Source of the DNA: an uncultured Burkholderiales bacterium
GTDB taxonomy: Bacteria > Pseudomonadota > Gammaproteobacteria > Burkholderiales > Burkholderiaceae_C
Direction: 5' to 3'
Assembly: GCA_903864315.1 (NCBI GenBank)
Contig: CAIPFK010000182.1
Coordinates: forward strand, 1-62,114
DNA length: 62,114 nt
The notes under the pieces were generated by a model. It did not search any database and had not been told where the DNA came from. It saw only the letters and a program-made list of their open reading frames with translations. Below are positions 1 through 62,114 of this stretch, one piece after another (the stretch's first letter is position 1; each line of letters begins with the position of its first letter). Made by a program: the position numbers and the translations under genes.

Positions 1-44
1 CTCTACGCGGGCAAGATTTCACTGCAATTGGGTGCATCGGCTCG

Positions 45-74
45 AGCCCACTAGCCCACTAGCCAGTAGCCAGC
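45..74. repeat. Short degenerate tandem repeat near the left edge
   Basis: Two exact copies of the 8-mer agcccact (45-52 and 53-60) are followed by decayed copies. The tract lies in the noncoding stretch downstream of the first crotonase. It is one of several short tandem repeats in the window. Confidence 0.6.
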
Positions 75-121
75 CCATCCCCCAGGGCTTGGAGCGTCAC
101 CGAGGCGCGTCAGCTCTAAGC

Positions 122-916
122 TCATTGCCCTTTGAAGATGGCAGGACGCTTTTCTTTGAAGGCCTGGATGGCTTCCTTGTAGTCATCCGTGGACTGCACA
201 ACCGCCATGTGAGCCGAGACCGAATCCAAACTCGTTTTGAGATCGGTTTTCAAGGACTGGTAGGTGATTTTCTTGATATCGCGAATTTGGACCGGTGGGC
301 CGTTGGCGATTTTTTCAGCCAACACCATGGCTTGATCCCAAAATACCGCGTCGTCATGGACATGCGTGACCACGCCATGGTCAAGCGCTTCTTCGCTGGA
401 GATGAAGTCCCCGGTCCACATCCACTCAAGCGCCCTGGCCGTTCCCACCAAGCGGGGTAAAAAATAGCATCCGCCGTTGCCGGGGATGAGCCCAACTCGA
501 ATATAGCCCATGGAAAACCGAGCACTTCGACTGGCAAGGCGGATGTCGCAGCCCAGGGCCAAATCCATGCCAGCACCCACCGCCACGCCGTTGACCGCAG
601 CAATCAAAGGCTTTTCAAATTGCTCAACGGCAAAGGCCACTTGGTGCGTGACCTTTTGCAATCGCATTTTTCGCTCTAGCGGTGTTGGAACACTTGCCAC
701 ACCGTCATTGGCTCGTCGACCCAAATCTCCGCCCGAGCAAAATGCATCGCCAGCACCCGTGATCACAAAGCAACCAATGCCAGGGTCATTGTTGGCCATG
801 TCCAAGGCGCTTTTCAATGAGTTGAGCATTTCTTCGCTCAAGGCATTTTTCTTGTCAGGACGATTGAGTTTGGCAATCATCACCCGATGGGTTGTTGTAA
901 TTTCCAAATCAGCCAT
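122..916 (-). CDS. Crotonase-fold protein (enoyl-CoA hydratase/isomerase family), both catalytic Glu replaced
   Basis: A 264-residue protein of normal crotonase length. The oxyanion-hole segments are visible at FCSGGD (about 59-64) and NGVAVGAG (about 109-116). The two glutamates that perform water addition in classical enoyl-CoA hydratase align with Asp118 and Tyr138, so isomerase, hydrolase or another acyl-CoA chemistry is more likely than plain hydration. The ATG at 916 is preceded by an AAGGAA Shine-Dalgarno site. It is the most distal gene of a minus-strand operon with a second crotonase, an acyl-CoA synthetase and a FadB-like enzyme, which places it in degradation of an acyl-CoA. The family call is firm; the substrate is unknown. 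Confidence 0.9.
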   Translation of the reverse strand: MADLEITTTHRVMIAKLNRPDKKNALSEEMLNSLKSALDMANNDPGIGCFVITGAGDAFCSGGDLGRRANDGVASVPTPLERKMRLQKVTHQVAFAVEQFEKPLIAAVNGVAVGAGMDLALGCDIRLASRSARFSMGYIRVGLIPGNGGCYFLPRLVGTARALEWMWTGDFISSEEALDHGVVTHVHDDAVFWDQAMVLAEKIANGPPVQIRDIKKITYQSLKTDLKTSLDSVSAHMAVVQSTDDYKEAIQAFKEKRPAIFKGQ

Positions 917-964
917 GGACTATTCCTTGGTTAAAAAAAGTGATGAGCGGACCATTTCGCCCAC

Positions 965-1714
965 TCAAGCCTTGAGCGTTCGATGGCGAGCGTGCTCTTG
1001 CCTGGCCTTGTCCAAGGATGCCTTCAAGGACGCATTGATCCAACGCTTGTTTTGAGCAAATGCCTTGGGGTCCTTGTTGCCCAACAAATCCGCCATGCTG
1101 CTTGCAACCCGAACCAAGTCTTCGCGAGACGCCAGCGCATGGACAAGCCCCTTGTTGCTGGCTTCTTGTATGGGCATTTTACGTCCGCTTTGAATCAAAT
1201 CCAGGGCCAGCGCCCGCCCCCCAACATGGGTCAAGATATCAATGCCAGAGAATGAAGCAATGCCAATGTCAATCTCTGGCAGAGAAATGCTGGCCGTGTG
1301 AACGGACACACACGCATCGGCCATCAAGGCCATCATGGCGCCGGCTCCAATGGCAGCGCCATTCAACACCACCACCAAGGGTTTAGCGCTGTCCAAAATG
1401 GCATCTTGCAAAGCGGCCAGAGCATGGGAGCGACGGCTCCTTTGCTGCGTGGCGTCAAGACCCTCGGGTTTTTCATGGATATCAACACCAGCGCAAAATA
1501 TCTTTTCACCAGCAGCCGTCAGCACAATGCTTTTGAGGGCGTCATTTGTTTGTGCATCAAGGATGGCCGCGGTTGATTTTTGCATCATCTCCACGGTCAT
1601 GGCGTTGGCTTTTTGTGGCCGGTTGAGCGTCAACCACAACTGACCAGCGACATGAGCGCTCAACAATGGAAGCTCTGTGGTCGCTGAGTTCACTTGATTC
1701 GCTTTGTTGTCCAT
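965..1714 (-). CDS. Crotonase-fold protein (enoyl-CoA hydratase/isomerase family)
   Basis: A 249-residue crotonase. The oxyanion-hole segments FCAGVD and NGAAIGAG are present. Of the two hydratase glutamates, the first aligns with Met (GAGAMMAL) and the second is kept (SLPEI), a pattern seen in isomerases and other non-hydratase members. I chose the ATG at 1714 because GAGAGA stands 7 bases upstream; in-frame starts up to 1741 lack such a site. The neighbour downstream is another crotonase 48 bases away, and the acyl-CoA synthetase lies upstream, so the genes are probably cotranscribed. Substrate not determinable from sequence. Confidence 0.88.
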   Translation of the reverse strand: MDNKANQVNSATTELPLLSAHVAGQLWLTLNRPQKANAMTVEMMQKSTAAILDAQTNDALKSIVLTAAGEKIFCAGVDIHEKPEGLDATQQRSRRSHALAALQDAILDSAKPLVVVLNGAAIGAGAMMALMADACVSVHTASISLPEIDIGIASFSGIDILTHVGGRALALDLIQSGRKMPIQEASNKGLVHALASREDLVRVASSMADLLGNKDPKAFAQNKRWINASLKASLDKARQEHARHRTLKA

Positions 1715-1774
1715 CGAATGGTCTCTCATGGTCTTGGTCACAGGACTGGGCCCGCAACCATATTTAAAAACACC

Positions 1775-3895
1775 TCAGTCCTGGCCACCGAGAACAATCA
1801 ACGCATCCGCACCCACGACCCCTTTGGGCAATACAAACAAGGGGTTGATGTCAATTTCCACGATGTGCTCCTGGTGTTCAAAGGCAAAGTGAGACAACAA
1901 CACCAAGGCGTTGGCCAGCGCAGGCACATCCAGACTTTGGCGGCCCCGTGCCCCTTGGAGGATGGCAAAACACTTGAGCTCGGCAATCATCTCCATGGCG
2001 GTCTGAGTCCCAAAGGGTGCCAATCGACATGACAAGTCGGACAAGACTTCGGTATAAATACCACCGGCCCCCACGACCACCACGGGGCCAAAAACCTGGT
2101 CCTTGATCACCCCCACAATCATCTCAAATCCGTCTTGAATCATTGGGGAAATCAGCAAGCCTTCCACCCGGGCTTTGGGGGCACGTTGTCCAACACTGGT
2201 CAAAATGTCTTGGATGGCTTGGCTCAATTCTTTGGCACTGCCAACACCGACTTTGACCCCCCCCACTTCGGTTTTGTGGGGGATGTCTTGGGAGATGACC
2301 TTGACCACGACAGGGTAGGAGGGAGCAGCGGGTGACGCTAATTCTTGCAAACCCAGCACCACATCCTCGCCAAAGGGGATGCCAATGCGAGAGAGAATGG
2401 ACTTTGAGCTGACTTCAGTAAGCAGCTCTTGCGCCAAGAGCGCATCCAAACCCTCAAGCTTGAAAGAGAGACTTGAATACGCATTGTCCTCATCCATGCG
2501 CATGCGTTCTTGGCATTGGCGGTAACGCAGCAATGCGCCCATGGCTCTTGCGACCCGCGAAGGAGAAGACAGCACAGGAATTCCCGCTTGGGCCAGCACT
2601 GTCTGAGCATTGGAAAACTCCTCCTTGGGCGCACTGGAGAAAATCATGATGGGCTTGACTGTGGTCTGAGACACCCGCGCGAGCACTTGTGCCGCGGCCA
2701 AACTGCCGGACTTGCCGGTCGTGGCCAAATTCACACACAGTGAATCGACCTGGGGATCCTCCAGCACGGCGTGCAGGGCTTTCTCAAGTTTTTCTTGATT
2801 GGCCATGGAGAAATAACCTGCAGTCAAATCAATCGGGTTGTGAACTGCGCCCATGTGGGGAACGACCAAGCTGAGTTTTGTTTGAGTGGACTCTTGCAAC
2901 TCAACCACATTCAATCCAACCCGCTCGCCAGCATCGGCAAAGACAATGGCAGACCCGCCCGATACGCCCATCACAGCGACACCATTCGAGTTTGGAAATT
3001 TACGAGGAGCAAACGCTTGCAAGAAATCCACCGCATCGCTCAGTTCTTGAATTTCAACAATACCGGTCTGTTTGAAGAGGGCTTGATAAAAATCGTATCG
3101 CCCAGTCATGCTCGCCGTGTGCGAGGCAGCGGCCTTGGCGCCTTGCTCAGTGACGCCCCCTTTCCACAGGAAGATGGGTTTGCCCACCTTCATGGCTTGG
3201 CGACCCACTTCAAGCAATGCACGTCCGTCGTGAACACCCTCGATATAGACCACGATGCTGCTGGTCAATGCATCAGCAAGCAAAGCCTCAACCAAATGCA
3301 CTGAGTTGATATCGCTCTCATTGCCAGTCGCAATCACATGCCGAAAGCCAATCCCCTGCTCGGCACAGGACAAGGCAATGCTGTACCCGAAACCACCACT
3401 TTGTGTGACCAAGGAGACGCCACCCGCCACCAGTTGAGGGGGTCGTGTCATGCTCCCAAACGCAGCAAAGACATTGGCATGCACATTGACAAAACCCAAG
3501 CAGTTGGGCCCCAAAATTCGCACACCACCCGCCTTGGCGGCTTGCAAGACGGCTTTCTCTAGCGCAATGCCAGACTCACCCGTTTCTCGAAATCCTCCAC
3601 TCAAGATCAACACAAATGGCACGCCTTTGCTTGCACACTCTTGAACGATGGGCAAAACGCCTTTTGCGGGCACGCCAATCACCACCAAGTCAATCTCACC
3701 GGGGACAGCCAAGACCGAGGAGAAACACGGCAAGCCTTCAAAGGCCTCATACTTGGGGTTGATGGGATAAATGGCGCCAGCGTAGTCATTCTTGATGAGT
3801 GCGCACACCGACTGGGAACTCGGTCTGGACAAATCCTCAGACACGCCCACCACAGCGATCGCTCTTGGATCAAACAATTGCGTAAAGTCGTTCAT
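1775..3895 (-). CDS. ADP-forming acyl-CoA synthetase (acetate-CoA ligase family, alpha-beta fusion)
   Basis: A 706-residue single-chain NDP-forming acyl-CoA synthetase. It has an N-terminal CoA-binding Rossmann domain (about 1-130), a succinyl-CoA-ligase-like region (about 150-460) and a C-terminal ATP-grasp domain (about 480-700). His259 in ASHTASMTG fits the phosphorylated histidine of the family. Members activate a carboxylic acid to its CoA thioester with ATP giving ADP and phosphate, or run the reverse. It lies 8 bases downstream of rubredoxin and upstream of two crotonases, so it probably activates the acid that the operon degrades. Not acetate-specific on this evidence; substrate open. 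Confidence 0.92.
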   Translation of the reverse strand: MNDFTQLFDPRAIAVVGVSEDLSRPSSQSVCALIKNDYAGAIYPINPKYEAFEGLPCFSSVLAVPGEIDLVVIGVPAKGVLPIVQECASKGVPFVLILSGGFRETGESGIALEKAVLQAAKAGGVRILGPNCLGFVNVHANVFAAFGSMTRPPQLVAGGVSLVTQSGGFGYSIALSCAEQGIGFRHVIATGNESDINSVHLVEALLADALTSSIVVYIEGVHDGRALLEVGRQAMKVGKPIFLWKGGVTEQGAKAAASHTASMTGRYDFYQALFKQTGIVEIQELSDAVDFLQAFAPRKFPNSNGVAVMGVSGGSAIVFADAGERVGLNVVELQESTQTKLSLVVPHMGAVHNPIDLTAGYFSMANQEKLEKALHAVLEDPQVDSLCVNLATTGKSGSLAAAQVLARVSQTTVKPIMIFSSAPKEEFSNAQTVLAQAGIPVLSSPSRVARAMGALLRYRQCQERMRMDEDNAYSSLSFKLEGLDALLAQELLTEVSSKSILSRIGIPFGEDVVLGLQELASPAAPSYPVVVKVISQDIPHKTEVGGVKVGVGSAKELSQAIQDILTSVGQRAPKARVEGLLISPMIQDGFEMIVGVIKDQVFGPVVVVGAGGIYTEVLSDLSCRLAPFGTQTAMEMIAELKCFAILQGARGRQSLDVPALANALVLLSHFAFEHQEHIVEIDINPLFVLPKGVVGADALIVLGGQD

Positions 3896-3903
3896 GAATA
3901 CTC

Positions 3904-4164
3904 TTAAATTTCCACCAACTCGAAATCAGACTTTGGCACAGAACAATCGGGACAAATCCAGTCCCCTGGCACATCGGCCCACACTGTGCCAGGTTGGATG
4001 CCTGCTTCAGGCATGCCCATGGACTCGTCGTACAAAAAGCCACACAAAACACAGACCCAAACCCTCCAGGGTGTCGGCGCAGATGCAGACACTGGGGGCT
4101 GGCCGACATCATTCGAGGGAATGATCAGATTGGGCAAATTGGTGGAATTGATGGGATGGGTCAT
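3904..4164 (-). CDS. Rubredoxin
   Basis: An 86-residue protein ending in a rubredoxin domain: two CxxC knuckles, CVLC (Cys38, Cys41) and CPDC (Cys71, Cys74), hold one iron. The aromatic and acidic residues typical of the fold surround them. The first 30 residues are a low-complexity extension not usual for short rubredoxins. The ATG at 4164 is used; a TTG lies two codons upstream. It sits inside an acyl-CoA catabolic operon, 8 bases from the synthetase gene. Rubredoxins pass electrons to oxygenases or accept them from dehydrogenases; no alkane hydroxylase or rubredoxin reductase is visible nearby, so the partner is unknown. Confidence 0.93.
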   Translation of the reverse strand: MTHPINSTNLPNLIIPSNDVGQPPVSASAPTPWRVWVCVLCGFLYDESMGMPEAGIQPGTVWADVPGDWICPDCSVPKSDFELVEI

Positions 4165-4251
4165 GAACAAAATTTCCCGATCATTTGAGGTTTGTTGTGC
4201 AAGAAAAGTGGGCCTGGGTATACAACGACCATGGCAAGAAGTTTGGCCTCA

Positions 4252-6363
4252 TCAAAATGCAGTCGAGCGCAACTCGCGAAGCGTCTCACCGCTCAAGAGC
4301 AAGGCATTGAGCAGTTCTGCGGGTCTCCAGCGCTCTCCGTAATGGGCATGCCACTGCGTGATTTGTCGGTGAAGTTCTTGAACGCCCACTGTATCGGCCC
4401 AAAACATCAGTCCGCCGCGGTGTCTGGGAAAACCAAAGCCGTAAATCCACATCACATCGATATCACTGGCCCGATAAGCTTTTCCTTCTTGGAGAATTTT
4501 GCATGCCTCATTGACAGATGCAAAAAGCAAACGTTTGAGGATTTCATCATCACTGAAGACTTTTTGCTCAACGCCAAGTTCGCGGTTGAGAGCCGTGATG
4601 ATGGGCATCAAGCCTTCATCGATCTGGGGGACCCTGCTGCCGTCTTCATAACGATACCAACCGAGCTTGGTTTTTTGACCATGGCGACCCAACTCAACCA
4701 AGTGGTCAGGGACATGGAGTTTGCGAAAATTGGGGTTCGCAGCAGCGCGTCTTTTGCGGGTGTCATAGCTCACATCCAATCCCGACAAATCACTCACTGC
4801 AAAAGGCCCCATGGGATAGCCAAACTCTCGCATCACTTGATCGATGTGATACGGAGACGCCCCTTCTTCAAGCAGCAACATGGCTTCGCTCACCAATGCG
4901 GCACGACTTCGGTTGGCCGCAAAGCCATCACAAGTGCCCGACAACACGGTGACTTTTCCAATATCACCGCCCATTTTCATGGCCCGCGCAATCACCTCAA
5001 CCGAGGTTTGATCGCCTTTGACGATTTCACACAACTTCATCACATTGGCTGGCGCAAAAAAATGCGCCCCCGCCACATCGTGGGGTCTTTTTGTACATTG
5101 GGCCATGGTGTTGATGTCAATGGCCGACGAGTTTGTCAAGAGCAAAGCGCCAGGCTTCATCACCGCGTCAAGTTGAGTGAAGACCTCTTTTTTCAAATCA
5201 ATGCGCTCAAATACCGCTTCAATGACTGCATCGCATTGGGCCAAATCGGTGTAGTTCAAAGTGCCCTGGATGAGCTTGAGTGCCTCATCCATTGCTGACT
5301 GGGTGAGCTTGCCGCTTTTGACACGGGCAGCATACAGTCCCGCGATTTTGGCCAAACCGCGCTCCAAGTTCTCTGGACTGGCTTCCAACACCGTCACCGG
5401 CACCCCCCGATCAGCAAAACACACCGCAATGCCGCTGCCCATGGTGCCAGCGCCCACGATGGCCACTGAAGCCACACGGCTAGGCTCATAGTCAGGTGGC
5501 AGATGAGGAACTTTTTTGACCTCTCGCTCAGCAAAAAAAACATAGCGCAAGGCTTTGGAATCGGCAGAGTTCTCCAGCTCAGCCATGTGGGTGCGCTCGA
5601 GATTCAAACCTTCCTCAAAGTCCATGAACAAGGACGCCTTCACACACTCGATCACACAGTCATGAACTCTCAAGCGACGCGTCTTTTGACTCAAAGCATT
5701 GTCAAGCAAGGAGAGCATTTGAGGATTGGCTCTGGCCGCGTCAAGACACGTCATTTTCTCACTGGTGCGAGGCATGGGCCTCAAAGCACTGATCTTTTGA
5801 GCAAACTCAATGGCCGCAGATTTCAAATCTTTCGCATCGACAATTTCATCCAATATCCCCAAATCGAGCGCCTCTTTGGCTGCGATATGCCGAGACGACA
5901 AAATGATCTCAAGGGCGAGCTCCGGTCCAATCAACCGAGAGAGGCGTTGTGTACCACCGCCAGCGGGCAAGATGCCCAACTTCACCTCCGGCAGACCCAC
6001 TCGCGCACTCGGCGAGCCAACTCGGTAGTGACATGCGAGAGCGTGCTCCAAGCCACCACCCAAGGCGAACCCGTTGATCGCGGCAACCACAGGTTTTTGA
6101 CTCGACTCCAGCGCTTTGGCGCTCACATGGGTGGAGACAGGGCGGGCTTTCCCAAACTGCCGGATATCAGCACCCGCGATGAAATTCTTGCCTTGACCCA
6201 TCAAGACGAAGGCGAACACCTCGGGGTCTTCATTGCCCAAGCGCAAAGCCTCGATGACGCCCTCTCTCACCCCAGGGCCCAACGCATTGACGGGCGGGTT
6301 GTCAACTGTGATCACACCCACCCCACCGATTTTTTCGAACCTCACATTTTGAAATTCACTCAT
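4252..6363 (-). CDS. Bifunctional enoyl-CoA hydratase / 3-hydroxyacyl-CoA dehydrogenase (FadB-like)
   Basis: A 703-residue fusion. The N-terminal crotonase domain (about 1-190) keeps both catalytic glutamates, in GGGLEHAL and GLPEVKLG, so it should hydrate enoyl-CoA. A linker leads to an NAD-binding domain starting with VAIVGAGTMGSG (about 300) and the dehydrogenase signature HFFAPANVMKLCEIV, followed by two C-terminal 3HCDH domains. It therefore performs two successive beta-oxidation steps. The ATG at 6363 has GGGA upstream with good spacing; an ATG at 6375 is the alternative. It is the first gene of the minus-strand operon, divergent from the lactonase gene across a 278-base region. Confidence 0.94.
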   Translation of the reverse strand: MSEFQNVRFEKIGGVGVITVDNPPVNALGPGVREGVIEALRLGNEDPEVFAFVLMGQGKNFIAGADIRQFGKARPVSTHVSAKALESSQKPVVAAINGFALGGGLEHALACHYRVGSPSARVGLPEVKLGILPAGGGTQRLSRLIGPELALEIILSSRHIAAKEALDLGILDEIVDAKDLKSAAIEFAQKISALRPMPRTSEKMTCLDAARANPQMLSLLDNALSQKTRRLRVHDCVIECVKASLFMDFEEGLNLERTHMAELENSADSKALRYVFFAEREVKKVPHLPPDYEPSRVASVAIVGAGTMGSGIAVCFADRGVPVTVLEASPENLERGLAKIAGLYAARVKSGKLTQSAMDEALKLIQGTLNYTDLAQCDAVIEAVFERIDLKKEVFTQLDAVMKPGALLLTNSSAIDINTMAQCTKRPHDVAGAHFFAPANVMKLCEIVKGDQTSVEVIARAMKMGGDIGKVTVLSGTCDGFAANRSRAALVSEAMLLLEEGASPYHIDQVMREFGYPMGPFAVSDLSGLDVSYDTRKRRAAANPNFRKLHVPDHLVELGRHGQKTKLGWYRYEDGSRVPQIDEGLMPIITALNRELGVEQKVFSDDEILKRLLFASVNEACKILQEGKAYRASDIDVMWIYGFGFPRHRGGLMFWADTVGVQELHRQITQWHAHYGERWRPAELLNALLLSGETLRELRSTAF

Positions 6364-6486
6364 GCCGCGTCCCATAGTGCATCAACGCCAAGCCAGCGTT
6401 TTGGCCTCATCACGCTGCTAAAAATAAAGGCGCGAATTGACGATTTTCATTCAACAATGTTATCATGAGTTTTGTTCTACAACATC

Positions 6487-6505
6487 GGTTTCAGTGGGTG
6501 AAACC
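6487..6505. promoter_or_regulatory. Perfect inverted repeat, candidate operator
   Basis: GGTTTCA-GTGGG-TGAAACC is a perfect 7-bp dyad with a 5-base spacer. It lies in the divergent promoter region between the FadB-like gene (start 6363, minus) and the lactonase gene (start 6642, plus). Size and position fit a dimeric repressor site. No regulator gene is nearby, so the binding protein is unknown. Confidence 0.5.
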
Positions 6506-6560
6506 ATGGTGTGCTGGCATGATTGTTCTTGATCAATTTCCCAAAATCGATCTGACAAAC

Positions 6561-6580
6561 ACCGAACAAAACCGAACAAG
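6561..6580 (+). repeat. 10-bp direct repeat in the divergent promoter region
   Basis: Two adjacent copies of accgaacaa followed by a or g stand 61 bases upstream of the lactonase start. They could be regulator half-sites one helical turn apart or a simple duplication. Confidence 0.45.
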
Positions 6581-6641
6581 AAATATCTCAGCTCCACGCT
6601 CTTTTGGGCCAGCTCGACTGGTCTCTTAGCGCTGCTAGACC

Positions 6642-7865
6642 ATGAACCAGTTTTCACCAACACGCAGTGACCCGATGTTGCAACCAATCTCCTCCCCAAC
6701 AGAACGCATTGCCTTGTACAGTGCCGTTGATGACACACTGACGCACTTCGAGGTGCATCCTGAAACGGGCTCTCTGACGCAGCACGGCAGCATCACCATC
6801 AAAGCCAAGGTTCAATACGCTTGGAAGCATCCTCAACTCCCCAGGCTTTATGTCTCGAGCAGCAACGGTGGACCTCACAAAGTGTCGGACTGCAACCATG
6901 TGAGCGCTTTCACCATTGAGTGCGATGGCTCTTTGACTCCACTTGGGCAAGACGCGGTGCTTGATCGACGCGCAGTCCACATGTGCATCGATCCAAGCGG
7001 TCGGTTCGCCATCAATGCTCACAATTACCCGGTCTGTGGCCTGAGTGTGCATGAGCTCAACCAAGACGGCTCGATCCAAGAAAAACTGCCCGAGGTGAGC
7101 CACCTCCACTATGGAATATACCCGCATCAAGTGATGACATTTCCCTCTGGTCAACACGTGATGATTGTCGACAGAGGCAACAAAGCGAGCGCAGACAAGC
7201 CCGAAGAGCCTGGTGCGCTTAGAACTTACCGATTTGACAATGGCATTTTGTCTCAAGCCCAAGTCGTGGCCCCCCATGGTGGGTTTGGCTTTGGACCTCG
7301 GCATGTGTCCTTTCACCCCAAGGCGCCTTGGGTCTATGTTTGCGACGAGCGTTTCAATCGCTTGTACATGTTTCGATTCAAAGACGATCAACTCGAGCAC
7401 CAAGCCGCTTACTGCCAAGAAATCCTCATGCAGCCCAACTTGGTGAGACCACGTCAAATCGCTGGCCCCATTCATGTCCACCCCAAGGGGCACGTGGTCT
7501 ATGTTGCCAATCGCTCGGATCACAGCATTGAAGAAAATGGCGTCAACGTGTTCAATGGCGGCGAGAACAACATCGCTGTTTATCAAATCAATCCTGAGAG
7601 CGGTAGACCTGATTTGATTCAACACATCGACACGCAGAGTTTCCATGTGAGAACCTTTGCCATTGATCCCAACGGTCGATTTCTCATCACGGCCAGCATC
7701 AAGCCTTTGTCCATCAAAAAAGAAGGTGGACTTGAAGTGATTCCGGCAAGACTCACGGTGTTTAGAATTCTTGTCGACGGTCAACTGGAATTTTTAAGTA
7801 CGCATGACATTGCCACAACAGGCCATCAAATGCAGTATTGGGTTGGAGCGGCCAACACCGTCTGA
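6642..7865 (+). CDS. Seven-bladed beta-propeller lactonase (6-phosphogluconolactonase/carboxymuconate cyclase type)
   Basis: A 407-residue protein with repeated propeller blades, for example the phrases beginning HPKAPWVYVCDERFNRLYMF and HPKGHVVYVANRSDHSI and the closing DPNGRFLITAS. This matches the Pgl/carboxymuconate-cyclase lactonase family, whose members open lactone rings or cyclise muconates. No signal peptide is seen, so it is probably cytoplasmic. The ATG at 6642 is used; Met12 is an alternative. It opens a plus-strand gene run that also carries an SMP-30-type lactonase and an RraA-type aldolase, suggesting breakdown of a sugar-acid or aromatic-derived lactone. Its true substrate is unknown. 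Confidence 0.85.
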   Translation: MNQFSPTRSDPMLQPISSPTERIALYSAVDDTLTHFEVHPETGSLTQHGSITIKAKVQYAWKHPQLPRLYVSSSNGGPHKVSDCNHVSAFTIECDGSLTPLGQDAVLDRRAVHMCIDPSGRFAINAHNYPVCGLSVHELNQDGSIQEKLPEVSHLHYGIYPHQVMTFPSGQHVMIVDRGNKASADKPEEPGALRTYRFDNGILSQAQVVAPHGGFGFGPRHVSFHPKAPWVYVCDERFNRLYMFRFKDDQLEHQAAYCQEILMQPNLVRPRQIAGPIHVHPKGHVVYVANRSDHSIEENGVNVFNGGENNIAVYQINPESGRPDLIQHIDTQSFHVRTFAIDPNGRFLITASIKPLSIKKEGGLEVIPARLTVFRILVDGQLEFLSTHDIATTGHQMQYWVGAANTV

Positions 7866-8103
7866 GTTCATCCCCAGACTTGACGATGCTCCAGTCTGTC
7901 ATTTCTTCTCTCTCATGCCAGGCATTGGTACTAACCATTGCTTCCTGAGCTTGGTAAGTGCCTAAAATTAGGGCATCCCCCAGCGCTTCATACCTCAACA
8001 GGCGGCGGGCCAACCATGTGAGCCCGTTGAGCTCCTGGACTCAGACCTTGATCCCCTACTCTGAACTCCTCTCCAACTTCACTCTTTTCTCCCAACACCC
8101 ACC

Positions 8104-8829
8104 ATGAAAAAACTCATCGGCAAAGTCCCCCCCGAAGCCGTCAAATTCCTCGAAATCCCACGCTTGCCAGCGTCTCTGATTGAGCGCTTCAAAAAGCTAG
8201 AAGACCTGAGCGGAGACTTGTCGGACGCCATGGATCTCATCGGCATTGAAGGGGTTGTGCCTGCAAGCGTCTTGAAGCCCAATTTGATCGCCACCAAAAT
8301 GGTCGGCCAAGCGGTGACGGTGAGAAATGTGGAAAGAGTTGGCACACCGCACCTGAACGCCTTGACTGGCAAAGGCACCATGGGCGAACACGAAGCCTAC
8401 AACCTCTCGGAGCCCGGAGACGTCATTGTCATCGAAGGCCTCGTGGGTGTCTCCAATATGGGAGGACAGTCCGCCACGTTGGCCCACCGCTCAGGATGTG
8501 CCGGCGCCATCATCGATGGCAGCTACCGCGACCCCGATGTCTCCAGAACCCATGGCTTTCCCATCTGGGCCCAAGGAGCCACCCCCATCACGGGCAAGTG
8601 GCGACTGCAAACCTGCGAGATCAACGGCACGGTGCGAATTGGCGGTGTCGCAGTGCGAGCGGGTGACTTGGTCGCGGCCGATGAGGCAGGCGTCGTGTTC
8701 ATCCCATTTGACAGAGTAAAAGAGGTGCTCGAGGCTGCAGAAAAGATCCATCAAGGTGATCTGCGTCAAAAGAAGGACATTGACGCTGGGGTAGATTTGG
8801 CAGTCTTGGCCCAAACAAAATACAAATAA
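8104..8829 (+). CDS. RraA-like aldolase/decarboxylase (4-hydroxy-4-methyl-2-oxoglutarate aldolase family)
   Basis: A 241-residue protein of the RraA/HMG-aldolase fold. The divalent-metal and pyruvate-binding signature is visible as DGSYRD (Arg142, Asp143), preceded by a glycine-rich loop around 119-125 and followed by GDLVAADEAGVV. Such enzymes cleave 4-hydroxy-4-methyl- or 4-carboxy-4-hydroxy-2-oxo acids to pyruvate or oxaloacetate and decarboxylate oxaloacetate. The RNase-inhibitor RraA is shorter and lacks this metabolic context. The stop is followed after one base by the SMP-30 lactonase gene, so the two are translationally close and probably act in one pathway. Confidence 0.87.
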   Translation: MKKLIGKVPPEAVKFLEIPRLPASLIERFKKLEDLSGDLSDAMDLIGIEGVVPASVLKPNLIATKMVGQAVTVRNVERVGTPHLNALTGKGTMGEHEAYNLSEPGDVIVIEGLVGVSNMGGQSATLAHRSGCAGAIIDGSYRDPDVSRTHGFPIWAQGATPITGKWRLQTCEINGTVRIGGVAVRAGDLVAADEAGVVFIPFDRVKEVLEAAEKIHQGDLRQKKDIDAGVDLAVLAQTKYK

Positions 8830-8830
8830 G

Positions 8831-9727
8831 ATGGAAATCGAATACGACCATCCCATAGAGTGTGCGGTTCAGAGTGCTGACATTTTGGGGGAAGTGCCAC
8901 TGTGGTGCAACCAAAGCCAACGATTATGGTGGGTCGATGTTCGACGCCCCGCTTTGCAATCCTACGACCCCAGCACGCAGCAATACAGGGCCTTTCGACT
9001 TCACCCCGATTTGGTCACGGGCTCCTATGCTTTGAGAAGCGAGGGAGGTTTTTTATTGGCCACTGCCGCTGGGCTCTTTCTCTATGATCCACACTCCGAG
9101 AAACCAGCTCAACGAATTGCTCACCCAGAAGAGGGCAAACCCGGCATGCGCTTGAACGACGGCAAATGCGATCGCCAAGGACGCTTTTGGGTGGGGAGCA
9201 TGCACGACACGCTGCGTGAGCCTTTGGGCACCCTTTACCGCATCGACCCCAACCACTCGGTTCACACCATGCTCACCGATTTCGTTCTCCCCAACTCCCT
9301 GTCTTGGAGTCCAGATGGGCACACCATGTATTTTGCCGATACCCACCACCAAATGGTCTGGCAATTTGACTATGACACACAATTTGGTGAGATCAGTAAC
9401 CGTCGGGTCTTCAAAGACTGGCGCGATCAGTTGGGCCGCCCTGACGGAGCAACCATCGATGCAGAAGGCTTTGTGTGGACTTGCATGGTGGCCACCGGTC
9501 AATTGGTGCGCCAAGACCCAAGCGGCAACATCGCTCGCATCATTCAGTTGCCCGTGACCAATCCAACCTGCCCATGCTTTGGTGGGCCAGACTTGGACAC
9601 CCTCTTCATCACCTCTCACTCGCAACGATTCACACACGCAGAGCAGGCCAAGGAGCCTTGGGCAGGAGCCCTTTTGCAACTCAATGTTGGCGTGAAAGGC
9701 ATTGCCGAGCCGCGATTCAAAGGTTAA
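8831..9727 (+). CDS. SMP-30/gluconolactonase-family lactonase
   Basis: A 298-residue six-bladed propeller enzyme. The usual metal ligands can be placed: Glu21 in GEVPLW, the Asn of PNSLSWSPDG and the Asp of RPDGATID. RLNDGKCDRQGRFWVGSM is the family's most conserved blade. These enzymes hydrolyse sugar lactones with a divalent metal. The gene begins one base after the RraA-like gene and is followed by a Bug binding-protein gene 43 bases later. With the 6642 gene it makes a second, unrelated lactonase in one operon-like run. Confidence 0.9.
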   Translation: MEIEYDHPIECAVQSADILGEVPLWCNQSQRLWWVDVRRPALQSYDPSTQQYRAFRLHPDLVTGSYALRSEGGFLLATAAGLFLYDPHSEKPAQRIAHPEEGKPGMRLNDGKCDRQGRFWVGSMHDTLREPLGTLYRIDPNHSVHTMLTDFVLPNSLSWSPDGHTMYFADTHHQMVWQFDYDTQFGEISNRRVFKDWRDQLGRPDGATIDAEGFVWTCMVATGQLVRQDPSGNIARIIQLPVTNPTCPCFGGPDLDTLFITSHSQRFTHAEQAKEPWAGALLQLNVGVKGIAEPRFKG

Positions 9728-9770
9728 TGATTCAAAGATCCGTTGTGTTTGTTCTTGTTTAAGGAATACC

Positions 9771-10739
9771 ATGAAAACTTCGTTCACTTGCACGCCAGTC
9801 TTCCAACGCTGTGTCATGGCTACACTCTTGTCCTTGAGTTGCAGTGTGTTGGCGCAAAACGAGGTCATCAAAATCATTGTGCCCTTTGCTGCGGGTGGCC
9901 CAGGCGACCAAATCGCCCGCATCATCGCCACGCCTCTAGGGCAAGTCACTGCAAAGACGGTCGTGATCGACAACCGTGGCGGTGCTGGAGGTGTGATCGG
10001 AGTTGCTGCTGCCGCCAAAGCACCTGCCGACGGCAACAACTTGCTCCTCACCACATCGAGTTTTGTGATGACGGCAGCGACCACGCCCAATTTGCCTTAT
10101 AACCCCAGAAAAGATTTTGAGCCGATCTATCTCTTGGGGGAAGTGCAAACCGTACTGGCTGTTAAAAATAGCTTGGGCGTGAACAACTTGAATGAACTCA
10201 TCGCCAAAGCCAAGGGCAGCAATAAGCTCAACTATGGCTCGACAGGTGTGGGTGGCACCATGCACATTGGAGCGGTGCTGTTTGGCAAAGCGGCCAATGT
10301 CGAGATCGTGCACATTCCCTACAAAGGTGCCGGACCGGCCCTCACCGATTTGCTATCAGGCACAATCGATTTCGTCAATGCCGATGTGCCCATTCTCAAA
10401 AACTTGGTGAAAGACGGTCGCATCAAAGCCATTGTGATTTATGACACCAAGCGCTCCCCCCTCTTGCCCGAGGTCCCCACCTCAATCGAGGCGGGACTGC
10501 CTGCCCTGCAAATGAGCAACTGGTATGGTGTTTTGGTCCCCATGGCCACCCCCATGGATGCCAAAAAGCGACTTGAAGAGGCCCTGGGCAAAGTGGTCCG
10601 TCAACCCGACATTGCTGCGAAATTATCTGAAGCGGGGTTCATCAGCGCCAAGGACATGACGGGCTTCAAAGCCAAGCTCGATGCCGATTTCGAGCGCTGG
10701 ATCCCTTGGCTCAAGGAAGAAAACATCGTTGCCGATTGA
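9771..10739 (+). CDS. Bug-family periplasmic solute-binding protein
   Basis: A 322-residue tripartite tricarboxylate transporter (TctC/Bug) receptor. The signal peptide ends near SVLAQ and is followed by IIVPFAAGGPGDQIAR, the first ligand loop typical of Bug proteins; HIPYKGAGPALTDLL marks the second. I start at the ATG at 9771, after an AAGGAA site, rather than an upstream in-frame start inside the previous gene. It probably captures the substrate of the surrounding lactonase/aldolase genes. No TctA or TctB permease gene is in the window. Confidence 0.93.
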   Translation: MKTSFTCTPVFQRCVMATLLSLSCSVLAQNEVIKIIVPFAAGGPGDQIARIIATPLGQVTAKTVVIDNRGGAGGVIGVAAAAKAPADGNNLLLTTSSFVMTAATTPNLPYNPRKDFEPIYLLGEVQTVLAVKNSLGVNNLNELIAKAKGSNKLNYGSTGVGGTMHIGAVLFGKAANVEIVHIPYKGAGPALTDLLSGTIDFVNADVPILKNLVKDGRIKAIVIYDTKRSPLLPEVPTSIEAGLPALQMSNWYGVLVPMATPMDAKKRLEEALGKVVRQPDIAAKLSEAGFISAKDMTGFKAKLDADFERWIPWLKEENIVAD

Positions 10740-10810
10740 ACAAGTTTTCCAACTCAGATGAGTCAAACCGTTTGGCACCCACTCTTCAATTTGATACCAG
10801 CAAGCCCAGC

Positions 10811-11161
10811 ATGATCTACGAGCACCGAACCTACACCCTTCCCCATGGGACGATGGACTCCTATCTCCAACGCTATGAGCGAGATGCGCTGCCCTTGCAA
10901 TTGAAGCACTTAGGTCAATTGCTTGGATTTTTTGTCACCGACATTGGCACACTCAACCAAGTCGTCCATATTTGGGCTTATGCGAGTCATGCCGATCGAG
11001 AGCAAAGACGGCAAGCCCTGGACGCGGACCCGTTGTGGAGTGCATTCAAAAAAACCAATCGAGGCAGTTTTGTTCATCAAGAGGTGAAAATACTTCAACC
11101 CACCTCTTTTTCACCGAACTTCTTCATGAGTCACAACCATCACCCAACTCACAACCGATGA
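10811..11161 (+). CDS. NIPSNAP-family protein
   Basis: A 116-residue protein beginning MIYEHRTYTLPHGTMDSYL, the hallmark opening of the NIPSNAP ferredoxin-like fold, with the WAYASHADREQRR segment near the middle. Bacterial members are small and often sit in aromatic or acyl-CoA catabolic operons, where their role is not established. The C-terminal tail after about residue 95 is low in complexity (His/Asn). Its TGA overlaps the next ATG (ATGA at 11158), indicating translational coupling. Confidence 0.82.
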   Translation: MIYEHRTYTLPHGTMDSYLQRYERDALPLQLKHLGQLLGFFVTDIGTLNQVVHIWAYASHADREQRRQALDADPLWSAFKKTNRGSFVHQEVKILQPTSFSPNFFMSHNHHPTHNR

Positions 11162-11589
11162 CAACCAACGATTCAATACAATCGATCCTGACCCAAAGTC
11201 GAACCATTGCCGTCGTGGGTTTGTCGGCCGACCCCAGCAAGGCGAGTTATTCGGTTTCGAAGTACATGCAGTCGCATGGCTTTCGCATCATTCCTGTGAA
11301 CCCCAGATACGCCAGTGTAGGCGCGAGCATCTTGGGCGAGAAGTGCTACGCCGAGTTGAGCGACATTGGGTTTGAGGTGGACATTGTGAACGTCTTTAGA
11401 CGAACTGAAGATGTCTTGCCCGTTGCCCAACAAGCTGTCTGCATTGGCGCCAAGTGTCTTTGGCAGCAATTGGGCGTCACCAATCACGAGGCCCACGTGA
11501 TGGTACAAGCGGCTGATTTGCTCTCGGTGATGGACCGCTGCATCAAAGTGGACCATGCGCGAATGATGAATGGCGCGACTCAAACATGA
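11158..11589 (+). CDS. CoA-binding domain protein (YccU-like)
   Basis: A 143-residue single-domain CoA-binding protein. The Rossmann fold opens with TIAVVGLSADPSKASYSV, then IIPVNPRYASVGASILGEKCY, and VDIVNVFRRTEDV near the middle, all typical of the family. It corresponds to the N-terminal domain of succinyl-CoA-ligase-like proteins without the catalytic domains, and its biochemical role is unproven. ATGA overlaps join it to the NIPSNAP gene before and the crotonase gene after (11586), so the three are coupled. Confidence 0.88.
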   Translation: MTTNDSIQSILTQSRTIAVVGLSADPSKASYSVSKYMQSHGFRIIPVNPRYASVGASILGEKCYAELSDIGFEVDIVNVFRRTEDVLPVAQQAVCIGAKCLWQQLGVTNHEAHVMVQAADLLSVMDRCIKVDHARMMNGATQT

Positions 11590-12422
11590 TCCCTGTCACC
11601 CATCACAACTCATCCACCATGGACTATCTATTGCGCGAAGAGTCCTCGCCCGGTGTGTTCACCTTGACGCTGAATCGTCCTGAGTCCTTCAACGCCTTGT
11701 CTGTGGAAATGATGGATCAACTGAAAAATGCGCTCATTGAGATTGAATCCAATGAGACCGCCAGGGTCTTGATTGTGGCGGCCAAAGGCAAAGCCTTTTG
11801 TGCTGGCCACGATTTAAAGCAAATGCTCAGCCACCCCAACGAGACCTACTACCAAGGGCTCTTTGATCAATGCAGTGCATTGATGATGCAGCTTCAATCC
11901 TTGTCCATCCCAGTGATTGCCAAGGTCGAGGGCATCGCCACTGCAGCGGGTTGCCAACTCGTCGCCCAGTGCGATCTGGCGGTTGCCACGAGCAACGCCC
12001 GATTTGCCGTGAGCGGTGTCAATTTGGGGCTCTTTTGCTCAACGCCAGGAGTGGCGTTGTCAAGAAACCTCAGCAGAAAGGCCGCCTTTGAAATGCTCGT
12101 GACCGGTGGCTTCATCTCCGCATTAGAAGCCCAAGACAAGGGCTTGATCAACCAAGTCGTCGACCCCCTCCACATCAACGAGGCTGTGCAGTTCTTGGCA
12201 CAACAAATTACTCAAAAGCCCAAGTTTGCCATTGCTTTGGGTAAAAAACTTTTCTATGAACAATTGGAGCTGGGCATGAAGGACGCCTATTCATTGGCCA
12301 GTGCCACCATGGCATGCAATATGATGGATGACTCGGCCAATGAGGGCATTCGAGCCTTCGTGGAAAAACGTGAACCAAACTGGAGGGCAGCATCAACTGA
12401 CTTGCCTGCGTCAAAGACGTAA
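11586..12422 (+). CDS. Crotonase, ECHDC3-like
   Basis: A 278-residue crotonase. The oxyanion-hole segments are FCAGHDLKQML and EGIATAAGCQL. The two hydratase glutamates are replaced (Gln in GCQLVA and Gly in the AVSGVNLG segment), and GLFCSTPGVALSRN resembles ECHDC3-type proteins, which are not classical hydratases. It starts in an ATGA overlap with the CoA-binding gene; Met12 at 11619 is an alternative start. A 213-base gap without an evident gene separates it from the DUF35 gene. Likely acts on an acyl-CoA from this operon. Confidence 0.88.
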   Translation: MIPVTHHNSSTMDYLLREESSPGVFTLTLNRPESFNALSVEMMDQLKNALIEIESNETARVLIVAAKGKAFCAGHDLKQMLSHPNETYYQGLFDQCSALMMQLQSLSIPVIAKVEGIATAAGCQLVAQCDLAVATSNARFAVSGVNLGLFCSTPGVALSRNLSRKAAFEMLVTGGFISALEAQDKGLINQVVDPLHINEAVQFLAQQITQKPKFAIALGKKLFYEQLELGMKDAYSLASATMACNMMDDSANEGIRAFVEKREPNWRAASTDLPASKT

Positions 12423-12635
12423 AATCCTTTGTACACGAGAAGAAATTGGAGTCATCAGGTGCCTTAGACCGTGCGGTTCATCGACGCCTCGATAAAATGA
12501 AGAAGCAAGAAGCAAAGCAGCAGCAAAACTCTTGAATTAAGATCGGGTTTGATGTGGGCGCATGCCCTCCACCACATTCTTCCTCTCTTGCCTTGATCCA
12601 CCTTTGCGACTCACGCCAACCTTGACCCATTGCCC

Positions 12636-13058
12636 ATGAACTTACCCACCGACAATCCCCACCTCGAGCCCAGTGTTCAGACCTATTTGGACCAATTGAA
12701 CCTCGGGCATTTTCTAATTCAACACTGCACCTCTTGCAAAGCCCATTTGTTTTACCCCAGGCGTTTTTGCATCCACTGCACCGAAGACAGCTTGGAATGG
12801 ATCAAACCCAAAGGGACTGGTGTTGTCTATTCCACCACCACTGTCAGGCGCAAACCTGAAGCGGGGGGTGACTACGATGTGAGCATTGTGGAGCTCGATG
12901 AAGGGGTTCGACTCATGAGCACGGTTCAAGGCATGGCCCCTGAGGCCGTCAAAATTGGCATGCGAGTTCGTTTGCAAATTCTCAAGACCGAGTCGCACCC
13001 CCATAAAGTGGTCTTCATCGCTGCAGACACACCACCCACAGGAGAGCACCATGCTTGA
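12636..13058 (+). CDS. DUF35 zinc-ribbon/OB-fold acyl-CoA-binding protein
   Basis: A 140-residue DUF35 protein. An N-terminal helix is followed by a rubredoxin-like zinc ribbon with CTSC and CIHC, then an OB-fold domain (about 60-135) with the segment GTGVVYSTTTVRRKP. These proteins pair with thiolase-like partners and bind the CoA moiety. Its last 8 bases overlap the next gene, which encodes such a partner, so the two should form a complex. The ATG at 12636 is chosen over a TTG two codons upstream. Confidence 0.9.
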   Translation: MNLPTDNPHLEPSVQTYLDQLNLGHFLIQHCTSCKAHLFYPRRFCIHCTEDSLEWIKPKGTGVVYSTTTVRRKPEAGGDYDVSIVELDEGVRLMSTVQGMAPEAVKIGMRVRLQILKTESHPHKVVFIAADTPPTGEHHA

Positions 13059-14226
13059 ACTCAATTTGCGTGGACAAGTGAGCATCGTGGGTGTGGGCAC
13101 CGCCGGTTGCGGTGAAGCACCCGGGCAAAGTGAGTTGGAACTCCTGGCCATGGCGAGTTTCAATGCCTTGAAAGACGCTGGACTCACCCTCAAAGACATT
13201 GACGGCTTGTGCACCGCCAACCTCAATGCGGCCATGTGGCCTTTGAATGTAGCGGAGTACTTGGGTCTCAGGCCAAGCTTCGTGGAAGGCACCAACATCG
13301 GGGGCTCTTCCTTCATCGCCCATCAAAAGCCTGCCATGTTGGCCCTTTTGACAGGCCAGTGCAATGCCGTCCTCGTGTGCTACGGCAGCAACCAAAGGAC
13401 CAGCACATTCAGTAGGCGTGAACGTGGTCAGGCTCGCAATCTATTGGATCCCAATATTTTTGACGACCCTTATCACCCTTTTGATCCGCCCTCCTCCTAT
13501 GCACTGATGGCCGCACGGCACATGCATCAGTACGGCACGACCCGAAGGCATTTGGCCGAAGTCGCCGTTGCCGCCAGGAAATGGGCGCAACTCAACCCCG
13601 AGGCTTTTCAACGGGGCCCCTTGGACATTGAGACTGTGCTCAAAGCCCGCATGATCAGTGACCCATTCACGCAGTACGACTGTTGCCAAGTCACCGATGG
13701 GGGTGGCGCTTACATCATGACGCGCAGTGACCGCGCGCGAGATTTGCGTAAAAAACCCATCCATATTTTGTCCAATGAAACCGCGGTCTGGCACAAAAGT
13801 GTCTCCAACATGAGCGACCTCACGGTCACACCGTCGCATGAAAGTGGGCCCAAGGCCCTCCAATCCGCCGGGGTCTCGATCCAAGACATCGATGTCGTGC
13901 AAATCTACGATGCGTTTTCCATCAACACCATCTTGGCCTTGGAAGACCTGGGTTTTTGCCCCAAAGGCGAAGGGGGACGTTTCGTAGAAGACGGTGCCAT
14001 CGCACCCGGCGGCAAATTGCCCGTCAACACCAATGGTGGAGGACTCTCCTGTGTCCACCCCAATATGTATGGCGCCTTTGCCACGATTGAGGCGGTGAGA
14101 CAACTCAGAGGTGAGGCCGGCGTTCGGCAAGTCAATGGCGCGCAGACCGCTTTGATCAATGGCAACGGGGGGACGAGCGCGTCTAGCCAATCGACCTCGG
14201 TGCTTGGAACCGACAATACCCTGTGA
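13051..14226 (+). CDS. Thiolase-like protein lacking the nucleophilic Cys (SCPx/Ltp family), candidate acyl-CoA aldolase
   Basis: A 391-residue thiolase-fold protein of the non-decarboxylating lipid-transfer (SCPx) branch. The position that carries the active-site cysteine in real thiolases reads TNIGGSSFIAH, with Gly instead of Cys. The C-terminal NTNGGGLSCVHPNMYG block is conserved. Cys-less members with a DUF35 partner (Ltp2-ChsH2 type) act as retro-aldolases that cleave side chains from beta-hydroxyacyl-CoA. The overlap with the DUF35 gene supports that reading. The start is the ATG at 13051, after GGAGAG. Assignment as aldolase is inference; annotation as acetyl-CoA acetyltransferase would probably be wrong. 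Confidence 0.87.
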   Translation: MLELNLRGQVSIVGVGTAGCGEAPGQSELELLAMASFNALKDAGLTLKDIDGLCTANLNAAMWPLNVAEYLGLRPSFVEGTNIGGSSFIAHQKPAMLALLTGQCNAVLVCYGSNQRTSTFSRRERGQARNLLDPNIFDDPYHPFDPPSSYALMAARHMHQYGTTRRHLAEVAVAARKWAQLNPEAFQRGPLDIETVLKARMISDPFTQYDCCQVTDGGGAYIMTRSDRARDLRKKPIHILSNETAVWHKSVSNMSDLTVTPSHESGPKALQSAGVSIQDIDVVQIYDAFSINTILALEDLGFCPKGEGGRFVEDGAIAPGGKLPVNTNGGGLSCVHPNMYGAFATIEAVRQLRGEAGVRQVNGAQTALINGNGGTSASSQSTSVLGTDNTL

Positions 14227-14242
14227 TCATTGTCGCTTGCGA

Positions 14243-14263
14243 GGGTGAATGGTGGCTTCACCC
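14243..14263. terminator. Inverted repeat between convergent genes, possible bidirectional terminator
   Basis: GGGTGAA-tggtggc-TTCACCC is a perfect 7-bp hairpin in the 54-base gap between the convergent thiolase-like gene (plus) and the Bug gene (minus). There is no U tract, so terminator activity is only suggested by position. Confidence 0.4.
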
Positions 14264-14280
14264 AGGACACCGTGAGTCAG

Positions 14281-15243
14281 CTACTCGGTCTTGAACCCAG
14301 TGATTTTGATGACCTTGGCCCAGCGGTTGACGTCATTTTCCATGAAAGTGGCAGTCTCTTGGGGTGAGGTCCAAGAAGGCTCTTGACCCTGCACACCAAT
14401 GACCTCCAAAAGCTCAGGGTCGGCCAGCGCTTTCTTGCTCTCTTGGCTCAAGCGCTGCACAACGGCAGCGGGTGTGCCAACAGGGGCAAACAAGCCAAAC
14501 CAAGCACCAAACTCAAAGCCTGGCAAACCCACCTCGGGTGCAGACGGAACATTGGGCAAGGCTGGAATTCGCTCCTTGCCTGCGATCACCAACGCTCTCA
14601 GTTTGCCCGATTGGTAGTTTTGAAGCTGAAAGGACGAGAGCACTTCAAATCCGACTTGGATTTGACCACCCAAAATCGCCAACAACTCTTGACCCGCGCC
14701 TTGGTAAGGCACATGCAGCATGTCCGTTCCTGTGCTGGACTTGAAGACTTCTGCGGTAAAGTTTTGGATGGAGCCACTGCCCAAGGAGCCATAGTTCAAC
14801 TGCCCAGGGTGTGCTTTGAGGTAGTCAATGAACTCTTTGTAGTTTTTAACCGGCACGCTTTGTGAGACGGTGAGCAAGCTCGGGGCTTTGCTGAGAAGCG
14901 TGATGGCTTCAAACGACTTCACCGGGTCATAGGGCAACTTGGCAAACATGTTGACCGCCATCGACATCGAGGTCACGGTGCCCACCACCAAGGTGTAGCC
15001 ATCGGGCGCTGCCTTGGAAGCAATCTCAACGCCGAGCCTAGCGCCAGCTCCACCCTTGTTGTCAATCACCACGGGCTGCCCCAAAAGATCGGTGAGCTTT
15101 TTGGCGAAATTTCTCCCCACCAAATCCACCGACCCTCCAGGTGGATAGGGAATGATCAAGCGAATGGGTTTGACGGGATAGCTCTGCGCATGGCCGAACG
15201 TGGCCATGAAGCCGAGCAAGAGAAAAGCCAAGATGTTGGTCAT
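14281..15243 (-). CDS. Bug-family periplasmic solute-binding protein
   Basis: A 320-residue Bug receptor. The signal peptide MTNILAFLLLGFMATFGHA is followed by SYPVKPIRLIIPYPPGGSVD, the family's first loop, and later HVPYQGAGQELLAIL. I start at the ATG at 15243; a much longer in-frame reading exists but runs into the upstream VOC gene. The VOC gene ends 37 bases upstream on the same strand, so the pair is probably cotranscribed and may handle one compound. Convergent with the thiolase-like gene. Confidence 0.93.
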   Translation of the reverse strand: MTNILAFLLLGFMATFGHAQSYPVKPIRLIIPYPPGGSVDLVGRNFAKKLTDLLGQPVVIDNKGGAGARLGVEIASKAAPDGYTLVVGTVTSMSMAVNMFAKLPYDPVKSFEAITLLSKAPSLLTVSQSVPVKNYKEFIDYLKAHPGQLNYGSLGSGSIQNFTAEVFKSSTGTDMLHVPYQGAGQELLAILGGQIQVGFEVLSSFQLQNYQSGKLRALVIAGKERIPALPNVPSAPEVGLPGFEFGAWFGLFAPVGTPAAVVQRLSQESKKALADPELLEVIGVQGQEPSWTSPQETATFMENDVNRWAKVIKITGFKTE

Positions 15244-15280
15244 TGACTTCTTGGGGATGGAGAAAAAAGTTGTTTTCAAA

Positions 15281-15796
15281 TCAGATGTCCTTGTTGTCGG
15301 GGCGATGGTCGCGAAACCCTTGGGCGAAGTGACCTTTTCCTTCAAGGTCGCCTTGCTCAAAGATCCAGTTGTAGCCGCCTTTGGGGTTGGAGAGGATCTC
15401 CCAAGCGTTGTCATCGAGGTCCCAAAAGTGGAAACTGTATGTGCCATGACGCTCAATGGGTTTGGTGATGTCTTTGATGGACCATTTCTCAGCTTGCTCG
15501 CAGCACAATTGGTAAGACTCATCGACCTCTTGGTCGGTCAAGACATCCAGACCATTGTGGTAGCAGCGATGCATTTTGTCCTTATTCTTGATTTGCACAA
15601 CGGCGTAGACATGAGCGCTGCCGAGTTGCACCATCATGGAGATGGGGCTCGTGCGAACCACCGTGAGGCCCAAGAACTCTTCGTAAAAAAGCCTGGTCTT
15701 GCCTAGATCTCGACAGCCCAGGGTTGCGTGGGAGATGAAACGAGTGGGGATGGACGTTCTTTTGACCACAATGCAGGATGATTGGACGTTCGACAA
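15281..15796 (-). CDS. VOC-fold protein (glyoxalase/extradiol dioxygenase superfamily)
   Basis: A 171-residue protein with vicinal-oxygen-chelate features: SHATLGCRDLGKTRLFYEEF at the start of the first module and FHFWDLDDNAWEIL in the second, giving a candidate His and Glu metal ligand. The start is a TTG at 15796, supported by AAAGGGG six bases upstream; a GTG 27 bases downstream is the alternative. Members include glyoxalases, ring-cleaving dioxygenases and resistance proteins, and I cannot choose. A shared upstream motif (15888-15912) suggests it is regulated together with other units in this window. Confidence 0.82.
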   Translation of the reverse strand: MSNVQSSCIVVKRTSIPTRFISHATLGCRDLGKTRLFYEEFLGLTVVRTSPISMMVQLGSAHVYAVVQIKNKDKMHRCYHNGLDVLTDQEVDESYQLCCEQAEKWSIKDITKPIERHGTYSFHFWDLDDNAWEILSNPKGGYNWIFEQGDLEGKGHFAQGFRDHRPDNKDI

Positions 15797-15887
15797 GAAA
15801 AGCCCCTTTCAATAAGAAATCAAGATAGGCCAAGTTCGATCAAAACTCTTGAGCAATGAAAATTTTAGTTCCTACACCTCATGAGCC

Positions 15888-15912
15888 CCCACTAGATTTA
15901 TCCCTAGGACTC
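15888..15912 (-). promoter_or_regulatory. Shared 25-bp motif, copy 1 (upstream of the VOC-Bug unit)
   Basis: On the minus strand the core reads TAGGGATAAATCTAGTGGG. It is identical at 21 of 25 positions to the copy at 19192-19216. It lies 91 bases upstream of the VOC gene start and in the same orientation relative to the downstream gene as the other three copies. Confidence 0.6.
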
Positions 15913-15938
15913 CAGACAAGAAACAGGAGCATCAAACT

Positions 15939-16331
15939 TCAAAATGAATGGACTTTTTCCCAAATCAAGGTCCTTGCCTGCATCACACCTCTGTAGCGCC
16001 GAACAGGAGGGATGAGGATCATTTTGTCACCCTCAAACTCAACTTGCCGAACTTGATCGGACCCCATGCGTTCAGGGTCCGATGCCATATCAACTCGAGT
16101 GGTCAAAACTTTGCCATCGAACACAAAATGCCCACCATAGGAGGAATACTCTCTGGGCGCCTCTTGTTCGTTCAAATGCTCTGCATTGTTGCACAGCGCG
16201 CAAATCATCCGGTTGTTCTTGGTGAAACACAAAACACCAAAAGGCTCTGAGCCGAAAGGATGCAGCCCCGCAGCCCCGTGCTCATCGCGTCCAATGGCTT
16301 GCACCAAATGCCAAGTGCCATACAAGTTCAT
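15939..16331 (-). CDS. Lipocalin-like domain protein
   Basis: A 130-residue protein starting MNLYGTWHLVQA and containing FGVLCFTKNNRMICAL and YGGHFVFDGKVLTTRVD, matching the small bacterial lipocalin-like family (GTWxLV opening, eight-stranded barrel). Its function is unknown; members often accompany catabolic genes and may bind small hydrophobic ligands. The ATG at 16331 has AAGGA six bases upstream, which decides against the ATG two codons earlier. No signal peptide. It is on the same strand as the VOC gene but 142 bases upstream, with the shared motif in between, so it may be a separate unit. Confidence 0.78.
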   Translation of the reverse strand: MNLYGTWHLVQAIGRDEHGAAGLHPFGSEPFGVLCFTKNNRMICALCNNAEHLNEQEAPREYSSYGGHFVFDGKVLTTRVDMASDPERMGSDQVRQVEFEGDKMILIPPVRRYRGVMQARTLIWEKVHSF

Positions 16332-16609
16332 TTTCATTCCTTACATTGAAGAGCAAAAATCTCATTTGATTGAGCTCAAACCACGCTGGGAACAGTTTGA
16401 CGCATCGACATTTCAACGAGTTTAAACGCCCTCGACAAACCAAGGGTTTTCCAGAAGTTTCATGCGCCAGCGCCAACGTCAAATCTGCTCAGAGCGCACC
16501 CAAGAGCTACTCGATTCAGAGACAAACAAGTGCATAATCTTTGTTGACCAAGCTCTTCAATGAACGAGCCTTGAGCAGCACATGAATCCTGAATGCATTG
16601 GAGGTGAAG

Positions 16610-17464
16610 ATGGCAATAGCAATGGTGAGAAATATCAAAATCAATTATGAGGTTGTGGGCAACGCGGGCCCTTGGATTGCGCTCACGCCAGGCTCGAGAC
16701 GCTCGTATCACGAGTTGCTTGACTTTGCCAAGTCCATTGCTTCCTCAGGCTACCGAGTTCTCCTGCATGACCGCCGCAACTGCGGATCCTCAGATGTTGG
16801 GTTCGATGGAACGGCATCAGAGCATGAAGTGTGGGTCGATGATTTGCATGAGTTGGCCCAACAGCTGGGCGCCTTACCGCTCGCCGTTGGCGGCTCGTCG
16901 GCCGGAGCCAGGCTTGCCATCCTCTTTGCCATTCGACACGGCAAATCAGTGAGCTCACTATTGCTCTGGAGAGTGACCGGTGGACAAGAAGCGGTGGACC
17001 ATTTGGCGCAGAACTACTATGGTCAATTCATCACGTTGGCCCAAGCTGGCGGGATGCAAGCCATCTGCGAGAGCGAGCACTTTGCGCAATGCATCAAAGA
17101 CAATCCGGCCAACCAGGAAAAACTGCTGGCCACCGACGTGCATGAGTTCATCAAAGTCATGACCTTTTGGCGTGAGCGTTTTTACGAATCATCCACGCTG
17201 CCCATCGTCGGTGCAACAGAAAATGAGCTCAATTCGATCGCGGCCCCCACCTGTCTCATTGCCGGCAACGATGTCATTCACACACCGCAAACTGCGCTCA
17301 AAGCTTCTCGCTTGATCCAGCACTGCGAACTGCACGACGACGTTGTCAGAAAAGTCGCCCCCGATCAATTGCTCAAAGATTGGGACCGCCAAGAGTGGCG
17401 AGATGCTGAACCCAAGATGGCAGCACTCTTCACGTCATTTCTAAAACGCCACGCCATTGTTTAA
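16610..17464 (+). CDS. Alpha/beta hydrolase
   Basis: A 284-residue alpha/beta hydrolase. The nucleophile elbow is GGSSAG; the strand before it reads LLHDRRNCGSSD, the usual oxyanion region of this fold, and the catalytic Asp and His are expected in LIAGNDVIHTP and further on. The start is the ATG at 16610, with a strong GGAGGTGA site five bases upstream; a TTG lies four codons earlier. It is cytoplasmic, with no signal peptide. Seventeen bases separate it from the cupin gene, so the two form a small operon. The ester, C-C or lactone substrate is unknown. Confidence 0.88.
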   Translation: MAIAMVRNIKINYEVVGNAGPWIALTPGSRRSYHELLDFAKSIASSGYRVLLHDRRNCGSSDVGFDGTASEHEVWVDDLHELAQQLGALPLAVGGSSAGARLAILFAIRHGKSVSSLLLWRVTGGQEAVDHLAQNYYGQFITLAQAGGMQAICESEHFAQCIKDNPANQEKLLATDVHEFIKVMTFWRERFYESSTLPIVGATENELNSIAAPTCLIAGNDVIHTPQTALKASRLIQHCELHDDVVRKVAPDQLLKDWDRQEWRDAEPKMAALFTSFLKRHAIV

Positions 17465-17481
17465 CCCCAAGGAATGAAGAC

Positions 17482-17961
17482 ATGAGCCTAAAAGTTCGCC
17501 GAGTTGTCACAGGACACGACCACAATGGACACGCCATCGTGGAGATCGATGAGATTGCCCAAAACGTGATCAACAATCGCCCTGGAGCCACCTCCAGTGT
17601 TGTGTGGTCCACCCAGAGCTTTCCCGTCAACAACGATGGCTTTGAAGATCCCACAAAAACAAGCTTCAAAACGACCATCGACAATGGCACGATTTTTAGA
17701 GTGGTGCGCTTTGAACCCGGCGTCACACCTCGCAACCACAGAACTGACTCCATCGACTATGCCGTGGTGATGAGCGGGCAAATTGACATGGAGCTCGACA
17801 ACGGGGTGGTCACGACCTTGAGAGCTGGTGACGTGCTCATTCAACGCGGCACGGTTCACAATTGGGTCAATAAAACCCAAGAGGTCTGCATGATCGCATT
17901 TGTACTCATCAGCTCCAAGCCCGTGAGCGTGAACGGCAAACCCCTCAATGCGGTGGGTTGA
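17482..17961 (+). CDS. Cupin-domain protein
   Basis: A 159-residue cupin. The region around FEPGVTPRNHRTDSIDYAVV and the second motif GDVLIQRGTVHNWVN form a single cupin barrel with His ligands for a metal. This arrangement is common in small cupins found in aromatic-acid catabolic clusters, whose reactions are mostly unknown. It follows the alpha/beta hydrolase by 17 bases and is convergent with a Bug gene 11 bases downstream. AAGGAA precedes the ATG. Confidence 0.88.
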   Translation: MSLKVRRVVTGHDHNGHAIVEIDEIAQNVINNRPGATSSVVWSTQSFPVNNDGFEDPTKTSFKTTIDNGTIFRVVRFEPGVTPRNHRTDSIDYAVVMSGQIDMELDNGVVTTLRAGDVLIQRGTVHNWVNKTQEVCMIAFVLISSKPVSVNGKPLNAVG

Positions 17962-17972
17962 TCAAAAAAGGC

Positions 17973-18932
17973 TCACATGGCTTCGATCTTTGCCGCTTTG
18001 ACCGCATCTCTCATGCGGGCAACCTCGCCTTGAAAGAAGATGTTGATTTCTTGCGTATTTCGGTTGTCTGGAAAATAGCCGTCTCGTTGCATGATGCTCG
18101 AGACGGCGGGTACGGTGAGCGTGTCGCGAATGGCGGTGTTGAGCTTTTCCATCACGGCCTTGGGCGTCTTGCCCGGTGCAAAAAAGAGTCCCCACGAACC
18201 CACAGGCTCAAAACCAGGCGTCAAGTCTTTGAGGAGGGGCACATTGGGCAACTGACCAAAAGGTTTTGAGCCCGTGAAGGCCAGTGCCCTCACCCGCCCA
18301 TCGTTGACCAAGCTGAGCACCGAGGGGGGTGTCACAAACATCAATTGAATGCTCCCTCCTAGTAAACCTGTCATGACTTCAGAAGCCCCCTTGTAGGGGA
18401 TGTGCTCCAAATTAACGCCCGCTTTTTGTGCAAACATTTCTGTGGCCAAATGAATGATATTGCCCACACCCGGTGAGCCATACATCAGTCTTTCTTTCTT
18501 GGACAAGTCAATCAAATCGGCGATGCTTTTAACGCTCGACTTGGCGTCCACCAGCACGAGCATGCCGTCCAAAATTCCAACACTGGCGACGGCCTTCAAG
18601 TCGGTCAATAAATCGAAGCCGAGGTTTTTGTAAATATAGGGAGTAGAAGAAATCGAGGAGCTTGAAAATAGGAGCGTGTACCCATCAGGGTTGGCCTGCG
18701 CCACACTTCTGGCCGCAATCGTGCCGTTCGCACCCAAACGGTTTTCGACATAAAAAGGTTGATTCAAAGCAAGGGTGAGTTGCTGAGCGACGGTGTGGGC
18801 TTGAATATCAGGACCACTGCCAGATGCAAACCCGACCAAAATGCGAACGGGGTGATTGGGAAAGACTGGCGTTTGGGCAAGACCCAAGACACAAACAATC
18901 AATCCCGTGATGAAAACCAAAGTCGTGCGCAT
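17973..18932 (-). CDS. Bug-family periplasmic solute-binding protein
   Basis: A 319-residue Bug receptor. The signal peptide MRTTLVFITGLIVCVLGLAQ precedes FPNHPVRILVGFASGSGPDI; the first loop has GSGP in place of the usual AGGxxD, a small divergence. HIPYKGASEVMTGLL is the second loop. GGAG stands 9 bases before the ATG. It has a long 5' intergenic region of 351 bases that carries the shared 25-bp motif. No permease genes nearby. Confidence 0.92.
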   Translation of the reverse strand: MRTTLVFITGLIVCVLGLAQTPVFPNHPVRILVGFASGSGPDIQAHTVAQQLTLALNQPFYVENRLGANGTIAARSVAQANPDGYTLLFSSSSISSTPYIYKNLGFDLLTDLKAVASVGILDGMLVLVDAKSSVKSIADLIDLSKKERLMYGSPGVGNIIHLATEMFAQKAGVNLEHIPYKGASEVMTGLLGGSIQLMFVTPPSVLSLVNDGRVRALAFTGSKPFGQLPNVPLLKDLTPGFEPVGSWGLFFAPGKTPKAVMEKLNTAIRDTLTVPAVSSIMQRDGYFPDNRNTQEINIFFQGEVARMRDAVKAAKIEAM

Positions 18933-19283
18933 GGTGGGTTGCTCCGTGTGTATTTTTCTAAACCTGTCCGCGCTCTAGCCGTCTTGAGCTATTTGCAATC
19001 TAACCACTTTTGAACCCCGTGTCAATTGCAGCGCCGATCAAAGAGATTGTTTCAATTGATTCAGATCATGCACAGTGGACTGGACTTGAAAATGAATTCA
19101 TTGCAAGCAAAGGGGCTTGAACTTCAATGGCCTACAGTTCAAGAATGATTTGAATCAACGATCTGCGGCAAATACGTCAGCACCACCATCACCCACTAGG
19201 AGTAACCCTAGGACTCAAACCAGCGGTTTTAAAAAAAATACTTCAATCAAACAGCAAACACTGATGACGCCAACATTCGCCAC
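18933..19283. other. Intergenic region with dyad and shared motif
   Basis: No gene is visible in these 351 bases. They hold an inverted repeat TTGAACT N12 AGTTCAA (19117-19123 and 19136-19142) and the second copy of the shared motif (19192-19216). Both lie upstream of the minus-strand Bug gene starting at 18932. Confidence 0.55.
19192..19216 (-). promoter_or_regulatory. Shared 25-bp motif, copy 2 (upstream of a Bug gene)
   Basis: On the minus strand the core reads TAGGGTTACTCCTAGTGGG and contains TCCTAG twice, 12 bp apart. It lies 259 bases upstream of the Bug start at 18932. It shares an 11-base exact core with the copy at 39154. Confidence 0.6.
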
Positions 19284-20930
19284 TCAGCTTGCACTAAAAC
19301 CAAAATCAATCAGCGCTTGCTCCAAGAGTTTATTCCTTTGCACCTTGGCGCTGGCGGTCATGCCGATATTTTCAAACGTATCGATGAACTTCACATAGCG
19401 CGGCACTTTAAAGCCTGCACAGCGCTCGCGAGTCCATTCGATCAACTGATCCTCACTCAAGGTGGAACCCTCGACCTTGATCACATACGCCGCGGCGACT
19501 TGTAGGAGTCTTTTGTCGGGCACGCCCACCACCTGGGATTGCTTGACCTCGGGGTGTCCATTCAAGACGTTTTCCACATCTGCAGGGGCCACGTTTTCAC
19601 CGCCCACCCGAAACATGTCTTTCAATCGGTCAATAAAGCAAATGCGTCCGTCCTCGTCTGCAACCCCCATGTCCCCCGTGTGCAACCAACCTTCTGGGTC
19701 GATGGCCTTGGCGGTGGCGTCCGGCATTTTGTAATACCCCTTCATGACGGACCACCCGCGGATGCAAATCTCACCAGGCTCACCAGGCTTTAATTCCTCG
19801 GTGGTATTTTCTTTGAAGATTTTCACCTCCAATTCATACAAAGGCAGCGCAAAGCCCATGAGTCGCTTCTGTGGCGCTTCATCAAAAGGCGTCAGTACAC
19901 AGTTGGGGGAAGACTCGGACAATCCATAGCCTAGACCGATATCAGTCATGCCAAAGCGACTCACCAATTGATGGGCCACTTCAGAGCCGACCGCCGCCAT
20001 TCCTCCCCTCAACTTCAAATTCATGGTGGCGAAATCCGGATCATTCATCAGCATCAAAAACATGGTCTCATTGGCCGACGTCATGGTGCACTTTTCTTCG
20101 CGCATGACCTTGATGACAGTGGGCACGTGAAACGAGGCCGAGGTGATGTAACATGCGCCCGACACCATGGAAGCAATCATCGACAAGGTGGTCCCCGCCA
20201 CATGAAAAAGTGGCCTACCACTGAAATACCGATCGGTGCTGTTGAGCCCCAAGCGTTTGGAGACATGCCACGCATCAAGAATTAAATTTTGATGCGTGAG
20301 CATCGCCCCCTTGGGAAATGAGGTCGTGCCCGAGGTGTACTGGATGAGCGCAACATCACCTGGCGTGACTGTTGATGGGGCGGCCAAGCCCCCTTCTGCG
20401 AGGCTTGAAAAGCGAGCATAAGACATGGCCCCTGTGGGCACGTGGTCCCCCAAGACCACCACATGCTTTAAGAGCGGCAAAGCAGGATCGGGGAATTGTG
20501 CGTGGAGTGCTGGCGCAATGGAGCCCAGCATCTTGATGAAATCAATGTTCAAGAAGCGATCCACCACGAAGAGGAGTTTTGAATCCGACTGATGCAAGCA
20601 GTAGCGCAATTCCTCGGCTTTGAATCGGGTGTTGACCGGAATCACCACGCCACCGATCCAGTGCACCGCATAGGCGAGCACCACCCACTCGACACAGTTG
20701 CCCATGCACAGCGCAATGTGGTCGCCGTGCCCCAGGCCCAAACGACCCAAGCACTGCGCAGTTTGGGTGACCCGTTCGAGCAGCTCTCGGTAGGTGACCC
20801 GTTGGCCCTCGATCACGAGCGCATCTTGATCCCCCCAGAGCGCCTCAGCGCGTATCAAACCCTCTGGAATGGTTCGAAATTCGGGATGGCTCTCGGCTTT
20901 ACCAACAAGTTCGGATAAATTTTTCTTCAT
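19284..20930 (-). CDS. AMP-forming acyl-CoA ligase
   Basis: A 548-residue member of the acyl-adenylate-forming family. The P-loop YTSGTTSFPKGAMLTH, the A5 motif YGLSESSPN, the A7 TGDMG and A8 DRLKDMFRVGGENV motifs, and the C-terminal catalytic Lys in TASAKVQRNKL are all present. It activates a carboxylic acid to acyl-CoA with ATP giving AMP. The ATG at 20930 (MKKNLSELV) is preferred over an in-frame start at 20987. It is divergent from the Bug gene at 21037, with a perfect 7-bp dyad between them, which suggests that uptake and activation of one acid are coregulated. Confidence 0.92.
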   Translation of the reverse strand: MKKNLSELVGKAESHPEFRTIPEGLIRAEALWGDQDALVIEGQRVTYRELLERVTQTAQCLGRLGLGHGDHIALCMGNCVEWVVLAYAVHWIGGVVIPVNTRFKAEELRYCLHQSDSKLLFVVDRFLNIDFIKMLGSIAPALHAQFPDPALPLLKHVVVLGDHVPTGAMSYARFSSLAEGGLAAPSTVTPGDVALIQYTSGTTSFPKGAMLTHQNLILDAWHVSKRLGLNSTDRYFSGRPLFHVAGTTLSMIASMVSGACYITSASFHVPTVIKVMREEKCTMTSANETMFLMLMNDPDFATMNLKLRGGMAAVGSEVAHQLVSRFGMTDIGLGYGLSESSPNCVLTPFDEAPQKRLMGFALPLYELEVKIFKENTTEELKPGEPGEICIRGWSVMKGYYKMPDATAKAIDPEGWLHTGDMGVADEDGRICFIDRLKDMFRVGGENVAPADVENVLNGHPEVKQSQVVGVPDKRLLQVAAAYVIKVEGSTLSEDQLIEWTRERCAGFKVPRYVKFIDTFENIGMTASAKVQRNKLLEQALIDFGFSAS

Positions 20931-20973
20931 GAGCCTTAAAAAAACCTTCTTTGAATAGAACTGAGTTGGTATT

Positions 20974-20990
20974 AACTTGATGGTCAAGTT
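20974..20990. promoter_or_regulatory. Perfect inverted repeat between acyl-CoA ligase and Bug genes, candidate operator
   Basis: AACTTGA-TGG-TCAAGTT is a perfect 7-bp dyad centred in the 106-base divergent promoter region. The position would let one repressor control both genes. No TetR- or GntR-like gene is in the window. Confidence 0.55.
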
Positions 20991-21036
20991 GAATGTTTTC
21001 TAGTATAAAAGACGATGCACGACAAGGAGATCCGTG

Positions 21037-22020
21037 ATGACCCCCACCCAAAAAATGATTCCCCTGCTGCTGAGCCTCTCGATGTTGGGCTTGAGTTTGA
21101 TTGGCACCCCATTGAAAGCCCAAGACTTTCCAAATCGGTCCATCAAAGTGATTGTGCCTTATGGGCCCGGGGGCGTGGATCTGCAAGTCAGAGCCATGGT
21201 GCCCACCTTGACCAAGGCCTTGGGACAGTCTGTGGTCATTGAAAACAAAGAAGGTGGAGGCGCCACGGTGGGAACACTGGCTGTCAAAAATGCCCCAGCC
21301 GATGGCTACACCTTGCTCTTCACGGGGACGTCTGCGCTGGCGGTGGTGCCTCACTTGAGAAAAAACGTGGGATTTTCCATGGATGACTTTGCCGCCATTG
21401 GCAACGCCACCAGCACACCTCTCGTGGTGGCCACCCGCATTGACACGCCCTACACCACCTTGCCAGAGTTGATTGCTTATGCCCGGGTCAATCCTGGCAA
21501 AATCAACATGGGAACAGCGGGGATCGGCACCTCGACTCACATGGCCGGTGAGAGCTTTCAAATAGCGGCGGACATCAACTTCACCCACATCCCCTACCGC
21601 GGGGTGGGCGCTGCAACCCAGGCCATCTTGGGTGGCAACAGCGACATTGTCTTTGGCTTGCCCGGCGTCGTGGCACCCCACGTGCTCACCGGCAAAATGC
21701 GTGTCTTGGCCAGCATGGGCACCAAACGCTCAGAATTCTTCCCAAATCAACCCACCCTCGTGGAGTCGGGTTACAACGTGACTGAAATCACCCGTTTTGG
21801 TTTCTTTGCACCGAAAAACACGCCTGCGGCAGTTCAATCCAAACTCATAGATGCGGTGGCCAAAGCCGCCAAAGACAACGACTTCATCACGTCCATGCGC
21901 GCGAGCAGCACGACGGTGCTCTACTTGAATCCTGCTGAGCTCAAAGCTGCGGTGGACGATGAGTCCGCTTATTGGTCCAAAATCCTCAAGAACCCAAAGC
22001 TCAGCAGCCTACTCGAATAA
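21037..22020 (+). CDS. Bug-family periplasmic solute-binding protein
   Basis: A 327-residue Bug receptor. A signal peptide (MTPTQKMIPLLLSLSMLGLS...) runs to about KAQ, then FPNRSIKVIVPYGPGGVDLQ forms the first loop, and HIPYRGVGAATQAIL the second. The AAGGAGA site six bases upstream fixes the ATG at 21037. Divergent from the acyl-CoA ligase across a shared dyad; convergent with the BtuB-like gene. The likely ligand is a carboxylate that the neighbouring ligase activates. Confidence 0.93.
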   Translation: MTPTQKMIPLLLSLSMLGLSLIGTPLKAQDFPNRSIKVIVPYGPGGVDLQVRAMVPTLTKALGQSVVIENKEGGGATVGTLAVKNAPADGYTLLFTGTSALAVVPHLRKNVGFSMDDFAAIGNATSTPLVVATRIDTPYTTLPELIAYARVNPGKINMGTAGIGTSTHMAGESFQIAADINFTHIPYRGVGAATQAILGGNSDIVFGLPGVVAPHVLTGKMRVLASMGTKRSEFFPNQPTLVESGYNVTEITRFGFFAPKNTPAAVQSKLIDAVAKAAKDNDFITSMRASSTTVLYLNPAELKAAVDDESAYWSKILKNPKLSSLLE

Positions 22021-22037
22021 AGGGCCTTGGGCCTTGC

Positions 22038-23903
22038 TCAATCCTTGGGCTGCCAAGTCAGGCCAATGTAGGCATTGAACCCAGGGGTTGCGTAGCCGTT
22101 GGCCAATTGATAAAAGCGATTGGTCACGTTGTTGAGTCGAGCTATAAACCGCCATGCCCCATCGATGGGCTTGTTGGCCGTGAGGTTGACCCAACTGTAC
22201 GGGGCCAAGCGAGTGGCATTGGCCGCGTCATCAAAGCGCTCACCCACGTATTGAAGCTCAGTACCGAGCGTCCAACCCAAAAGCGGCACATCGGCAGTGA
22301 GCATGAATTGCTGCCGCGCTCGGCGAGCCAAGTATTTGCCCGTGTCTTGATTCTTGGGCTTCATCAAGTCCAAGGATCCACCCAGTTTGACCTGTCCCAC
22401 CAATGTGGCGGCACTCAAAGTGGCGCCACCCATGCGGGCATGTCCGGTGTTGCCATAGCAACCGGCATACATGCCAACACCATTGAGACAACTGCCTGCC
22501 CCACTCACGTAGTTGATCAGGTTGTTGACATCGTTTTGATAGACCACGAGACTTGCGCGCTCGCGATCAGATGCCCACCTCAGACCCAACTCCTTGTTGT
22601 TGGACGTTTCTGGCAGCAAACTCGCAACCCCATACACACTGAAGCGCTGGTACAAGGTGGGAGCACGAAATGCGGTTGCTGCTGATGCCGTGACTCGCCA
22701 CTCGGGCGTGATGGCATAACCATAGTTCAAGGCGCCAGTGGATTTGGTCCCAAACTGACTGTTGACATCATGCCTTGCATTCGCTTGCAAAGCATGAAAC
22801 CCAAGTTTCAGTCCATAACCGAGTGCCAAGGCATTTTGCGCCCTCAAGGTGTTGGCGCTCGGTTGGGTTCCTGCGTTTTGTAGCCGATCTTCGCGCCTCT
22901 CCAGATCGGCGGTCATGGTGCCAGGCCCCCACTTCAATTCATTGTGAAAGAGATAGGTGCTCACCTGGGTTTGGGTGATGTAGACCGATGGGCTTGACTC
23001 ATACCGATCTGTGCCTTGGGTCCAACCCAAACGGCTTGTCCAAAGCTCACTCCAAGCTGAGCCCCAGTTCAAGCCCAGCGTTTGCAAATGCTGTTTGCCC
23101 ACATCTGTGGTGGGTGGCAGCGAGCCATAGGCGTCGTAGCCCGCATGAAGCACATTGTCCAACACAGACAGGTCGACTTGTTGATTCGCATCAAGCTTCA
23201 AACCCATTCGTCCTGAAAAAGATTGGTTTTTAAAGCCGTCTTTGTCGGTATTGCTGCTGCTTGGCTGAGCATTGAAGCCAGTGCTTTTTTCCTCTGCAAT
23301 CCCCAAAGCATAGTCAAGTCGTCCCTCACCCCCACGCACTGAGGTGTTGATTTTGGTGGTGTTGTAGGACCCCAAGCCCACAGCGATGGACGGAGAAAAA
23401 CCAGGTTTTCCTTTGCGCGTGAAAATTTGAACCACTCCAGCCACAGCATCGGAGCCGTAGATGGCTGCAGCGGGGCCTCGCAGCACCTCGATGCGATCGA
23501 CCTGGGCCAAGGGAATGGCTTCCCAAGGAGCCCCCCCAGTGGATTGTGAGTCGATGCGGATGCCGTCCACAAAGACAGCCGTGAAGCGACTCTCCGCCCC
23601 GCGAATGAAAACACCCGTGGTGGATGCGGGACCTCCAGTTTGTGAAATCGACACACCCGGCAAATGAGAGAGCACGTCGGAGATGACGAAGGCGCCACTT
23701 CGATCGATTTGTTCACGTTCAATGATGGTGATGTCCGACAAAACATCAGCGAGTGGCGTTTCGGTTCGAGTGGCGGTCACCACCACTGGCATCAAGACGG
23801 TGCTTTGCTGCGCGTGGGTCGCGCAGTCCAAACAAAGGATGAAAACGCAAAAAACGATGGCTCGGGCTTGCAAAGCCGAGCGCAAACAAGTTTGGGACAA
23901 CAT
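22038..23903 (-). CDS. btuB: TonB-dependent outer-membrane receptor, BtuB-like (cobalamin)
   Basis: A 621-residue TonB-dependent receptor. After a signal peptide, the TonB box and plug domain are seen in PVVVTATRTETPLADVL and DVLSHLPGVSISQTGG, with VLRGPAAAIYGSDAVAGVV in the plug; the rest is a 22-strand barrel ending in a terminal aromatic strand (YIGLTWQPKD). Length and the TATRTETP opening are BtuB-like. A cobalamin riboswitch lies upstream, so B12 or a corrinoid is the likely cargo. The ATG at 23903 is used; a TTG at 23918 is in frame. No BtuCDF transporter is in the window. Confidence 0.88.
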   Translation of the reverse strand: MLSQTCLRSALQARAIVFCVFILCLDCATHAQQSTVLMPVVVTATRTETPLADVLSDITIIEREQIDRSGAFVISDVLSHLPGVSISQTGGPASTTGVFIRGAESRFTAVFVDGIRIDSQSTGGAPWEAIPLAQVDRIEVLRGPAAAIYGSDAVAGVVQIFTRKGKPGFSPSIAVGLGSYNTTKINTSVRGGEGRLDYALGIAEEKSTGFNAQPSSSNTDKDGFKNQSFSGRMGLKLDANQQVDLSVLDNVLHAGYDAYGSLPPTTDVGKQHLQTLGLNWGSAWSELWTSRLGWTQGTDRYESSPSVYITQTQVSTYLFHNELKWGPGTMTADLERREDRLQNAGTQPSANTLRAQNALALGYGLKLGFHALQANARHDVNSQFGTKSTGALNYGYAITPEWRVTASAATAFRAPTLYQRFSVYGVASLLPETSNNKELGLRWASDRERASLVVYQNDVNNLINYVSGAGSCLNGVGMYAGCYGNTGHARMGGATLSAATLVGQVKLGGSLDLMKPKNQDTGKYLARRARQQFMLTADVPLLGWTLGTELQYVGERFDDAANATRLAPYSWVNLTANKPIDGAWRFIARLNNVTNRFYQLANGYATPGFNAYIGLTWQPKD

Positions 23904-23930
23904 GGTGCCAACTTTCAATTCAAAGGTTCA

Positions 23931-23955
23931 CCCCCCAACGCTCCCCGTTGGTGGG
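23931..23955 (-). promoter_or_regulatory. GC-rich hairpin just upstream of the btuB start
   Basis: Arms 23931-23940 and 23946-23955 pair with one mismatch around a 5-base loop, ending about 28 bases before the ATG at 23903. The 3' arm carries a G-rich run, and the hairpin could take part in riboswitch control of translation. No U tract follows, so it is not an obvious terminator. Confidence 0.45.
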
Positions 23956-24070
23956 TATGACCAGAGCCCATGAAAAGAAAGCAGCAAAGCGCAAGAACTG
24001 GCGCACGTGCAAACGCACCCCAAAATCTGATTGGCCATGCATGAATTCCCACGTTCATGGATTCCACGAG

Positions 24071-24257
24071 TTGAAGCCGGTATCCGGGCTGATGAGATCA
24101 GAACTTAACCTTCCCAAGCCTGAGGCTCAGTGGTATTTGAAATTCCTTGGTGTCAGTGAAGACACCCTCATTCACCGTTGCGGGGACAGCATGGTCGCTC
24201 TTGCGAACTCCAATTTCCCGTTTAACTGTTTCTTTGAATCAGAAACAAGCACTTCAA
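24071..24257 (-). promoter_or_regulatory. Cobalamin (B12) riboswitch
   Basis: Read on the minus strand, the conserved blocks of the class appear in order: GTTAAACGGGAA (24215-24226), CCCCGCAACGGTGA (24172-24185), ACCACTGAGCC (24124-24134), GGGAAGG (24109-24115) and AGCCCGGATACCGGCT (24075-24090). A 6-bp P1 helix can form between TTGAAG (24252-24257) and CTTCAA (24071-24076). It stands 168 bases upstream of a BtuB-like receptor, the classical target, and should lower expression when cobalamin is plentiful. Confidence 0.9.
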
Positions 24258-24420
24258 ACTTGATGTTAGCACAGGTGAGAGTCGTGTTGAATGCAGACAT
24301 CCACGGTGTTGACTCGACTGGAATGGATTCACCCAGCCAGCCGATGACCGTTGTCGAAGACTCGTACCAAAGCACCGACTGATGAAGGTGGGCCCAATTT
24401 GCAAAGCCTATCAGCTTGTG

Positions 24421-24465
24421 ATCGGCTATTGGAGGTATTGATCAACACCTCCAATAGACACCGAT
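24421..24465. terminator. Long hairpin downstream of the tannase gene, possible terminator
   Basis: CTATTGGAGGT (24426-24436) and ACCTCCAATAG (24447-24457) are perfect 11-bp arms around a 10-base loop. ATCGG/CCGAT adds 5 bp outside a 3-base bulge. It begins 34 bases after the tannase stop on the minus strand and insulates it from the riboswitch. There is no U run, so it may be factor-assisted or stabilise the mRNA end. Confidence 0.5.
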
Positions 24466-24498
24466 CCAACAAACACATCTCTCATCGAGTCGATTCAA

Positions 24499-26166
24499 CT
24501 ATTGACAGCTAAAGTTCGCTGCATTTCCGACATCACTGTTCGCAGCACCCGTGAACTTGGCCGTTTTCGGGAAGGCACACAGTGGACGTGTTCTTGATGC
24601 AGGTGCTGTTGAGAAGGCCGAGCCCGATGCCACCACGGCATCAGGCGCTACGCCCTTTTCTACCCAGTTCATCAAGGGGGTGAGCATGTCAAATTGATCT
24701 GTAGAGGATCCTCCACTGCAGTGTCCCATATTGGGAACCAAGTAGAGTCGAGAGAAGTTTTGACTGTTGCTGTATTTGCTGTTGATGCTTTTAAAATAAT
24801 TGATGGTGTAATTGGCCGAGGGTCCTGGATCACTGGCGCCGTGATACCAAATCACTTTTCCGCCTTTATTGACAAATCCATCAATATTGGTTGAAGTTGC
24901 AACCACCGGGTGATTGGATTGCAAACGTGCTGGATCAAAATCAAAGTTCCAGCTCTTGTAGGGGACCAAGGTCGGAATTTGTGGGCTGATGTAGTAGCCG
25001 ACTTGGTTGGTTCCAAGGGCCAAATTACCAGGGGCCGCTGTGGCTGTTCCAATGTTTCGTGTGGGAATGCCAGCCGGTGACATGAATCCACCATCATAAG
25101 GATAGCCCTCCACTTTGGTTCCACTGGGCACGACAACGGAGGAACCTGCACTGGTCACTGGGCCTTGATTGATTCTTTTGATCGCGACAATTTGGTCGCT
25201 ACTCAAACAAGAGTCGGTCTTGGCGCCACTACACTTCAAGGGCTGAGATGACTTGAACACATAGGTTGCAGGATCAAACTTGCATGAGCCTGGGTTGTCA
25301 ATCACGCCATCGACTGCACCGTCGTTGGCGTCACAGGCTTCTAGGATTGCTTTGGTAAAGAGGGATTGATCCGCCAGCGTAAACGACTGGCTAAATTGTG
25401 CATTGCCACTGGCATCTTTTGACACCAAGCTCGCGATGGACTGCAGTGAATTGATCTCACTCTCCGTGATGGCGGTCAAATCGTACACGGGGTCCCCGGC
25501 AACAACACCATCAAAATAACTGGGAAAGCGCTGCATGAATTCCATCCCCTGGCGACCTCCAGTGGAGCACCCCACATGGTAGGAATAATCGGGCGCTTTG
25601 CCGTAAAACGTCTTGATGATTGATTTCGCTGTTTGCGCGGCTTTGTCTATTGACCCATACCCCCAATCCAGCGTCGCGTTGGGTTCAGACAAAAAATCCA
25701 AGGTTGATTTTCCAGCAGCCGTTAAAACCGAATTTGCATGACCACCATCTTGTGCGATGACCGCCCAACCCTGTGCCAGTGCAGGAGTCAAACTGCCGGC
25801 CACTCCAACGGCCGCGGGGACGGACCCTTCAGAGCCTCCTCCACCTTGAAACATGAAACGCCCATTCCAGTTCAGTGGCAACCTCATCTCAAAAGACGTT
25901 CCGTAAGAAACCTTGTCCCCGCCTATGTAGGCGCCGGCAACACCAGTCACCAAACAGTGCTCGGGCAAGGTGTAGTTGCTCACCACCGTACCGCTTGGAA
26001 CGATGGTGCTAGAAGAAATTGTCGAATTGGGAATCGGTAAAGTCGATGAAGTGGAGGCCAAGAAAGTGCACATGCTTGTCAACTGGCCACGCTGATCTAC
26101 ACTGGTTGAACAAGATGCCAATAAAGCCATCACGATACTGAACAAGGATATGGAGATTAACTTCAT
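24499..26166 (-). CDS. Tannase/feruloyl-esterase family lipoprotein
   Basis: A 555-residue secreted esterase. The N-terminus MKLISISLFSIVMALLASC has a lipobox with Cys19, so it is probably membrane-anchored on the periplasmic or outer side. The nucleophile motif GCSTGGRQG and the C-terminal VPNMGHCSGG (catalytic His) are those of the tannase/feruloyl esterase/MHETase family; a catalytic Asp is expected about 35 residues before the His. Substrates are esters of aromatic acids such as gallate, ferulate or terephthalate, and the exact one is unknown. Its product could feed the aromatic-type genes elsewhere in the window, but that is inference. Confidence 0.9.
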   Translation of the reverse strand: MKLISISLFSIVMALLASCSTSVDQRGQLTSMCTFLASTSSTLPIPNSTISSSTIVPSGTVVSNYTLPEHCLVTGVAGAYIGGDKVSYGTSFEMRLPLNWNGRFMFQGGGGSEGSVPAAVGVAGSLTPALAQGWAVIAQDGGHANSVLTAAGKSTLDFLSEPNATLDWGYGSIDKAAQTAKSIIKTFYGKAPDYSYHVGCSTGGRQGMEFMQRFPSYFDGVVAGDPVYDLTAITESEINSLQSIASLVSKDASGNAQFSQSFTLADQSLFTKAILEACDANDGAVDGVIDNPGSCKFDPATYVFKSSQPLKCSGAKTDSCLSSDQIVAIKRINQGPVTSAGSSVVVPSGTKVEGYPYDGGFMSPAGIPTRNIGTATAAPGNLALGTNQVGYYISPQIPTLVPYKSWNFDFDPARLQSNHPVVATSTNIDGFVNKGGKVIWYHGASDPGPSANYTINYFKSINSKYSNSQNFSRLYLVPNMGHCSGGSSTDQFDMLTPLMNWVEKGVAPDAVVASGSAFSTAPASRTRPLCAFPKTAKFTGAANSDVGNAANFSCQ

Positions 26167-26317
26167 CGGTATTGACCCTTTTTATTTTTGATGAAGGAAT
26201 TTTTCTCCTTTAAAGAGTTTTCATCAATGAATGGAAACCCTTACCAGAAATTGTGCAATTCGCTTGGCCTGTCTTGGATCCTTGGAGCACTTTCATGTTG
26301 AGTTGTAGCCCCCTTTT

Positions 26318-26869
26318 TTATTGTTGAATACCGAGAATGGGTGTTGGCACAGGCGGGTAGGCTGACACCATTCGCCATGGGACACTGCATGTGCTCACGT
26401 AAGGGTAATAGCTTTGGCTTGTTTCACAAAAATACCAAGTCGCTTGTGCTGGAATGCTCGATTGACTGGGCGCGAGAGGCTGGAGTGGCATTTGAATCAA
26501 AGGCTGGGTGTAAATCACGGGTGGTTGGGCCTGCAAAGGGTAGTAATAAGGATAGGTCGCCGCCATCTCTGAGCCGATCAGCGCACCCGTGAAAAAGCCC
26601 AGACCCAACCCAAGTCCTATTGCACCACCAGCACCACCAGCACCTCGGTACCTGGCTCCACCACCGTCGCCTGCGCGAGCACCGGCACCTACAGCACCGC
26701 CTCTGAAAGCATCACCGCCGCCTCGAGCTGGAGCCCCAACTCCAGGTGCACCGCGCGCAGGATTGGCGCCATGCCCACCCGCTGGGGCGCTGTGAGCCGT
26801 CAGCACCAAGGACATCCAAAGACCAGTGATCACGGCCATGGTTCGCACCGCGTGTTGATGATGGGTCAT
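26318..26869 (-). CDS. Secreted glycine/alanine-rich protein of unknown function
   Basis: A 183-residue protein with a signal peptide (about 1-27, ending near SAP), a Gly/Ala/Arg-rich low-complexity stretch (about 28-85), a short hydrophobic glycine segment GGAIGLGLGLGFFTGALIG and a Pro/Gln-rich C-terminal part with two Cys (WYFCETSQSYYPYVSTCSVPW). That last pattern resembles small exported proteins with a YYPYV/C motif common in proteobacteria. I start at 26869; an ATG 18 bases upstream is the alternative. Function unknown; it is adjacent to another small exported protein. Confidence 0.7.
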   Translation of the reverse strand: MTHHQHAVRTMAVITGLWMSLVLTAHSAPAGGHGANPARGAPGVGAPARGGGDAFRGGAVGAGARAGDGGGARYRGAGGAGGAIGLGLGLGFFTGALIGSEMAATYPYYYPLQAQPPVIYTQPLIQMPLQPLAPSQSSIPAQATWYFCETSQSYYPYVSTCSVPWRMVSAYPPVPTPILGIQQ

Positions 26870-26932
26870 TGCACCACTCTCTTTCATTTCATTTCAATTC
26901 ATTTGATTTCGTATGCTTGGGCCAGAACCGAT

Positions 26933-27445
26933 TCAGTAAAGCCAATTCACACCGTGCTCACGCATGACTTGGTTGTCCCAAAACAAATCAAAAATTGTTT
27001 GTTGATCCTTGGACAGCAATTGATAAAAGGTCTCCGTGTTGAGCCTGGCCGCTTCGATGCGTTTGAGTAAAAGTTGCAAACGTTCGATGTGAAACTGCAA
27101 ACGTTTTTCTTGGTACCGTATTTTTTGAGGGGTGCTTGAGTTGTCCATGGCGTGTTCGCGTGAATTTTCAAACGCTTTCAAGTCTTCCATTCGCTGCTGT
27201 TTAACATCCATCAACAAGGCAGTGGACCACACACTCCAGGCAGCCACTTGATCGGACTGAAGGCTGAGTTTCTTTTGAAGGACATCAACCCGCTCTTGAG
27301 TGAGCTTGACAACGGCTTGGTGAGATGCCTCAGGCGGCATGAACTCAGGCATTGTTTTCATCTGCGCAAACACTGTGGGCGTGAGCAAAAAAATACCCCA
27401 TGCCCCCAAGGTCGCAAGTCGTCGAAATTGATGCGAGTTGAACAC
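26933..27445 (-). CDS. Periplasmic Spy/CpxP-like (LTxxQ-type) protein
   Basis: A 170-residue exported, mostly helical protein. The proposed GTG start at 27445 has AAAGGGG upstream and gives a clean signal peptide ending at VFAQ. The mature part is a long helical hairpin with LTQERVDVLQKKLSLQSDQVAAW and a C-terminal LSKDQQTIFDLFW segment, matching the LTxxQ/Spy-CpxP organisation, whose members act as periplasmic chaperones or stress sensors. An ORF reading from farther upstream lacks a signal peptide at its start. Divergent from the YflT-like stress gene. Confidence 0.75.
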   Translation of the reverse strand: MFNSHQFRRLATLGAWGIFLLTPTVFAQMKTMPEFMPPEASHQAVVKLTQERVDVLQKKLSLQSDQVAAWSVWSTALLMDVKQQRMEDLKAFENSREHAMDNSSTPQKIRYQEKRLQFHIERLQLLLKRIEAARLNTETFYQLLSKDQQTIFDLFWDNQVMREHGVNWLY

Positions 27446-27665
27446 GATGAACCCCTTTAAAGTGTAGACATTGAGCCCCATGCTGGCTTTGAACCTTGCC
27501 AATTCTCGTCCTCGCGCCAATGCCTTCTTTGATGTGAATCAATCTATCCCCCAAGAGAGAAAAAACCATTCAAGAGTTCAATCGCTTGCGTTAAGTGTGA
27601 CTTTTATCAACTCCCCAAGGGATCAGAAGCCTACAGTGAGTCAGATCCTTTCACGGAAATGAACC

Positions 27666-28190
27666 ATGAACACGCCCGCAGTCGCACACTACATCTTCAA
27701 CACCCACCATGAGGCTCAAGAGGCCACCAAACTGCTCAGCCAAGCAGGCTTTGACATCAAAAAACTCTCCATCGTTGGCAAGGGTTACCACAGCGAGGAG
27801 CATCCACTGGGCTTTTATACGTCGGGCGACAAGATCAAATTATGGGGAAGCACAGGTGCATTCTGGGGGGGACTGTGGGGCATGCTGTTCATGCCGGCCG
27901 TATTTTTTGTTCCCGGTTTTGGCCTCTTGGCCATGGCCGGACCTTTTGTGGGGGTCTTGATTTCAGCCATTGAAGGCGCTTTGGTGGTTGGGGGACTGTC
28001 CGCCTTGGGGGCCGCCTTGTCTCAAGTGGGTATTCCTGAGAAATTGGTTTTAAAGTACGAACTCGCCATCAAAGCAGACCAATTCATCATGCTGATTCAC
28101 GGCGACTCAGCTGACCAGGCACGGGTTGCTGCGATATTCAAATCGTCAGCTATTCATCCGACAGAAATCACCTCCGACAGCGCCATTTGA
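27666..28190 (+). CDS. General-stress-protein-like (YflT/DUF1269-type) membrane-associated protein
   Basis: A 174-residue protein. Residues 1-45 form a small alpha/beta domain (YIFNTHHEAQEATKLLSQAGF, then KKLSIVGKGYHSEE) like general stress protein 17M. Residues about 65-120 are a glycine-rich hydrophobic hairpin (WGGLWGMLFMPAVFFVPGFG). The C-terminus carries another alpha/beta piece with FIMLIHGDSADQARVA. Similar proteins occur widely in betaproteobacteria without a proven role. GGAAA precedes the ATG. Divergent from the Spy-like gene, which also hints at envelope stress. Confidence 0.75.
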   Translation: MNTPAVAHYIFNTHHEAQEATKLLSQAGFDIKKLSIVGKGYHSEEHPLGFYTSGDKIKLWGSTGAFWGGLWGMLFMPAVFFVPGFGLLAMAGPFVGVLISAIEGALVVGGLSALGAALSQVGIPEKLVLKYELAIKADQFIMLIHGDSADQARVAAIFKSSAIHPTEITSDSAI

Positions 28191-28500
28191 CGACCCTTGA
28201 TCTGCACCCGATACCCATGGCCCTTTGATTCCCAATCTTTCCTTCGTGTCACCCCAACAGTGGGGGAGTTTGTGCAGGGCTACTTGATCAAGGCCCTCGC
28301 CAAGCAAGAGAGATCAATAATGTCGGCTCCATCCCTCACGCGAGTCCGAAACCCAATCGCACTGCAGCCCTTCACCACAGGACTGCACACCCGTTGTCAC
28401 CATCACATGGTGAATCGACTTCCGTAAAAAAACAGTCATGTGATAATGTTCTTGCATCGCCCATTCATTGAAAGACTTTTTCAAGAAAAAAGGACACCTT
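28191..28500. other. Intergenic region upstream of the Bug/RidA/amidohydrolase operon
   Basis: No gene is visible. The region contains the perfect dyad at 28397-28413 and an AT-rich GATAAT box at 28442-28447 that could be a -10 element, though no good -35 is seen 17 bases upstream. Confidence 0.45.
28397..28413. promoter_or_regulatory. Perfect inverted repeat upstream of the amidohydrolase operon, candidate operator
   Basis: TCACCAT-CAC-ATGGTGA is a perfect 7-bp dyad with a 3-base spacer, 87 bases before the GTG of the Bug gene. The arm and spacer sizes equal those of the 20974 dyad, although the sequence differs. Confidence 0.5.
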
Positions 28501-29469
28501 GTGAACATTTTTCATCATCTCGCTGTCTTTTGTGCCGCCGCTGTTGTCTTCAGCAGTGCTGCCCAGTCGCAAACTTACCCAAGCAAGCCGATTCGCATTG
28601 TTGTCCCGTATTCTGCGGGGGGCGCCTCCGATGGTCCCATGCGCGTCATCGCACAAGAAATGAGCAAACAACTCGGACAACAAGTGAGTGTGGACAACAA
28701 GCCAGGCATGGGGGCGATGCTGGGCGCTGAAATCGTCGCACGTGCAGCGCCCGACGGCTACACCCTGCTCTTGGGCTCCAACCCCGAAGTGATCAGCCCC
28801 TCGCTTTACAGCAATTTGAGTTTTGATCCCGTCGAGGACTTCACCCCCATCGGCCTCTTTAGCCGTGAACCCAGCGTTTTGGTGGTTCACCCTGCCTTGC
28901 CAGTGCAATCCATCAAAGAATTCATCGCTTATATCAAAGCACATCCCTCCAACATTGATTTCGCCTCCTCCGGCAACGGCAGTGCACAGCATTTGTTCAC
29001 CGAAATGCTGCTCTCCAAGGCGAGCCTTAAAATGGTGCACGTTCCCTACAAAGGAAGCGGCCAAGCCACCACCGACCTCATTGCAGGACAGGTCAAAGTG
29101 GCCATGCCAGGTCTGGCCGCCATGATGGTCCACATCAAAGACAACCGGCTTCACCCCTTGGCCGTGAGTGGCGCTGAGCGGTCCCCCTTGCTGCCCGACG
29201 TCCCCACACTGGAAGAGTCTGGCTTTCCTGGATTCACCGCCTACGTCTGGAATGGTCTCATGGCTCCCAAGCACACACCCGCTCTCGTCATCGATCGCTT
29301 GAGCAAGGAGCTCAAAGCAGCCCTCATGAGTGCAAGCGTGCAAGCCTTCATGAAACAAGCCTCCATTGAAAGCCTGAACACCTCCCCTGCAGAATTCATG
29401 AACTTCCTTCGCGAAGAACGCGAGAGAAATGCCAAAATCATCAAAGAGACGGGACTTAAAATCGATTGA
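28501..29469 (+). CDS. Bug-family periplasmic solute-binding protein, first gene of the amidohydrolase operon
   Basis: A 322-residue Bug receptor starting at a GTG (28501) with AAAGGA six bases upstream; a TTG 33 bases earlier would give a less plausible leader. The signal peptide ends at AQS, then TYPSKPIRIVVPYSAGGASD forms the first loop and HVPYKGSGQATTDLI the second. It is followed after 34 bases by the triple-RidA gene and then by the ring-opening amidohydrolase gene, so its ligand may be the cyclic amide or ureide handled by the operon. Confidence 0.93.
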   Translation: MNIFHHLAVFCAAAVVFSSAAQSQTYPSKPIRIVVPYSAGGASDGPMRVIAQEMSKQLGQQVSVDNKPGMGAMLGAEIVARAAPDGYTLLLGSNPEVISPSLYSNLSFDPVEDFTPIGLFSREPSVLVVHPALPVQSIKEFIAYIKAHPSNIDFASSGNGSAQHLFTEMLLSKASLKMVHVPYKGSGQATTDLIAGQVKVAMPGLAAMMVHIKDNRLHPLAVSGAERSPLLPDVPTLEESGFPGFTAYVWNGLMAPKHTPALVIDRLSKELKAALMSASVQAFMKQASIESLNTSPAEFMNFLREERERNAKIIKETGLKID

Positions 29470-29503
29470 TCAACACCCTCCCACGATGAAAGAAGAACAA
29501 AAA

Positions 29504-30787
29504 ATGACTTTTCAACGAATAGGAACCAGGCAGTACGGCAACGGTGAGGTCGTTCACACGCCCTTGATTCGTGCGGGGGACTGGATTTTTGGCACCGGCC
29601 TCAGAGCAAACTTGCCAAGTGGTGAAATCGACCCTGATGTGGAGCGCCTGCACCGTCCATTTTCAAGCCCACCGAAAGCGCAACGGGAGGCACAACACAT
29701 CTTTGATCTTTTGGTCACTGAGTTGAGCGAGCACAACAGTGCCATCACGCGTGTAGCCCGATTGGATCAATACTTCACTCACCACTTGCATGTTGATCCC
29801 TACCATGTGGTGCGTAAAAAATCCCTTCAAGGTCAAGTGGCACCCAGCACCTCGATTTTGATCAAAGGGCTGCTCAACACCGATGCGTGCATGGATGTTC
29901 AAATGATCGCCAGCACCTTGCAAAGCACCCATGCCTTTGACCCAGTGGCTCCAAGCAAGCTCAATGTGCCAACCACCTCGGGCTATGCACCCTGTCTTCG
30001 TGTGGGAGACCTGATTTTTGTGGCGGGTCAATTGGCCCGCGACGCCAGTGGTCAAATTGCTGCCAGCGCGCAAGTGCCAGAGGGCCAATTGTGGAACGGC
30101 ACCCGCATCAAACTTGAAACCGAGTACTTGATCGAACATCGACTGATGCCTGCCCTCGCAGCAGCGGGTAGCAATCTCGATCTCGTCCTCAAGGCACAGG
30201 TCTATTTGAGTAACTCCTGCGATTTGGCGCAGTTTTGGCAGGTTTGGGCCAAGGCTTTTGGCAACCGCATTCCTCCAACCACCGTGGTACCGGTCGCCCA
30301 CCCTGGATTTGGCACCAAAGAAGCCTCGATAGAGATCAATTTGATTGCAGCGCACCAAGACGCGGCCAAGGACATCAAAGATATCGACTGCGATGTTGAG
30401 CTCATCGGGCAACACATGGTGCCCGCCAGAAGCTTTCAGCAGTTGTTGTTCGTGGCGGGTCTCATGGCCATTGAAGACGGGGGCTTGTGCCACGCGTCAA
30501 AGCCCAGCACCTCGGCGCCCTACTACACCGACAGCGCGCGCCAACAAAGTTTGAACATCTTGGCCAAGGCCAAGACCATTTTCAAGGCCGCCCAGACGGA
30601 TTTGAGCTACCTCACCCGAGCCATCCATTTCCAGTCTGATTTGAATGAGTTCAATTCAATCTACCAAGCCTGGGATCCTGAGCTGCGGCGTGCGGGTCTG
30701 CCCTTCACCGCTGTCGAGGTGGGCTCGGAGCTCTTTGTCAATGATGCAGCCCTGATCTTGGACCTTTGGGGATACATTCCCCGATAA
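29504..30787 (+). CDS. Single-chain protein with three RidA (YjgF/UK114) modules
   Basis: A 427-residue protein that can be cut into three RidA-like modules, about 10-138, 156-284 and 297-425. Each has the strand pair before (L/I)IFVAG- or WIFGTG-type segments and a closing strand (MDVQMIA, ASIEINLIA, NDAALILDLWGY). Ordinary RidA is a homotrimer of about 130-residue subunits, so this chain may be a covalent pseudotrimer. The Arg that binds the substrate carboxylate in RidA aligns with Pro114, Thr259 and Phe401, so classical imine deaminase activity is doubtful. The start at 29504 is chosen; an ATG 18 bases upstream is possible. It precedes the ring-opening amidohydrolase gene by 77 bases. Confidence 0.85.
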   Translation: MTFQRIGTRQYGNGEVVHTPLIRAGDWIFGTGLRANLPSGEIDPDVERLHRPFSSPPKAQREAQHIFDLLVTELSEHNSAITRVARLDQYFTHHLHVDPYHVVRKKSLQGQVAPSTSILIKGLLNTDACMDVQMIASTLQSTHAFDPVAPSKLNVPTTSGYAPCLRVGDLIFVAGQLARDASGQIAASAQVPEGQLWNGTRIKLETEYLIEHRLMPALAAAGSNLDLVLKAQVYLSNSCDLAQFWQVWAKAFGNRIPPTTVVPVAHPGFGTKEASIEINLIAAHQDAAKDIKDIDCDVELIGQHMVPARSFQQLLFVAGLMAIEDGGLCHASKPSTSAPYYTDSARQQSLNILAKAKTIFKAAQTDLSYLTRAIHFQSDLNEFNSIYQAWDPELRRAGLPFTAVEVGSELFVNDAALILDLWGYIPR

Positions 30788-30864
30788 CAAAAGCTTCACT
30801 GCCCAAGGGTGAGTAGCCCAGTTGGGTCATGAGAATTCATTTTTATTGCGCTTGAGAAAACACC

Positions 30865-32010
30865 ATGTCCGCGACACATCAATTCGTCAACGTTCACCGC
30901 GTCTTGTGCAAAGGCCCCTCAGACCTGAGTGCCGTGCAGGCCTTGGTCGACCAAGGCACACTGAACCCCCACCACATCATTGCCGTGATGGGTAAAACCG
31001 AGGGCAACGGCTGCGTGAACGATCACACCAGAGACTTTGCCAGCATGGCGTGGTCCCATTGGTTGTCCGAGAAGTTGAGTTGCAGCCCAGAAGCGGCTCA
31101 CCAACGCGTGGCCCTGGTCATGTCCGGCGGCACAGAAGGCATCTTGTCACCTCATTTCACCATCTTCACCCGAGAGTGGGTACGAGCCGCAAGTACGTCA
31201 GCCATTCCCCAATTGGTGATCGGCATGGCGCAAACCCGCGACTTTGCCCCTTGGGAGATGGGTCGCATGGCACAAATTGAAGAGACTGCTCGCGCGGTCA
31301 AGGCGGCCATGCAAGAAGCCCAGATTGAAAAGCCCAGTGACGTGCATTTTGTCCAAATCAAGTGCCCGTTGCTGACCAAACAAAAAATGCAATTCGCCCA
31401 GCAGCACGGCCACGACACGGCCACGCATGACACCTATGAGTCCATGGGCTATTCGCGAGCCGCCTCCTCTTTGGGCATCGCACTCGCCTTGGGTGAAGTG
31501 CAGTTAGCGAATTTAAGCGATGCAGTGGTGCAACACGACTGGTCGCTCTACTCCACGCGAGCGTCGGCCTCGTCGGGCATTGAGCTTGAAAACAATGTGG
31601 TGGTGGTGCTTGGCATGTCGCACGCTGGACGATCCAACTTGGCCATCGCCCACACGGTCATGAAGGACGCGATAGACACATCTGGCGTTGCCCAAATGCT
31701 CAATGAGTGCGGACTCCTTGCCAAGCCCAGCCCAGGCAATGCCATTCAAGAGCCAGAACCAACGCGCAATCGCATGATCAACATCTTGGCCAAAGCCGAA
31801 GCCTCCCCCAGCGGAGAAATCCGCGGCAAACGCCACACCATGCTTGACGACTCAGACATCAACTCCACTCGCCATGCAAGAGCAGTCGTTGGCGCTGTTC
31901 TTGCCAGCCTCACCGCAGAGACCGCCCTCTATGTGTCTGGTGGTGCTGAGCACCAAGGCCCAGCGGGTGGAGGGCCAGTTTGCGTCATCTTCGAAAAAAC
32001 CAGTTCCTAG
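30865..32010 (+). CDS. Ring-opening amidohydrolase (cyanuric acid hydrolase/barbiturase family)
   Basis: A 381-residue member of the AtzD/TrzD/barbiturase family. The chain has three homologous units, and candidate Lys-Ser pairs can be placed in each: Lys44 (GKTEGNG) with Ser87 (SGGTEG), Lys166 (IKCPLL) with a Ser in ASASSG (about 236-237), and Lys310 (ILAKAE) with Ser358 (SGGAEHQGP). MLDDSDINSTRHARAVVG is a family signature. Such enzymes open cyanuric acid or barbituric acid; sequence alone does not say which, and other cyclic amides are possible. It lies between a triple-RidA gene and cyanase. Confidence 0.92.
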   Translation: MSATHQFVNVHRVLCKGPSDLSAVQALVDQGTLNPHHIIAVMGKTEGNGCVNDHTRDFASMAWSHWLSEKLSCSPEAAHQRVALVMSGGTEGILSPHFTIFTREWVRAASTSAIPQLVIGMAQTRDFAPWEMGRMAQIEETARAVKAAMQEAQIEKPSDVHFVQIKCPLLTKQKMQFAQQHGHDTATHDTYESMGYSRAASSLGIALALGEVQLANLSDAVVQHDWSLYSTRASASSGIELENNVVVVLGMSHAGRSNLAIAHTVMKDAIDTSGVAQMLNECGLLAKPSPGNAIQEPEPTRNRMINILAKAEASPSGEIRGKRHTMLDDSDINSTRHARAVVGAVLASLTAETALYVSGGAEHQGPAGGGPVCVIFEKTSS

Positions 32011-32233
32011 CCCGATATCAACGTTTCGTTTTTGAACGCGTCTTCAAAGACTACCCATGATTGATCATGAGCATCACTTTGAATGAAATAAAATTGCCGC
32101 AGGCGCATCAAGTAGCCCGTTCAGAACTTCAACGGCCCCAGTTGAACCAACCCTTGGCGTAAATATTGCGTATCCGCAAACGTGTATTGTTTGTTTGTTT
32201 CTAACCTTACCCCCTTGATAGAAAGTCCTCCCC

Positions 32234-32677
32234 ATGAACAGAAACGACGTGACCGAAAAAATCATCAGCACCAAAGTCTCCAAAGGCATCAAATGGGAAG
32301 ATGTCGCCAAAAAGGTCAAACTCTCCAAAGAATGGACCACGGCGGCATGCCTGGGTCAAATGACGCTGGATGAAAAACAAGCCAAAATCATTGGCAAAAT
32401 CTTTGGCCTGAACGCCGAAGAAACAAAATGGTTGCAAGTGGTGCCCTACAAAGGCTCTTTGGACACCGCCGTCCCCACCGACCCCCTCATCTACCGTTGG
32501 TACGAGATCGTGAACGTCTACGGCACCACCATCAAGGAGCTGATCCATGAAGAGTTTGGAGACGGCATCATGAGTGCCATTGATTTCTCCATGGACATTG
32601 ACCGCGAAGCCGACCCCAAAGGCGACCGCGTGAAAGTGACCTTGTCTGGGAAATTTTTGCCCTACAAAACTTATTGA
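32234..32677 (+). CDS. cynS: Cyanate hydratase (cyanase)
   Basis: A 147-residue cyanase of standard length. The catalytic Arg88, Glu91 (YRWYE) and Ser114 (IMSAID) are present in the usual spacing, and the C-terminus GKFLPYKTY matches the family. It converts cyanate and bicarbonate to ammonia and carbon dioxide in the cytoplasm. No cynT carbonic anhydrase or cynR regulator is near, unlike the E. coli operon. The gene is 223 bases after the ring-opening amidohydrolase, and its upstream region has a TTGCG-TATC-CGCAA dyad at 32166-32179, so it may have its own promoter. Confidence 0.97.
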   Translation: MNRNDVTEKIISTKVSKGIKWEDVAKKVKLSKEWTTAACLGQMTLDEKQAKIIGKIFGLNAEETKWLQVVPYKGSLDTAVPTDPLIYRWYEIVNVYGTTIKELIHEEFGDGIMSAIDFSMDIDREADPKGDRVKVTLSGKFLPYKTY

Positions 32678-32688
32678 TCAATTCAACC

Positions 32689-32757
32689 CTTTGATTGACA
32701 CGAAGGGCTCTCCAGCCCATCACTGACCCAAAGAGCTGGCAAACCAGTCAATCAAAG
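32689..32757. terminator. Long-range inverted repeat between convergent cynS and MOSC genes
   Basis: CTTTGATTGAC (32689-32699) and GTCAATCAAAG (32747-32757) are perfect 11-bp arms separated by 47 bases that hold a smaller GGGCT-CTCC-AGCCC hairpin (32705-32718). It could act as a bidirectional 3' end; no U tract is present. Confidence 0.4.
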
Positions 32758-33362
32758 AGGTCTTGGGAGCCGGTCTTCTTTTGCAGCAACCATGCGTTTT
32801 GTTGCTGAATGGTGACTTTTCTGGGGCCAGGAGCCACTCGAATGGCGTCCCCAGCTTTGATCACGCCAGGCACTTTGACGCGCAAATACCAGCCCGATTT
32901 GGCCGATTGAATCATGGCTTTCGCCGCCCCCTTGTACTTCATGCGAGCGGTGAACTTGAAACAGGGTTCGCGCAACTTGACAACACTGAGCTCCACACTG
33001 CCCACCATCCACAAGTCGCCCACCCAGACCTCGGACTCGTTGAAGCCTTCAATGGTCAAATTCTCTGCAAACGCGCCTGCCTCAAAATGGGGCGTGGAAT
33101 GCGTCTCACGGGTGATCAATTCCTGCCAAAAAGGATAATGCTCCAACGGGTAGGCGTAAATGGCCTTGTCCTCGCCTCCATGAACGGCCCGGTCGGCTTG
33201 CTCGTCTCCCGCCAAGCCCATGGCACTCACGACCACCTCACGAGGATCGGCCAAGCTGCTCACTGAAGTCTTGTGATAGGCTGACTTCACGCTTTGGGTT
33301 TGCCCCTGGGAGGGGGCAAAAAGGGGGGCCACCACCCCCGCATTGATCGATATGATTTTCAT
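32748..33362 (-). CDS. MOSC-domain protein (YiiM-like)
   Basis: A 204-residue MOSC (molybdenum cofactor sulfurase C-terminal) protein. The N-terminal beta strand MKIISINAG, the GLAGDEQADRAVHGGEDKAIYAYP motif region, and VVKLREPCFKF with the conserved Cys that may carry a transferred sulfur or the cofactor are visible. YiiM-like proteins reduce N-hydroxylated compounds using molybdenum cofactor. The start is the ATG at 33362 with GGAG seven bases upstream; a longer in-frame reading is not supported. Its molybdenum link may matter given the molybdenum hydroxylase at 51475-55410, but the genes are far apart. Confidence 0.85.
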   Translation of the reverse strand: MKIISINAGVVAPLFAPSQGQTQSVKSAYHKTSVSSLADPREVVVSAMGLAGDEQADRAVHGGEDKAIYAYPLEHYPFWQELITRETHSTPHFEAGAFAENLTIEGFNESEVWVGDLWMVGSVELSVVKLREPCFKFTARMKYKGAAKAMIQSAKSGWYLRVKVPGVIKAGDAIRVAPGPRKVTIQQQNAWLLQKKTGSQDLFD

Positions 33363-33592
33363 ACACGGACTCCACAATCGGTAAACTTGGACGACCAGCT
33401 CATCCCTTTCAAAAGGGCCTGGGGTCAACAATGCGAATGCAAGAATTGTGCTCAGGGCATTTAATCCCGCAAATCTCCCTGGTCAAATCCATCTGTGGCT
33501 GCAAAAAGAATGTTGGACGTGTCCGACTTTGCATGGACAAACTTGGGGGCTGCATTAAACTCGAAGCATCGACTCCAAACGCCCATTTTGCC

Positions 33593-34027
33593 ATGCTCGA
33601 TCTACTGTTCACCTACGGCACACTGTGCAGCGAATTTGACAATGAAGCGGCCAAGAGACTGCACGTTGAGAGTGAGCTCGTCGGTCGCGGCAAGTGGGCA
33701 GGACGCCTCTTTTTGGTGATGAATCAGTACCCTGCAGCGGTTGAGTCCAAACAAGAACACCAATGGGTTTATGGAGAACTGCGCAGACTCCGCCAGCCCC
33801 AGGCCACCTTGAGTTTCTTGGATGCCTACGAACAATGCCTAGAAAGCGATCCCAAACCGCACGAATATGAGCGCAAAATCAGTGCTGTTCACTGCGGCCA
33901 CACGGTCCTCAGCGCTTGGGTTTATGTCTATCAGTGGCCCCATGAGCAACTCCAAGCCATTGCCTCAGGAATTTTCTTCAAGCCTCCCAACCATCCCCTT
34001 GAGCTGCAAAGAGCCAAGCAGCATTAA
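33593..34027 (+). CDS. Gamma-glutamylcyclotransferase-like (AIG2-type) protein
   Basis: A 144-residue protein starting MLDLLFTYGTLCSEF, the YGTL opening of the cyclotransferase fold, with WAGRLFLVMNQYPAAVES next and LDAYEQCL, whose Glu fits the catalytic acid. The C-terminal strand AWVYVYQW is typical. Members cleave gamma-glutamyl amines or dipeptides to 5-oxoproline, and many have unknown substrates. No strong ribosome site precedes 33593; an earlier in-frame start exists but lacks family similarity. Cytoplasmic. Followed after 13 bases by a small gene of unknown function. Confidence 0.8.
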   Translation: MLDLLFTYGTLCSEFDNEAAKRLHVESELVGRGKWAGRLFLVMNQYPAAVESKQEHQWVYGELRRLRQPQATLSFLDAYEQCLESDPKPHEYERKISAVHCGHTVLSAWVYVYQWPHEQLQAIASGIFFKPPNHPLELQRAKQH

Positions 34028-34040
34028 CTTCAGATCAAAC

Positions 34041-34253
34041 ATGGACACCGACTTGTTATTTCAAAGCGAGAGCATCGACGGCTCAACAGTTGCTGTCGTC
34101 ACCATGATGACGCATTTTGATGGCAGCCCAGAGTACCAAGTCGACTTGTACTTGAGCGACAGCCTGGGGGCAGAAGAAACCCACTACCTCCCCACCCTGG
34201 AAGGAGCCAAGGCGTTGGCCGCGATGTTGACACAACGCAAAATCAAAGACTGA
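34041..34253 (+). CDS. Small protein of unknown function
   Basis: A 70-residue acidic protein (MDTDLLFQSESIDGSTVAVV at the start, ending AMLTQRKIKD) with no motif I recognise. It begins 13 bases after the cyclotransferase-like gene on the same strand, and its composition is protein-like (mixed beta strands and a helix near the C-terminus). Larger ORF readings in this frame overlap the previous gene and are not credible. Probably real, but the evidence is only position and composition. Confidence 0.6.
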   Translation: MDTDLLFQSESIDGSTVAVVTMMTHFDGSPEYQVDLYLSDSLGAEETHYLPTLEGAKALAAMLTQRKIKD

Positions 34254-34293
34254 TCAAGACCTTCCAATGATCTCCATCGTTGACAAACTATTG

Positions 34294-34632
34294 TCACGTC
34301 AATCCCGTGTGCAACTTATAGCGTCGCACCAAGTCATGCGCTTGCTCACTGCTGAGCAACTGCAGTGGGCCGCGCCCGTGTGGACACCGCAAATCGTCCA
34401 CCGCACCATAAAGCCGACACATCAGGGGCCTGGCATGGTAAACAGCACAACCGCCTTTGACTGAAAACTCGCAGACCTGATCTTCGCGCTCAGTGGGCGC
34501 ACGTTCAAGGCCAGCAGCCCTAAGCTCGTGATCACTCCATGGCACTGGCCCACAGCAATCCGTACAGCCCTCAATGCATTCAAAGCGCGGAATCTGCTCA
34601 TAGAGTGCCAAGTGTATGGTCTTTGATGTCAT
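34294..34632 (-). CDS. YkgJ-type cysteine-cluster (CxxCC) protein
   Basis: A 112-residue protein with the putative zinc or iron chelating cluster of the YkgJ family: CIEGCTDCCGP near residue 20, then a Cys in VCEFSVKGGC and CRLYG with a later RCPHG. The family function is unproven, though metal binding is likely. A GGTGGTGA site supports the ATG at 34632. It is convergent with the small gene at 34041-34253 and lies downstream of a metallopeptidase-like gene on the same strand, 57 bases away. Confidence 0.8.
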   Translation of the reverse strand: MTSKTIHLALYEQIPRFECIEGCTDCCGPVPWSDHELRAAGLERAPTEREDQVCEFSVKGGCAVYHARPLMCRLYGAVDDLRCPHGRGPLQLLSSEQAHDLVRRYKLHTGLT

Positions 34633-34689
34633 CGTCACCACCAAAGCCCCTCTAACCACGCCTTGAAGATTTGAAATGCCAGACTTGAC

Positions 34690-35862
34690 TCAATCCGGCC
34701 AACCTTCTAGCAAATCCACTGGGTCGCCAAAAGCCCGCGCGGCTTCGATCACCCGTTTCTCGCGCAGGGCCAGCAAAAAACCATCTTGAACCAACACCGT
34801 GTTGCCTGCCACCACCGTGGAGTCCAAACTCACCAAGTCCATGTGGATGGGCGGCTCCTCCCAATTGGGCATGACTTTCTTGATGTGAGCCGAGGGCTGT
34901 TTGAGCTCAATGCCAAAATGCAAGGCCCCTGGCGAGTTCGATCCTGCAGGATAAATGCCATGGCGTGGTGCTTTGGGGTTGAAGCCACAACCGAGTTCCA
35001 CCAAAACGCCACCAACCAGCATCTCTTTGAGGATGTGAGCCTCTTTGGAGTCTCCCGTGACATCGGTGACTCGGTCGTTTTCAAAAACAACGCCAATGGG
35101 CTCATGAAACTCACTGGGAAAGCCCACAGCGAATTGCGGGTAAAAAACGCCATTCACATCATTGCGAGTCGCACCGCGGTCCATTTTGCTGCCCAAGGTG
35201 GTCCGGTCGTACAAGTTGGGGCCATGGGTTGGCACCCAATGCACATAGGCGCTGCTCTCATGCGCGGTGGTTTGACCTCGCCAGCGATTGGAGCTGAGCA
35301 TGTTGTCCCGCATCTCAGGGGTGAAGCGGGCTTGCCAATCACTGCCCCTGGGGTCGGTGATGCGCAAGGTGAATGACTCGCCTTGTGGGTACATCTCACG
35401 GGTTGCCCGGGTGATCTCCCCCACCAACTCCACAGGGAAACGCGCTTGTTCGGTTTTAAGAACATCGATATTTCTAAAGTAGGTCATCTTGACAGTTCTT
35501 TGCCCGGTGTCTTTTCTCACTTTCAAGCAATACGGGTCACCAATGGAGGCAAACCAGGTCGAGACCACCAAGGAGGCTTTTTCATAGACGGCCTTGAGTT
35601 CTTGCGGAAACACACCACTGTTCCAGTCGCGACTCATGTACATGTCGGGCTTCACACCCCTGGACTCGGCAATGCCAGCAATGGCGTGAAAGACGCGGGG
35701 ATCGATTAAAAAATCCGACAAAAATAGCAATGTATCCCCAGGCTTGATGGCAAACACTTTGATCATGTTGTCCACCGCTTGAAAATACTGCTGTGTGAGC
35801 AGCGTTTCATTGCGATTGTCGGGTGGCATGGAATCCAGATGGGGATGGATCAAGTCTTTCAT
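34690..35862 (-). CDS. M29-like (COG2309) metalloenzyme, leucyl aminopeptidase or 2,5-dihydroxypyridine dioxygenase type
   Basis: A 390-residue protein related to aminopeptidase T/M29 enzymes and to NicX-type 2,5-dihydroxypyridine dioxygenase. Both share an N-terminal Rossmann-like domain and a C-terminal metal site. Candidate ligands lie in VGFPSEFHEPIGVVFEND, ELGCGFNPKAPRHGIYPAG and HFGIELKQPSAH, and the acidic C-terminus fits. I cannot separate peptidase from ring-cleaving dioxygenase by motif. The start is the ATG at 35862 with AAGGA nine bases upstream. It follows a Bug gene by 19 bases on the same strand, which favours a small-molecule substrate over peptides. Confidence 0.8.
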   Translation of the reverse strand: MKDLIHPHLDSMPPDNRNETLLTQQYFQAVDNMIKVFAIKPGDTLLFLSDFLIDPRVFHAIAGIAESRGVKPDMYMSRDWNSGVFPQELKAVYEKASLVVSTWFASIGDPYCLKVRKDTGQRTVKMTYFRNIDVLKTEQARFPVELVGEITRATREMYPQGESFTLRITDPRGSDWQARFTPEMRDNMLSSNRWRGQTTAHESSAYVHWVPTHGPNLYDRTTLGSKMDRGATRNDVNGVFYPQFAVGFPSEFHEPIGVVFENDRVTDVTGDSKEAHILKEMLVGGVLVELGCGFNPKAPRHGIYPAGSNSPGALHFGIELKQPSAHIKKVMPNWEEPPIHMDLVSLDSTVVAGNTVLVQDGFLLALREKRVIEAARAFGDPVDLLEGWPD

Positions 35863-35881
35863 GGGGTATTGTCCTTGCAAG

Positions 35882-36841
35882 TTATTCAGCAGAAATTTTG
35901 AGTTGTTTGATCAGTCGTCCAAAGCGCTCGTGATCACTTTTCATGAGCGCGAGAAATTGTTCAGGCGTGTCCGTGGTGGCCTCATATCCAATGCTGGCAA
36001 AGCGCTCCTTGACCAAGGGGCTTTGCGAGGCTTGGGCCAAAATATCGTGCAACTTCGCGACCGTCTCGCGTGGAGTGCCCACGGGTGCCAAAAAGCCAAA
36101 TCGCCCCTCAGCCACCAAGTCCTTGTAACCCAACTCCAGCAAGGTCGGCAGTCCTGGCATCAAGGCGGAACGTGACCGGCCCGACACCGCCAACACCCGC
36201 AGTTTGCCCGAACGAACAAAGGCATCCACTGACCCCAGGTCTGCAAACATCATGTCCACATCCCCTGCCAAAATCGAAGCCACCGCAGGGGTCATGCCCT
36301 TGTAAGGCACTTGCAGCACATCCAACCCCGTGACTGCACTCAGCATCCCCATGGCCAAGTGCGAGACTGAGCCCGCGCCAGAGGTCGCAAACGTATAGCG
36401 CCCAGGTTGGTTGAGGCCCAACTTGATCAACTCCGCTGGCGTTTGGGCAGGCATTGAACTCTTCACAATCAAAGCATAGGGCGCCAAGGCGACATTGGAG
36501 ATGGGTGAAAAATCCTTCAAAGGGTCATAGCTGAGTTTGCTGTAGAGGTGAGGCGCAAAGGCCAAACTGCTTTGCCCAGCAATGAGCAATGTGTGGCCAT
36601 CGGCAGGTGCGTGCGCCACATAGGCTGTGCCCAAGGTGGCGCCCACTCCGCCTCGATTTTCAACAATGACCGAGACCGCCAATGCATCGCTTAATTTTTG
36701 CGCCATGGTGCGCGCAATGGTGTCGCTCGGCCCCCCAGCAGCAAAGGGCGACACGATGGTGATGGATTTGCTGGGAAAAGTTTGTGCGCAATTGGATTGC
36801 CATACCAAACTCATGAGACCCATCAAGCCCAACTTCATCAT
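35882..36841 (-). CDS. Bug-family periplasmic solute-binding protein
   Basis: A 319-residue Bug receptor. The signal peptide (MMKLGLMGLMSLVWQSNC) is followed by AQTFPSKSITIVSPFAAGGPSD, the first loop, and QVPYKGMTPAVASIL is the second. The start at 36841 gives a normal leader; the frame continues upstream to 36940 with a less typical N-terminus that overlaps the TauD stop region. Gene order TauD, Bug, M29-like metalloenzyme on one strand suggests a common pathway. Confidence 0.9.
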   Translation of the reverse strand: MMKLGLMGLMSLVWQSNCAQTFPSKSITIVSPFAAGGPSDTIARTMAQKLSDALAVSVIVENRGGVGATLGTAYVAHAPADGHTLLIAGQSSLAFAPHLYSKLSYDPLKDFSPISNVALAPYALIVKSSMPAQTPAELIKLGLNQPGRYTFATSGAGSVSHLAMGMLSAVTGLDVLQVPYKGMTPAVASILAGDVDMMFADLGSVDAFVRSGKLRVLAVSGRSRSALMPGLPTLLELGYKDLVAEGRFGFLAPVGTPRETVAKLHDILAQASQSPLVKERFASIGYEATTDTPEQFLALMKSDHERFGRLIKQLKISAE

Positions 36842-36942
36842 GAACTTCAAGGCGTAAGATCCACCCAACGCCGACCTCGAGCCAGGGATGGAGGCGACTC
36901 CAAAAAAATAGTGACAGACAGACAATTTCTTACTTCCCATCC

Positions 36943-37833
36943 TCAATAAGGCTTTTCCCCAAGAACGGTGATGCGTCTGAGTTTTCTGCGCTCGCTGGCG
37001 TCAAAATCAGTCCTGGCATGCTGTGAGCAACGGTTGTCCCACAAAATCAAATCCCCCACGCGCCACTGGTGGGCGTAATGAAAAGCCGCTTGTTCGGCAT
37101 GGTCAAAGAGGACGTTGAGCGTCTCATCGCTCTCGGCTTTGCTGAGTCCCTCGATGTGATCGGTCATCAGTCGGTTCACATAAAGCGCCTTCTTGCCTGT
37201 CACCGGATGGGTTCTGAAGACAGGGTGTGCGAAGTACTTGCCGCCTGCTTTGATTTGTGAGCCCCGCATGGTGCCATTGGACTCATAGTCGTACACATTC
37301 ACCGCCAATCGGCCTTCCAAGTGAGTCTTCAGCTCAGTGGGCAACGTTTCATAAGCTTTGTACATATTGGCAAACACCGTGTCACCGCCTTTGGACGGGA
37401 TTTCCATGGCATAGAGCATGGTGGCCATGGCGGGGACTTCCATGTAGCACTGGTCTGAGTGGAAATACATCTCCCCATCGGGCAAGGCACCAATCAGTTG
37501 GCCGTTTTCACGGATGTTGGAGATGTACATGACAGACGGGTGAGTGCCTCGTCCGTTGTGTTGATTGATGACCCCGGCCAATGTACCAAAGCGTTCGCCA
37601 AATCGCACCTGCTCCAACTCATCGAGATGCTGATCTCTAAAGAGCAAGATCAAGCCCTCGTGCCAGGCCGCAAGAATTTGATCAAACACATCTGCACCCA
37701 TGTCTTGCGCGAGGTCCACACCGCGGACCTCGCAACCAATCGCGCCAGAGATGGGACTCGTGACGAGATGGGTCACGTGTGAGTTGGCGGCCAATGTGTC
37801 ATTCATGATCGTGGTCTCGTGGAAGATATGCAT
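36943..37833 (-). CDS. TauD/TfdA-family Fe(II)/2-oxoglutarate dioxygenase
   Basis: A 296-residue dioxygenase. The iron ligands fit HSD in YFHSDQCYMEV and the distal His in DNRCSQHARTDF, with the 2-oxoglutarate-binding Arg in RRKLRRITV. Family members hydroxylate taurine, 2,4-D and other small acids, and the substrate cannot be told here. The start at 37833 is the first ATG; MNDTL at 37806 is the alternative. It lies between two Bug genes on the same strand, which could supply its substrate. Cytoplasmic. Confidence 0.92.
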   Translation of the reverse strand: MHIFHETTIMNDTLAANSHVTHLVTSPISGAIGCEVRGVDLAQDMGADVFDQILAAWHEGLILLFRDQHLDELEQVRFGERFGTLAGVINQHNGRGTHPSVMYISNIRENGQLIGALPDGEMYFHSDQCYMEVPAMATMLYAMEIPSKGGDTVFANMYKAYETLPTELKTHLEGRLAVNVYDYESNGTMRGSQIKAGGKYFAHPVFRTHPVTGKKALYVNRLMTDHIEGLSKAESDETLNVLFDHAEQAAFHYAHQWRVGDLILWDNRCSQHARTDFDASERRKLRRITVLGEKPY

Positions 37834-37932
37834 TTAAAGGTTGAAACAGGGCTATCGCCTCCAAGCCCATGACCACACTGAACTGCCTTGCAAAGCACTT
37901 GAACGTGTTGATCATCTGGACTCGCCAGGCAC

Positions 37933-39012
37933 TTACTCCGGTTTGATGTTCACATCCCGAATCACTTTGCCAAACCGGGCCAAATCTTTTTCAATCAACG
38001 TGGCAAACTCCTCGGGTGTGCCCATCAACACGTCGTAATACTGAACTTGAAGTTTTTCTTTGACCTCTTTCTTGGACAACATCGCATTCAAATCTTTGTT
38101 GATTTTTTGCACAATCTCTTTGGGTGTTTTGGCCGGCGCCAAGAGGCCAAACCACACATCAAAGTTGTAGCCCGGCAGACCTGACTCGCTCACCGTGGGA
38201 ATATCGGCCACCAAGTCACTGCGCTTTAAACCCGCAACGGCAAAGCCCTTGAGCTTGCCACTCTTGATGTGAGGGTTCATGTTGGCCACGGTGCTAAAGA
38301 GCACCTGGACCACGCCGGCAATCGCATCCGGAATGGCCGCCCCACACCCTTTGTAGGGCACGTGTTGGATTTTGATTTTGGCCATGGCGTTGAACATCTC
38401 ACCAGCGATGTGCTGGGGAGAGCCGTCTCCACAGGAGATGTAGTTCAGCTCCCCCGGGTGGCCCTTGGCATACTCGATCAACTCTTTGACCGAGTTCACT
38501 GGCACTTGGGCATTGACCCCCACCATGATGGGAGAGGTGGCGACGGTGCCGATGGGGGAGAAATCTTTCACCGCATCCCAAGGCGTGTTGTTGTACAAAC
38601 TTGGATTGATGGACAAATTGCTGGGCATCATCACCAAGGTGTAGCCGTCCGGTGATGATTTGGCAACCCGATCCGCCCCAATATTGCCGCCTGCACCGCC
38701 TTTGTTCTCGACGATGACGGGTTGTCCCCAGGTCTCACCCAACTTTTGCGCTAAAAAGCGGGCCATGGAATCGGTCCCCCCGCCAGCGGCGTAGGGCACC
38801 ACCACCGTGACGGTTTTGCTCGGCCATGGTGCAGGGGGCACCAGCACTTGGGCATGAAGGCATTGGCTGAGCAGCACCATCCACAGGAACCCCGCCCTTA
38901 AGCCGAAAACACTATAAACACTCCTGACACTCCTGATACTTCTGACACTCCCAGAACCGCACGCCCCCCAGTCTCCGGATGCACTCAAGCTGCAATTTTG
39001 TCCAATGCGCAT
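37933..39012 (-). CDS. Bug-family periplasmic solute-binding protein with repeat-bearing N-terminal leader
   Basis: A 359-residue reading, longer than the usual 320. The extra is at the N-terminus: MRIGQNCSLSASGDWGACGS is followed by RSIRSVRSV, coded by four degenerate 9-bp repeats, and only then a hydrophobic segment FGLRAGFLWMVLLSQCLHAQ. The first ligand loop TVVVPYAAGGGTDSMAR and HVPYKGCGAAIPDAIAG are Bug hallmarks. No better start exists downstream except TTG or the Met of WMVLL, which would leave too short a signal, so the ATG at 39012 (AAGAG upstream) is kept with doubt. Upstream lies the third copy of the shared motif. Confidence 0.88.
   Translation of the reverse strand: MRIGQNCSLSASGDWGACGSGSVRSIRSVRSVYSVFGLRAGFLWMVLLSQCLHAQVLVPPAPWPSKTVTVVVPYAAGGGTDSMARFLAQKLGETWGQPVIVENKGGAGGNIGADRVAKSSPDGYTLVMMPSNLSINPSLYNNTPWDAVKDFSPIGTVATSPIMVGVNAQVPVNSVKELIEYAKGHPGELNYISCGDGSPQHIAGEMFNAMAKIKIQHVPYKGCGAAIPDAIAGVVQVLFSTVANMNPHIKSGKLKGFAVAGLKRSDLVADIPTVSESGLPGYNFDVWFGLLAPAKTPKEIVQKINKDLNAMLSKKEVKEKLQVQYYDVLMGTPEEFATLIEKDLARFGKVIRDVNIKPE
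38918..38953. repeat. Four degenerate 9-bp tandem repeats inside the Bug leader
   Basis: Copies are acactcctg (38918-38926), acactcctg (38927-38935), atacttctg (38936-38944) and acactccca (38945-38953). The period is a multiple of three, so the reading frame is kept. Confidence 0.7.
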
Positions 39013-39328
39013 AATGATCTCTTTTCAACCCTATTGACGACCCGCAAGCTTGACGACGCTCAAGCCAAACTTCAAGGATCAAAAGCATGACCCGATCCTT
39101 GTTTTTCCTTGCACCACGGGCAATCCTCTAGCATCTTGCAAATGTGCCCGTGATGCAATCAGAGTAACCCTAAGTCAGGGAGTGAGGGGCGATGCACAAG
39201 GGGGCACCCAAAGCCACGAAAAAGCAGTTTCTAGGCATTTAGAATAGTATGAGACAAGTGGCCCAGAAGATTTTTGCACGACTTGCTCACTCGACCACCT
39301 CCTTTGTTTCCACTCATCTTCTTTCAAT
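39013..39328. other. Divergent promoter region between Bug and 3-hydroxyacyl-CoA dehydrogenase genes
   Basis: These 316 bases hold no gene. They contain the third copy of the shared motif (39154-39178) and no other clear element. Confidence 0.5.
39154..39178 (-). promoter_or_regulatory. Shared motif, copy 3 (upstream of a Bug gene)
   Basis: On the minus strand it reads TTAGGGTTACTCTGATTGC, with an 11-base exact core in common with the copy at 19192. The outer half is more decayed. It lies 141 bases upstream of the Bug start at 39012, in the same orientation as the other copies. Confidence 0.5.
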
Positions 39329-40864
39329 ATGCCGCATCCACACAACGTCTTCAACTTTGTTGCCATCTTGGGGGCTGGCGCCATGGGCAAAGGCATCGCA
39401 CAACTCATTGTGCAAGCGGGCGTCAAAGTGGTCATCTACGACACCAACCCCCAAGCACTTGAAAGCGCCAAGACGAGCATCACCCAGCAGTGGGAGAGGA
39501 TGCTCGAGAAAAACCGCATCACCCCCGAGGACCTCAAGGCCTATGCTAGCCGCCTCACCTTGGCCGCCCAGTTGGAGGACTTGCGCGAGTGCGATTTGGT
39601 GATCGAGGCCATTGTGGAGAACTTGACTGTCAAAGCGCAGGTGTTCAAATCCCTGGAGTCCATCCTCAAACCCGAGTGCCTGCTCACCTCCAACACGTCG
39701 TCTTTGAGCATCACCGCGATATCGAGCGCTTTGAACAACCCCAAACGGTTGCTGGGACTTCATTTCTTCAATCCCGTCATGCTCATGAAGGTGGTTGAGG
39801 TGATTCGGGGCCTGCACAGCCGCGCTGAGGACTCTGCGCGTTTGACTGAGTTTGTCAAACAATTGGGCCACACCCCGGTCTTGGCGCAAGACACCCCAGG
39901 CTTCATCGTCAACCACGCATCCCGCGGCTACTCGAGCGAGTCGCTTCGCATTGCGCAAGAAAGCATTGCCGAGTTTGCTCAAATCGACCTCATCTTGAGA
40001 GACCAAGCTGGCTTTAAGTTGGGGCCCTTTGAACTCTTGGATTTGACGGCCTTGGACGTCTCACACCCCGTGATGGAGGCCATCTATCACCAGTACTATG
40101 AAGAGCCCCGCTATCGCCCGAGCTACATCACCGCACAGCGTTTGGCAGGCGGCTTGCTTGGCAAAAAAGTGGGGCAAGGCTTTTACACCTACACCGATGG
40201 CGTCAAGCAACAAGCACCAGACATTCACGGCCCGCTCATCGACCGCGAAGATCTCCCCAGTGTGTGGGTATCGAGCAAGGCGGCCAGGCGCGCAGAGCTC
40301 TACGCTTTGTTCAAGGACCTCGAACTCCAGATCGAAACCACCGCAGCCCCAAGCGCTCAAGCACTGTGTTGGGTGGCTCCCTTGGGACTGGATGTCACCA
40401 CGGCTTGTGTTTTGGAAGGACTCGACCCATCGAGGACCGTGGGCATTGACATGCTGTTTGCGCCGAGTCAGACTCGGCGCTGGGTGATGGCCACCAACCC
40501 CGCACTTCGTGCCGACATGAAGCAAGCGGGGGAGTCTATGTTGCGCTTGGATTCCAAGGCGGTGAGCGTGATCAAAGACAGCGCAGGGTTTGTCACACAG
40601 CGAGTGCTCGCGTGCCTCATCAACATTTGCTGCGACATGTGCCAGCAAGGCATTTGCTCGCCCACCGATTTGGATTTGGCCGCCACCTTGGGGTTGGGGT
40701 ATCCAAGCGGTCCCTTGAGCATGGGAGATGCACTGGGGGGGCAAAACATTTTGGAGATCCTCTTCAATATGCAAACCGTCTACGCCGATCCACGCTACCG
40801 AGCCAGCCCTTGGCTCAGACGCCGTGCAGCCATGGGTTTGTCACTGCTTCATATGGAAGCCTAA
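39329..40864 (+). CDS. 3-hydroxyacyl-CoA dehydrogenase (PaaH/PaaC-like, duplicated C-terminal domain)
   Basis: A 511-residue enzyme. The NAD-binding motif ILGAGAMGKGIAQ (about 13-25) and LGLHFFNPVMLMKVVEVI with the catalytic His are present. The C-terminal 3HCDH domain is repeated: DTPGFIVNHASRGY and DSAGFVTQRVLACL. This length and arrangement match PaaH-type dehydrogenases of the phenylacetate or adipate-like routes, which oxidise 3-hydroxyadipyl-CoA, but chain specificity cannot be read. Start ATG at 39329. It is the first gene of a plus-strand unit with an APH-like protein, and it is divergent from a Bug gene. Confidence 0.92.
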   Translation: MPHPHNVFNFVAILGAGAMGKGIAQLIVQAGVKVVIYDTNPQALESAKTSITQQWERMLEKNRITPEDLKAYASRLTLAAQLEDLRECDLVIEAIVENLTVKAQVFKSLESILKPECLLTSNTSSLSITAISSALNNPKRLLGLHFFNPVMLMKVVEVIRGLHSRAEDSARLTEFVKQLGHTPVLAQDTPGFIVNHASRGYSSESLRIAQESIAEFAQIDLILRDQAGFKLGPFELLDLTALDVSHPVMEAIYHQYYEEPRYRPSYITAQRLAGGLLGKKVGQGFYTYTDGVKQQAPDIHGPLIDREDLPSVWVSSKAARRAELYALFKDLELQIETTAAPSAQALCWVAPLGLDVTTACVLEGLDPSRTVGIDMLFAPSQTRRWVMATNPALRADMKQAGESMLRLDSKAVSVIKDSAGFVTQRVLACLINICCDMCQQGICSPTDLDLAATLGLGYPSGPLSMGDALGGQNILEILFNMQTVYADPRYRASPWLRRRAAMGLSLLHMEA

Positions 40865-40914
40865 AGACCAGCCACCGGTTAGAGCCTCAAACCCCAAGAC
40901 CACCAAGGTGTCAC

Positions 40915-42021
40915 ATGTCTCTTGACGAATCCTTCCAAGGAACACAGATCCCAACTGGCAGCTTGCCCTTTGATCGCCAGCAACTCCTCGACTGGCTCCA
41001 TGACACTTTGGACAAAACCCTGCGGCTGGAAGGCCCCTGGAGCATTGAGCAGTTCAAAGGCGGTCAATCCAACCCCACTTACTTGCTGAAAAGCACCAAT
41101 GCGCAGTATGTCATGCGCACCAAGCCCGCTCCCAAAAGCCAACTGTTGCCCTCGGCCCATGCCATTGAACGCGAATTCAAAGTGATGAAAGCCTTGGGGG
41201 ACACGCCCGTTCCTGTGGCTCGAATGTTGGCCTTGTGTGAAGATGAGAGTGTCATCGGTCGAGCCTTTTATTTGATGAGCTATGTTCAAGGGCGGGTGTT
41301 TTGGGCGCCCGAGTTGCCCGGTTTGACCCGCCTAGAGCGCACCCAAGTGTTCAAGAGCATGAACCAAGTCTTGGCGGACATGCACTTGGTCAACTTGGAG
41401 GATGTGGGCTTATCGGACTATGGGCGCGCAGGGAATTATTTTGAGCGACAAATATCGCGTTGGAGTAAACAATACATCACCTCCATCACCGAGCCCATTG
41501 CCGAGATGGACCTATTGATGCAATGGTTGCCTGAGCACCTGCCATCCATTGCACAAGAACCTCGGCTGAGCTTGGTGCATGGGGACTTCAGGCTTGACAA
41601 TTTGATATTTGATACGAAGGACTCCAAAGTGCGTGCGGTGCTCGACTGGGAACTCTCCACCTTGGGGCATCCCTTGGCCGATTTGAGTTATCAGTGCATG
41701 GCCTGGCACATTGAACCGCAAGAGTTTCGCGGTTTGGCCGGCCTCGATTTGGCAACCCTGGGCATCCCGAGTGAGCGTCAATACATCGAGTGGTATTGCG
41801 AGAAAACGCAGTTTGCAACGCCCGCTCAACTCGAAGGCGACTGGCACTTCTTTTTGGCCTACAACCTCTTTCGCATTGCCGCCATATTGCAAGGCATTGC
41901 CAAACGCATTGAGGCGGGGACAGCGAGCTCAGAGCAGGCGCAAAACGCTGCCAAGCGGGCCAGGCCTTTGGCACAACATGCGTGGCATCATGCCAAGATT
42001 CATCGGCAACTCAACGGTTGA
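40915..42021 (+). CDS. Phosphotransferase-family protein (APH/ACAD10-11 N-domain type)
   Basis: A 368-residue protein kinase-like phosphotransferase. Brenner's motif LVHGDFRLDNLIFD and the metal-binding LDWELSTLGHPLADL are intact; QSNPTYLL and YVMRTKP mark the N-lobe with its ATP-binding Lys/Arg. Related domains in ACAD10/11 phosphorylate 4-hydroxyacyl-CoA before dehydration, which would fit a neighbour acting on hydroxyacyl-CoA. AAGGTG precedes the ATG at 40915; longer in-frame readings lie inside the previous gene. The gap to the dehydrogenase gene is 50 bases. Confidence 0.9.
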   Translation: MSLDESFQGTQIPTGSLPFDRQQLLDWLHDTLDKTLRLEGPWSIEQFKGGQSNPTYLLKSTNAQYVMRTKPAPKSQLLPSAHAIEREFKVMKALGDTPVPVARMLALCEDESVIGRAFYLMSYVQGRVFWAPELPGLTRLERTQVFKSMNQVLADMHLVNLEDVGLSDYGRAGNYFERQISRWSKQYITSITEPIAEMDLLMQWLPEHLPSIAQEPRLSLVHGDFRLDNLIFDTKDSKVRAVLDWELSTLGHPLADLSYQCMAWHIEPQEFRGLAGLDLATLGIPSERQYIEWYCEKTQFATPAQLEGDWHFFLAYNLFRIAAILQGIAKRIEAGTASSEQAQNAAKRARPLAQHAWHHAKIHRQLNG

Positions 42022-42198
42022 TGAAGTCGCTCGCCCAAGGCTCATCACAAGTGGGGGGCAAGCGCTGCCATCATCCCAAGCCTGACTTAGAATGACGGTT
42101 TCTCGAATCAATTCGATGCGGTGCGCTCGCTTGGGTGACATCGACACATCGCCATGACTTGAGCCCAGCTTTTTTATCACCTCCACGAAGGATCATCA

Positions 42199-42903
42199 AT
42201 GATTGAAGTTTATTCTTGGCCCACCCCCAACGGCCACAAAGTCCACATCATGCTCGAAGAGTGTGGCTTCAAACTCAACCGCGACTGGAAGGCCATTCCC
42301 ATCAACATTGGCCAAGGCGACCAGTTCAAGCCTGAGTTTTTAAATATCAGTCCCAACAACAAAATCCCGGCCCTCGTGGACCCCCACGGACCCGACGGCA
42401 AACCCATTCATCTGTTCGAGTCGGGCGCGATTTTGCTGTACTTGGCCGCCAAAACCGGAAAATTTCTCCCCAAAACCGACCGCGCCAAGTTTGAAGTCTT
42501 GGAGTGGCTCATGTTCCAAATGGGCGGGGTAGGACCCATGCTGGGACAAACTCACCATTTCAGAATGTACGCCCCGGAGAAAATTGAGTACGCCATCAAC
42601 CGCTACAGTCAAGAGACCAAACGACTGTATGGCGTGATGGACAAGCGACTACAAACAAGCAAGTTCTTGGGTGGTAAAACCTACAGCATTGCCGACATGG
42701 CCGTGTATCCTTGGCTCAGAAGTTGGCAAAACCAGGGCATCGATTGGGCCGACTACCCCACCTTGAAGGCTTGGTATGACGCGATTGATGCAAGACCGGC
42801 CGTCAAACGTGGTGTTCAAGTGCTGGCAGACCTCAGAAAACCCGTGCATGATGCCAAAGCCAAAGAGATCCTCTTTGGCAAAACACAGTACGAAAAACGA
42901 TAA
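42199..42903 (+). CDS. Glutathione S-transferase, Nu-class-like (YfcG/YghU type)
   Basis: A 234-residue GST. The N-terminal thioredoxin-like domain begins IEVYSWPTPNGHKVHIMLEE, with the TPN signature of Nu-class enzymes such as YfcG. KIPALVD and ESGAILLYLA (glutathione-binding Pro and Glu-Ser) follow, and the C-terminal all-helical domain includes YSIADMAVYPWL. Nu-class enzymes have disulfide-reductase or peroxidase activity with glutathione. It is followed by a clear intrinsic terminator, so it is the last gene of its unit. Confidence 0.93.
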   Translation: MIEVYSWPTPNGHKVHIMLEECGFKLNRDWKAIPINIGQGDQFKPEFLNISPNNKIPALVDPHGPDGKPIHLFESGAILLYLAAKTGKFLPKTDRAKFEVLEWLMFQMGGVGPMLGQTHHFRMYAPEKIEYAINRYSQETKRLYGVMDKRLQTSKFLGGKTYSIADMAVYPWLRSWQNQGIDWADYPTLKAWYDAIDARPAVKRGVQVLADLRKPVHDAKAKEILFGKTQYEKR

Positions 42904-42940
42904 AACACACTCGCACGGGTCTAGGCTGACCTCTACAACC

Positions 42941-42966
42941 AGCGGCCCAGCGGGGCCGCTTTTTTG
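42941..42966 (+). terminator. Intrinsic (rho-independent) terminator
   Basis: AGCGGCCC-AGCG-GGGCCGCT is a perfect 8-bp stem with a 4-base loop (42941-42960), followed directly by TTTTTG. It starts 38 bases after the GST stop and is the clearest intrinsic terminator in the window. Confidence 0.93.
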
Positions 42967-43009
42967 TGGCTCAAGTCTTGACTTTATCGGTGGGATTTTT
43001 TTGTGTCTT

Positions 43010-44350
43010 CTACTTCGTGATCATTGAGCAGCGCGAGGTACTCAAGGACAAGCCCTGGGCTTTGCAGTCACCGTCATAGACCACGATACTGCCCGCACTG
43101 TTCCTGATGACTTGCAGGCTCACGCCATCGGCAAAGGTGGCGGCCAAGGTCATGGAGGGCAAGGTCTCCACCCAGGTGGTTTCAGAAATTCGGGCCACCC
43201 GCATCTGGGTATGGGCTGGGTCTTGTAAATTCAGGAAGAAAAATCCTGGCTCATAAAAGACATCGCTGCTCTCCAGGTTGGTGATGGGAAAGAGCAAGGC
43301 ATAGTTGCTGTTGCTGTAAAAAAAGGTTCCAGACTGAGGTGAGGCGGTGACCGTGGTGTCGCTTGACCCCTTGACCCAAAGGGTGGGTCGACCGTTGCTC
43401 AAACTTCCCATCAAAATCAAATCAAGTCGCTTGGCCGCATTCGGATAGGGAACGATTTGTACACCATGCAGTTGGGTGGGGAGCATGGGAGAGGCCGAGT
43501 TGTCGATGATGCGGTCAGTGACTTGTGCAAAGGAGACGTCGGTTTTGACGTTGCTCTTTTGTGCCATGAGCACAATGGCCGACTGGCTGCGATCGACCAA
43601 GACAAGATCCATCAATCCATCGGCATTCAAGTCCGCCGCAGCGGCTTGCTCTGCCTTGAACTGGTAATTGACCATGGAGGTATTGTGTAAAAAAATCTTT
43701 TGATAAACGCCAGTGGTGTCGTTGCTCAGGTAAAGAATTTGTGTTTCTTTGCCCGCGCTTGCAGTGCCTTTGCAAGTGACCAAGACATCGTGGCGCTTGT
43801 CTGCATTGAAGTCAGCGGTGATGGCAAAGGTGGCCACTTGGCAGCCCGTGCTGTCACTCAAAATGCTGCTGGTTTTATCGACCCAAACGCCATTTTGGTT
43901 TTGAAAGAAATGCGCCGACCCAAGCCCCGTTGGGCTATTGTCCATGACAAAGGCCGAATAGTGACCCACGCCTTCGCGAAAATAGTCTCCAAAAGTCACC
44001 GCATTTCGGCTGTCCGGGTCGGCGATGGCAACCCCAAGCAAGCCAGACGAAAAAACCGTCGTTGACGCCATGGCCCGCGCGTCTTGCTTGTATTCATACG
44101 ATGTTGAAAACACCGATGAAGGTGGATACGGGGGCAAAGGCGAGGTCGTGGTGTCCGTGCTGCCCGGTGTCGACGCACCGGGTGGGGCGACTGAAGTGTC
44201 CTTTGCAGTGCCCGAACCACAGGAACTCAGCAGCACCCCGCTGGCCAATCCCAACATCAAACACATGCTGCGTGCCGACTTGAAAGCGCCCTCCCCGACC
44301 CATTGCCAGTCACGGGTCTGTGCTTTCAAGTGGGGAACATTGAACATCAT
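43010..44350 (-). CDS. FG-GAP/VCBS-type repeat lipoprotein of unknown function
   Basis: A 446-residue exported protein. A hydrophobic stretch with a lipobox (MLGLASGVLLSSC) suggests a lipoprotein, followed by a Ser/Thr/Pro-rich linker (about 55-90). The remainder has blades like those of FG-GAP/VCBS propellers: ITADFNADKRHDVLVTC and AAADLNADGLMDLVLVD carry the calcium-binding DxNxDxxxD-like loop. Function unknown; such proteins are surface-exposed binding or adhesion factors. The start at 44350 is a guess, since MCLMLGL nearer the lipobox is also possible. Divergent from a pair of secreted six-cysteine proteins. Confidence 0.75.
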   Translation of the reverse strand: MMFNVPHLKAQTRDWQWVGEGAFKSARSMCLMLGLASGVLLSSCGSGTAKDTSVAPPGASTPGSTDTTTSPLPPYPPSSVFSTSYEYKQDARAMASTTVFSSGLLGVAIADPDSRNAVTFGDYFREGVGHYSAFVMDNSPTGLGSAHFFQNQNGVWVDKTSSILSDSTGCQVATFAITADFNADKRHDVLVTCKGTASAGKETQILYLSNDTTGVYQKIFLHNTSMVNYQFKAEQAAAADLNADGLMDLVLVDRSQSAIVLMAQKSNVKTDVSFAQVTDRIIDNSASPMLPTQLHGVQIVPYPNAAKRLDLILMGSLSNGRPTLWVKGSSDTTVTASPQSGTFFYSNSNYALLFPITNLESSDVFYEPGFFFLNLQDPAHTQMRVARISETTWVETLPSMTLAATFADGVSLQVIRNSAGSIVVYDGDCKAQGLSLSTSRCSMITK

Positions 44351-44665
44351 GGGCGATCCATTTCCAATACAAGGGGGGGCAAAAACACCCATTGACCACA
44401 TCAACCCTACATCGGTGGCCCCAAGCACAAGCTTGCAGTCTTTTGAGTACATCACTTTAACATCTTGCGCCCAAAGACCACGATGCCCAAAAAACCCGCA
44501 TGTCGTTTGCACTTTGAGTTACACTTTGAGTCCATGTAGCCGTCAATTGGTTGCCAGTGGGTCGTCCGTGGCCTTGCTAGGCAACCCCGTTGGGGCTACC
44601 CAAAAGGTCAAACTGTCTCAATAAGACATCATTGTATCGACTCAAAGCCTTAAAATCATGAGCCT
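44351..44665. other. Divergent region with direct repeat and hairpin
   Basis: No gene is visible in these 315 bases. Two 12-bp repeats cactttgagttN-type (44510-44521 and 44522-44533) are followed by a GC-rich hairpin at 44580-44600 (arms GGCAACCCC and GGGGCTACC). The hairpin pairs better on the minus strand, where the two mismatches become G-U pairs. I could not match it to a known riboswitch. Confidence 0.45.
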
Positions 44666-45415
44666 ATGCGTAACCTTTTAATTGTCGTTTGCCTGTGGTC
44701 ATTGACCTCTTTGTTGCCCACTTGGGCCGAGGAGAGGCCCGTGCCTCAATTCAAGCCCTACCCCGTCAAAAAGTCACAAGACTCTGGGGCCGCATCCGAT
44801 GCAGCGGCATCTGGCAATTCAAGCTCATCGTCCAGTGGCAGCGCATCAACCCCCGCCACCAAGCCCATGAGCACCAATTCATGGGACACGCGTGACCACA
44901 GCAACGACAACGCCAGGCCGTTTGGCGTGGATCCTGTGCAATCCTTGAAAGCCCGACCGCCCACTTCGGGCAAAGAGCCCATGTTGACGCTGAACAACAA
45001 AGGCCAGCCCATGAGCCAAGCCATCCATGAGTCCGACCGACTCAGCTACTACGACTGCAAAGGTGTCTTGGCCCCTTGGTTTCAAGAATTGCTGACCGCA
45101 GAGTTGAACTATTTCAGTGAATTGGTCGAGTTCCCCTTGATCAAGGGCACGCAATGTGTGGTGACGGTGGGCACACCCAAGAGCTTGTCGCCGGGGCGCA
45201 TCAGTGTGCAGATGTACCTCAACGGCAAAGAGATGAACGACTGCGTGATGGACAGCATTTGCTTTGTTTTCCGAAGCGTGAACTTGATTGCCAAAAATGG
45301 CGGGGTCTACCGCTCCTACTTTTTGTCCGACATGTTCCGAAAAATTGTCTCCCAACAGTGTGTGACCCCCAAGGGCAAACTCTACTCCAACACGACTTGC
45401 TACTCGGTGGATTGA
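44666..45415 (+). CDS. Secreted protein with unrecognised six-cysteine domain, Ser-rich linker
   Basis: A 249-residue exported protein. Residues 1-21 form a signal peptide ending at TWA, about 40-75 is a Ser/Ala/Thr-rich linker, and the C-terminal domain (about 125-249) carries six cysteines: 131, 164, 193, 199, 232 and 245. The next gene has the same six cysteines at 131, 164, 194, 200, 233 and 246, with matching residues around several of them (YDC/YLC, GTQC/GSTC, YRSYFLSD/YRSLIITD, QQC/QYC). I do not recognise the domain. Three disulfides are plausible. It is divergent from an FG-GAP-like lipoprotein gene. Function unknown. Confidence 0.85.
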   Translation: MRNLLIVVCLWSLTSLLPTWAEERPVPQFKPYPVKKSQDSGAASDAAASGNSSSSSSGSASTPATKPMSTNSWDTRDHSNDNARPFGVDPVQSLKARPPTSGKEPMLTLNNKGQPMSQAIHESDRLSYYDCKGVLAPWFQELLTAELNYFSELVEFPLIKGTQCVVTVGTPKSLSPGRISVQMYLNGKEMNDCVMDSICFVFRSVNLIAKNGGVYRSYFLSDMFRKIVSQQCVTPKGKLYSNTTCYSVD

Positions 45416-45585
45416 CCCCATTGGAGCCAACTTGGCAAGGCAAACCCACATGCAACTTGCGGCTCATGAGTACGCCCCATTCGTACGAATTGCGGGACTG
45501 CTGGCGCACATGCCCCCTCGAGAATTCAAGCCCCATTCAAGTCTTGGCCACTTGGGTCGATTACCCTACTCAACACCTTTGACCT

Positions 45586-46563
45586 ATGAACACCTCACCT
45601 TGCTTTTTAACCAAGCTCTTGCTGCCCACCTCCGTTTGGCTGGCACTCAGTTGCACCTTGAGCCTGGGCGTGAGCTCGGGCCTCTTGTTGAGCACCAGTG
45701 CCTTGGCGCATGAGAAAAAAGAAGAAAAGAAAGAAGAGAAAAAGGAAGGGGGTGAGAAAAAAGAGGAAAAGAAAGAAGAAAAAAAAGAAGAGAAGAAGGA
45801 AGAGAAAAAGGAAGGGGGTGAGAAAAAAGAAGAGCACAAAGAGGACCACAAAAAGGCCAAGCCCGCCCGCCCCAAAAGGACCTTTGAAGGCATTGAGCCC
45901 CTCTTTTATTTAGACGACAATCGCCACCCCTTTGATGAACCCTTCGCCAAGAAAGAAGAGGAGGAGTTTTATCTCTGCCGTGCCAATGTGGGCGAATGGT
46001 ACCGGGATATGAATGTGGCCGATTTGAACCGATTGGCCGCAAAAGACAATCTCAACCAAATTTCCGGATCCACGTGTGCGCTGCACCTGTTTCCATCAAG
46101 TTTGGGTAAAAAATTGCCCTACCTCATGCTGGAGTTCTATACCGGCTCAGACGGGATGCGCGAATGCATTTTGACGGAGGAGTGTCCTGAGGTTCGAACG
46201 GTCATCATGTACATCAAAGACAAAACGCTTTATCGCAGTCTGATCATCACCGACTCCAAGAAACACGTGCACCGCCAGTACTGCTTGACCAACAAGAGCG
46301 ACGTCTTGGCCGACAAAGCATGTTGGCGCTATTTCCAAGACCTGGCCCAGGCCAAGCGCGAGGCCGAACTCAAAGGCGAAGAGGAGGACAACAGTCCACA
46401 GGCTCTACGCAAAAAACGCCGCGAAGAGTTCGAGGCCAAGAAAAAAGCCCGCGAAGGCCATGATTCCAAAAACAATTCGGCCGCAGAGTCCAAAGAAGAG
46501 TCGGGCCAAGAAGACCCACACAAAGCGGAAAAGCACAGTCAAGACAAACACAAAGAGCACTAG
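45586..46563 (+). CDS. Secreted protein with unrecognised six-cysteine domain and Lys/Glu-rich repeat
   Basis: A 325-residue exported protein, paralogous to the previous gene. The signal peptide ends near SALA (residue 41). Residues 43-90 are a Lys/Glu repeat (KEEKKEEKKEGGEKKEEK-like, two 22-residue units). About 100-250 holds the six cysteines (131, 164, 194, 200, 233, 246) with the domain residues shared with the neighbour. The tail (about 252-325) is charged, Lys/Glu/His-rich and probably disordered. It starts 170 bases after the neighbour's stop. Highly charged arms on both sides suggest binding to a surface or a partner. Function unknown. Confidence 0.85.
   Translation: MNTSPCFLTKLLLPTSVWLALSCTLSLGVSSGLLLSTSALAHEKKEEKKEEKKEGGEKKEEKKEEKKEEKKEEKKEGGEKKEEHKEDHKKAKPARPKRTFEGIEPLFYLDDNRHPFDEPFAKKEEEEFYLCRANVGEWYRDMNVADLNRLAAKDNLNQISGSTCALHLFPSSLGKKLPYLMLEFYTGSDGMRECILTEECPEVRTVIMYIKDKTLYRSLIITDSKKHVHRQYCLTNKSDVLADKACWRYFQDLAQAKREAELKGEEEDNSPQALRKKRREEFEAKKKAREGHDSKNNSAAESKEESGQEDPHKAEKHSQDKHKEH
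45715..45837 (+). repeat. Lys/Glu-coding purine-rich repeat, 66-bp period
   Basis: The purine-rich tract contains the same 30-base block with a GGGGG run at 45748-45752 and 45814-45818, 66 bp (22 codons) apart. It includes a run of eight A at 45779-45786. Length variation here would add or remove 22 residues in frame. Confidence 0.7.
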
Positions 46564-46688
46564 GAATAGGGCTTTGTTGGCTGGATGTCAACTTCCACTT
46601 TGGGTGCAACGACCTCTTCAAGATCAGGCAGGGGTATCGAAGGGACCCTCACCCAGGTTGGGGTCAACGCCTTGTGATGAGCCTGCCA

Positions 46689-46979
46689 TCAATCCTTGAG
46701 ATCAATGAAATCCTCAATGGCGCGCTTATATTGAAGACCCGCGTCGGCGAACACCGACGCGATATGGGCTTTCATCTCAGCACTCACACCGCTGGGGTGA
46801 TGGTAGACCTCCATCCAAGTCTCGAACCCTTCGCTTGAAACTTCAGGGCGACGCATCAAGTTGATTTGAAGCGAAGTGAATCGATGTTGAATTTGGGCCA
46901 AGGCCTTGTCGACCAACATCTTGGCACTGGCGTGCTCTGCTTGGGGCACCTTGTAATAGACAAATAAAGTGTGTTTCAT
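46689..46979 (-). CDS. DUF4936-family protein
   Basis: A 96-residue protein, MKHTLFVYYKVPQAEHASA at the start, with ETWMEVYHHPSG in the middle. This matches the small DUF4936 family found mainly in Burkholderiales, a ferredoxin-like alpha/beta fold of unknown role. The ATG at 46979 is used, since the earlier in-frame reading adds an unrelated leader. The neighbours give no clue: a secreted protein lies on one side and tandem repeats with a Bug gene on the other. It supports the Burkholderiales assignment of the window. Confidence 0.8.
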   Translation of the reverse strand: MKHTLFVYYKVPQAEHASAKMLVDKALAQIQHRFTSLQINLMRRPEVSSEGFETWMEVYHHPSGVSAEMKAHIASVFADAGLQYKRAIEDFIDLKD

Positions 46980-47120
46980 CGGATTGCTGGCCTTTTTTGT
47001 GGACTTCGATTGCTCAGTGCACCATTGTCGGGCTTGACCCATCGGTCGTCTTTGCCATCAGACACAGAGCCCATGATGTGGATCAACGCAGCATCAAAAA
47101 CGCGGTGCGCTCGAGCCAGG

Positions 47121-47170
47121 CCTTGCGCTCCATTGCGCTCCATTGCGCTCCATTGCGCTCCATTGCACTC
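47121..47170 (+). repeat. Five 10-bp tandem repeats in an intergenic region
   Basis: cattgcgctc is repeated exactly at 47131-47160 (three copies), with one-mismatch copies before (ccttgcgctc) and after (cattgcactc). It lies upstream of the DUF4936 gene and downstream of the Bug gene stop. The period is not a multiple of three. Confidence 0.8.
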
Positions 47171-47217
47171 ATTGGCCCTTGGGTTGCGATTTGACCCTCA
47201 AACCTGCACTCACCCAC

Positions 47218-48264
47218 TCACATGCGCTCAATTTTCATGGTGTTGACCAAATTATTCCATTTATCGACTTCATTGGACATCAACTCTTTGAGCTCATCGG
47301 GTGTGCCCCCGCGGGAGTCGATCCCGACTTCTAAAAACCGTTGTTTAACGTCGGGCATGGCCAATATCGCATTGATCTCTTTGTTCAAGCGATCGATGAT
47401 GGCTTGCGGTGTTTTGGCGGGAGCGGCCACACCATTCCAAGCCTTCACATCGTAGCCCTTGACACCACTCTCCGTCATGGTCGGCACATCGGGCAGGCCC
47501 TTGAAGCGGTTGCTGCCCGATACCGCCAGTACCCTCACCTCACCGGCCTTCACCAAGGCCAGGGCGGGAGAGATGATCTCAAACGCCACGCTCACATCCT
47601 TGCCCTTCAACGCCAGCATCAAGGAGGGTGTCGTTTTGTAAGGGATCAAGGAAGTCGAGTGCAGTGCGGCCATGTTTTGAAACAAAAGGGCTGCGATGTG
47701 TTGGCCCGACCCCAAGCTCACCGAGCCAATGTTGTATTTGTCTGGAGAGGCTTTGGCCTTGGCAATGAAGTCTTGAACATTTTGAATGTCTGAATTTTTA
47801 TCCACCAACATCAAGACATCGAAAAAGCCCATGGCCGAGATCGGTGCGAAATCTTTTTTGATGTCATAGGGCAATTTTTTAAAGAGCGCCTGACTCACCG
47901 CATTGCCGTAGTTCATGTGCAGCAAGGTGTAGCCATCGGGATCGGCCTTGGCCACCATGTCGCCCGCCACCACGCCTGCCGCCGATGGACGGTTGTCCAC
48001 CACCACTTGCTGGCCCAAAGCCTCAGAGAGTTTTTGCGCGACCAGTCTCGCCGTGATATCGGCCACACCACCCGCACCGTAACCCAAGACCATGCGGATG
48101 GGTTTATTGGGATAAGTGTTGGTGCCCTGGGCCCAAGCAAGCGGGCCTTGTAAGAGGGCTGCGGCGAGCATCACCACCCAGGCTTTACTCCAGTGGGCCT
48201 GGTGTTGGACAAGGGTGTCCAAAGGGGTCTTGCGTGAAATTTGAAGTCTGAGGGTGTTGCGCAT
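47218..48264 (-). CDS. Bug-family periplasmic solute-binding protein
   Basis: A 348-residue Bug receptor with an unusually long leader: about 30 polar residues precede the hydrophobic WVVMLAAALLQGPLAWA, ending in AQG. TYPNKPIRMVLGYGAGGVAD is the first loop (LGYGAGG instead of VPYxAGG) and IPYKTTPSLMLAL the second. A GGGAG site six bases upstream supports the ATG at 48264. It follows UbiX on the same strand after 125 bases and may supply the aromatic acid decarboxylated by UbiD. Confidence 0.92.
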   Translation of the reverse strand: MRNTLRLQISRKTPLDTLVQHQAHWSKAWVVMLAAALLQGPLAWAQGTNTYPNKPIRMVLGYGAGGVADITARLVAQKLSEALGQQVVVDNRPSAAGVVAGDMVAKADPDGYTLLHMNYGNAVSQALFKKLPYDIKKDFAPISAMGFFDVLMLVDKNSDIQNVQDFIAKAKASPDKYNIGSVSLGSGQHIAALLFQNMAALHSTSLIPYKTTPSLMLALKGKDVSVAFEIISPALALVKAGEVRVLAVSGSNRFKGLPDVPTMTESGVKGYDVKAWNGVAAPAKTPQAIIDRLNKEINAILAMPDVKQRFLEVGIDSRGGTPDELKELMSNEVDKWNNLVNTMKIERM

Positions 48265-48389
48265 TGAAGTCTCCCAATTAGGTGTTGGCATCTTGCACGG
48301 GTTGAATGAATGGTCGTGTGGATGAGGCTATTGTTGATGAACTGTGGGCAAAGATGAGACGCTGGCGACAAGTTGTTGATGAACGAAGG

Positions 48390-49118
48390 TCATCCCTGGC
48401 CACCCTTGCCACCCTTGCCCCCCATACCTTCCCAGCGATTGACCATGTCGGTCTCGATATCAAAGAGATCCAAACAGCGGCCCACGGTGTGGTTGACCAT
48501 GTCATCCAAGGTTTGGGGGCGAGCGTAAAAAGCAGGCATGGGCGGGAGCAAAATGGCACCGTTTTCACACGCTTGGGTCATCGCTTTCAAATGCCCCGCG
48601 TGCAGTGGCGTCTCGCGCACCATCAAGACCAAACGTCGACGCTCTTTGAGGACCACGTCTGCGGCTCTGGAGAGCAAGGTGCTCGTGAGCCCGTAAGCAA
48701 TTTCTGACAAGGAGCGAATCGAGCAAGGTGCCACGACCATGCCCATGGTTTTGAAGGAACCCGAGGAGATCGTCGCGCCAATGTTTTTGGCATTGTGCAC
48801 TTGAGTGGCCAAGTCACACACCTCGTCAAAGCTCAGACTCATTTCAGTCGACAAGGTCATGCGAGCCGAATCGCTCATCACCAAGTGGGTCTCGATGCCC
48901 GAGCCTTGGAGGACTTGCAAAATTCGAACACCATAAACTATGCCCGAGGCTCCACTGATGCCCACAATCAAGCGCCTGGGCGTGTCGTGGAGCTGCCCAC
49001 GACTGAGTGCGACCGACTTTGCCGACTTTGCCGACTTGGCGGATTGGGTCAACTTGGCACTGGAGGTGGTTTTCACAATGGGCTGCTTTTTATTCGAATT
49101 TTTGGATGTGGTTGCCAT
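48390..49118 (-). CDS. ubiX: Flavin prenyltransferase UbiX/Pad1 family
   Basis: A 242-residue UbiX. The Rossmann start LIVGISGASGIVYGVRILQVL, the phosphate-binding region and VVAPCSIRSLSEIAYGLTSTLLSRAADVVLKERRRLVLMVRETPL-type residues (key Arg and Ser-Leu) are visible. UbiX makes prenylated FMN, the cofactor of UbiD. It ends in a GGKGGKGGQG tail and begins with an extension containing SAKSAKSAKS; both are coded by 9-bp tandem repeats (ends near 48396-48422 and 49014-49040). It lies 3 bases after the UbiD stop, so the two are translationally coupled. Confidence 0.95.
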   Translation of the reverse strand: MATTSKNSNKKQPIVKTTSSAKLTQSAKSAKSAKSVALSRGQLHDTPRRLIVGISGASGIVYGVRILQVLQGSGIETHLVMSDSARMTLSTEMSLSFDEVCDLATQVHNAKNIGATISSGSFKTMGMVVAPCSIRSLSEIAYGLTSTLLSRAADVVLKERRRLVLMVRETPLHAGHLKAMTQACENGAILLPPMPAFYARPQTLDDMVNHTVGRCLDLFDIETDMVNRWEGMGGKGGKGGQG

Positions 49119-49121
49119 GCT

Positions 49122-50756
49122 TTAAGCGTCCTCGCCGGGCCTGAATTTACTCTCAGCTTTGACATCATTTCTTTGCTGCTTCAAGCTCACCAACCCGTTT
49201 TCCAAATAGCGTCCGGTGGCGGCTTTTTTGGCGGCATCGTCCCACTGGGGCAACCAGTCACCCAAGGTGTAACCAAACCAAGGCGCTTGGGGACGCAGTT
49301 TGGGCAAACCCAACTCTTGCCAAATTTCTTTGGACCGTTCCATGTATTCACGCGTGGGCAAGGCCAAAGGCGGCATGGCCGACTTCATGGTGGCATCCAT
49401 GAGCAAGGTCGAATCCTCTTCACCATCGTTTTCTCGCTTGGGGCCGTGGCCTTGGCCGCGGTGATCCAGAGTCTGCACATCCTCCTTGGGGTTCATGCGG
49501 TAGGCCATGGCCCACAAAATGGCATCGGCATTGTCGGGGTCGATGTCATCGTTGACGGCAATACAAATTTTGCCGCAGTCGCCTTTGAAAAACGCTGCGC
49601 CATAAAGCGCACGCCAGACCTCGGTTTTGGGGACATCGCGCTCCAAGGTGATGATGGTGACCCGGAGCAGACCGGTGAGCGGCTCATGAAGGGAGACCTT
49701 CTTCACGCCCTTGATGCCCAACGCATTTTTGAGGTGGGCGGTGAAGAGTGGCTCATAGGCCACTCGCTTGATGACGCTAGACTCTGAGGGGGCGACTTGG
49801 CTCAAGTAAGAGGGAATCACAGGCTTGAAACGGTGGGTGATGGCCGTGATTTTCATGGGCAAATTGAATTCCTCCAAAGCCACGTGGCCATGCGACTCAC
49901 CAAATGGCGCCTCGGGCTCCAAAAACTCCAGATCAATCTCGCCTTCGATCACAATCTCAGACTCTGCAGGAATGGTGAGCGGCACGCTGTGGGCTTTTGC
50001 AATGCGAATGGCCACACCGGCCAAGCCACCCGCCACCTCCAACTCATCGACGCCGATAGGCATTTTCTGTGGACCCATGAAGGCCACACTCGGTGGGCAG
50101 CCAAGCACCACGGCACACGGCATGGTCTTGTGGCCCAGTGCCTTCCAGGCCTGGTAGTGCAAGTACCCACCCGCACCACCCACTCGAGTGGCCATGCGCA
50201 CGACCATGCGGTCAGAGGCCTTCAAGGCGGCTCGGTAGGTGCCCATGTTTTGCACACCCGTCTGAGGGTGTTTGGTGATCACATTGGTGGCGGTGAGTGT
50301 GGGGGCGCTATCAAAGCCTGGAGTGGAGATAGGGATGGGCAGCATGTCAAGACCCTTGCCCTCGCCCAGCAAATCTGCACCTTCGTGGATGACCTCTTGG
50401 CACTCGGGCTTGTCCACCATGACGGGTTTGATGGGGTGATTGATGGCGTGGTCCCAACGGGCTTGGATTTGCTCGACTGAGCAGCCCATGCCCACGCTGT
50501 AGATTTCACGATTGGCGGCCAGTGCCCCCACCACCACGGGGATGTCATAGCGCCGGCCTTGGGCGTTGACGATGTTGGTGAAAATGAAAGCCTTGCGCTC
50601 TGACTCGTCCATGCCGCCCACAAACTGCCAGCGCACCAAGGGGTGAAGCTCAGAGTCTTTGTCAATGGCTTTGTCAATGACTTGCAAAAGACCGCGAGCT
50701 TTGAGGGATTCCAAATGGTCGTGTAAATCGGGGTAACCGTCGTTCTTGTGGCTCAT
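49122..50756 (-). CDS. UbiD-family prenylated-FMN decarboxylase
   Basis: A 544-residue UbiD-type decarboxylase. It opens GYPDLHDHLESL, has PLVRWQFVGGMDESERKAF, and contains the catalytic acid stretch LEPEAPFGESHGHVALEEF, with MPIGVDELEVAGG in the centre. UbiD enzymes use prenylated FMN to add or remove carboxyl groups on aromatic or alpha,beta-unsaturated acids. The start at 50756 agrees with the conserved opening; an ATG at 50813 is also in frame. UbiX, its cofactor supplier, follows 3 bases after. A second, similar UbiD begins at 60382. Ring specificity is unknown. Confidence 0.93.
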   Translation of the reverse strand: MSHKNDGYPDLHDHLESLKARGLLQVIDKAIDKDSELHPLVRWQFVGGMDESERKAFIFTNIVNAQGRRYDIPVVVGALAANREIYSVGMGCSVEQIQARWDHAINHPIKPVMVDKPECQEVIHEGADLLGEGKGLDMLPIPISTPGFDSAPTLTATNVITKHPQTGVQNMGTYRAALKASDRMVVRMATRVGGAGGYLHYQAWKALGHKTMPCAVVLGCPPSVAFMGPQKMPIGVDELEVAGGLAGVAIRIAKAHSVPLTIPAESEIVIEGEIDLEFLEPEAPFGESHGHVALEEFNLPMKITAITHRFKPVIPSYLSQVAPSESSVIKRVAYEPLFTAHLKNALGIKGVKKVSLHEPLTGLLRVTIITLERDVPKTEVWRALYGAAFFKGDCGKICIAVNDDIDPDNADAILWAMAYRMNPKEDVQTLDHRGQGHGPKRENDGEEDSTLLMDATMKSAMPPLALPTREYMERSKEIWQELGLPKLRPQAPWFGYTLGDWLPQWDDAAKKAATGRYLENGLVSLKQQRNDVKAESKFRPGEDA

Positions 50757-50990
50757 GGCTAAAATTTTTTCTATCGTGACATCTTGAGAACGCTCTGCAA
50801 AAAAAGGCGACATGCAGTTTGTCAAACCCGTGTCTTTATTTTTTGGAGAACAAGGAAGTGCTCGCCTGTTGTAGATCTGGAGCACCCAACTGGAGAACAG
50901 CAACAAGGCGTGATCATACCGCAGACCCTTGTCATCCATGAATCAACTTTCATCGCATCGCCCCCAATACGCACTCAAAGCTCAGCGCAA

Positions 50991-51034
50991 GTCTCGAGCA
51001 AATATCGAACATATGTCGAGCATATATCGAGCAT
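50991..51034. repeat. Four 11-bp iterons (possible regulator-binding repeats)
   Basis: Copies gtctcgagcaa, atatcgaacat, atgtcgagcat and atatcgagcat are contiguous, consensus atatcgagcat. The 11-bp spacing equals one turn of B-DNA, so all copies face the same side. The tract lies 235 bases from the ubiD start and about 440 from the CoxM-like start. Confidence 0.65.
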
Positions 51035-51210
51035 ATGCGCCACCATTTTGCAGTCGCATGATGCACATCAATGGGGAACGAAAATCCTTTGAAAATTTTG
51101 CAGGTCGCGACCGTTTTGACAGCCTGCCATCTTTATAATGAGAGATGATTCAAATAACAAGCCATGATGTTTATCGTGAATTGCATTGAAAGCCAGTAAA
51201 ACCAGCAAGA

Positions 51211-51230
51211 TAAGGGTAAACCCTCGTGGC
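51211..51230 (+). promoter_or_regulatory. Shared motif, copy 4 (upstream of the molybdenum hydroxylase operon)
   Basis: TAAGGGTAAACCCTCGTGGC on the plus strand matches the motif core AGGG-(W/A)-A-CC-T-GTGG. It lies 244 bases before the first gene of the operon, in the same orientation relative to it as the other copies are to theirs. Confidence 0.45.
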
Positions 51231-51474
51231 TCAATTATTCGACCCTTGCACGTGCAACTCACCACCCTTTGAACTTTGCGGCAAGCTCCCAGTTGAGTTA
51301 AGCCACCCAAGACTTGAGAGACCTTTGGAGCATCGATGACTTGAACACGGCGGCCCTTTATTTGAGATTTTTTTTGTACCCAACAGTCGCTATGATTTTG
51401 AATCCCGAGACGCCACCCCTTTGGACTCCTCGCGACCCACTGCTCCTCCACCTTGACACCTAGGACACCCCCCA

Positions 51475-52371
51475 ATGAAAGCGGCTCCCTTTGACTACCT
51501 TTTGGCCCACGACTTGGATGAGGCCTTGAACCACCTTGAACAGTACGGTGCAGACGCCAAACTGATCGCTGGCGGCCAAAGCTTGGTGCCCATGATGGCC
51601 ATGCGCTTGGCCCGCCCCGAGTGGCTCGTGGATATCAATCGACTCCAAAGCCTCAAACGCATCGATGTTTTGGACAACAAGGTGCATGTGGGAGCAGGTG
51701 TGCGCCAGCGCGACATTGAGTTCCATGCGCAAGTTCATGTGGCCCTGCCCTTGGTCAAGCAAGCCCTGCAGTGGGTGGGGCACCAACAAACCCGCAACCG
51801 CGGCACTGTGGGCGGCAGTTTGGTCTACGCAGACCCGTCCTCCGAGTTGCCACTCTCGGCGTTGCTGCTGGGTGCCACCTTTTATTTGGAGAGCAAAAGC
51901 GAAGGCTCTCGCCAAGTGCAAGCGCAAGATTTTTTCCTAGGCCCCATGTTCACCAGTGTCGGCGAGACCGACTGCTTGACGGGCATTGACTTCCCCATCT
52001 GGTCTGGCGGCAAAATCGGTTGCGCCTTTGAAGAGACCGCCATTCGCCGCGGTGACTTTGCCATGGCCTCGGCGGCATGCCAGTTGCAACTCGATGACTC
52101 TCAGCGCATCGTGCGCTTGAGTTTTGGTCTGGGGGGCATGGACGGCACACCGCGTGTATTTCCCGACTTGGCCCAAGGCCTGCTTGGCCAAACCTTGGCG
52201 CAAGTGGACATCCACGACTTGAGCGCGCTCGCTGTTGCCCAGTGTGAGCCGGGTGGCGACATGCACGCGAGTGCACAGTACAGGCGGCATTTGGCGCGGG
52301 TGCTGCTGCCTCGCGTGATCCAGCAAGCGCACCAACATGCGCTGAGCTCAACAAACCATGTGTTGACCTGA
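51475..52371 (+). CDS. FAD-binding subunit of a molybdenum hydroxylase (CoxM type)
   Basis: A 298-residue FAD subunit. The FAD-binding region KLIAGGQSLVPMMAMRLARPEWLVDI and the second flavin loop TVGGSLVYADPSSELP, with a C-terminal CO-dehydrogenase flavoprotein domain, are clear. It transfers electrons from the iron-sulfur subunit to FAD and on to an acceptor. It is the first gene of the operon with the iron-sulfur and molybdenum subunits (order M-S-L). There is no ATG conflict; the start at 51475 agrees with family starts (MKAAPFDYLLAHDLDEAL). Confidence 0.94.
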   Translation: MKAAPFDYLLAHDLDEALNHLEQYGADAKLIAGGQSLVPMMAMRLARPEWLVDINRLQSLKRIDVLDNKVHVGAGVRQRDIEFHAQVHVALPLVKQALQWVGHQQTRNRGTVGGSLVYADPSSELPLSALLLGATFYLESKSEGSRQVQAQDFFLGPMFTSVGETDCLTGIDFPIWSGGKIGCAFEETAIRRGDFAMASAACQLQLDDSQRIVRLSFGLGGMDGTPRVFPDLAQGLLGQTLAQVDIHDLSALAVAQCEPGGDMHASAQYRRHLARVLLPRVIQQAHQHALSSTNHVLT

Positions 52372-52457
52372 CTCGCCTGCTGCTCAACACGCTACAACCG
52401 TTGCCAGCTCACCGTGTCGTCCCTTCATTTTTCTCCTTACCTCTAGTGTGACTCGCC

Positions 52458-52973
52458 ATGATCAATAAGCAATCGATTCAAATCACCGTCAACGGCTCGC
52501 CCCACCAACGCGATGTCGAGCCCAGAACCACATTGGTGGATTTTTTACGCGACGACTTGGCGCTCACCGGCACCCATGTCGGCTGCGAGCACGGAGTCTG
52601 CGGGGCCTGCTCCGTGATCTTGGATGGACACCCGGTGAGGTCGTGCTGCATGTTTGCCGTGCAAGCCAATGGCTCGCAAGTGACCACGGTCGAAGGCTTG
52701 GCCACGAGCAGGACAGAGATGTCAGCCTTGCAAGACGCGTTTTGTGAAAAACACGGCTTGCAATGCGGCTACTGCACACCGGGCATGCTGGTCGCCTGCT
52801 CAGCCCTCTTGGCCGAACACCCTCAACCCACCAAGGAGCAAGTGCGCGAGGCCATCAGTGGCAATTTGTGCCGTTGTACGGGATACCAACAAATCGTCGA
52901 TGCGGTGATGCATGCCACCCGTCCTTTGGGACTCACCCACACTGGCGGCGAAGGAGACAACCATGTCAAATGA
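52458..52973 (+). CDS. [2Fe-2S] subunit of a molybdenum hydroxylase (CoxS type)
   Basis: A 171-residue iron-sulfur subunit. Cys43, Cys48, Cys51 and Cys63 in CEHGVCGACSV...C hold the plant-type cluster; Cys103, Cys106, Cys138 and Cys140 (CGYC, CRC) hold the second cluster in the helical domain. The spacing is canonical. It relays electrons from the molybdenum centre to the FAD subunit. It begins 86 bases after the FAD subunit and overlaps the large subunit by 11 bases, so they are translationally coupled. Confidence 0.96.
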   Translation: MINKQSIQITVNGSPHQRDVEPRTTLVDFLRDDLALTGTHVGCEHGVCGACSVILDGHPVRSCCMFAVQANGSQVTTVEGLATSRTEMSALQDAFCEKHGLQCGYCTPGMLVACSALLAEHPQPTKEQVREAISGNLCRCTGYQQIVDAVMHATRPLGLTHTGGEGDNHVK

Positions 52974-55410
52974 ATCCCAAGCCCCCAAGGGCAAAGCCCC
53001 GTTTCGCTTCATTGGCAAACACCGCCGTGCAGTCGAGCACAAACGTTTTGTGTTGGGCCAAGGCCATTACGCCGCCGACATCCAGCGCCCGGGCATGCTG
53101 CACGTGGCCCTGATATCGAGCCCCTACGCCAGCGCCCACATCTTAAAAATCGATGCCAGTGAGGCCTTGGCCATGCCAGGCGTGCACGCTGTGCTCACGG
53201 GCGACGAGTTGGTGCACAACACCGACCCCACCTTGCCCGGTGTGGACGCGCCGCAGGTCACTCGCTACGCCTTGGCCCATCAAACCGCACGCTATGCGGG
53301 CGAGTGGGTGGCGGCCGTCGTGGCCGAGACCCGCGCCTTGGCAGAAGATGCCGCCGAGTTGGTGCAAATTGACTATGAGGTCCTCCCCCACATCGTGGAC
53401 CCCGAAGCAGCGCTTCAAAGTGGCGCGCATTTGGTGCATGAAAAACATGGCAGCAACGTCATCTTTCACCGCAAATTCGTTTGGGGACCCGTTGACGCTG
53501 ATTTTGCCCAATGTGAAAACCAGTTGAGCTACCGAGTGCACTGGGCCAGAAGCTCCACGGTGCCCATCGAGACCTTTGCGGTGACGTGTGAGTGGAGTGA
53601 CGCCACCCGCATCTTGGACGTGTGGGCCTCCATTCAAATGCCCAAGTTTCCCGACCAAGTGGCCAAGGCCTTGAGGTTGCCTGGCAACGATGTGCGCGTG
53701 CACTTTGATGTGGATGTGGGCGGCAGCTACGGTGTCAAGCGCGGCTTAAAGCACACCATCTTGGTGGCCTATTTGGCCAAAAAGCTTGCGCGACCCGTGC
53801 GCCTCATTGAAGACCGCATTGAGAACATGCGAGGCGGCGATATGCAAGGGCCCGACCGCATTTTCGATGTCACGCTGGGGTTTCAAAACAGTGGCGAGAT
53901 TCGCACCATGAGAATCAAGGCACTCGAAGACATCGGCGCCTATTCGGGCCGCTCGCCGCTGCAACTGGGCAAACCCGTGGGCGCCATTGTGGGTCCCTAC
54001 CGCATCAAAAGCGTGGAGTATGACGCCACGGCCGTGCTCACCAACAAGACCCCGCAAGAAGCGGTGCGCGGCTTTGGACAAGCACCGACCAATTACGCCT
54101 TGGAGACCGGCATCGATTTGGTGGCCAGGCACTTGAGCATGCCCGCTGTGGCCCTTCGAAAACTCAACCTCATCGCCCCGGATGAATTCCCTTACCTCAT
54201 CCCCTCAGGCACACACTATGACTCGGGCGACTACGAGACGGTGCTCGACAAGGCGCTCAACGAGGCCAAGTTTGAAGAGTTGATCAAAAAGCGTGATCGC
54301 TTGAGAGAGAACGGGATTTTGGCCGGCGTGGGTGTCTCCACCTGCCTTGAGCCCTCAGGCGGCAACTCCTCCTTTGAGCCGCTCTTTAATCCTAAAAACC
54401 AAACCACCACGTGGATGGATTCATGCTTGGTCCGGGTCGACCTCTCGGGTGCGGTCACCGCGCTCATGGGCACCTCCTCATCGGGCCAATCCCACGAGAC
54501 CATGGTCTCCACCGTGGTGGCAGAAATCTTGGAGCGCGAGCCCGACACCATCCGCGTGATCAAGGCCGACAGCTTGAATGCCCTCCCCTCCAACAGCCCC
54601 GTGGGCTCGCGCATGGCCATCATGCTCGGTGGTGCGGCAGCGGGTGCGGCCAAGAAAATTCGTCACAAATTGCGTTTGATTGCCGCTCACAACTTGCAAG
54701 TCCCGGAAGAGCAATTGGGCTACCGCGACGGGGGCGTGTATCAATTGAGCCGGCCAGACCACCAGATGTCATGGGACGCGCTTGTGGAAATTGCACATCG
54801 CAAATACCACTGTTTGCCTGAAGGCATGGAGCCTGGGCTGCAAGAGAAATTTGTTTGGGAAGTGCCCACCGGAGGTGAGCTCCCCACGGGTGACGGACGG
54901 GTGCAGATGTACCCTTGTCACTCCTTTGAAGCGCACGTGATTTTGGCAAGCATTGACCCGGGAACATGCAAGGTGCATATCCACCGCTATGTGGTGGGAC
55001 ACGACTGCGGGGTGATGATCTCCCCCGATGTGGTGCACGGCATGACCTATGGCGGTGTGGCGCACGGCTTGGGGGCGGCCCTCATGGAGAAGTTTGCGTT
55101 TTCTGAAGACGGACAACTCTTGGCCGGCACCTTCATGGATTACTTGCTCCCGACATCTCACGAGGTGCCGGAGATCTCCATTGTGGACCACTGCACCCCA
55201 TCTCCCCTGACCGAGTTTGGTCAAAAGGGCTCGGGTGAAGCCGGCTATTTGGGCTCGCCTGCGGCCATTGCCAACGCCATCAATGATGCACTGGCACCGA
55301 TGAAGGCACGCATCAGTGCGCTGCCGATGACGCCTCAAGCCATCTGGCAGGCATTGGAAGAGGCCAAGGCACAGACCAGCGCCAGCACCCAAGCTCAAGC
55401 CCATGCTTAA
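52963..55410 (+). CDS. Molybdenum hydroxylase large subunit (CoxL/xanthine dehydrogenase type)
   Basis: An 815-residue molybdopterin-binding subunit. The catalytic glutamate is in GSGEAG (about residue 759), and GGSYGVKRGLKH and GFGQAPTNYALE are molybdopterin-binding loops. The CO-dehydrogenase AYRCSF loop is replaced by VRGFGQAP, so it is not a true CO dehydrogenase; the family hydroxylates N-heteroaromatics and aldehydes with water as the oxygen source. The start is the ATG at 52963 with AAGGAG. No XdhC-like sulfurase-insertion gene is in the window. Substrate unknown. Confidence 0.95.
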   Translation: MSNESQAPKGKAPFRFIGKHRRAVEHKRFVLGQGHYAADIQRPGMLHVALISSPYASAHILKIDASEALAMPGVHAVLTGDELVHNTDPTLPGVDAPQVTRYALAHQTARYAGEWVAAVVAETRALAEDAAELVQIDYEVLPHIVDPEAALQSGAHLVHEKHGSNVIFHRKFVWGPVDADFAQCENQLSYRVHWARSSTVPIETFAVTCEWSDATRILDVWASIQMPKFPDQVAKALRLPGNDVRVHFDVDVGGSYGVKRGLKHTILVAYLAKKLARPVRLIEDRIENMRGGDMQGPDRIFDVTLGFQNSGEIRTMRIKALEDIGAYSGRSPLQLGKPVGAIVGPYRIKSVEYDATAVLTNKTPQEAVRGFGQAPTNYALETGIDLVARHLSMPAVALRKLNLIAPDEFPYLIPSGTHYDSGDYETVLDKALNEAKFEELIKKRDRLRENGILAGVGVSTCLEPSGGNSSFEPLFNPKNQTTTWMDSCLVRVDLSGAVTALMGTSSSGQSHETMVSTVVAEILEREPDTIRVIKADSLNALPSNSPVGSRMAIMLGGAAAGAAKKIRHKLRLIAAHNLQVPEEQLGYRDGGVYQLSRPDHQMSWDALVEIAHRKYHCLPEGMEPGLQEKFVWEVPTGGELPTGDGRVQMYPCHSFEAHVILASIDPGTCKVHIHRYVVGHDCGVMISPDVVHGMTYGGVAHGLGAALMEKFAFSEDGQLLAGTFMDYLLPTSHEVPEISIVDHCTPSPLTEFGQKGSGEAGYLGSPAAIANAINDALAPMKARISALPMTPQAIWQALEEAKAQTSASTQAQAHA

Positions 55411-55433
55411 TTTTTGAACCTGCTATTTTTTTT

Positions 55434-56285
55434 ATGACCACACCAGCACCCCACTTCGTCCAAACTGGATACACCCATGAGTCGTTCAACGGGCCAGCCT
55501 GCGCCTTGAATGTTCGTCGCTATGGCCTGGCGGGCTCGCCCAGCGTTCTCATGACGTCTTCGATTTTGGCATCGAGCCAAATGTGGCACGAACAAGCCCT
55601 GCTACTGAGCGCTTGTGGCTTTCAAGTCTTGGCCTTGGACACGCGTGGGCATGGCGACTCCAAGAGCAATGGGGGTGCGTACCACATGAACGATTTGGTG
55701 GCCGATAGTGTGAGCGTGCTCGATCATTTTGGGGTGAGCCAAGCCCATTACATCGGTTTATCGCTGGGCGGGATGAGTGGCTTTGGACTGGCCCAGCAGC
55801 ATGCAAACCGTTTGTTGAGTTTGATCTTGTGCGACTGCCGCGCCGACATGACTCAAGCCTTCGCCGCCCCCTGGGATGAGCGCATCGCACTGGCCCAACT
55901 CCATGGCTGCGAGGCCTTGGCGCGTCCAACCCTGGAGAGATGGTTTGGTGCTCCCTTTTTGGACGCAAACCCCAACATCACCGAGCGATTCATCGCTGAC
56001 ATCGCTCGCACCCAGGTCGCGGGCTTTGTGGGCTGCGCGCACTCGATTCAAACCCTGGATTACCTGGGCGGTGTGGGCTCGATTCATACGCCGATCACTC
56101 TGTTGGTGGGCGCCAATGATGGGCCCTTGCCCGTCGCCATGGCGTCGATCAAGGAGGCCATCGTGGGCGCGAAGTTGGAGGTCATTGCCGGCGCCGGTCA
56201 TTTGCCCAACATCGATCAACCCCTTCGATTCAACGCCGCCATGATGCGGCACTTTTTTCAAAACCCAGCCTGGAGTCTCTCATGA
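55434..56285 (+). CDS. Alpha/beta hydrolase (3-oxoadipate enol-lactonase-like)
   Basis: A 283-residue alpha/beta hydrolase. The nucleophile elbow GLSLGGMSGFG, the strand VLALDTRGHGDSKSNGG and a C-terminal GAGHLPNIDQP with the catalytic His are present. It resembles enol-lactone and ring-cleavage-product hydrolases. It begins 23 bases after the molybdenum subunit and ends in an ATGA overlap with the crotonase gene, so it acts in the same route, possibly on a lactone or C-C bond formed after hydroxylation. Exact reaction unknown. Confidence 0.9.
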   Translation: MTTPAPHFVQTGYTHESFNGPACALNVRRYGLAGSPSVLMTSSILASSQMWHEQALLLSACGFQVLALDTRGHGDSKSNGGAYHMNDLVADSVSVLDHFGVSQAHYIGLSLGGMSGFGLAQQHANRLLSLILCDCRADMTQAFAAPWDERIALAQLHGCEALARPTLERWFGAPFLDANPNITERFIADIARTQVAGFVGCAHSIQTLDYLGGVGSIHTPITLLVGANDGPLPVAMASIKEAIVGAKLEVIAGAGHLPNIDQPLRFNAAMMRHFFQNPAWSLS

Positions 56286-57013
56286 GCGAACAATTGATCA
56301 TCGAACAAGACGGTCGTTTACTAAAAATCAAATTCAACCGCACCCCCGACAACGGCGTGTCTGATAGCATGGCCGCGGCGTTGTCCGAAGCCGTCTTGAA
56401 TGCCCATGACACATCCGATGCGGTGCTTCTCTCCAGTGTCGGACCCGACTTTTGCACGGGACGTGTCAGAGATGCCGCCTTCCCGCCCTCCCCCGAGGCT
56501 TATACACGCCGCGATGAATACGACTCGATTTTCAACTGCTACAAGGCCTTGCGTTCTTGCAAAGTACCCGTGGTGGGGATGCTGCGCGGGCGGGTGATGG
56601 GCTTTGGAGCCGCCATTGCAGCGCTGTGCGATGTGGCCATTGCGTCGGACCAAACCACCTTCAACATTCCTGAGATCGCCCACAACGTCATGCCCACCAT
56701 GGTGATGTCTGCCATTTACGACCGCATGAGCCGAAACGCCATTTTGTGGATGGCCTACTCCACTGACTTCATTGGTGCTCAGCAGGCCATGACCTTTGGC
56801 ATCATCAACCAAGTCGTGAAAGACGCCGAGCTCGAGTCTGAGGTCAAGCGCTTTTGCGACACCTTGCTCTCACGCCCTAGACCCGCGATTTTGGGGCTCA
56901 AAGAATATTTGCGCGTGGCCCCACGCATGGACGAGCAAGGTGCGATTGATTACGCTCGAAGCCTGCACTCCATGGTCAACACAGCCGCAGAGATGAAGAA
57001 AAAAGCCCATTGA
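56282..57013 (+). CDS. Crotonase-fold protein (enoyl-CoA hydratase/isomerase family)
   Basis: A 243-residue crotonase. The oxyanion-hole stretch FCTGRV and GRVMGFGAAIA are present. The first hydratase glutamate is replaced by Ala (GFGAAIAAL) and the second is kept (FNIPEIAHN), so it may be an isomerase or another acyl-CoA lyase. It starts in an ATGA overlap with the hydrolase gene, indicating coupled translation in the molybdenum hydroxylase operon. No CoA ligase is in the same operon, so the CoA substrate must come from elsewhere. Confidence 0.87.
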   Translation: MSEQLIIEQDGRLLKIKFNRTPDNGVSDSMAAALSEAVLNAHDTSDAVLLSSVGPDFCTGRVRDAAFPPSPEAYTRRDEYDSIFNCYKALRSCKVPVVGMLRGRVMGFGAAIAALCDVAIASDQTTFNIPEIAHNVMPTMVMSAIYDRMSRNAILWMAYSTDFIGAQQAMTFGIINQVVKDAELESEVKRFCDTLLSRPRPAILGLKEYLRVAPRMDEQGAIDYARSLHSMVNTAAEMKKKAH

Positions 57014-57087
57014 TGCCCAACTGCAGACCCTCACGGGTGCATATTGCATTCGTTCACTGACCCCCTTTATTTAGAGAGACACCGCAC

Positions 57088-57804
57088 ATGGAAATCATTG
57101 GCACACAACTCATCGCTGCACCTCGTGAAGCGGTTTGGCTCGCCCTCAACGATCCACTGATCTTAAAGAACTGCCTGCCTGGCTGTGAATCGGTGGAGAA
57201 GTTGAGCAATGAAGAGTTCAAAGTCATCATCAAGACCTCCATTGGACCGCTCAGAGCGCGTTTTCAAGGCTCTCTCATCATGACCGAGTCGCACCCACCC
57301 GAGTCTTGCGTGATGAACTTCGAAGGTCAAGGCGGCGCAGTGGGGTTTGGCAAAGGCACCTCCAGCGTGAGCTTGGAATCGGTGCCCGAGGGAACCCAGT
57401 TGTCCTACAACGCCAAGGCACAAATTGGTGGCAAATTGGCCCAGGTGGGCTCTCGCTTGATCGACAGCGTTGCAAAAAAAATGACCGATGATTTTTTCAA
57501 AGCCTTCAAAGCACAACTGCAAGCCCCCTTGGCCGAGCCAGCGGGCAAGCCTGCACTGCCAGCCCCAAGCCTCACATCGGCTGCGAGTCACACGGTGAGT
57601 CTGAGCACCGAAGTGGCCCATGCCAGTGTTGGGAACATTGGGAATGTTTCCCCCAACACGCACAGCGCTGCGAGCTCAGCGGCAAACGCCGCTGCCCACT
57701 CGTCCTCCAACGAGGAGCGCGCCCACATGGTGCCTGCGTGGTGGATGGCGCCGGCTTGCATCTTGGGTGCAGCCATCGCGATTGCAGCGCGCTGGATCAA
57801 TTGA
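57088..57804 (+). CDS. coxG: CoxG-like SRPBCC protein with C-terminal membrane anchor
   Basis: A 238-residue protein. The SRPBCC fold (about 1-145) begins MEIIGTQLIAAPREAVWLAL and includes LPGCESVEKL, the CoxG signature. A Ser/Ala-rich linker (about 150-210) leads to a hydrophobic C-terminus, WWMAPACILGAAIAIAARWI, that can anchor it in the membrane. CoxG proteins recruit molybdenum hydroxylases such as CO dehydrogenase to the membrane or assist them. Its position 74 bases after the crotonase in the cox-type operon fits this role. Confidence 0.92.
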   Translation: MEIIGTQLIAAPREAVWLALNDPLILKNCLPGCESVEKLSNEEFKVIIKTSIGPLRARFQGSLIMTESHPPESCVMNFEGQGGAVGFGKGTSSVSLESVPEGTQLSYNAKAQIGGKLAQVGSRLIDSVAKKMTDDFFKAFKAQLQAPLAEPAGKPALPAPSLTSAASHTVSLSTEVAHASVGNIGNVSPNTHSAASSAANAAAHSSSNEERAHMVPAWWMAPACILGAAIAIAARWIN

Positions 57805-57897
57805 ATGGACACGTCAAAGAATGATTTTAAATTCTGATGAGCTCTCGCGACATTGATCCAACTTTTTGAACGGCCGACATGGTGAGGAGACACTTCA

Positions 57898-58932
57898 ATG
57901 AAAAAAAATACCGAAATGACAATCACACATAAGCGCGTGACTCTCAAAAAATTGGCGGGTTGGATGACAGGGGCGGGGGCGCTTTTGTCGAGTCACTCGA
58001 CAAGCCTGTGGGCCCAATCCCTGGGATCCTCCAGTGGAAAAGTCGTGAAACTCATGGTGGGGTTTCCAGCCGGTCAAGCCACCGATTTGGTCTCTCGGGT
58101 CATGGCTGAGAAACTGAGCAGTTTCACCGGTGACAATTTCATCATTGACAACCGCCCTGGGCAAGGCGGCAGTTTGGCCTTGTCGGTGCTTGCCAAGTCG
58201 CCCCCCAATGGGAGCGTGATGATGATGGCCCACATGTCGGCCTTGGAGACCAACCCCCATGTCTACAACTCGGTCGCTTACGACACTTTGAAGGATTTTG
58301 AGGCTGTTGGATTGCTGGGGGACTTGCCTTTTGTGCTGGTGGTCAATCCAAGCTTGCCGATTCAAAACTTCAAAGATTTCGTGCAATACGCCAAGGCCAA
58401 TCCCGACAAACTCAACAACGCCTCGTCAGGCAACGGCACGGTATCGCACTTGGCCATGGAGGAGCTCAAGCACCGCTTGGGCCTCAAAATCACCCACATC
58501 CCTTATAAGGGCAGTGTGGCCGGCCTCACCGATGTGATCTCTGGCAATGTTTCCATGGCGCTCGAGACCGCCTCGGCGGTTCGCCCCCATGTGGAGTCGG
58601 GCAGACTCAGAGCCATTGCCAGTGGAGCGGCCAAGCGCTTGGGGGGAGTTTTTGCAAGTGTGCCCACCTTCAAAGAGCACGGCATGGGGGACTTCACTGC
58701 AGTCACCTGGCTCATGCTCTTGGTGCCCATGGGCACACCCAAGTCATTGATTCAGTCCACTTTCACCGCCATGAACACGATCGCCACCAAACCCGAGGTC
58801 GAAGACAAATTGATCTCGCTGGGACTGCAACCGAGGTTCAGCAACTCTCCCGAAGAAGCCCAAGCCTACTTGCGCAGTGAATATGCCTATTGGGGCGAAG
58901 TGGTCAAGCGCAGCAATATCGAAAAAGAATAA
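57898..58932 (+). CDS. Bug-family periplasmic solute-binding protein with Tat-like leader
   Basis: A 344-residue Bug receptor. The leader MKKNTEMTITHKRVTLKKLA is longer and more basic than usual but lacks a twin-Arg pair; the hydrophobic stretch follows and it cuts near SLWAQ. GFPAGQATDLVSRV is the first loop, a variant of the AGGxxD loop, and HIPYKGSVAGLTDVI the second. GAGGAGA stands 7 bases before the ATG. It is in the molybdenum hydroxylase operon, 93 bases after coxG, and would deliver the operon's substrate. Confidence 0.92.
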   Translation: MKKNTEMTITHKRVTLKKLAGWMTGAGALLSSHSTSLWAQSLGSSSGKVVKLMVGFPAGQATDLVSRVMAEKLSSFTGDNFIIDNRPGQGGSLALSVLAKSPPNGSVMMMAHMSALETNPHVYNSVAYDTLKDFEAVGLLGDLPFVLVVNPSLPIQNFKDFVQYAKANPDKLNNASSGNGTVSHLAMEELKHRLGLKITHIPYKGSVAGLTDVISGNVSMALETASAVRPHVESGRLRAIASGAAKRLGGVFASVPTFKEHGMGDFTAVTWLMLLVPMGTPKSLIQSTFTAMNTIATKPEVEDKLISLGLQPRFSNSPEEAQAYLRSEYAYWGEVVKRSNIEKE

Positions 58933-58947
58933 AGAGACACTCCTACC

Positions 58948-60279
58948 ATGAACAACTCCTCACTCGTTCGACCAGAGTCCATTGCCAAGCTTGGGGCAGT
59001 GCTGTTGGGGCATCCCCCATTCACCACATTCAAGCCAATGGCTCAACCCAGCAACCCAACATGGCGTCTCTCCAGTCTCTGCGCTGCAGTGCTGTGCACG
59101 TTCATGGGCTCTCTTCAAGCCCAAAGCGTTGCGCCTGGACCCAATCCATCTTCTGCGCCGTCCTCTGCGCCATCGGCAGTGCCCTCAGCAACGACCTCAA
59201 CAGCGACCTCAACAGCGACCTCAACAGCGACCTCACCCGCCTCCAGTGCGGCGGTGGCGTCCCCAGGCAATCCCGCCCAACCCGCTGGCGCTCAGGCGAG
59301 CCTCACCAGTGCCGATTCACCCTTGCTCTACGACAAGGCGGACCGCGCAGACAAACTCCTAGCAGCGGCCAAGCAAGAAGGCACGCTCACCATTTACACC
59401 GCGTTTCGGCCCCAGGACATGCCCACCTTAATCGCCGCCTTTGAAGCCAAAACCGGCATCAAGGTGAAGTTCTGGAGATCGGGCAGCGACAATGTGGTGC
59501 AACGCATTGTGCGCGAGTCGGGCTCCAAACACCAAGAGGTTGACCTCATCATGACGCCGGCAAGCGAGATGCTGGCGCTCGAGCGCGAGCGCTTGCTCCA
59601 AGCCGTTTATAGCCCCCATGTGAAGGACCTGATCGCTCAAGCCCAGGTGAGCTCGCGCCGCTCGAGCAACATGATCATGAATGTGGTCGTGCAGACCTAC
59701 AACACCAATGTGTTCAAGAAAGAGAATTTACCCAAGACTTTTCAAGACTTGAAGGACGCTAGATTCAAAAATAATTTGGGCATTGAGGCCAAGGCCGAAG
59801 AATGGTTCAGCAAAGTGGTCCTCACGATGGGCGAGGACAAGGGGCTTGCCCTGTTCAAAGAGATTGCCCAAAAAAATGGCCTCCCACCTCGCCTAGGGGT
59901 CTCACTGCTGCACAACTTGGTGATCGCGGGCGAAGTCCCCATTGCCCTCACCGATTACATCGATTTGCCCGAGAAAGACAAACGGGCCGGCAAACCCGTG
60001 GACTGGTTTGCGCTGGACCCAGTGGTGGCGCAGGGCTTTTCAGTCGCCGTGGCACAGCACGCCAATCACCCCAACGCGGCCCTGCTCTTTTACGACCATT
60101 TGCTCTCCCCAGAGACCCAAAAACTGTTTGCCTCGTTGGGCTACTACCCCACCAGCACCAAGGTCGCGAACCCCTATGCGGACCTCAAAATCAACGTGAT
60201 CGACCCCGTCTACACCGCCGACAATTTTGGCAAGTGGAGCAAACTTTTTGAGCAAAACGTGACCAAAGTGAGCAAGTGA
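58948..60279 (+). CDS. Type 1 extracellular solute-binding protein (Fe(III)-type ABC family)
   Basis: A 443-residue binding protein of the Fe(III)/thiamine-type ABC family, a different family from Bug. The leader has a membrane segment WRLSSLCAAVLCTFMGSLQA and a Thr/Ala/Ser-rich repeat (about 82-100, coded by a 12-bp tandem repeat) before the mature domain LLAAAKQEGTLTIYTAFRP. AEEWFSKVVLTMGEDKG and the closing LFASLGYYPTSTKV are typical. No ABC permease or ATPase genes are visible, so its transporter is elsewhere or it works alone. It is 15 bases after the Bug gene, so two unrelated receptors serve one operon. Confidence 0.88.
   Translation: MNNSSLVRPESIAKLGAVLLGHPPFTTFKPMAQPSNPTWRLSSLCAAVLCTFMGSLQAQSVAPGPNPSSAPSSAPSAVPSATTSTATSTATSTATSPASSAAVASPGNPAQPAGAQASLTSADSPLLYDKADRADKLLAAAKQEGTLTIYTAFRPQDMPTLIAAFEAKTGIKVKFWRSGSDNVVQRIVRESGSKHQEVDLIMTPASEMLALERERLLQAVYSPHVKDLIAQAQVSSRRSSNMIMNVVVQTYNTNVFKKENLPKTFQDLKDARFKNNLGIEAKAEEWFSKVVLTMGEDKGLALFKEIAQKNGLPPRLGVSLLHNLVIAGEVPIALTDYIDLPEKDKRAGKPVDWFALDPVVAQGFSVAVAQHANHPNAALLFYDHLLSPETQKLFASLGYYPTSTKVANPYADLKINVIDPVYTADNFGKWSKLFEQNVTKVSK
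59192..59239 (+). repeat. 12-bp tandem repeats inside the solute-binding-protein gene
   Basis: cgacctcaacag is repeated three times exactly (59192-59227), followed by the partial copy cgacctcacccg. It codes for a Thr/Ala/Ser-rich linker. The period is a multiple of three. Confidence 0.8.
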
Positions 60280-60290
60280 AGTTGGCCACG

Positions 60291-60330
60291 CCACTTGTCC
60301 ACTTGTCCACTTGTCCACCTCTCCACTGTT
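60291..60330 (+). repeat. 8-bp tandem repeats between genes
   Basis: ccacttgt occurs three times exactly (60291-60314), then ccacctct and ccactgtt as decayed copies. It lies between the solute-binding-protein stop and the UbiD start. The period is not a multiple of three. Confidence 0.8.
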
Positions 60331-60381
60331 GCCCTTGATCACTTCACCTTTTTAGCTTTCACTCTCCCCCAGGACCCTTTC

Positions 60382-62114
60382 ATGAAAAAAACCACGACCA
60401 GCCATTCTGTCAAATCGGCCGCATCCAAGAAAACGAACCCACCGAAGACATCGAGCAAAGCAAGTCCTGCACGAGCAGGTGTGGCCGCCAGCGGCAAAGC
60501 ACTGCCTTCCTACACCCGGGACGAGCACGCTCGTGGCTACCCCGATTTGCACGACCATTTGGCCGCTTTGGACAAAGCCGGTCTCTTGATCAAGGTGGAT
60601 CGCAAAATCAACAAAGACACCGAGATGCACCCCTTGGTGAGATGGCAATTCAGGGGCGGTATTGCCGAGCCCGATCGCAAAGCATTTTTGTTCAACAACA
60701 TCACCGACAGCAAAGGTCGTAAGTTTGACATTCCCGTGGCCGTGGGGGTTTTGGCGGCCAACCGAGAAATCTACAGCATTGGCATGGGCTGCAAGATTGA
60801 GGACATTGGCAAGACTTGGAACCATGCCATTGCACACCCCATCAAACCCATGGAAGTCCAAGACGCCCCTTGCCAAGAGATTGTCTACACCGGCAAAGAC
60901 CTCTTGAAACCCGGCCAGGGCTTGGACGGCATTCCCGTGCCCATCTCCTCACCCGGTTGGGACAACGCGCCCTACACCACGTTGTCGCAGTACATCAGCA
61001 AGGATCCGGAAACAGGCATTCAGAACATGGGCGTTTACCGCGGTCAAATCAAGTCCCCCACGCGCCTTGGCATGAACCCTTCCCTAGAGAACCAACCTGG
61101 CATCTACACCCACTGGGAGAAATACAAAGCCAAGGGTCAAAAGTTGCCTGCGGCCGTGGTGCTCGGTTGCCCTGCGAGTGTGGCCTTCACGTCGGTGCAA
61201 AAACTCTCTGAAGACACGGATGAGTTTGACGTGGCGGGTGGCCTGGTGGGTGCTCCCATTCAAGTCGTGAGATGCAAAACGGTGGACCTCTTGGTGCCTG
61301 CCGACGCCGAGGTGGTGATCGAAGGCTTCATTTCAACCGAATGGCTCGAACCCGAAGCGCCCTTTGGTGAGTCGCATGGGCACGTGAATTTGCAAGAATT
61401 CAACGCTTACATGGAGGTCACCGCCATCACCCGCAAAAAGAAGGCCATCCTCACCTCCATCATCTCTCAAGTCACCCCTTCCGAGTCGAGTCTTATCAAG
61501 CGCGTGGCCTTGGAGCCCGTGTTTTTGAACCACTTGAAGCGCAACATGGGCATCAAAGGCGTCAAGCGTGTGAGCATGCACGAGCCATTGACCAATTTAA
61601 GAAAAGTGATCGCCGTGATTGTGGAGCGAAATACTCCCCCCACAGAAGTGTGGCGTGCGCTTTATGGAGCGTCCTCACTGTTGCGCTCGGGCGGCAAGTT
61701 CGTCATCGCCATCAATGACGACATCGATCCAGACAACGCCGATGCGCTCCTTTGGGCGATGAGCTACCGCGCGAACTTTGCGCTTGACCTACAAATCATC
61801 CATCACCGAGACCCTGGACACGGGCCCAGGAGTGAGAGAAACCATGGCGAGGATTCGGCCATGCTCATCGATGCGACCCTCAAAGACGACTTCCCACCAA
61901 TTGCGCTGCCCAAGCAAGAATTCATGGAAAACGCCAAGAAGATTTGGGAGGAGTTGAAGTTGCCTCCCCTGCGCCCAGAGGCCCCTTGGTTTGGGTATTC
62001 ACTTGGCGACTGGAGCGAGAGAAATGCCCTCATGGCCGAGCGCGCGGTCAAGAGTGACTACTTCATCACCGGTGAAGAAATCGCCAAGCAACGCCGCAAA
62101 GACTTGCCCATGAA
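60382..62114 (+). CDS. UbiD-family prenylated-FMN decarboxylase (cut by the window end)
   Basis: An open frame from the ATG at 60382 to the window end (577 codons, no stop). It is clearly homologous to the UbiD at 49122-50756: both have GYPDLHDHL, PLVRWQF, REIYSxGMGC, EPEAPFGESHGHV and DDIDPDNADA. It differs by a longer Lys/Ser/Pro-rich N-terminal extension (about 1-45) and an insertion near the middle around MNPSLENQPGIYTHWEKY. It belongs to the plus-strand molybdenum hydroxylase operon. With UbiX at 48390 it could use the same prenylated FMN pool. Substrate unknown. Confidence 0.92.
   Translation, partial: MKKTTTSHSVKSAASKKTNPPKTSSKASPARAGVAASGKALPSYTRDEHARGYPDLHDHLAALDKAGLLIKVDRKINKDTEMHPLVRWQFRGGIAEPDRKAFLFNNITDSKGRKFDIPVAVGVLAANREIYSIGMGCKIEDIGKTWNHAIAHPIKPMEVQDAPCQEIVYTGKDLLKPGQGLDGIPVPISSPGWDNAPYTTLSQYISKDPETGIQNMGVYRGQIKSPTRLGMNPSLENQPGIYTHWEKYKAKGQKLPAAVVLGCPASVAFTSVQKLSEDTDEFDVAGGLVGAPIQVVRCKTVDLLVPADAEVVIEGFISTEWLEPEAPFGESHGHVNLQEFNAYMEVTAITRKKKAILTSIISQVTPSESSLIKRVALEPVFLNHLKRNMGIKGVKRVSMHEPLTNLRKVIAVIVERNTPPTEVWRALYGASSLLRSGGKFVIAINDDIDPDNADALLWAMSYRANFALDLQIIHHRDPGHGPRSERNHGEDSAMLIDATLKDDFPPIALPKQEFMENAKKIWEELKLPPLRPEAPWFGYSLGDWSERNALMAERAVKSDYFITGEEIAKQRRKDLPM

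Follow-up and report, generated by a model that had tools for sequence, protein, structure and literature searches.

The window analysed here is a 62,114-nucleotide stretch of DNA from an uncultured Burkholderiales bacterium, in which translation identified two genes, designated A and B, lying head to tail on the forward strand. Gene A (positions 44666..45415) is predicted to encode a protein of 249 amino acids with a signal-peptide-like start (read by eye), a serine-rich linker and a C-terminal domain bearing six cysteines (44969..45412, forward strand; residues 102-249). Gene B (45586..46563) is predicted to encode a protein of 325 amino acids, in which a signal-peptide-like start (also read by eye) is followed by a spacer rich in lysine and glutamate, a six-cysteine domain (45889..46335, forward strand; residues 102-250) and a charged C-terminal tail (46336..46560, forward strand), which comprises 75 residues past the domain as cut and 79 past the last cysteine. 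The spacer, of EEKK type, is encoded by imperfect tandem repeats with periods of 12, 42 and 66 (45711..45842, forward strand), so its length could be altered by slippage. A search of positions 44400-46750 for RNA elements found none.

The cysteines of A were located at residues 9, 131, 164, 193, 199, 232 and 245 and those of B at residues 6, 23, 131, 164, 194, 200, 233 and 246, which gives domain spacings of 32-28-5-32-12 in A and 32-29-5-32-12 in B; cysteine 9 of A and cysteines 6 and 23 of B are extra and fall within the signal region. The two proteins were aligned by BLASTP (E = 8e-18) with 36 of 155 positions identical (23%) and all six domain cysteines covered, and the likeness of their domains is beyond chance; over the family alignment the domains are 20% identical. 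In the 80 residues preceding the domain, lysine, glutamate, aspartate and histidine make up a fraction of 0.17 for A as against 0.59 for B. A sequence-only reading of the window had described a tandem pair with export-like starts, six cysteines at these positions and spacings, a duplicated domain and contrasting linkers; the cysteines were confirmed by translation and the duplication by the BLASTP alignment, the pair with its starts (as read by eye) was borne out, and the contrast between linkers holds in the window. That reading also proposed that three disulfides may stabilise the domain, and that the unlike linkers may serve different modes of display or the binding of different partners. 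In the same genome the domain occurs a third time (37% to A; G000:C152:41850-42284; locus L002).

An undescribed six-cysteine domain family

When A and B were compared in full with Pfam and NCBIfam, no curated cut-off was reached over the domain; the lowest stray E value was 0.0002, for NF005844 (20.3 bits of 964) on low-complexity parts of B, and the weak Pfam matches of B (FAM176, RPC4, DUF4770, EOS1 and others) were largely confined to the signal region and the spacer of low complexity. No Pfam family was found for 65 domain copies (lowest E = 0.0062) and no PHROGs family for 20 copies (one match at 0.0031), no PADLOC model matched A, B or the FG-GAP protein of the window, and sequence and profile searches of the PDB gave no credible match, the best (nucleolin, E = 0.034) being read as chance. 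Identity with a known family was ruled out by these searches, and the earlier description of the domain as unrecognised stood. Among the literature listed on Limnohabitans lipoproteins and six-cysteine periplasmic proteins, no title or abstract opening reported the family. The domain family is undescribed; its fold was compared with the PDB only, and novelty of the fold is not claimed.

Confident AF2 models of the domain were obtained for A (mean pLDDT 94.5, pTM 0.90) and B (mean pLDDT 92.2, pTM 0.87), and the predicted order of elements is nearly identical in the two, namely a strand, a long helix, two strands, a short helix and four strands. Foldseek gave no match at E <= 0.001 in the PDB for either model, nor among viral models for the model of A. 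Thioredoxin-fold oxidoreductases such as DsbA and DsbC have a CXXC active site. The six-cysteine proteins resemble such periplasmic thiol proteins in that they look exported and contain cysteines, and thiol genes are found close to some of the solo genes, but the domain has no thioredoxin family match, and CXXC was absent from all 142 full-length copies examined (see below), in which every spacing between cysteines is at least 5; a DsbA/DsbC-type oxidoreductase was ruled out by the lack of any spacing of two in these copies.

Conservation was assessed in a first set of 65 domain copies, from 40 regions and the window, and in a larger set of 143 sequences, with some genomes present twice, which yielded 146 distinct domain sequences, 142 of them full length. 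Exactly six domain cysteines were present in all 65 copies of the first set and in all 142 distinct full-length copies, among which there was no natural loss of a cysteine pair. In the 142 copies the first spacing was 32 (140 copies) or 34 (2), the second 28 (103) or 29 (39), the third 5 (142), the fourth 32-34 (119) or 38 (23) and the fifth 12 (142). The family was defined by a spacing of about 32 / 28-30 / 5 / 32-38 / 11 or 12 together with a full-length profile match, and so defined it includes A and B of the window and the 142 distinct copies. Besides the cysteines, P14 and R115 (A domain numbering) were invariant in the 65 copies, and N47, R102 and D121 nearly so. Fourteen orthologues of A were 47-82% identical to A of the window.

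Outside the domain, A copies have a short and variable linker and end 4-6 residues past the last cysteine. The spacer of B-type copies varies in sequence, with a lysine, glutamate, aspartate and histidine fraction of 0.42-0.82 in 19 of 25 copies and of 0.14-0.30 in the other six, where the measured stretch mostly extends into the signal region. The B-type tail ranges from 7 to 79 residues (79 in the window and L035; 7-37 in the other 23 copies measured, one of which is cut by a contig end). Judged by eye, 4 of 24 A copies (L049, L053, L054 and L073) and 10 of 17 solo copies have a clear lipobox; the latter count is used in preference to a pattern count of 11 of 17, in which two copies are doubtful (L059, L062) and one was missed (L064). 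One subclade of B copies (L042-L048, L051, L052 and L072) was observed to have both a conserved C-terminus past the domain, ending in PDWLFN, and a six-residue insertion ahead of the fifth cysteine (spacing 38).

Distribution and history

A total of 199 genomes were searched by single sequence and by profile, and the two methods agreed. Within one genus, apparently Limnohabitans, 77 of the 84 genomes (the genome of the window included) have the domain, as against none of 115 genomes of 96 other genera. The family is dispensable, because seven of the 84 lack it (G004, G012, G017, G035, G050, G069 and G082, of which G017, G050 and G069 are 96-99% complete) and two have a solo paralogue only (G059, 97% complete, and G005, 87%). 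Sets of genomes from the order, phylum and class, overlapping in part with the 199 and with one another, were also searched. In the order (399 genomes) the sole match besides a chance one in G348 (47 residues with three stops) was the window's own genome, which was also the one match in the phylum (398 genomes). One true outsider, from a different family (G981, E = 5.2e-11), was found among 369 genomes of the class, where a match in G910 (60 residues, one stop) was read as chance; when 154 genomes related to G981 were searched, G981 alone matched. Strict restriction to the genus is broken by this homologue, and the earlier expectation of homologues only in betaproteobacteria proved nearly true, one homologue falling in a different family of the class. 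There was no match to A or to the distant homologue among plasmids, phages and viral contigs, and an origin from any of these was rejected accordingly.

The distant homologue (G981:C1:1606254-1606673; L173 1498-1932; L175 8096-8689) lies in an ORF of 197 residues from the first start codon, with a signal-peptide-like start by eye, and its cysteine spacing is 32-30-5-32-11. The domain (L173) scored 43.9 bits against the family profile, compared to -0.5 for the reversed sequence, and the six cysteines, P14 and R102 are kept, R115 not; on these sequence features it is judged to be a true distant homologue. It is situated 8 bases downstream of an ORF with no Pfam match (L175 7458-8087), and about 7 kb from it is a NifH/frxC-family gene, which we take to be bchL.

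Named genomes were scanned with patterns from the A copies, giving 94 stretches, of which 67 were confirmed, at 64 loci; many of these belong to genomes also present in the genome set (for example L097 and G071:C1). The Limnohabitans loci come from three isolates and several bins, and the others from bins assigned to Burkholderiales, Burkholderiaceae, Comamonadaceae or Betaproteobacteria. Both genes of the pair are present in JirII-31, Jir61 and B9-3. Bins labelled Rickettsia typhi and Bordetella parapertussis (L128, L131) also carry the family; the GST gene and a further ORF upstream in L131 resemble the genus loci, so the labels of both bins look wrong.

Gene B was found downstream of A on the same strand for all 58 named A copies with room to see, the remaining 6 of 64 being excluded as too near a contig end. 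In G072 a B-type copy occurs alone, but only 268 bases separate it from the contig end, which cuts the locus where A is expected, and this possible exception to the pairing was dismissed. Shared regulation alone could keep the two genes adjacent. In a midpoint-rooted tree of 52 rows (85% representatives), the deepest split separated the B copies from the A and solo copies (support 99/97), which on this rooting rules out a recent local duplication, and A and B would appear to be products of an old one; because the root is the midpoint, the order of events is one that we can only infer. All solo rows except L070, including the third copy of the window's own genome (L002), formed one clade (99/98), which branched among the A copies with weak support, and L070 grouped with B.

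Genomic neighbourhoods

In the window, the gene adjoining A upstream is divergent (43010..44512, reverse strand) and encodes a lipoprotein-like protein with FG-GAP repeats; it is preceded by a GST family gene (42199..42903, forward strand), whose highest-scoring NCBIfam model, that of a GSH-dependent disulfide bond oxidoreductase, was matched at 248.9 bits, short of the cut-off of 332. The GST gene probably belongs not to the A-B pair but to an upstream block that ends with it and is presumably catabolic. Upstream genes were counted at the 64 named loci as well as in the window, L094 and L138 being left out for want of upstream sequence, and in the 58 loci with enough upstream sequence A was adjoined by the divergent lipoprotein in 45, by a gene designated gene 41 in 10 and directly by the GST gene in 3. 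The lipoproteins counted are of one general kind, Gly/Ser-rich after the cysteine, and were identified partly by hand reading; L101 and L106 were counted from the FG-GAP part only. Eight of these lipoproteins were compared with Pfam, giving FG-GAP repeats in three, NHL repeats in three, lactonase repeats in one and no match in one. The frequency of such divergent lipoproteins beside A (45 of 58 loci) and their FG-GAP, NHL or lactonase repeats (seven of eight examined) would be consistent with an envelope neighbourhood. The genes downstream of the pair vary among lineages, and the unlike genes adjoining A (propellers, gene 41 and GST) argue against one obligate neighbour partner.

Gene 41, which is co-directional with A, lies upstream of it where the propeller-type lipoprotein is missing (ten named loci, among them L049, L054, L073 and, by position only, L142) and has 'DTxxNIxxNLxxL'-like repeats; the one copy tested (L049) had no significant Pfam match. 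The window also contains three ORFs of one cluster on the reverse strand (36001-36946, 37933-39012 and 47218-48291), which we assume to be Bug/TctC-type periplasmic receptors, and, at 48390-55410, genes that we read as UbiX/UbiD and a molybdenum hydroxylase.

The neighbours of 18 solo loci were assigned by matching one member per cluster to Pfam or NCBIfam and the rest by clustering or tblastn. Sulfur or thiol genes were directly beside nine. Rhodanese genes flank both solo copies of G052 on both sides (L057, L058), Sulf_transp genes lie directly upstream of L060 and L061 (matching the TsuA model weakly, at 44 bits of 400), OsmC followed by cysteine synthase lies directly downstream of L067, L068, L069 and L172, and thioredoxin 2 and flavocytochrome c sulfide dehydrogenase adjoin L065. 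The two loci of G052 are paralogous strings with the order rhodanese, six-cysteine lipoprotein, rhodanese lipoprotein, thioesterase-like and methyltransferase-like gene, the last assigned by eye. The other nine loci (L055, L056, L059, L062, L063, L064, L066, L070 and L071), with the third copy of the window's own genome among them, have no such neighbours. Hemerythrin-like genes occur by L055, L056, L062 and L066, presumably near dnaG and rpoD, and the neighbours of L063 and L064 are taken to be a dioxygenase and a kinase.

In five genomes with sulfur-linked solo copies, all six of these copies lay within 250 bp of a match to the rhodanese, Sulf_transp or OsmC families (PF00581, PF04143 or PF02566), compared to 0.4-1.1% of random positions. 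The neighbourhoods were already known when these genomes and the three gene families were selected, and the six copies represent three independent contexts, so this proximity is a lead and no proof, and the unselected figure is nine of 18. For five A-B pairs the nearest such match was 35, 40 and 94 kb away in three and absent from the contig in two, one of which lies at the contig end.

Possible functions of the pair and of the solo copies

Our preferred explanation, which we hold with about even confidence, is that A and B are a disulfide-stapled, non-catalytic binding pair of the envelope, working together. Invariant cysteines in a diverging, export-like domain without CXXC argue for structural disulfides rather than redox thiols, and the consistent inheritance of two dissimilar copies as a tandem argues for a joint function. 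Both proteins, judging from starts that look like signals by eye, would be exported to the envelope, each predicted to terminate in a single compact domain (alpha+beta, about 145 residues), which three structural disulfides formed after export would hold together. Following an old duplication the two genes would have stayed adjacent and co-directional, and their products most probably cooperate, either within a complex or by binding in succession, in the periplasm or at the outer membrane. In this arrangement A would sit near the membrane (probably as a lipoprotein in some lineages), B would be held on its charged, extensible spacer, and the domain itself would act as a putative non-catalytic binding module.

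The main rival is suggested by the solo loci, half of which point to periplasmic thiol or sulfane-sulfur chemistry. Here the domain would bind or carry sulfane sulfur or thiols in the periplasm, through a redox-active cysteine or as an accessory of rhodaneses and thiosulfate transporters, and A and B would be a diverged pair with shared chemistry. This is unlikely, though it draws on the rhodanese, Sulf_transp, OsmC/cysteine synthase and thioredoxin 2 genes of nine loci and on the six of six count, as that count is biased by the choice of genomes and families, the other nine loci have different neighbours and the domain has no CXXC. The likeness to sulfane-sulfur gene strings (rhodanese, YeeE/TsuA-type transporters and OsmC) is one of adjacency; the six-cysteine protein itself is no rhodanese, transporter or OsmC, and the five A-B pairs measured lie outside such strings. 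Among specific functions, sulfur handling is the foremost candidate for some of the solo branch and a less strong candidate for the pair, for which a thiol or sulfane-sulfur link is only a lead. A more far-reaching version, which we regard as improbable, is that the domain is a new fold or superfamily by which the envelope handles sulfane sulfur or thiols, the solo lipoproteins serving rhodanese, transporter and OsmC operons and A-B being a dedicated two-protein form.

It is likewise improbable that A, B and the divergent lipoprotein make up a surface set specific to the lineage, serving attachment, contact between cells, or defence against grazers or phages. Signal-like starts, lipoproteins among the copies, a long charged spacer built from tandem repeats, a propeller type that changes at one fixed place and presence in most genomes of the genus would all suit such a role; the A domain, however, is conserved among its 14 orthologues, unlike the often hypervariable targets of phages and grazers, and PADLOC has no model for any of the three window proteins. 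An inhibitor or chaperone-like binder of the cystatin/monellin type, a helix-on-sheet fold, would agree with the one long helix and antiparallel strands predicted, and monellin chains recurred in Foldseek for both models, together with one cystatin match for A. All of these matches are weak and non-significant, however (best monellin E 0.9 for A and 0.13 for B, with TM-scores of about 0.2-0.3 and rmsd mostly 11-13 Angstrom), the highest-ranked match of A was a segment of Rad50 spanning 64 columns (E = 0.26), and the domain differs in having a second helix and six cysteines. We regard this reading as highly improbable. The disulfide-stapled binding pair remains our preferred explanation.

Thus 77 of the 84 genomes of a single freshwater genus carry an undescribed and confidently predicted domain family, and its fixed tandem pair invites a test of heteromeric partnership. 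Half of the solo loci provide a testable lead to envelope sulfur or thiol chemistry. Should that lead fail, this would be a lineage-restricted envelope family, one of many; if the far-reaching version of the sulfur reading is true, a widespread freshwater lineage, including most Limnohabitans, would gain a hitherto undescribed periplasmic sulfur component.
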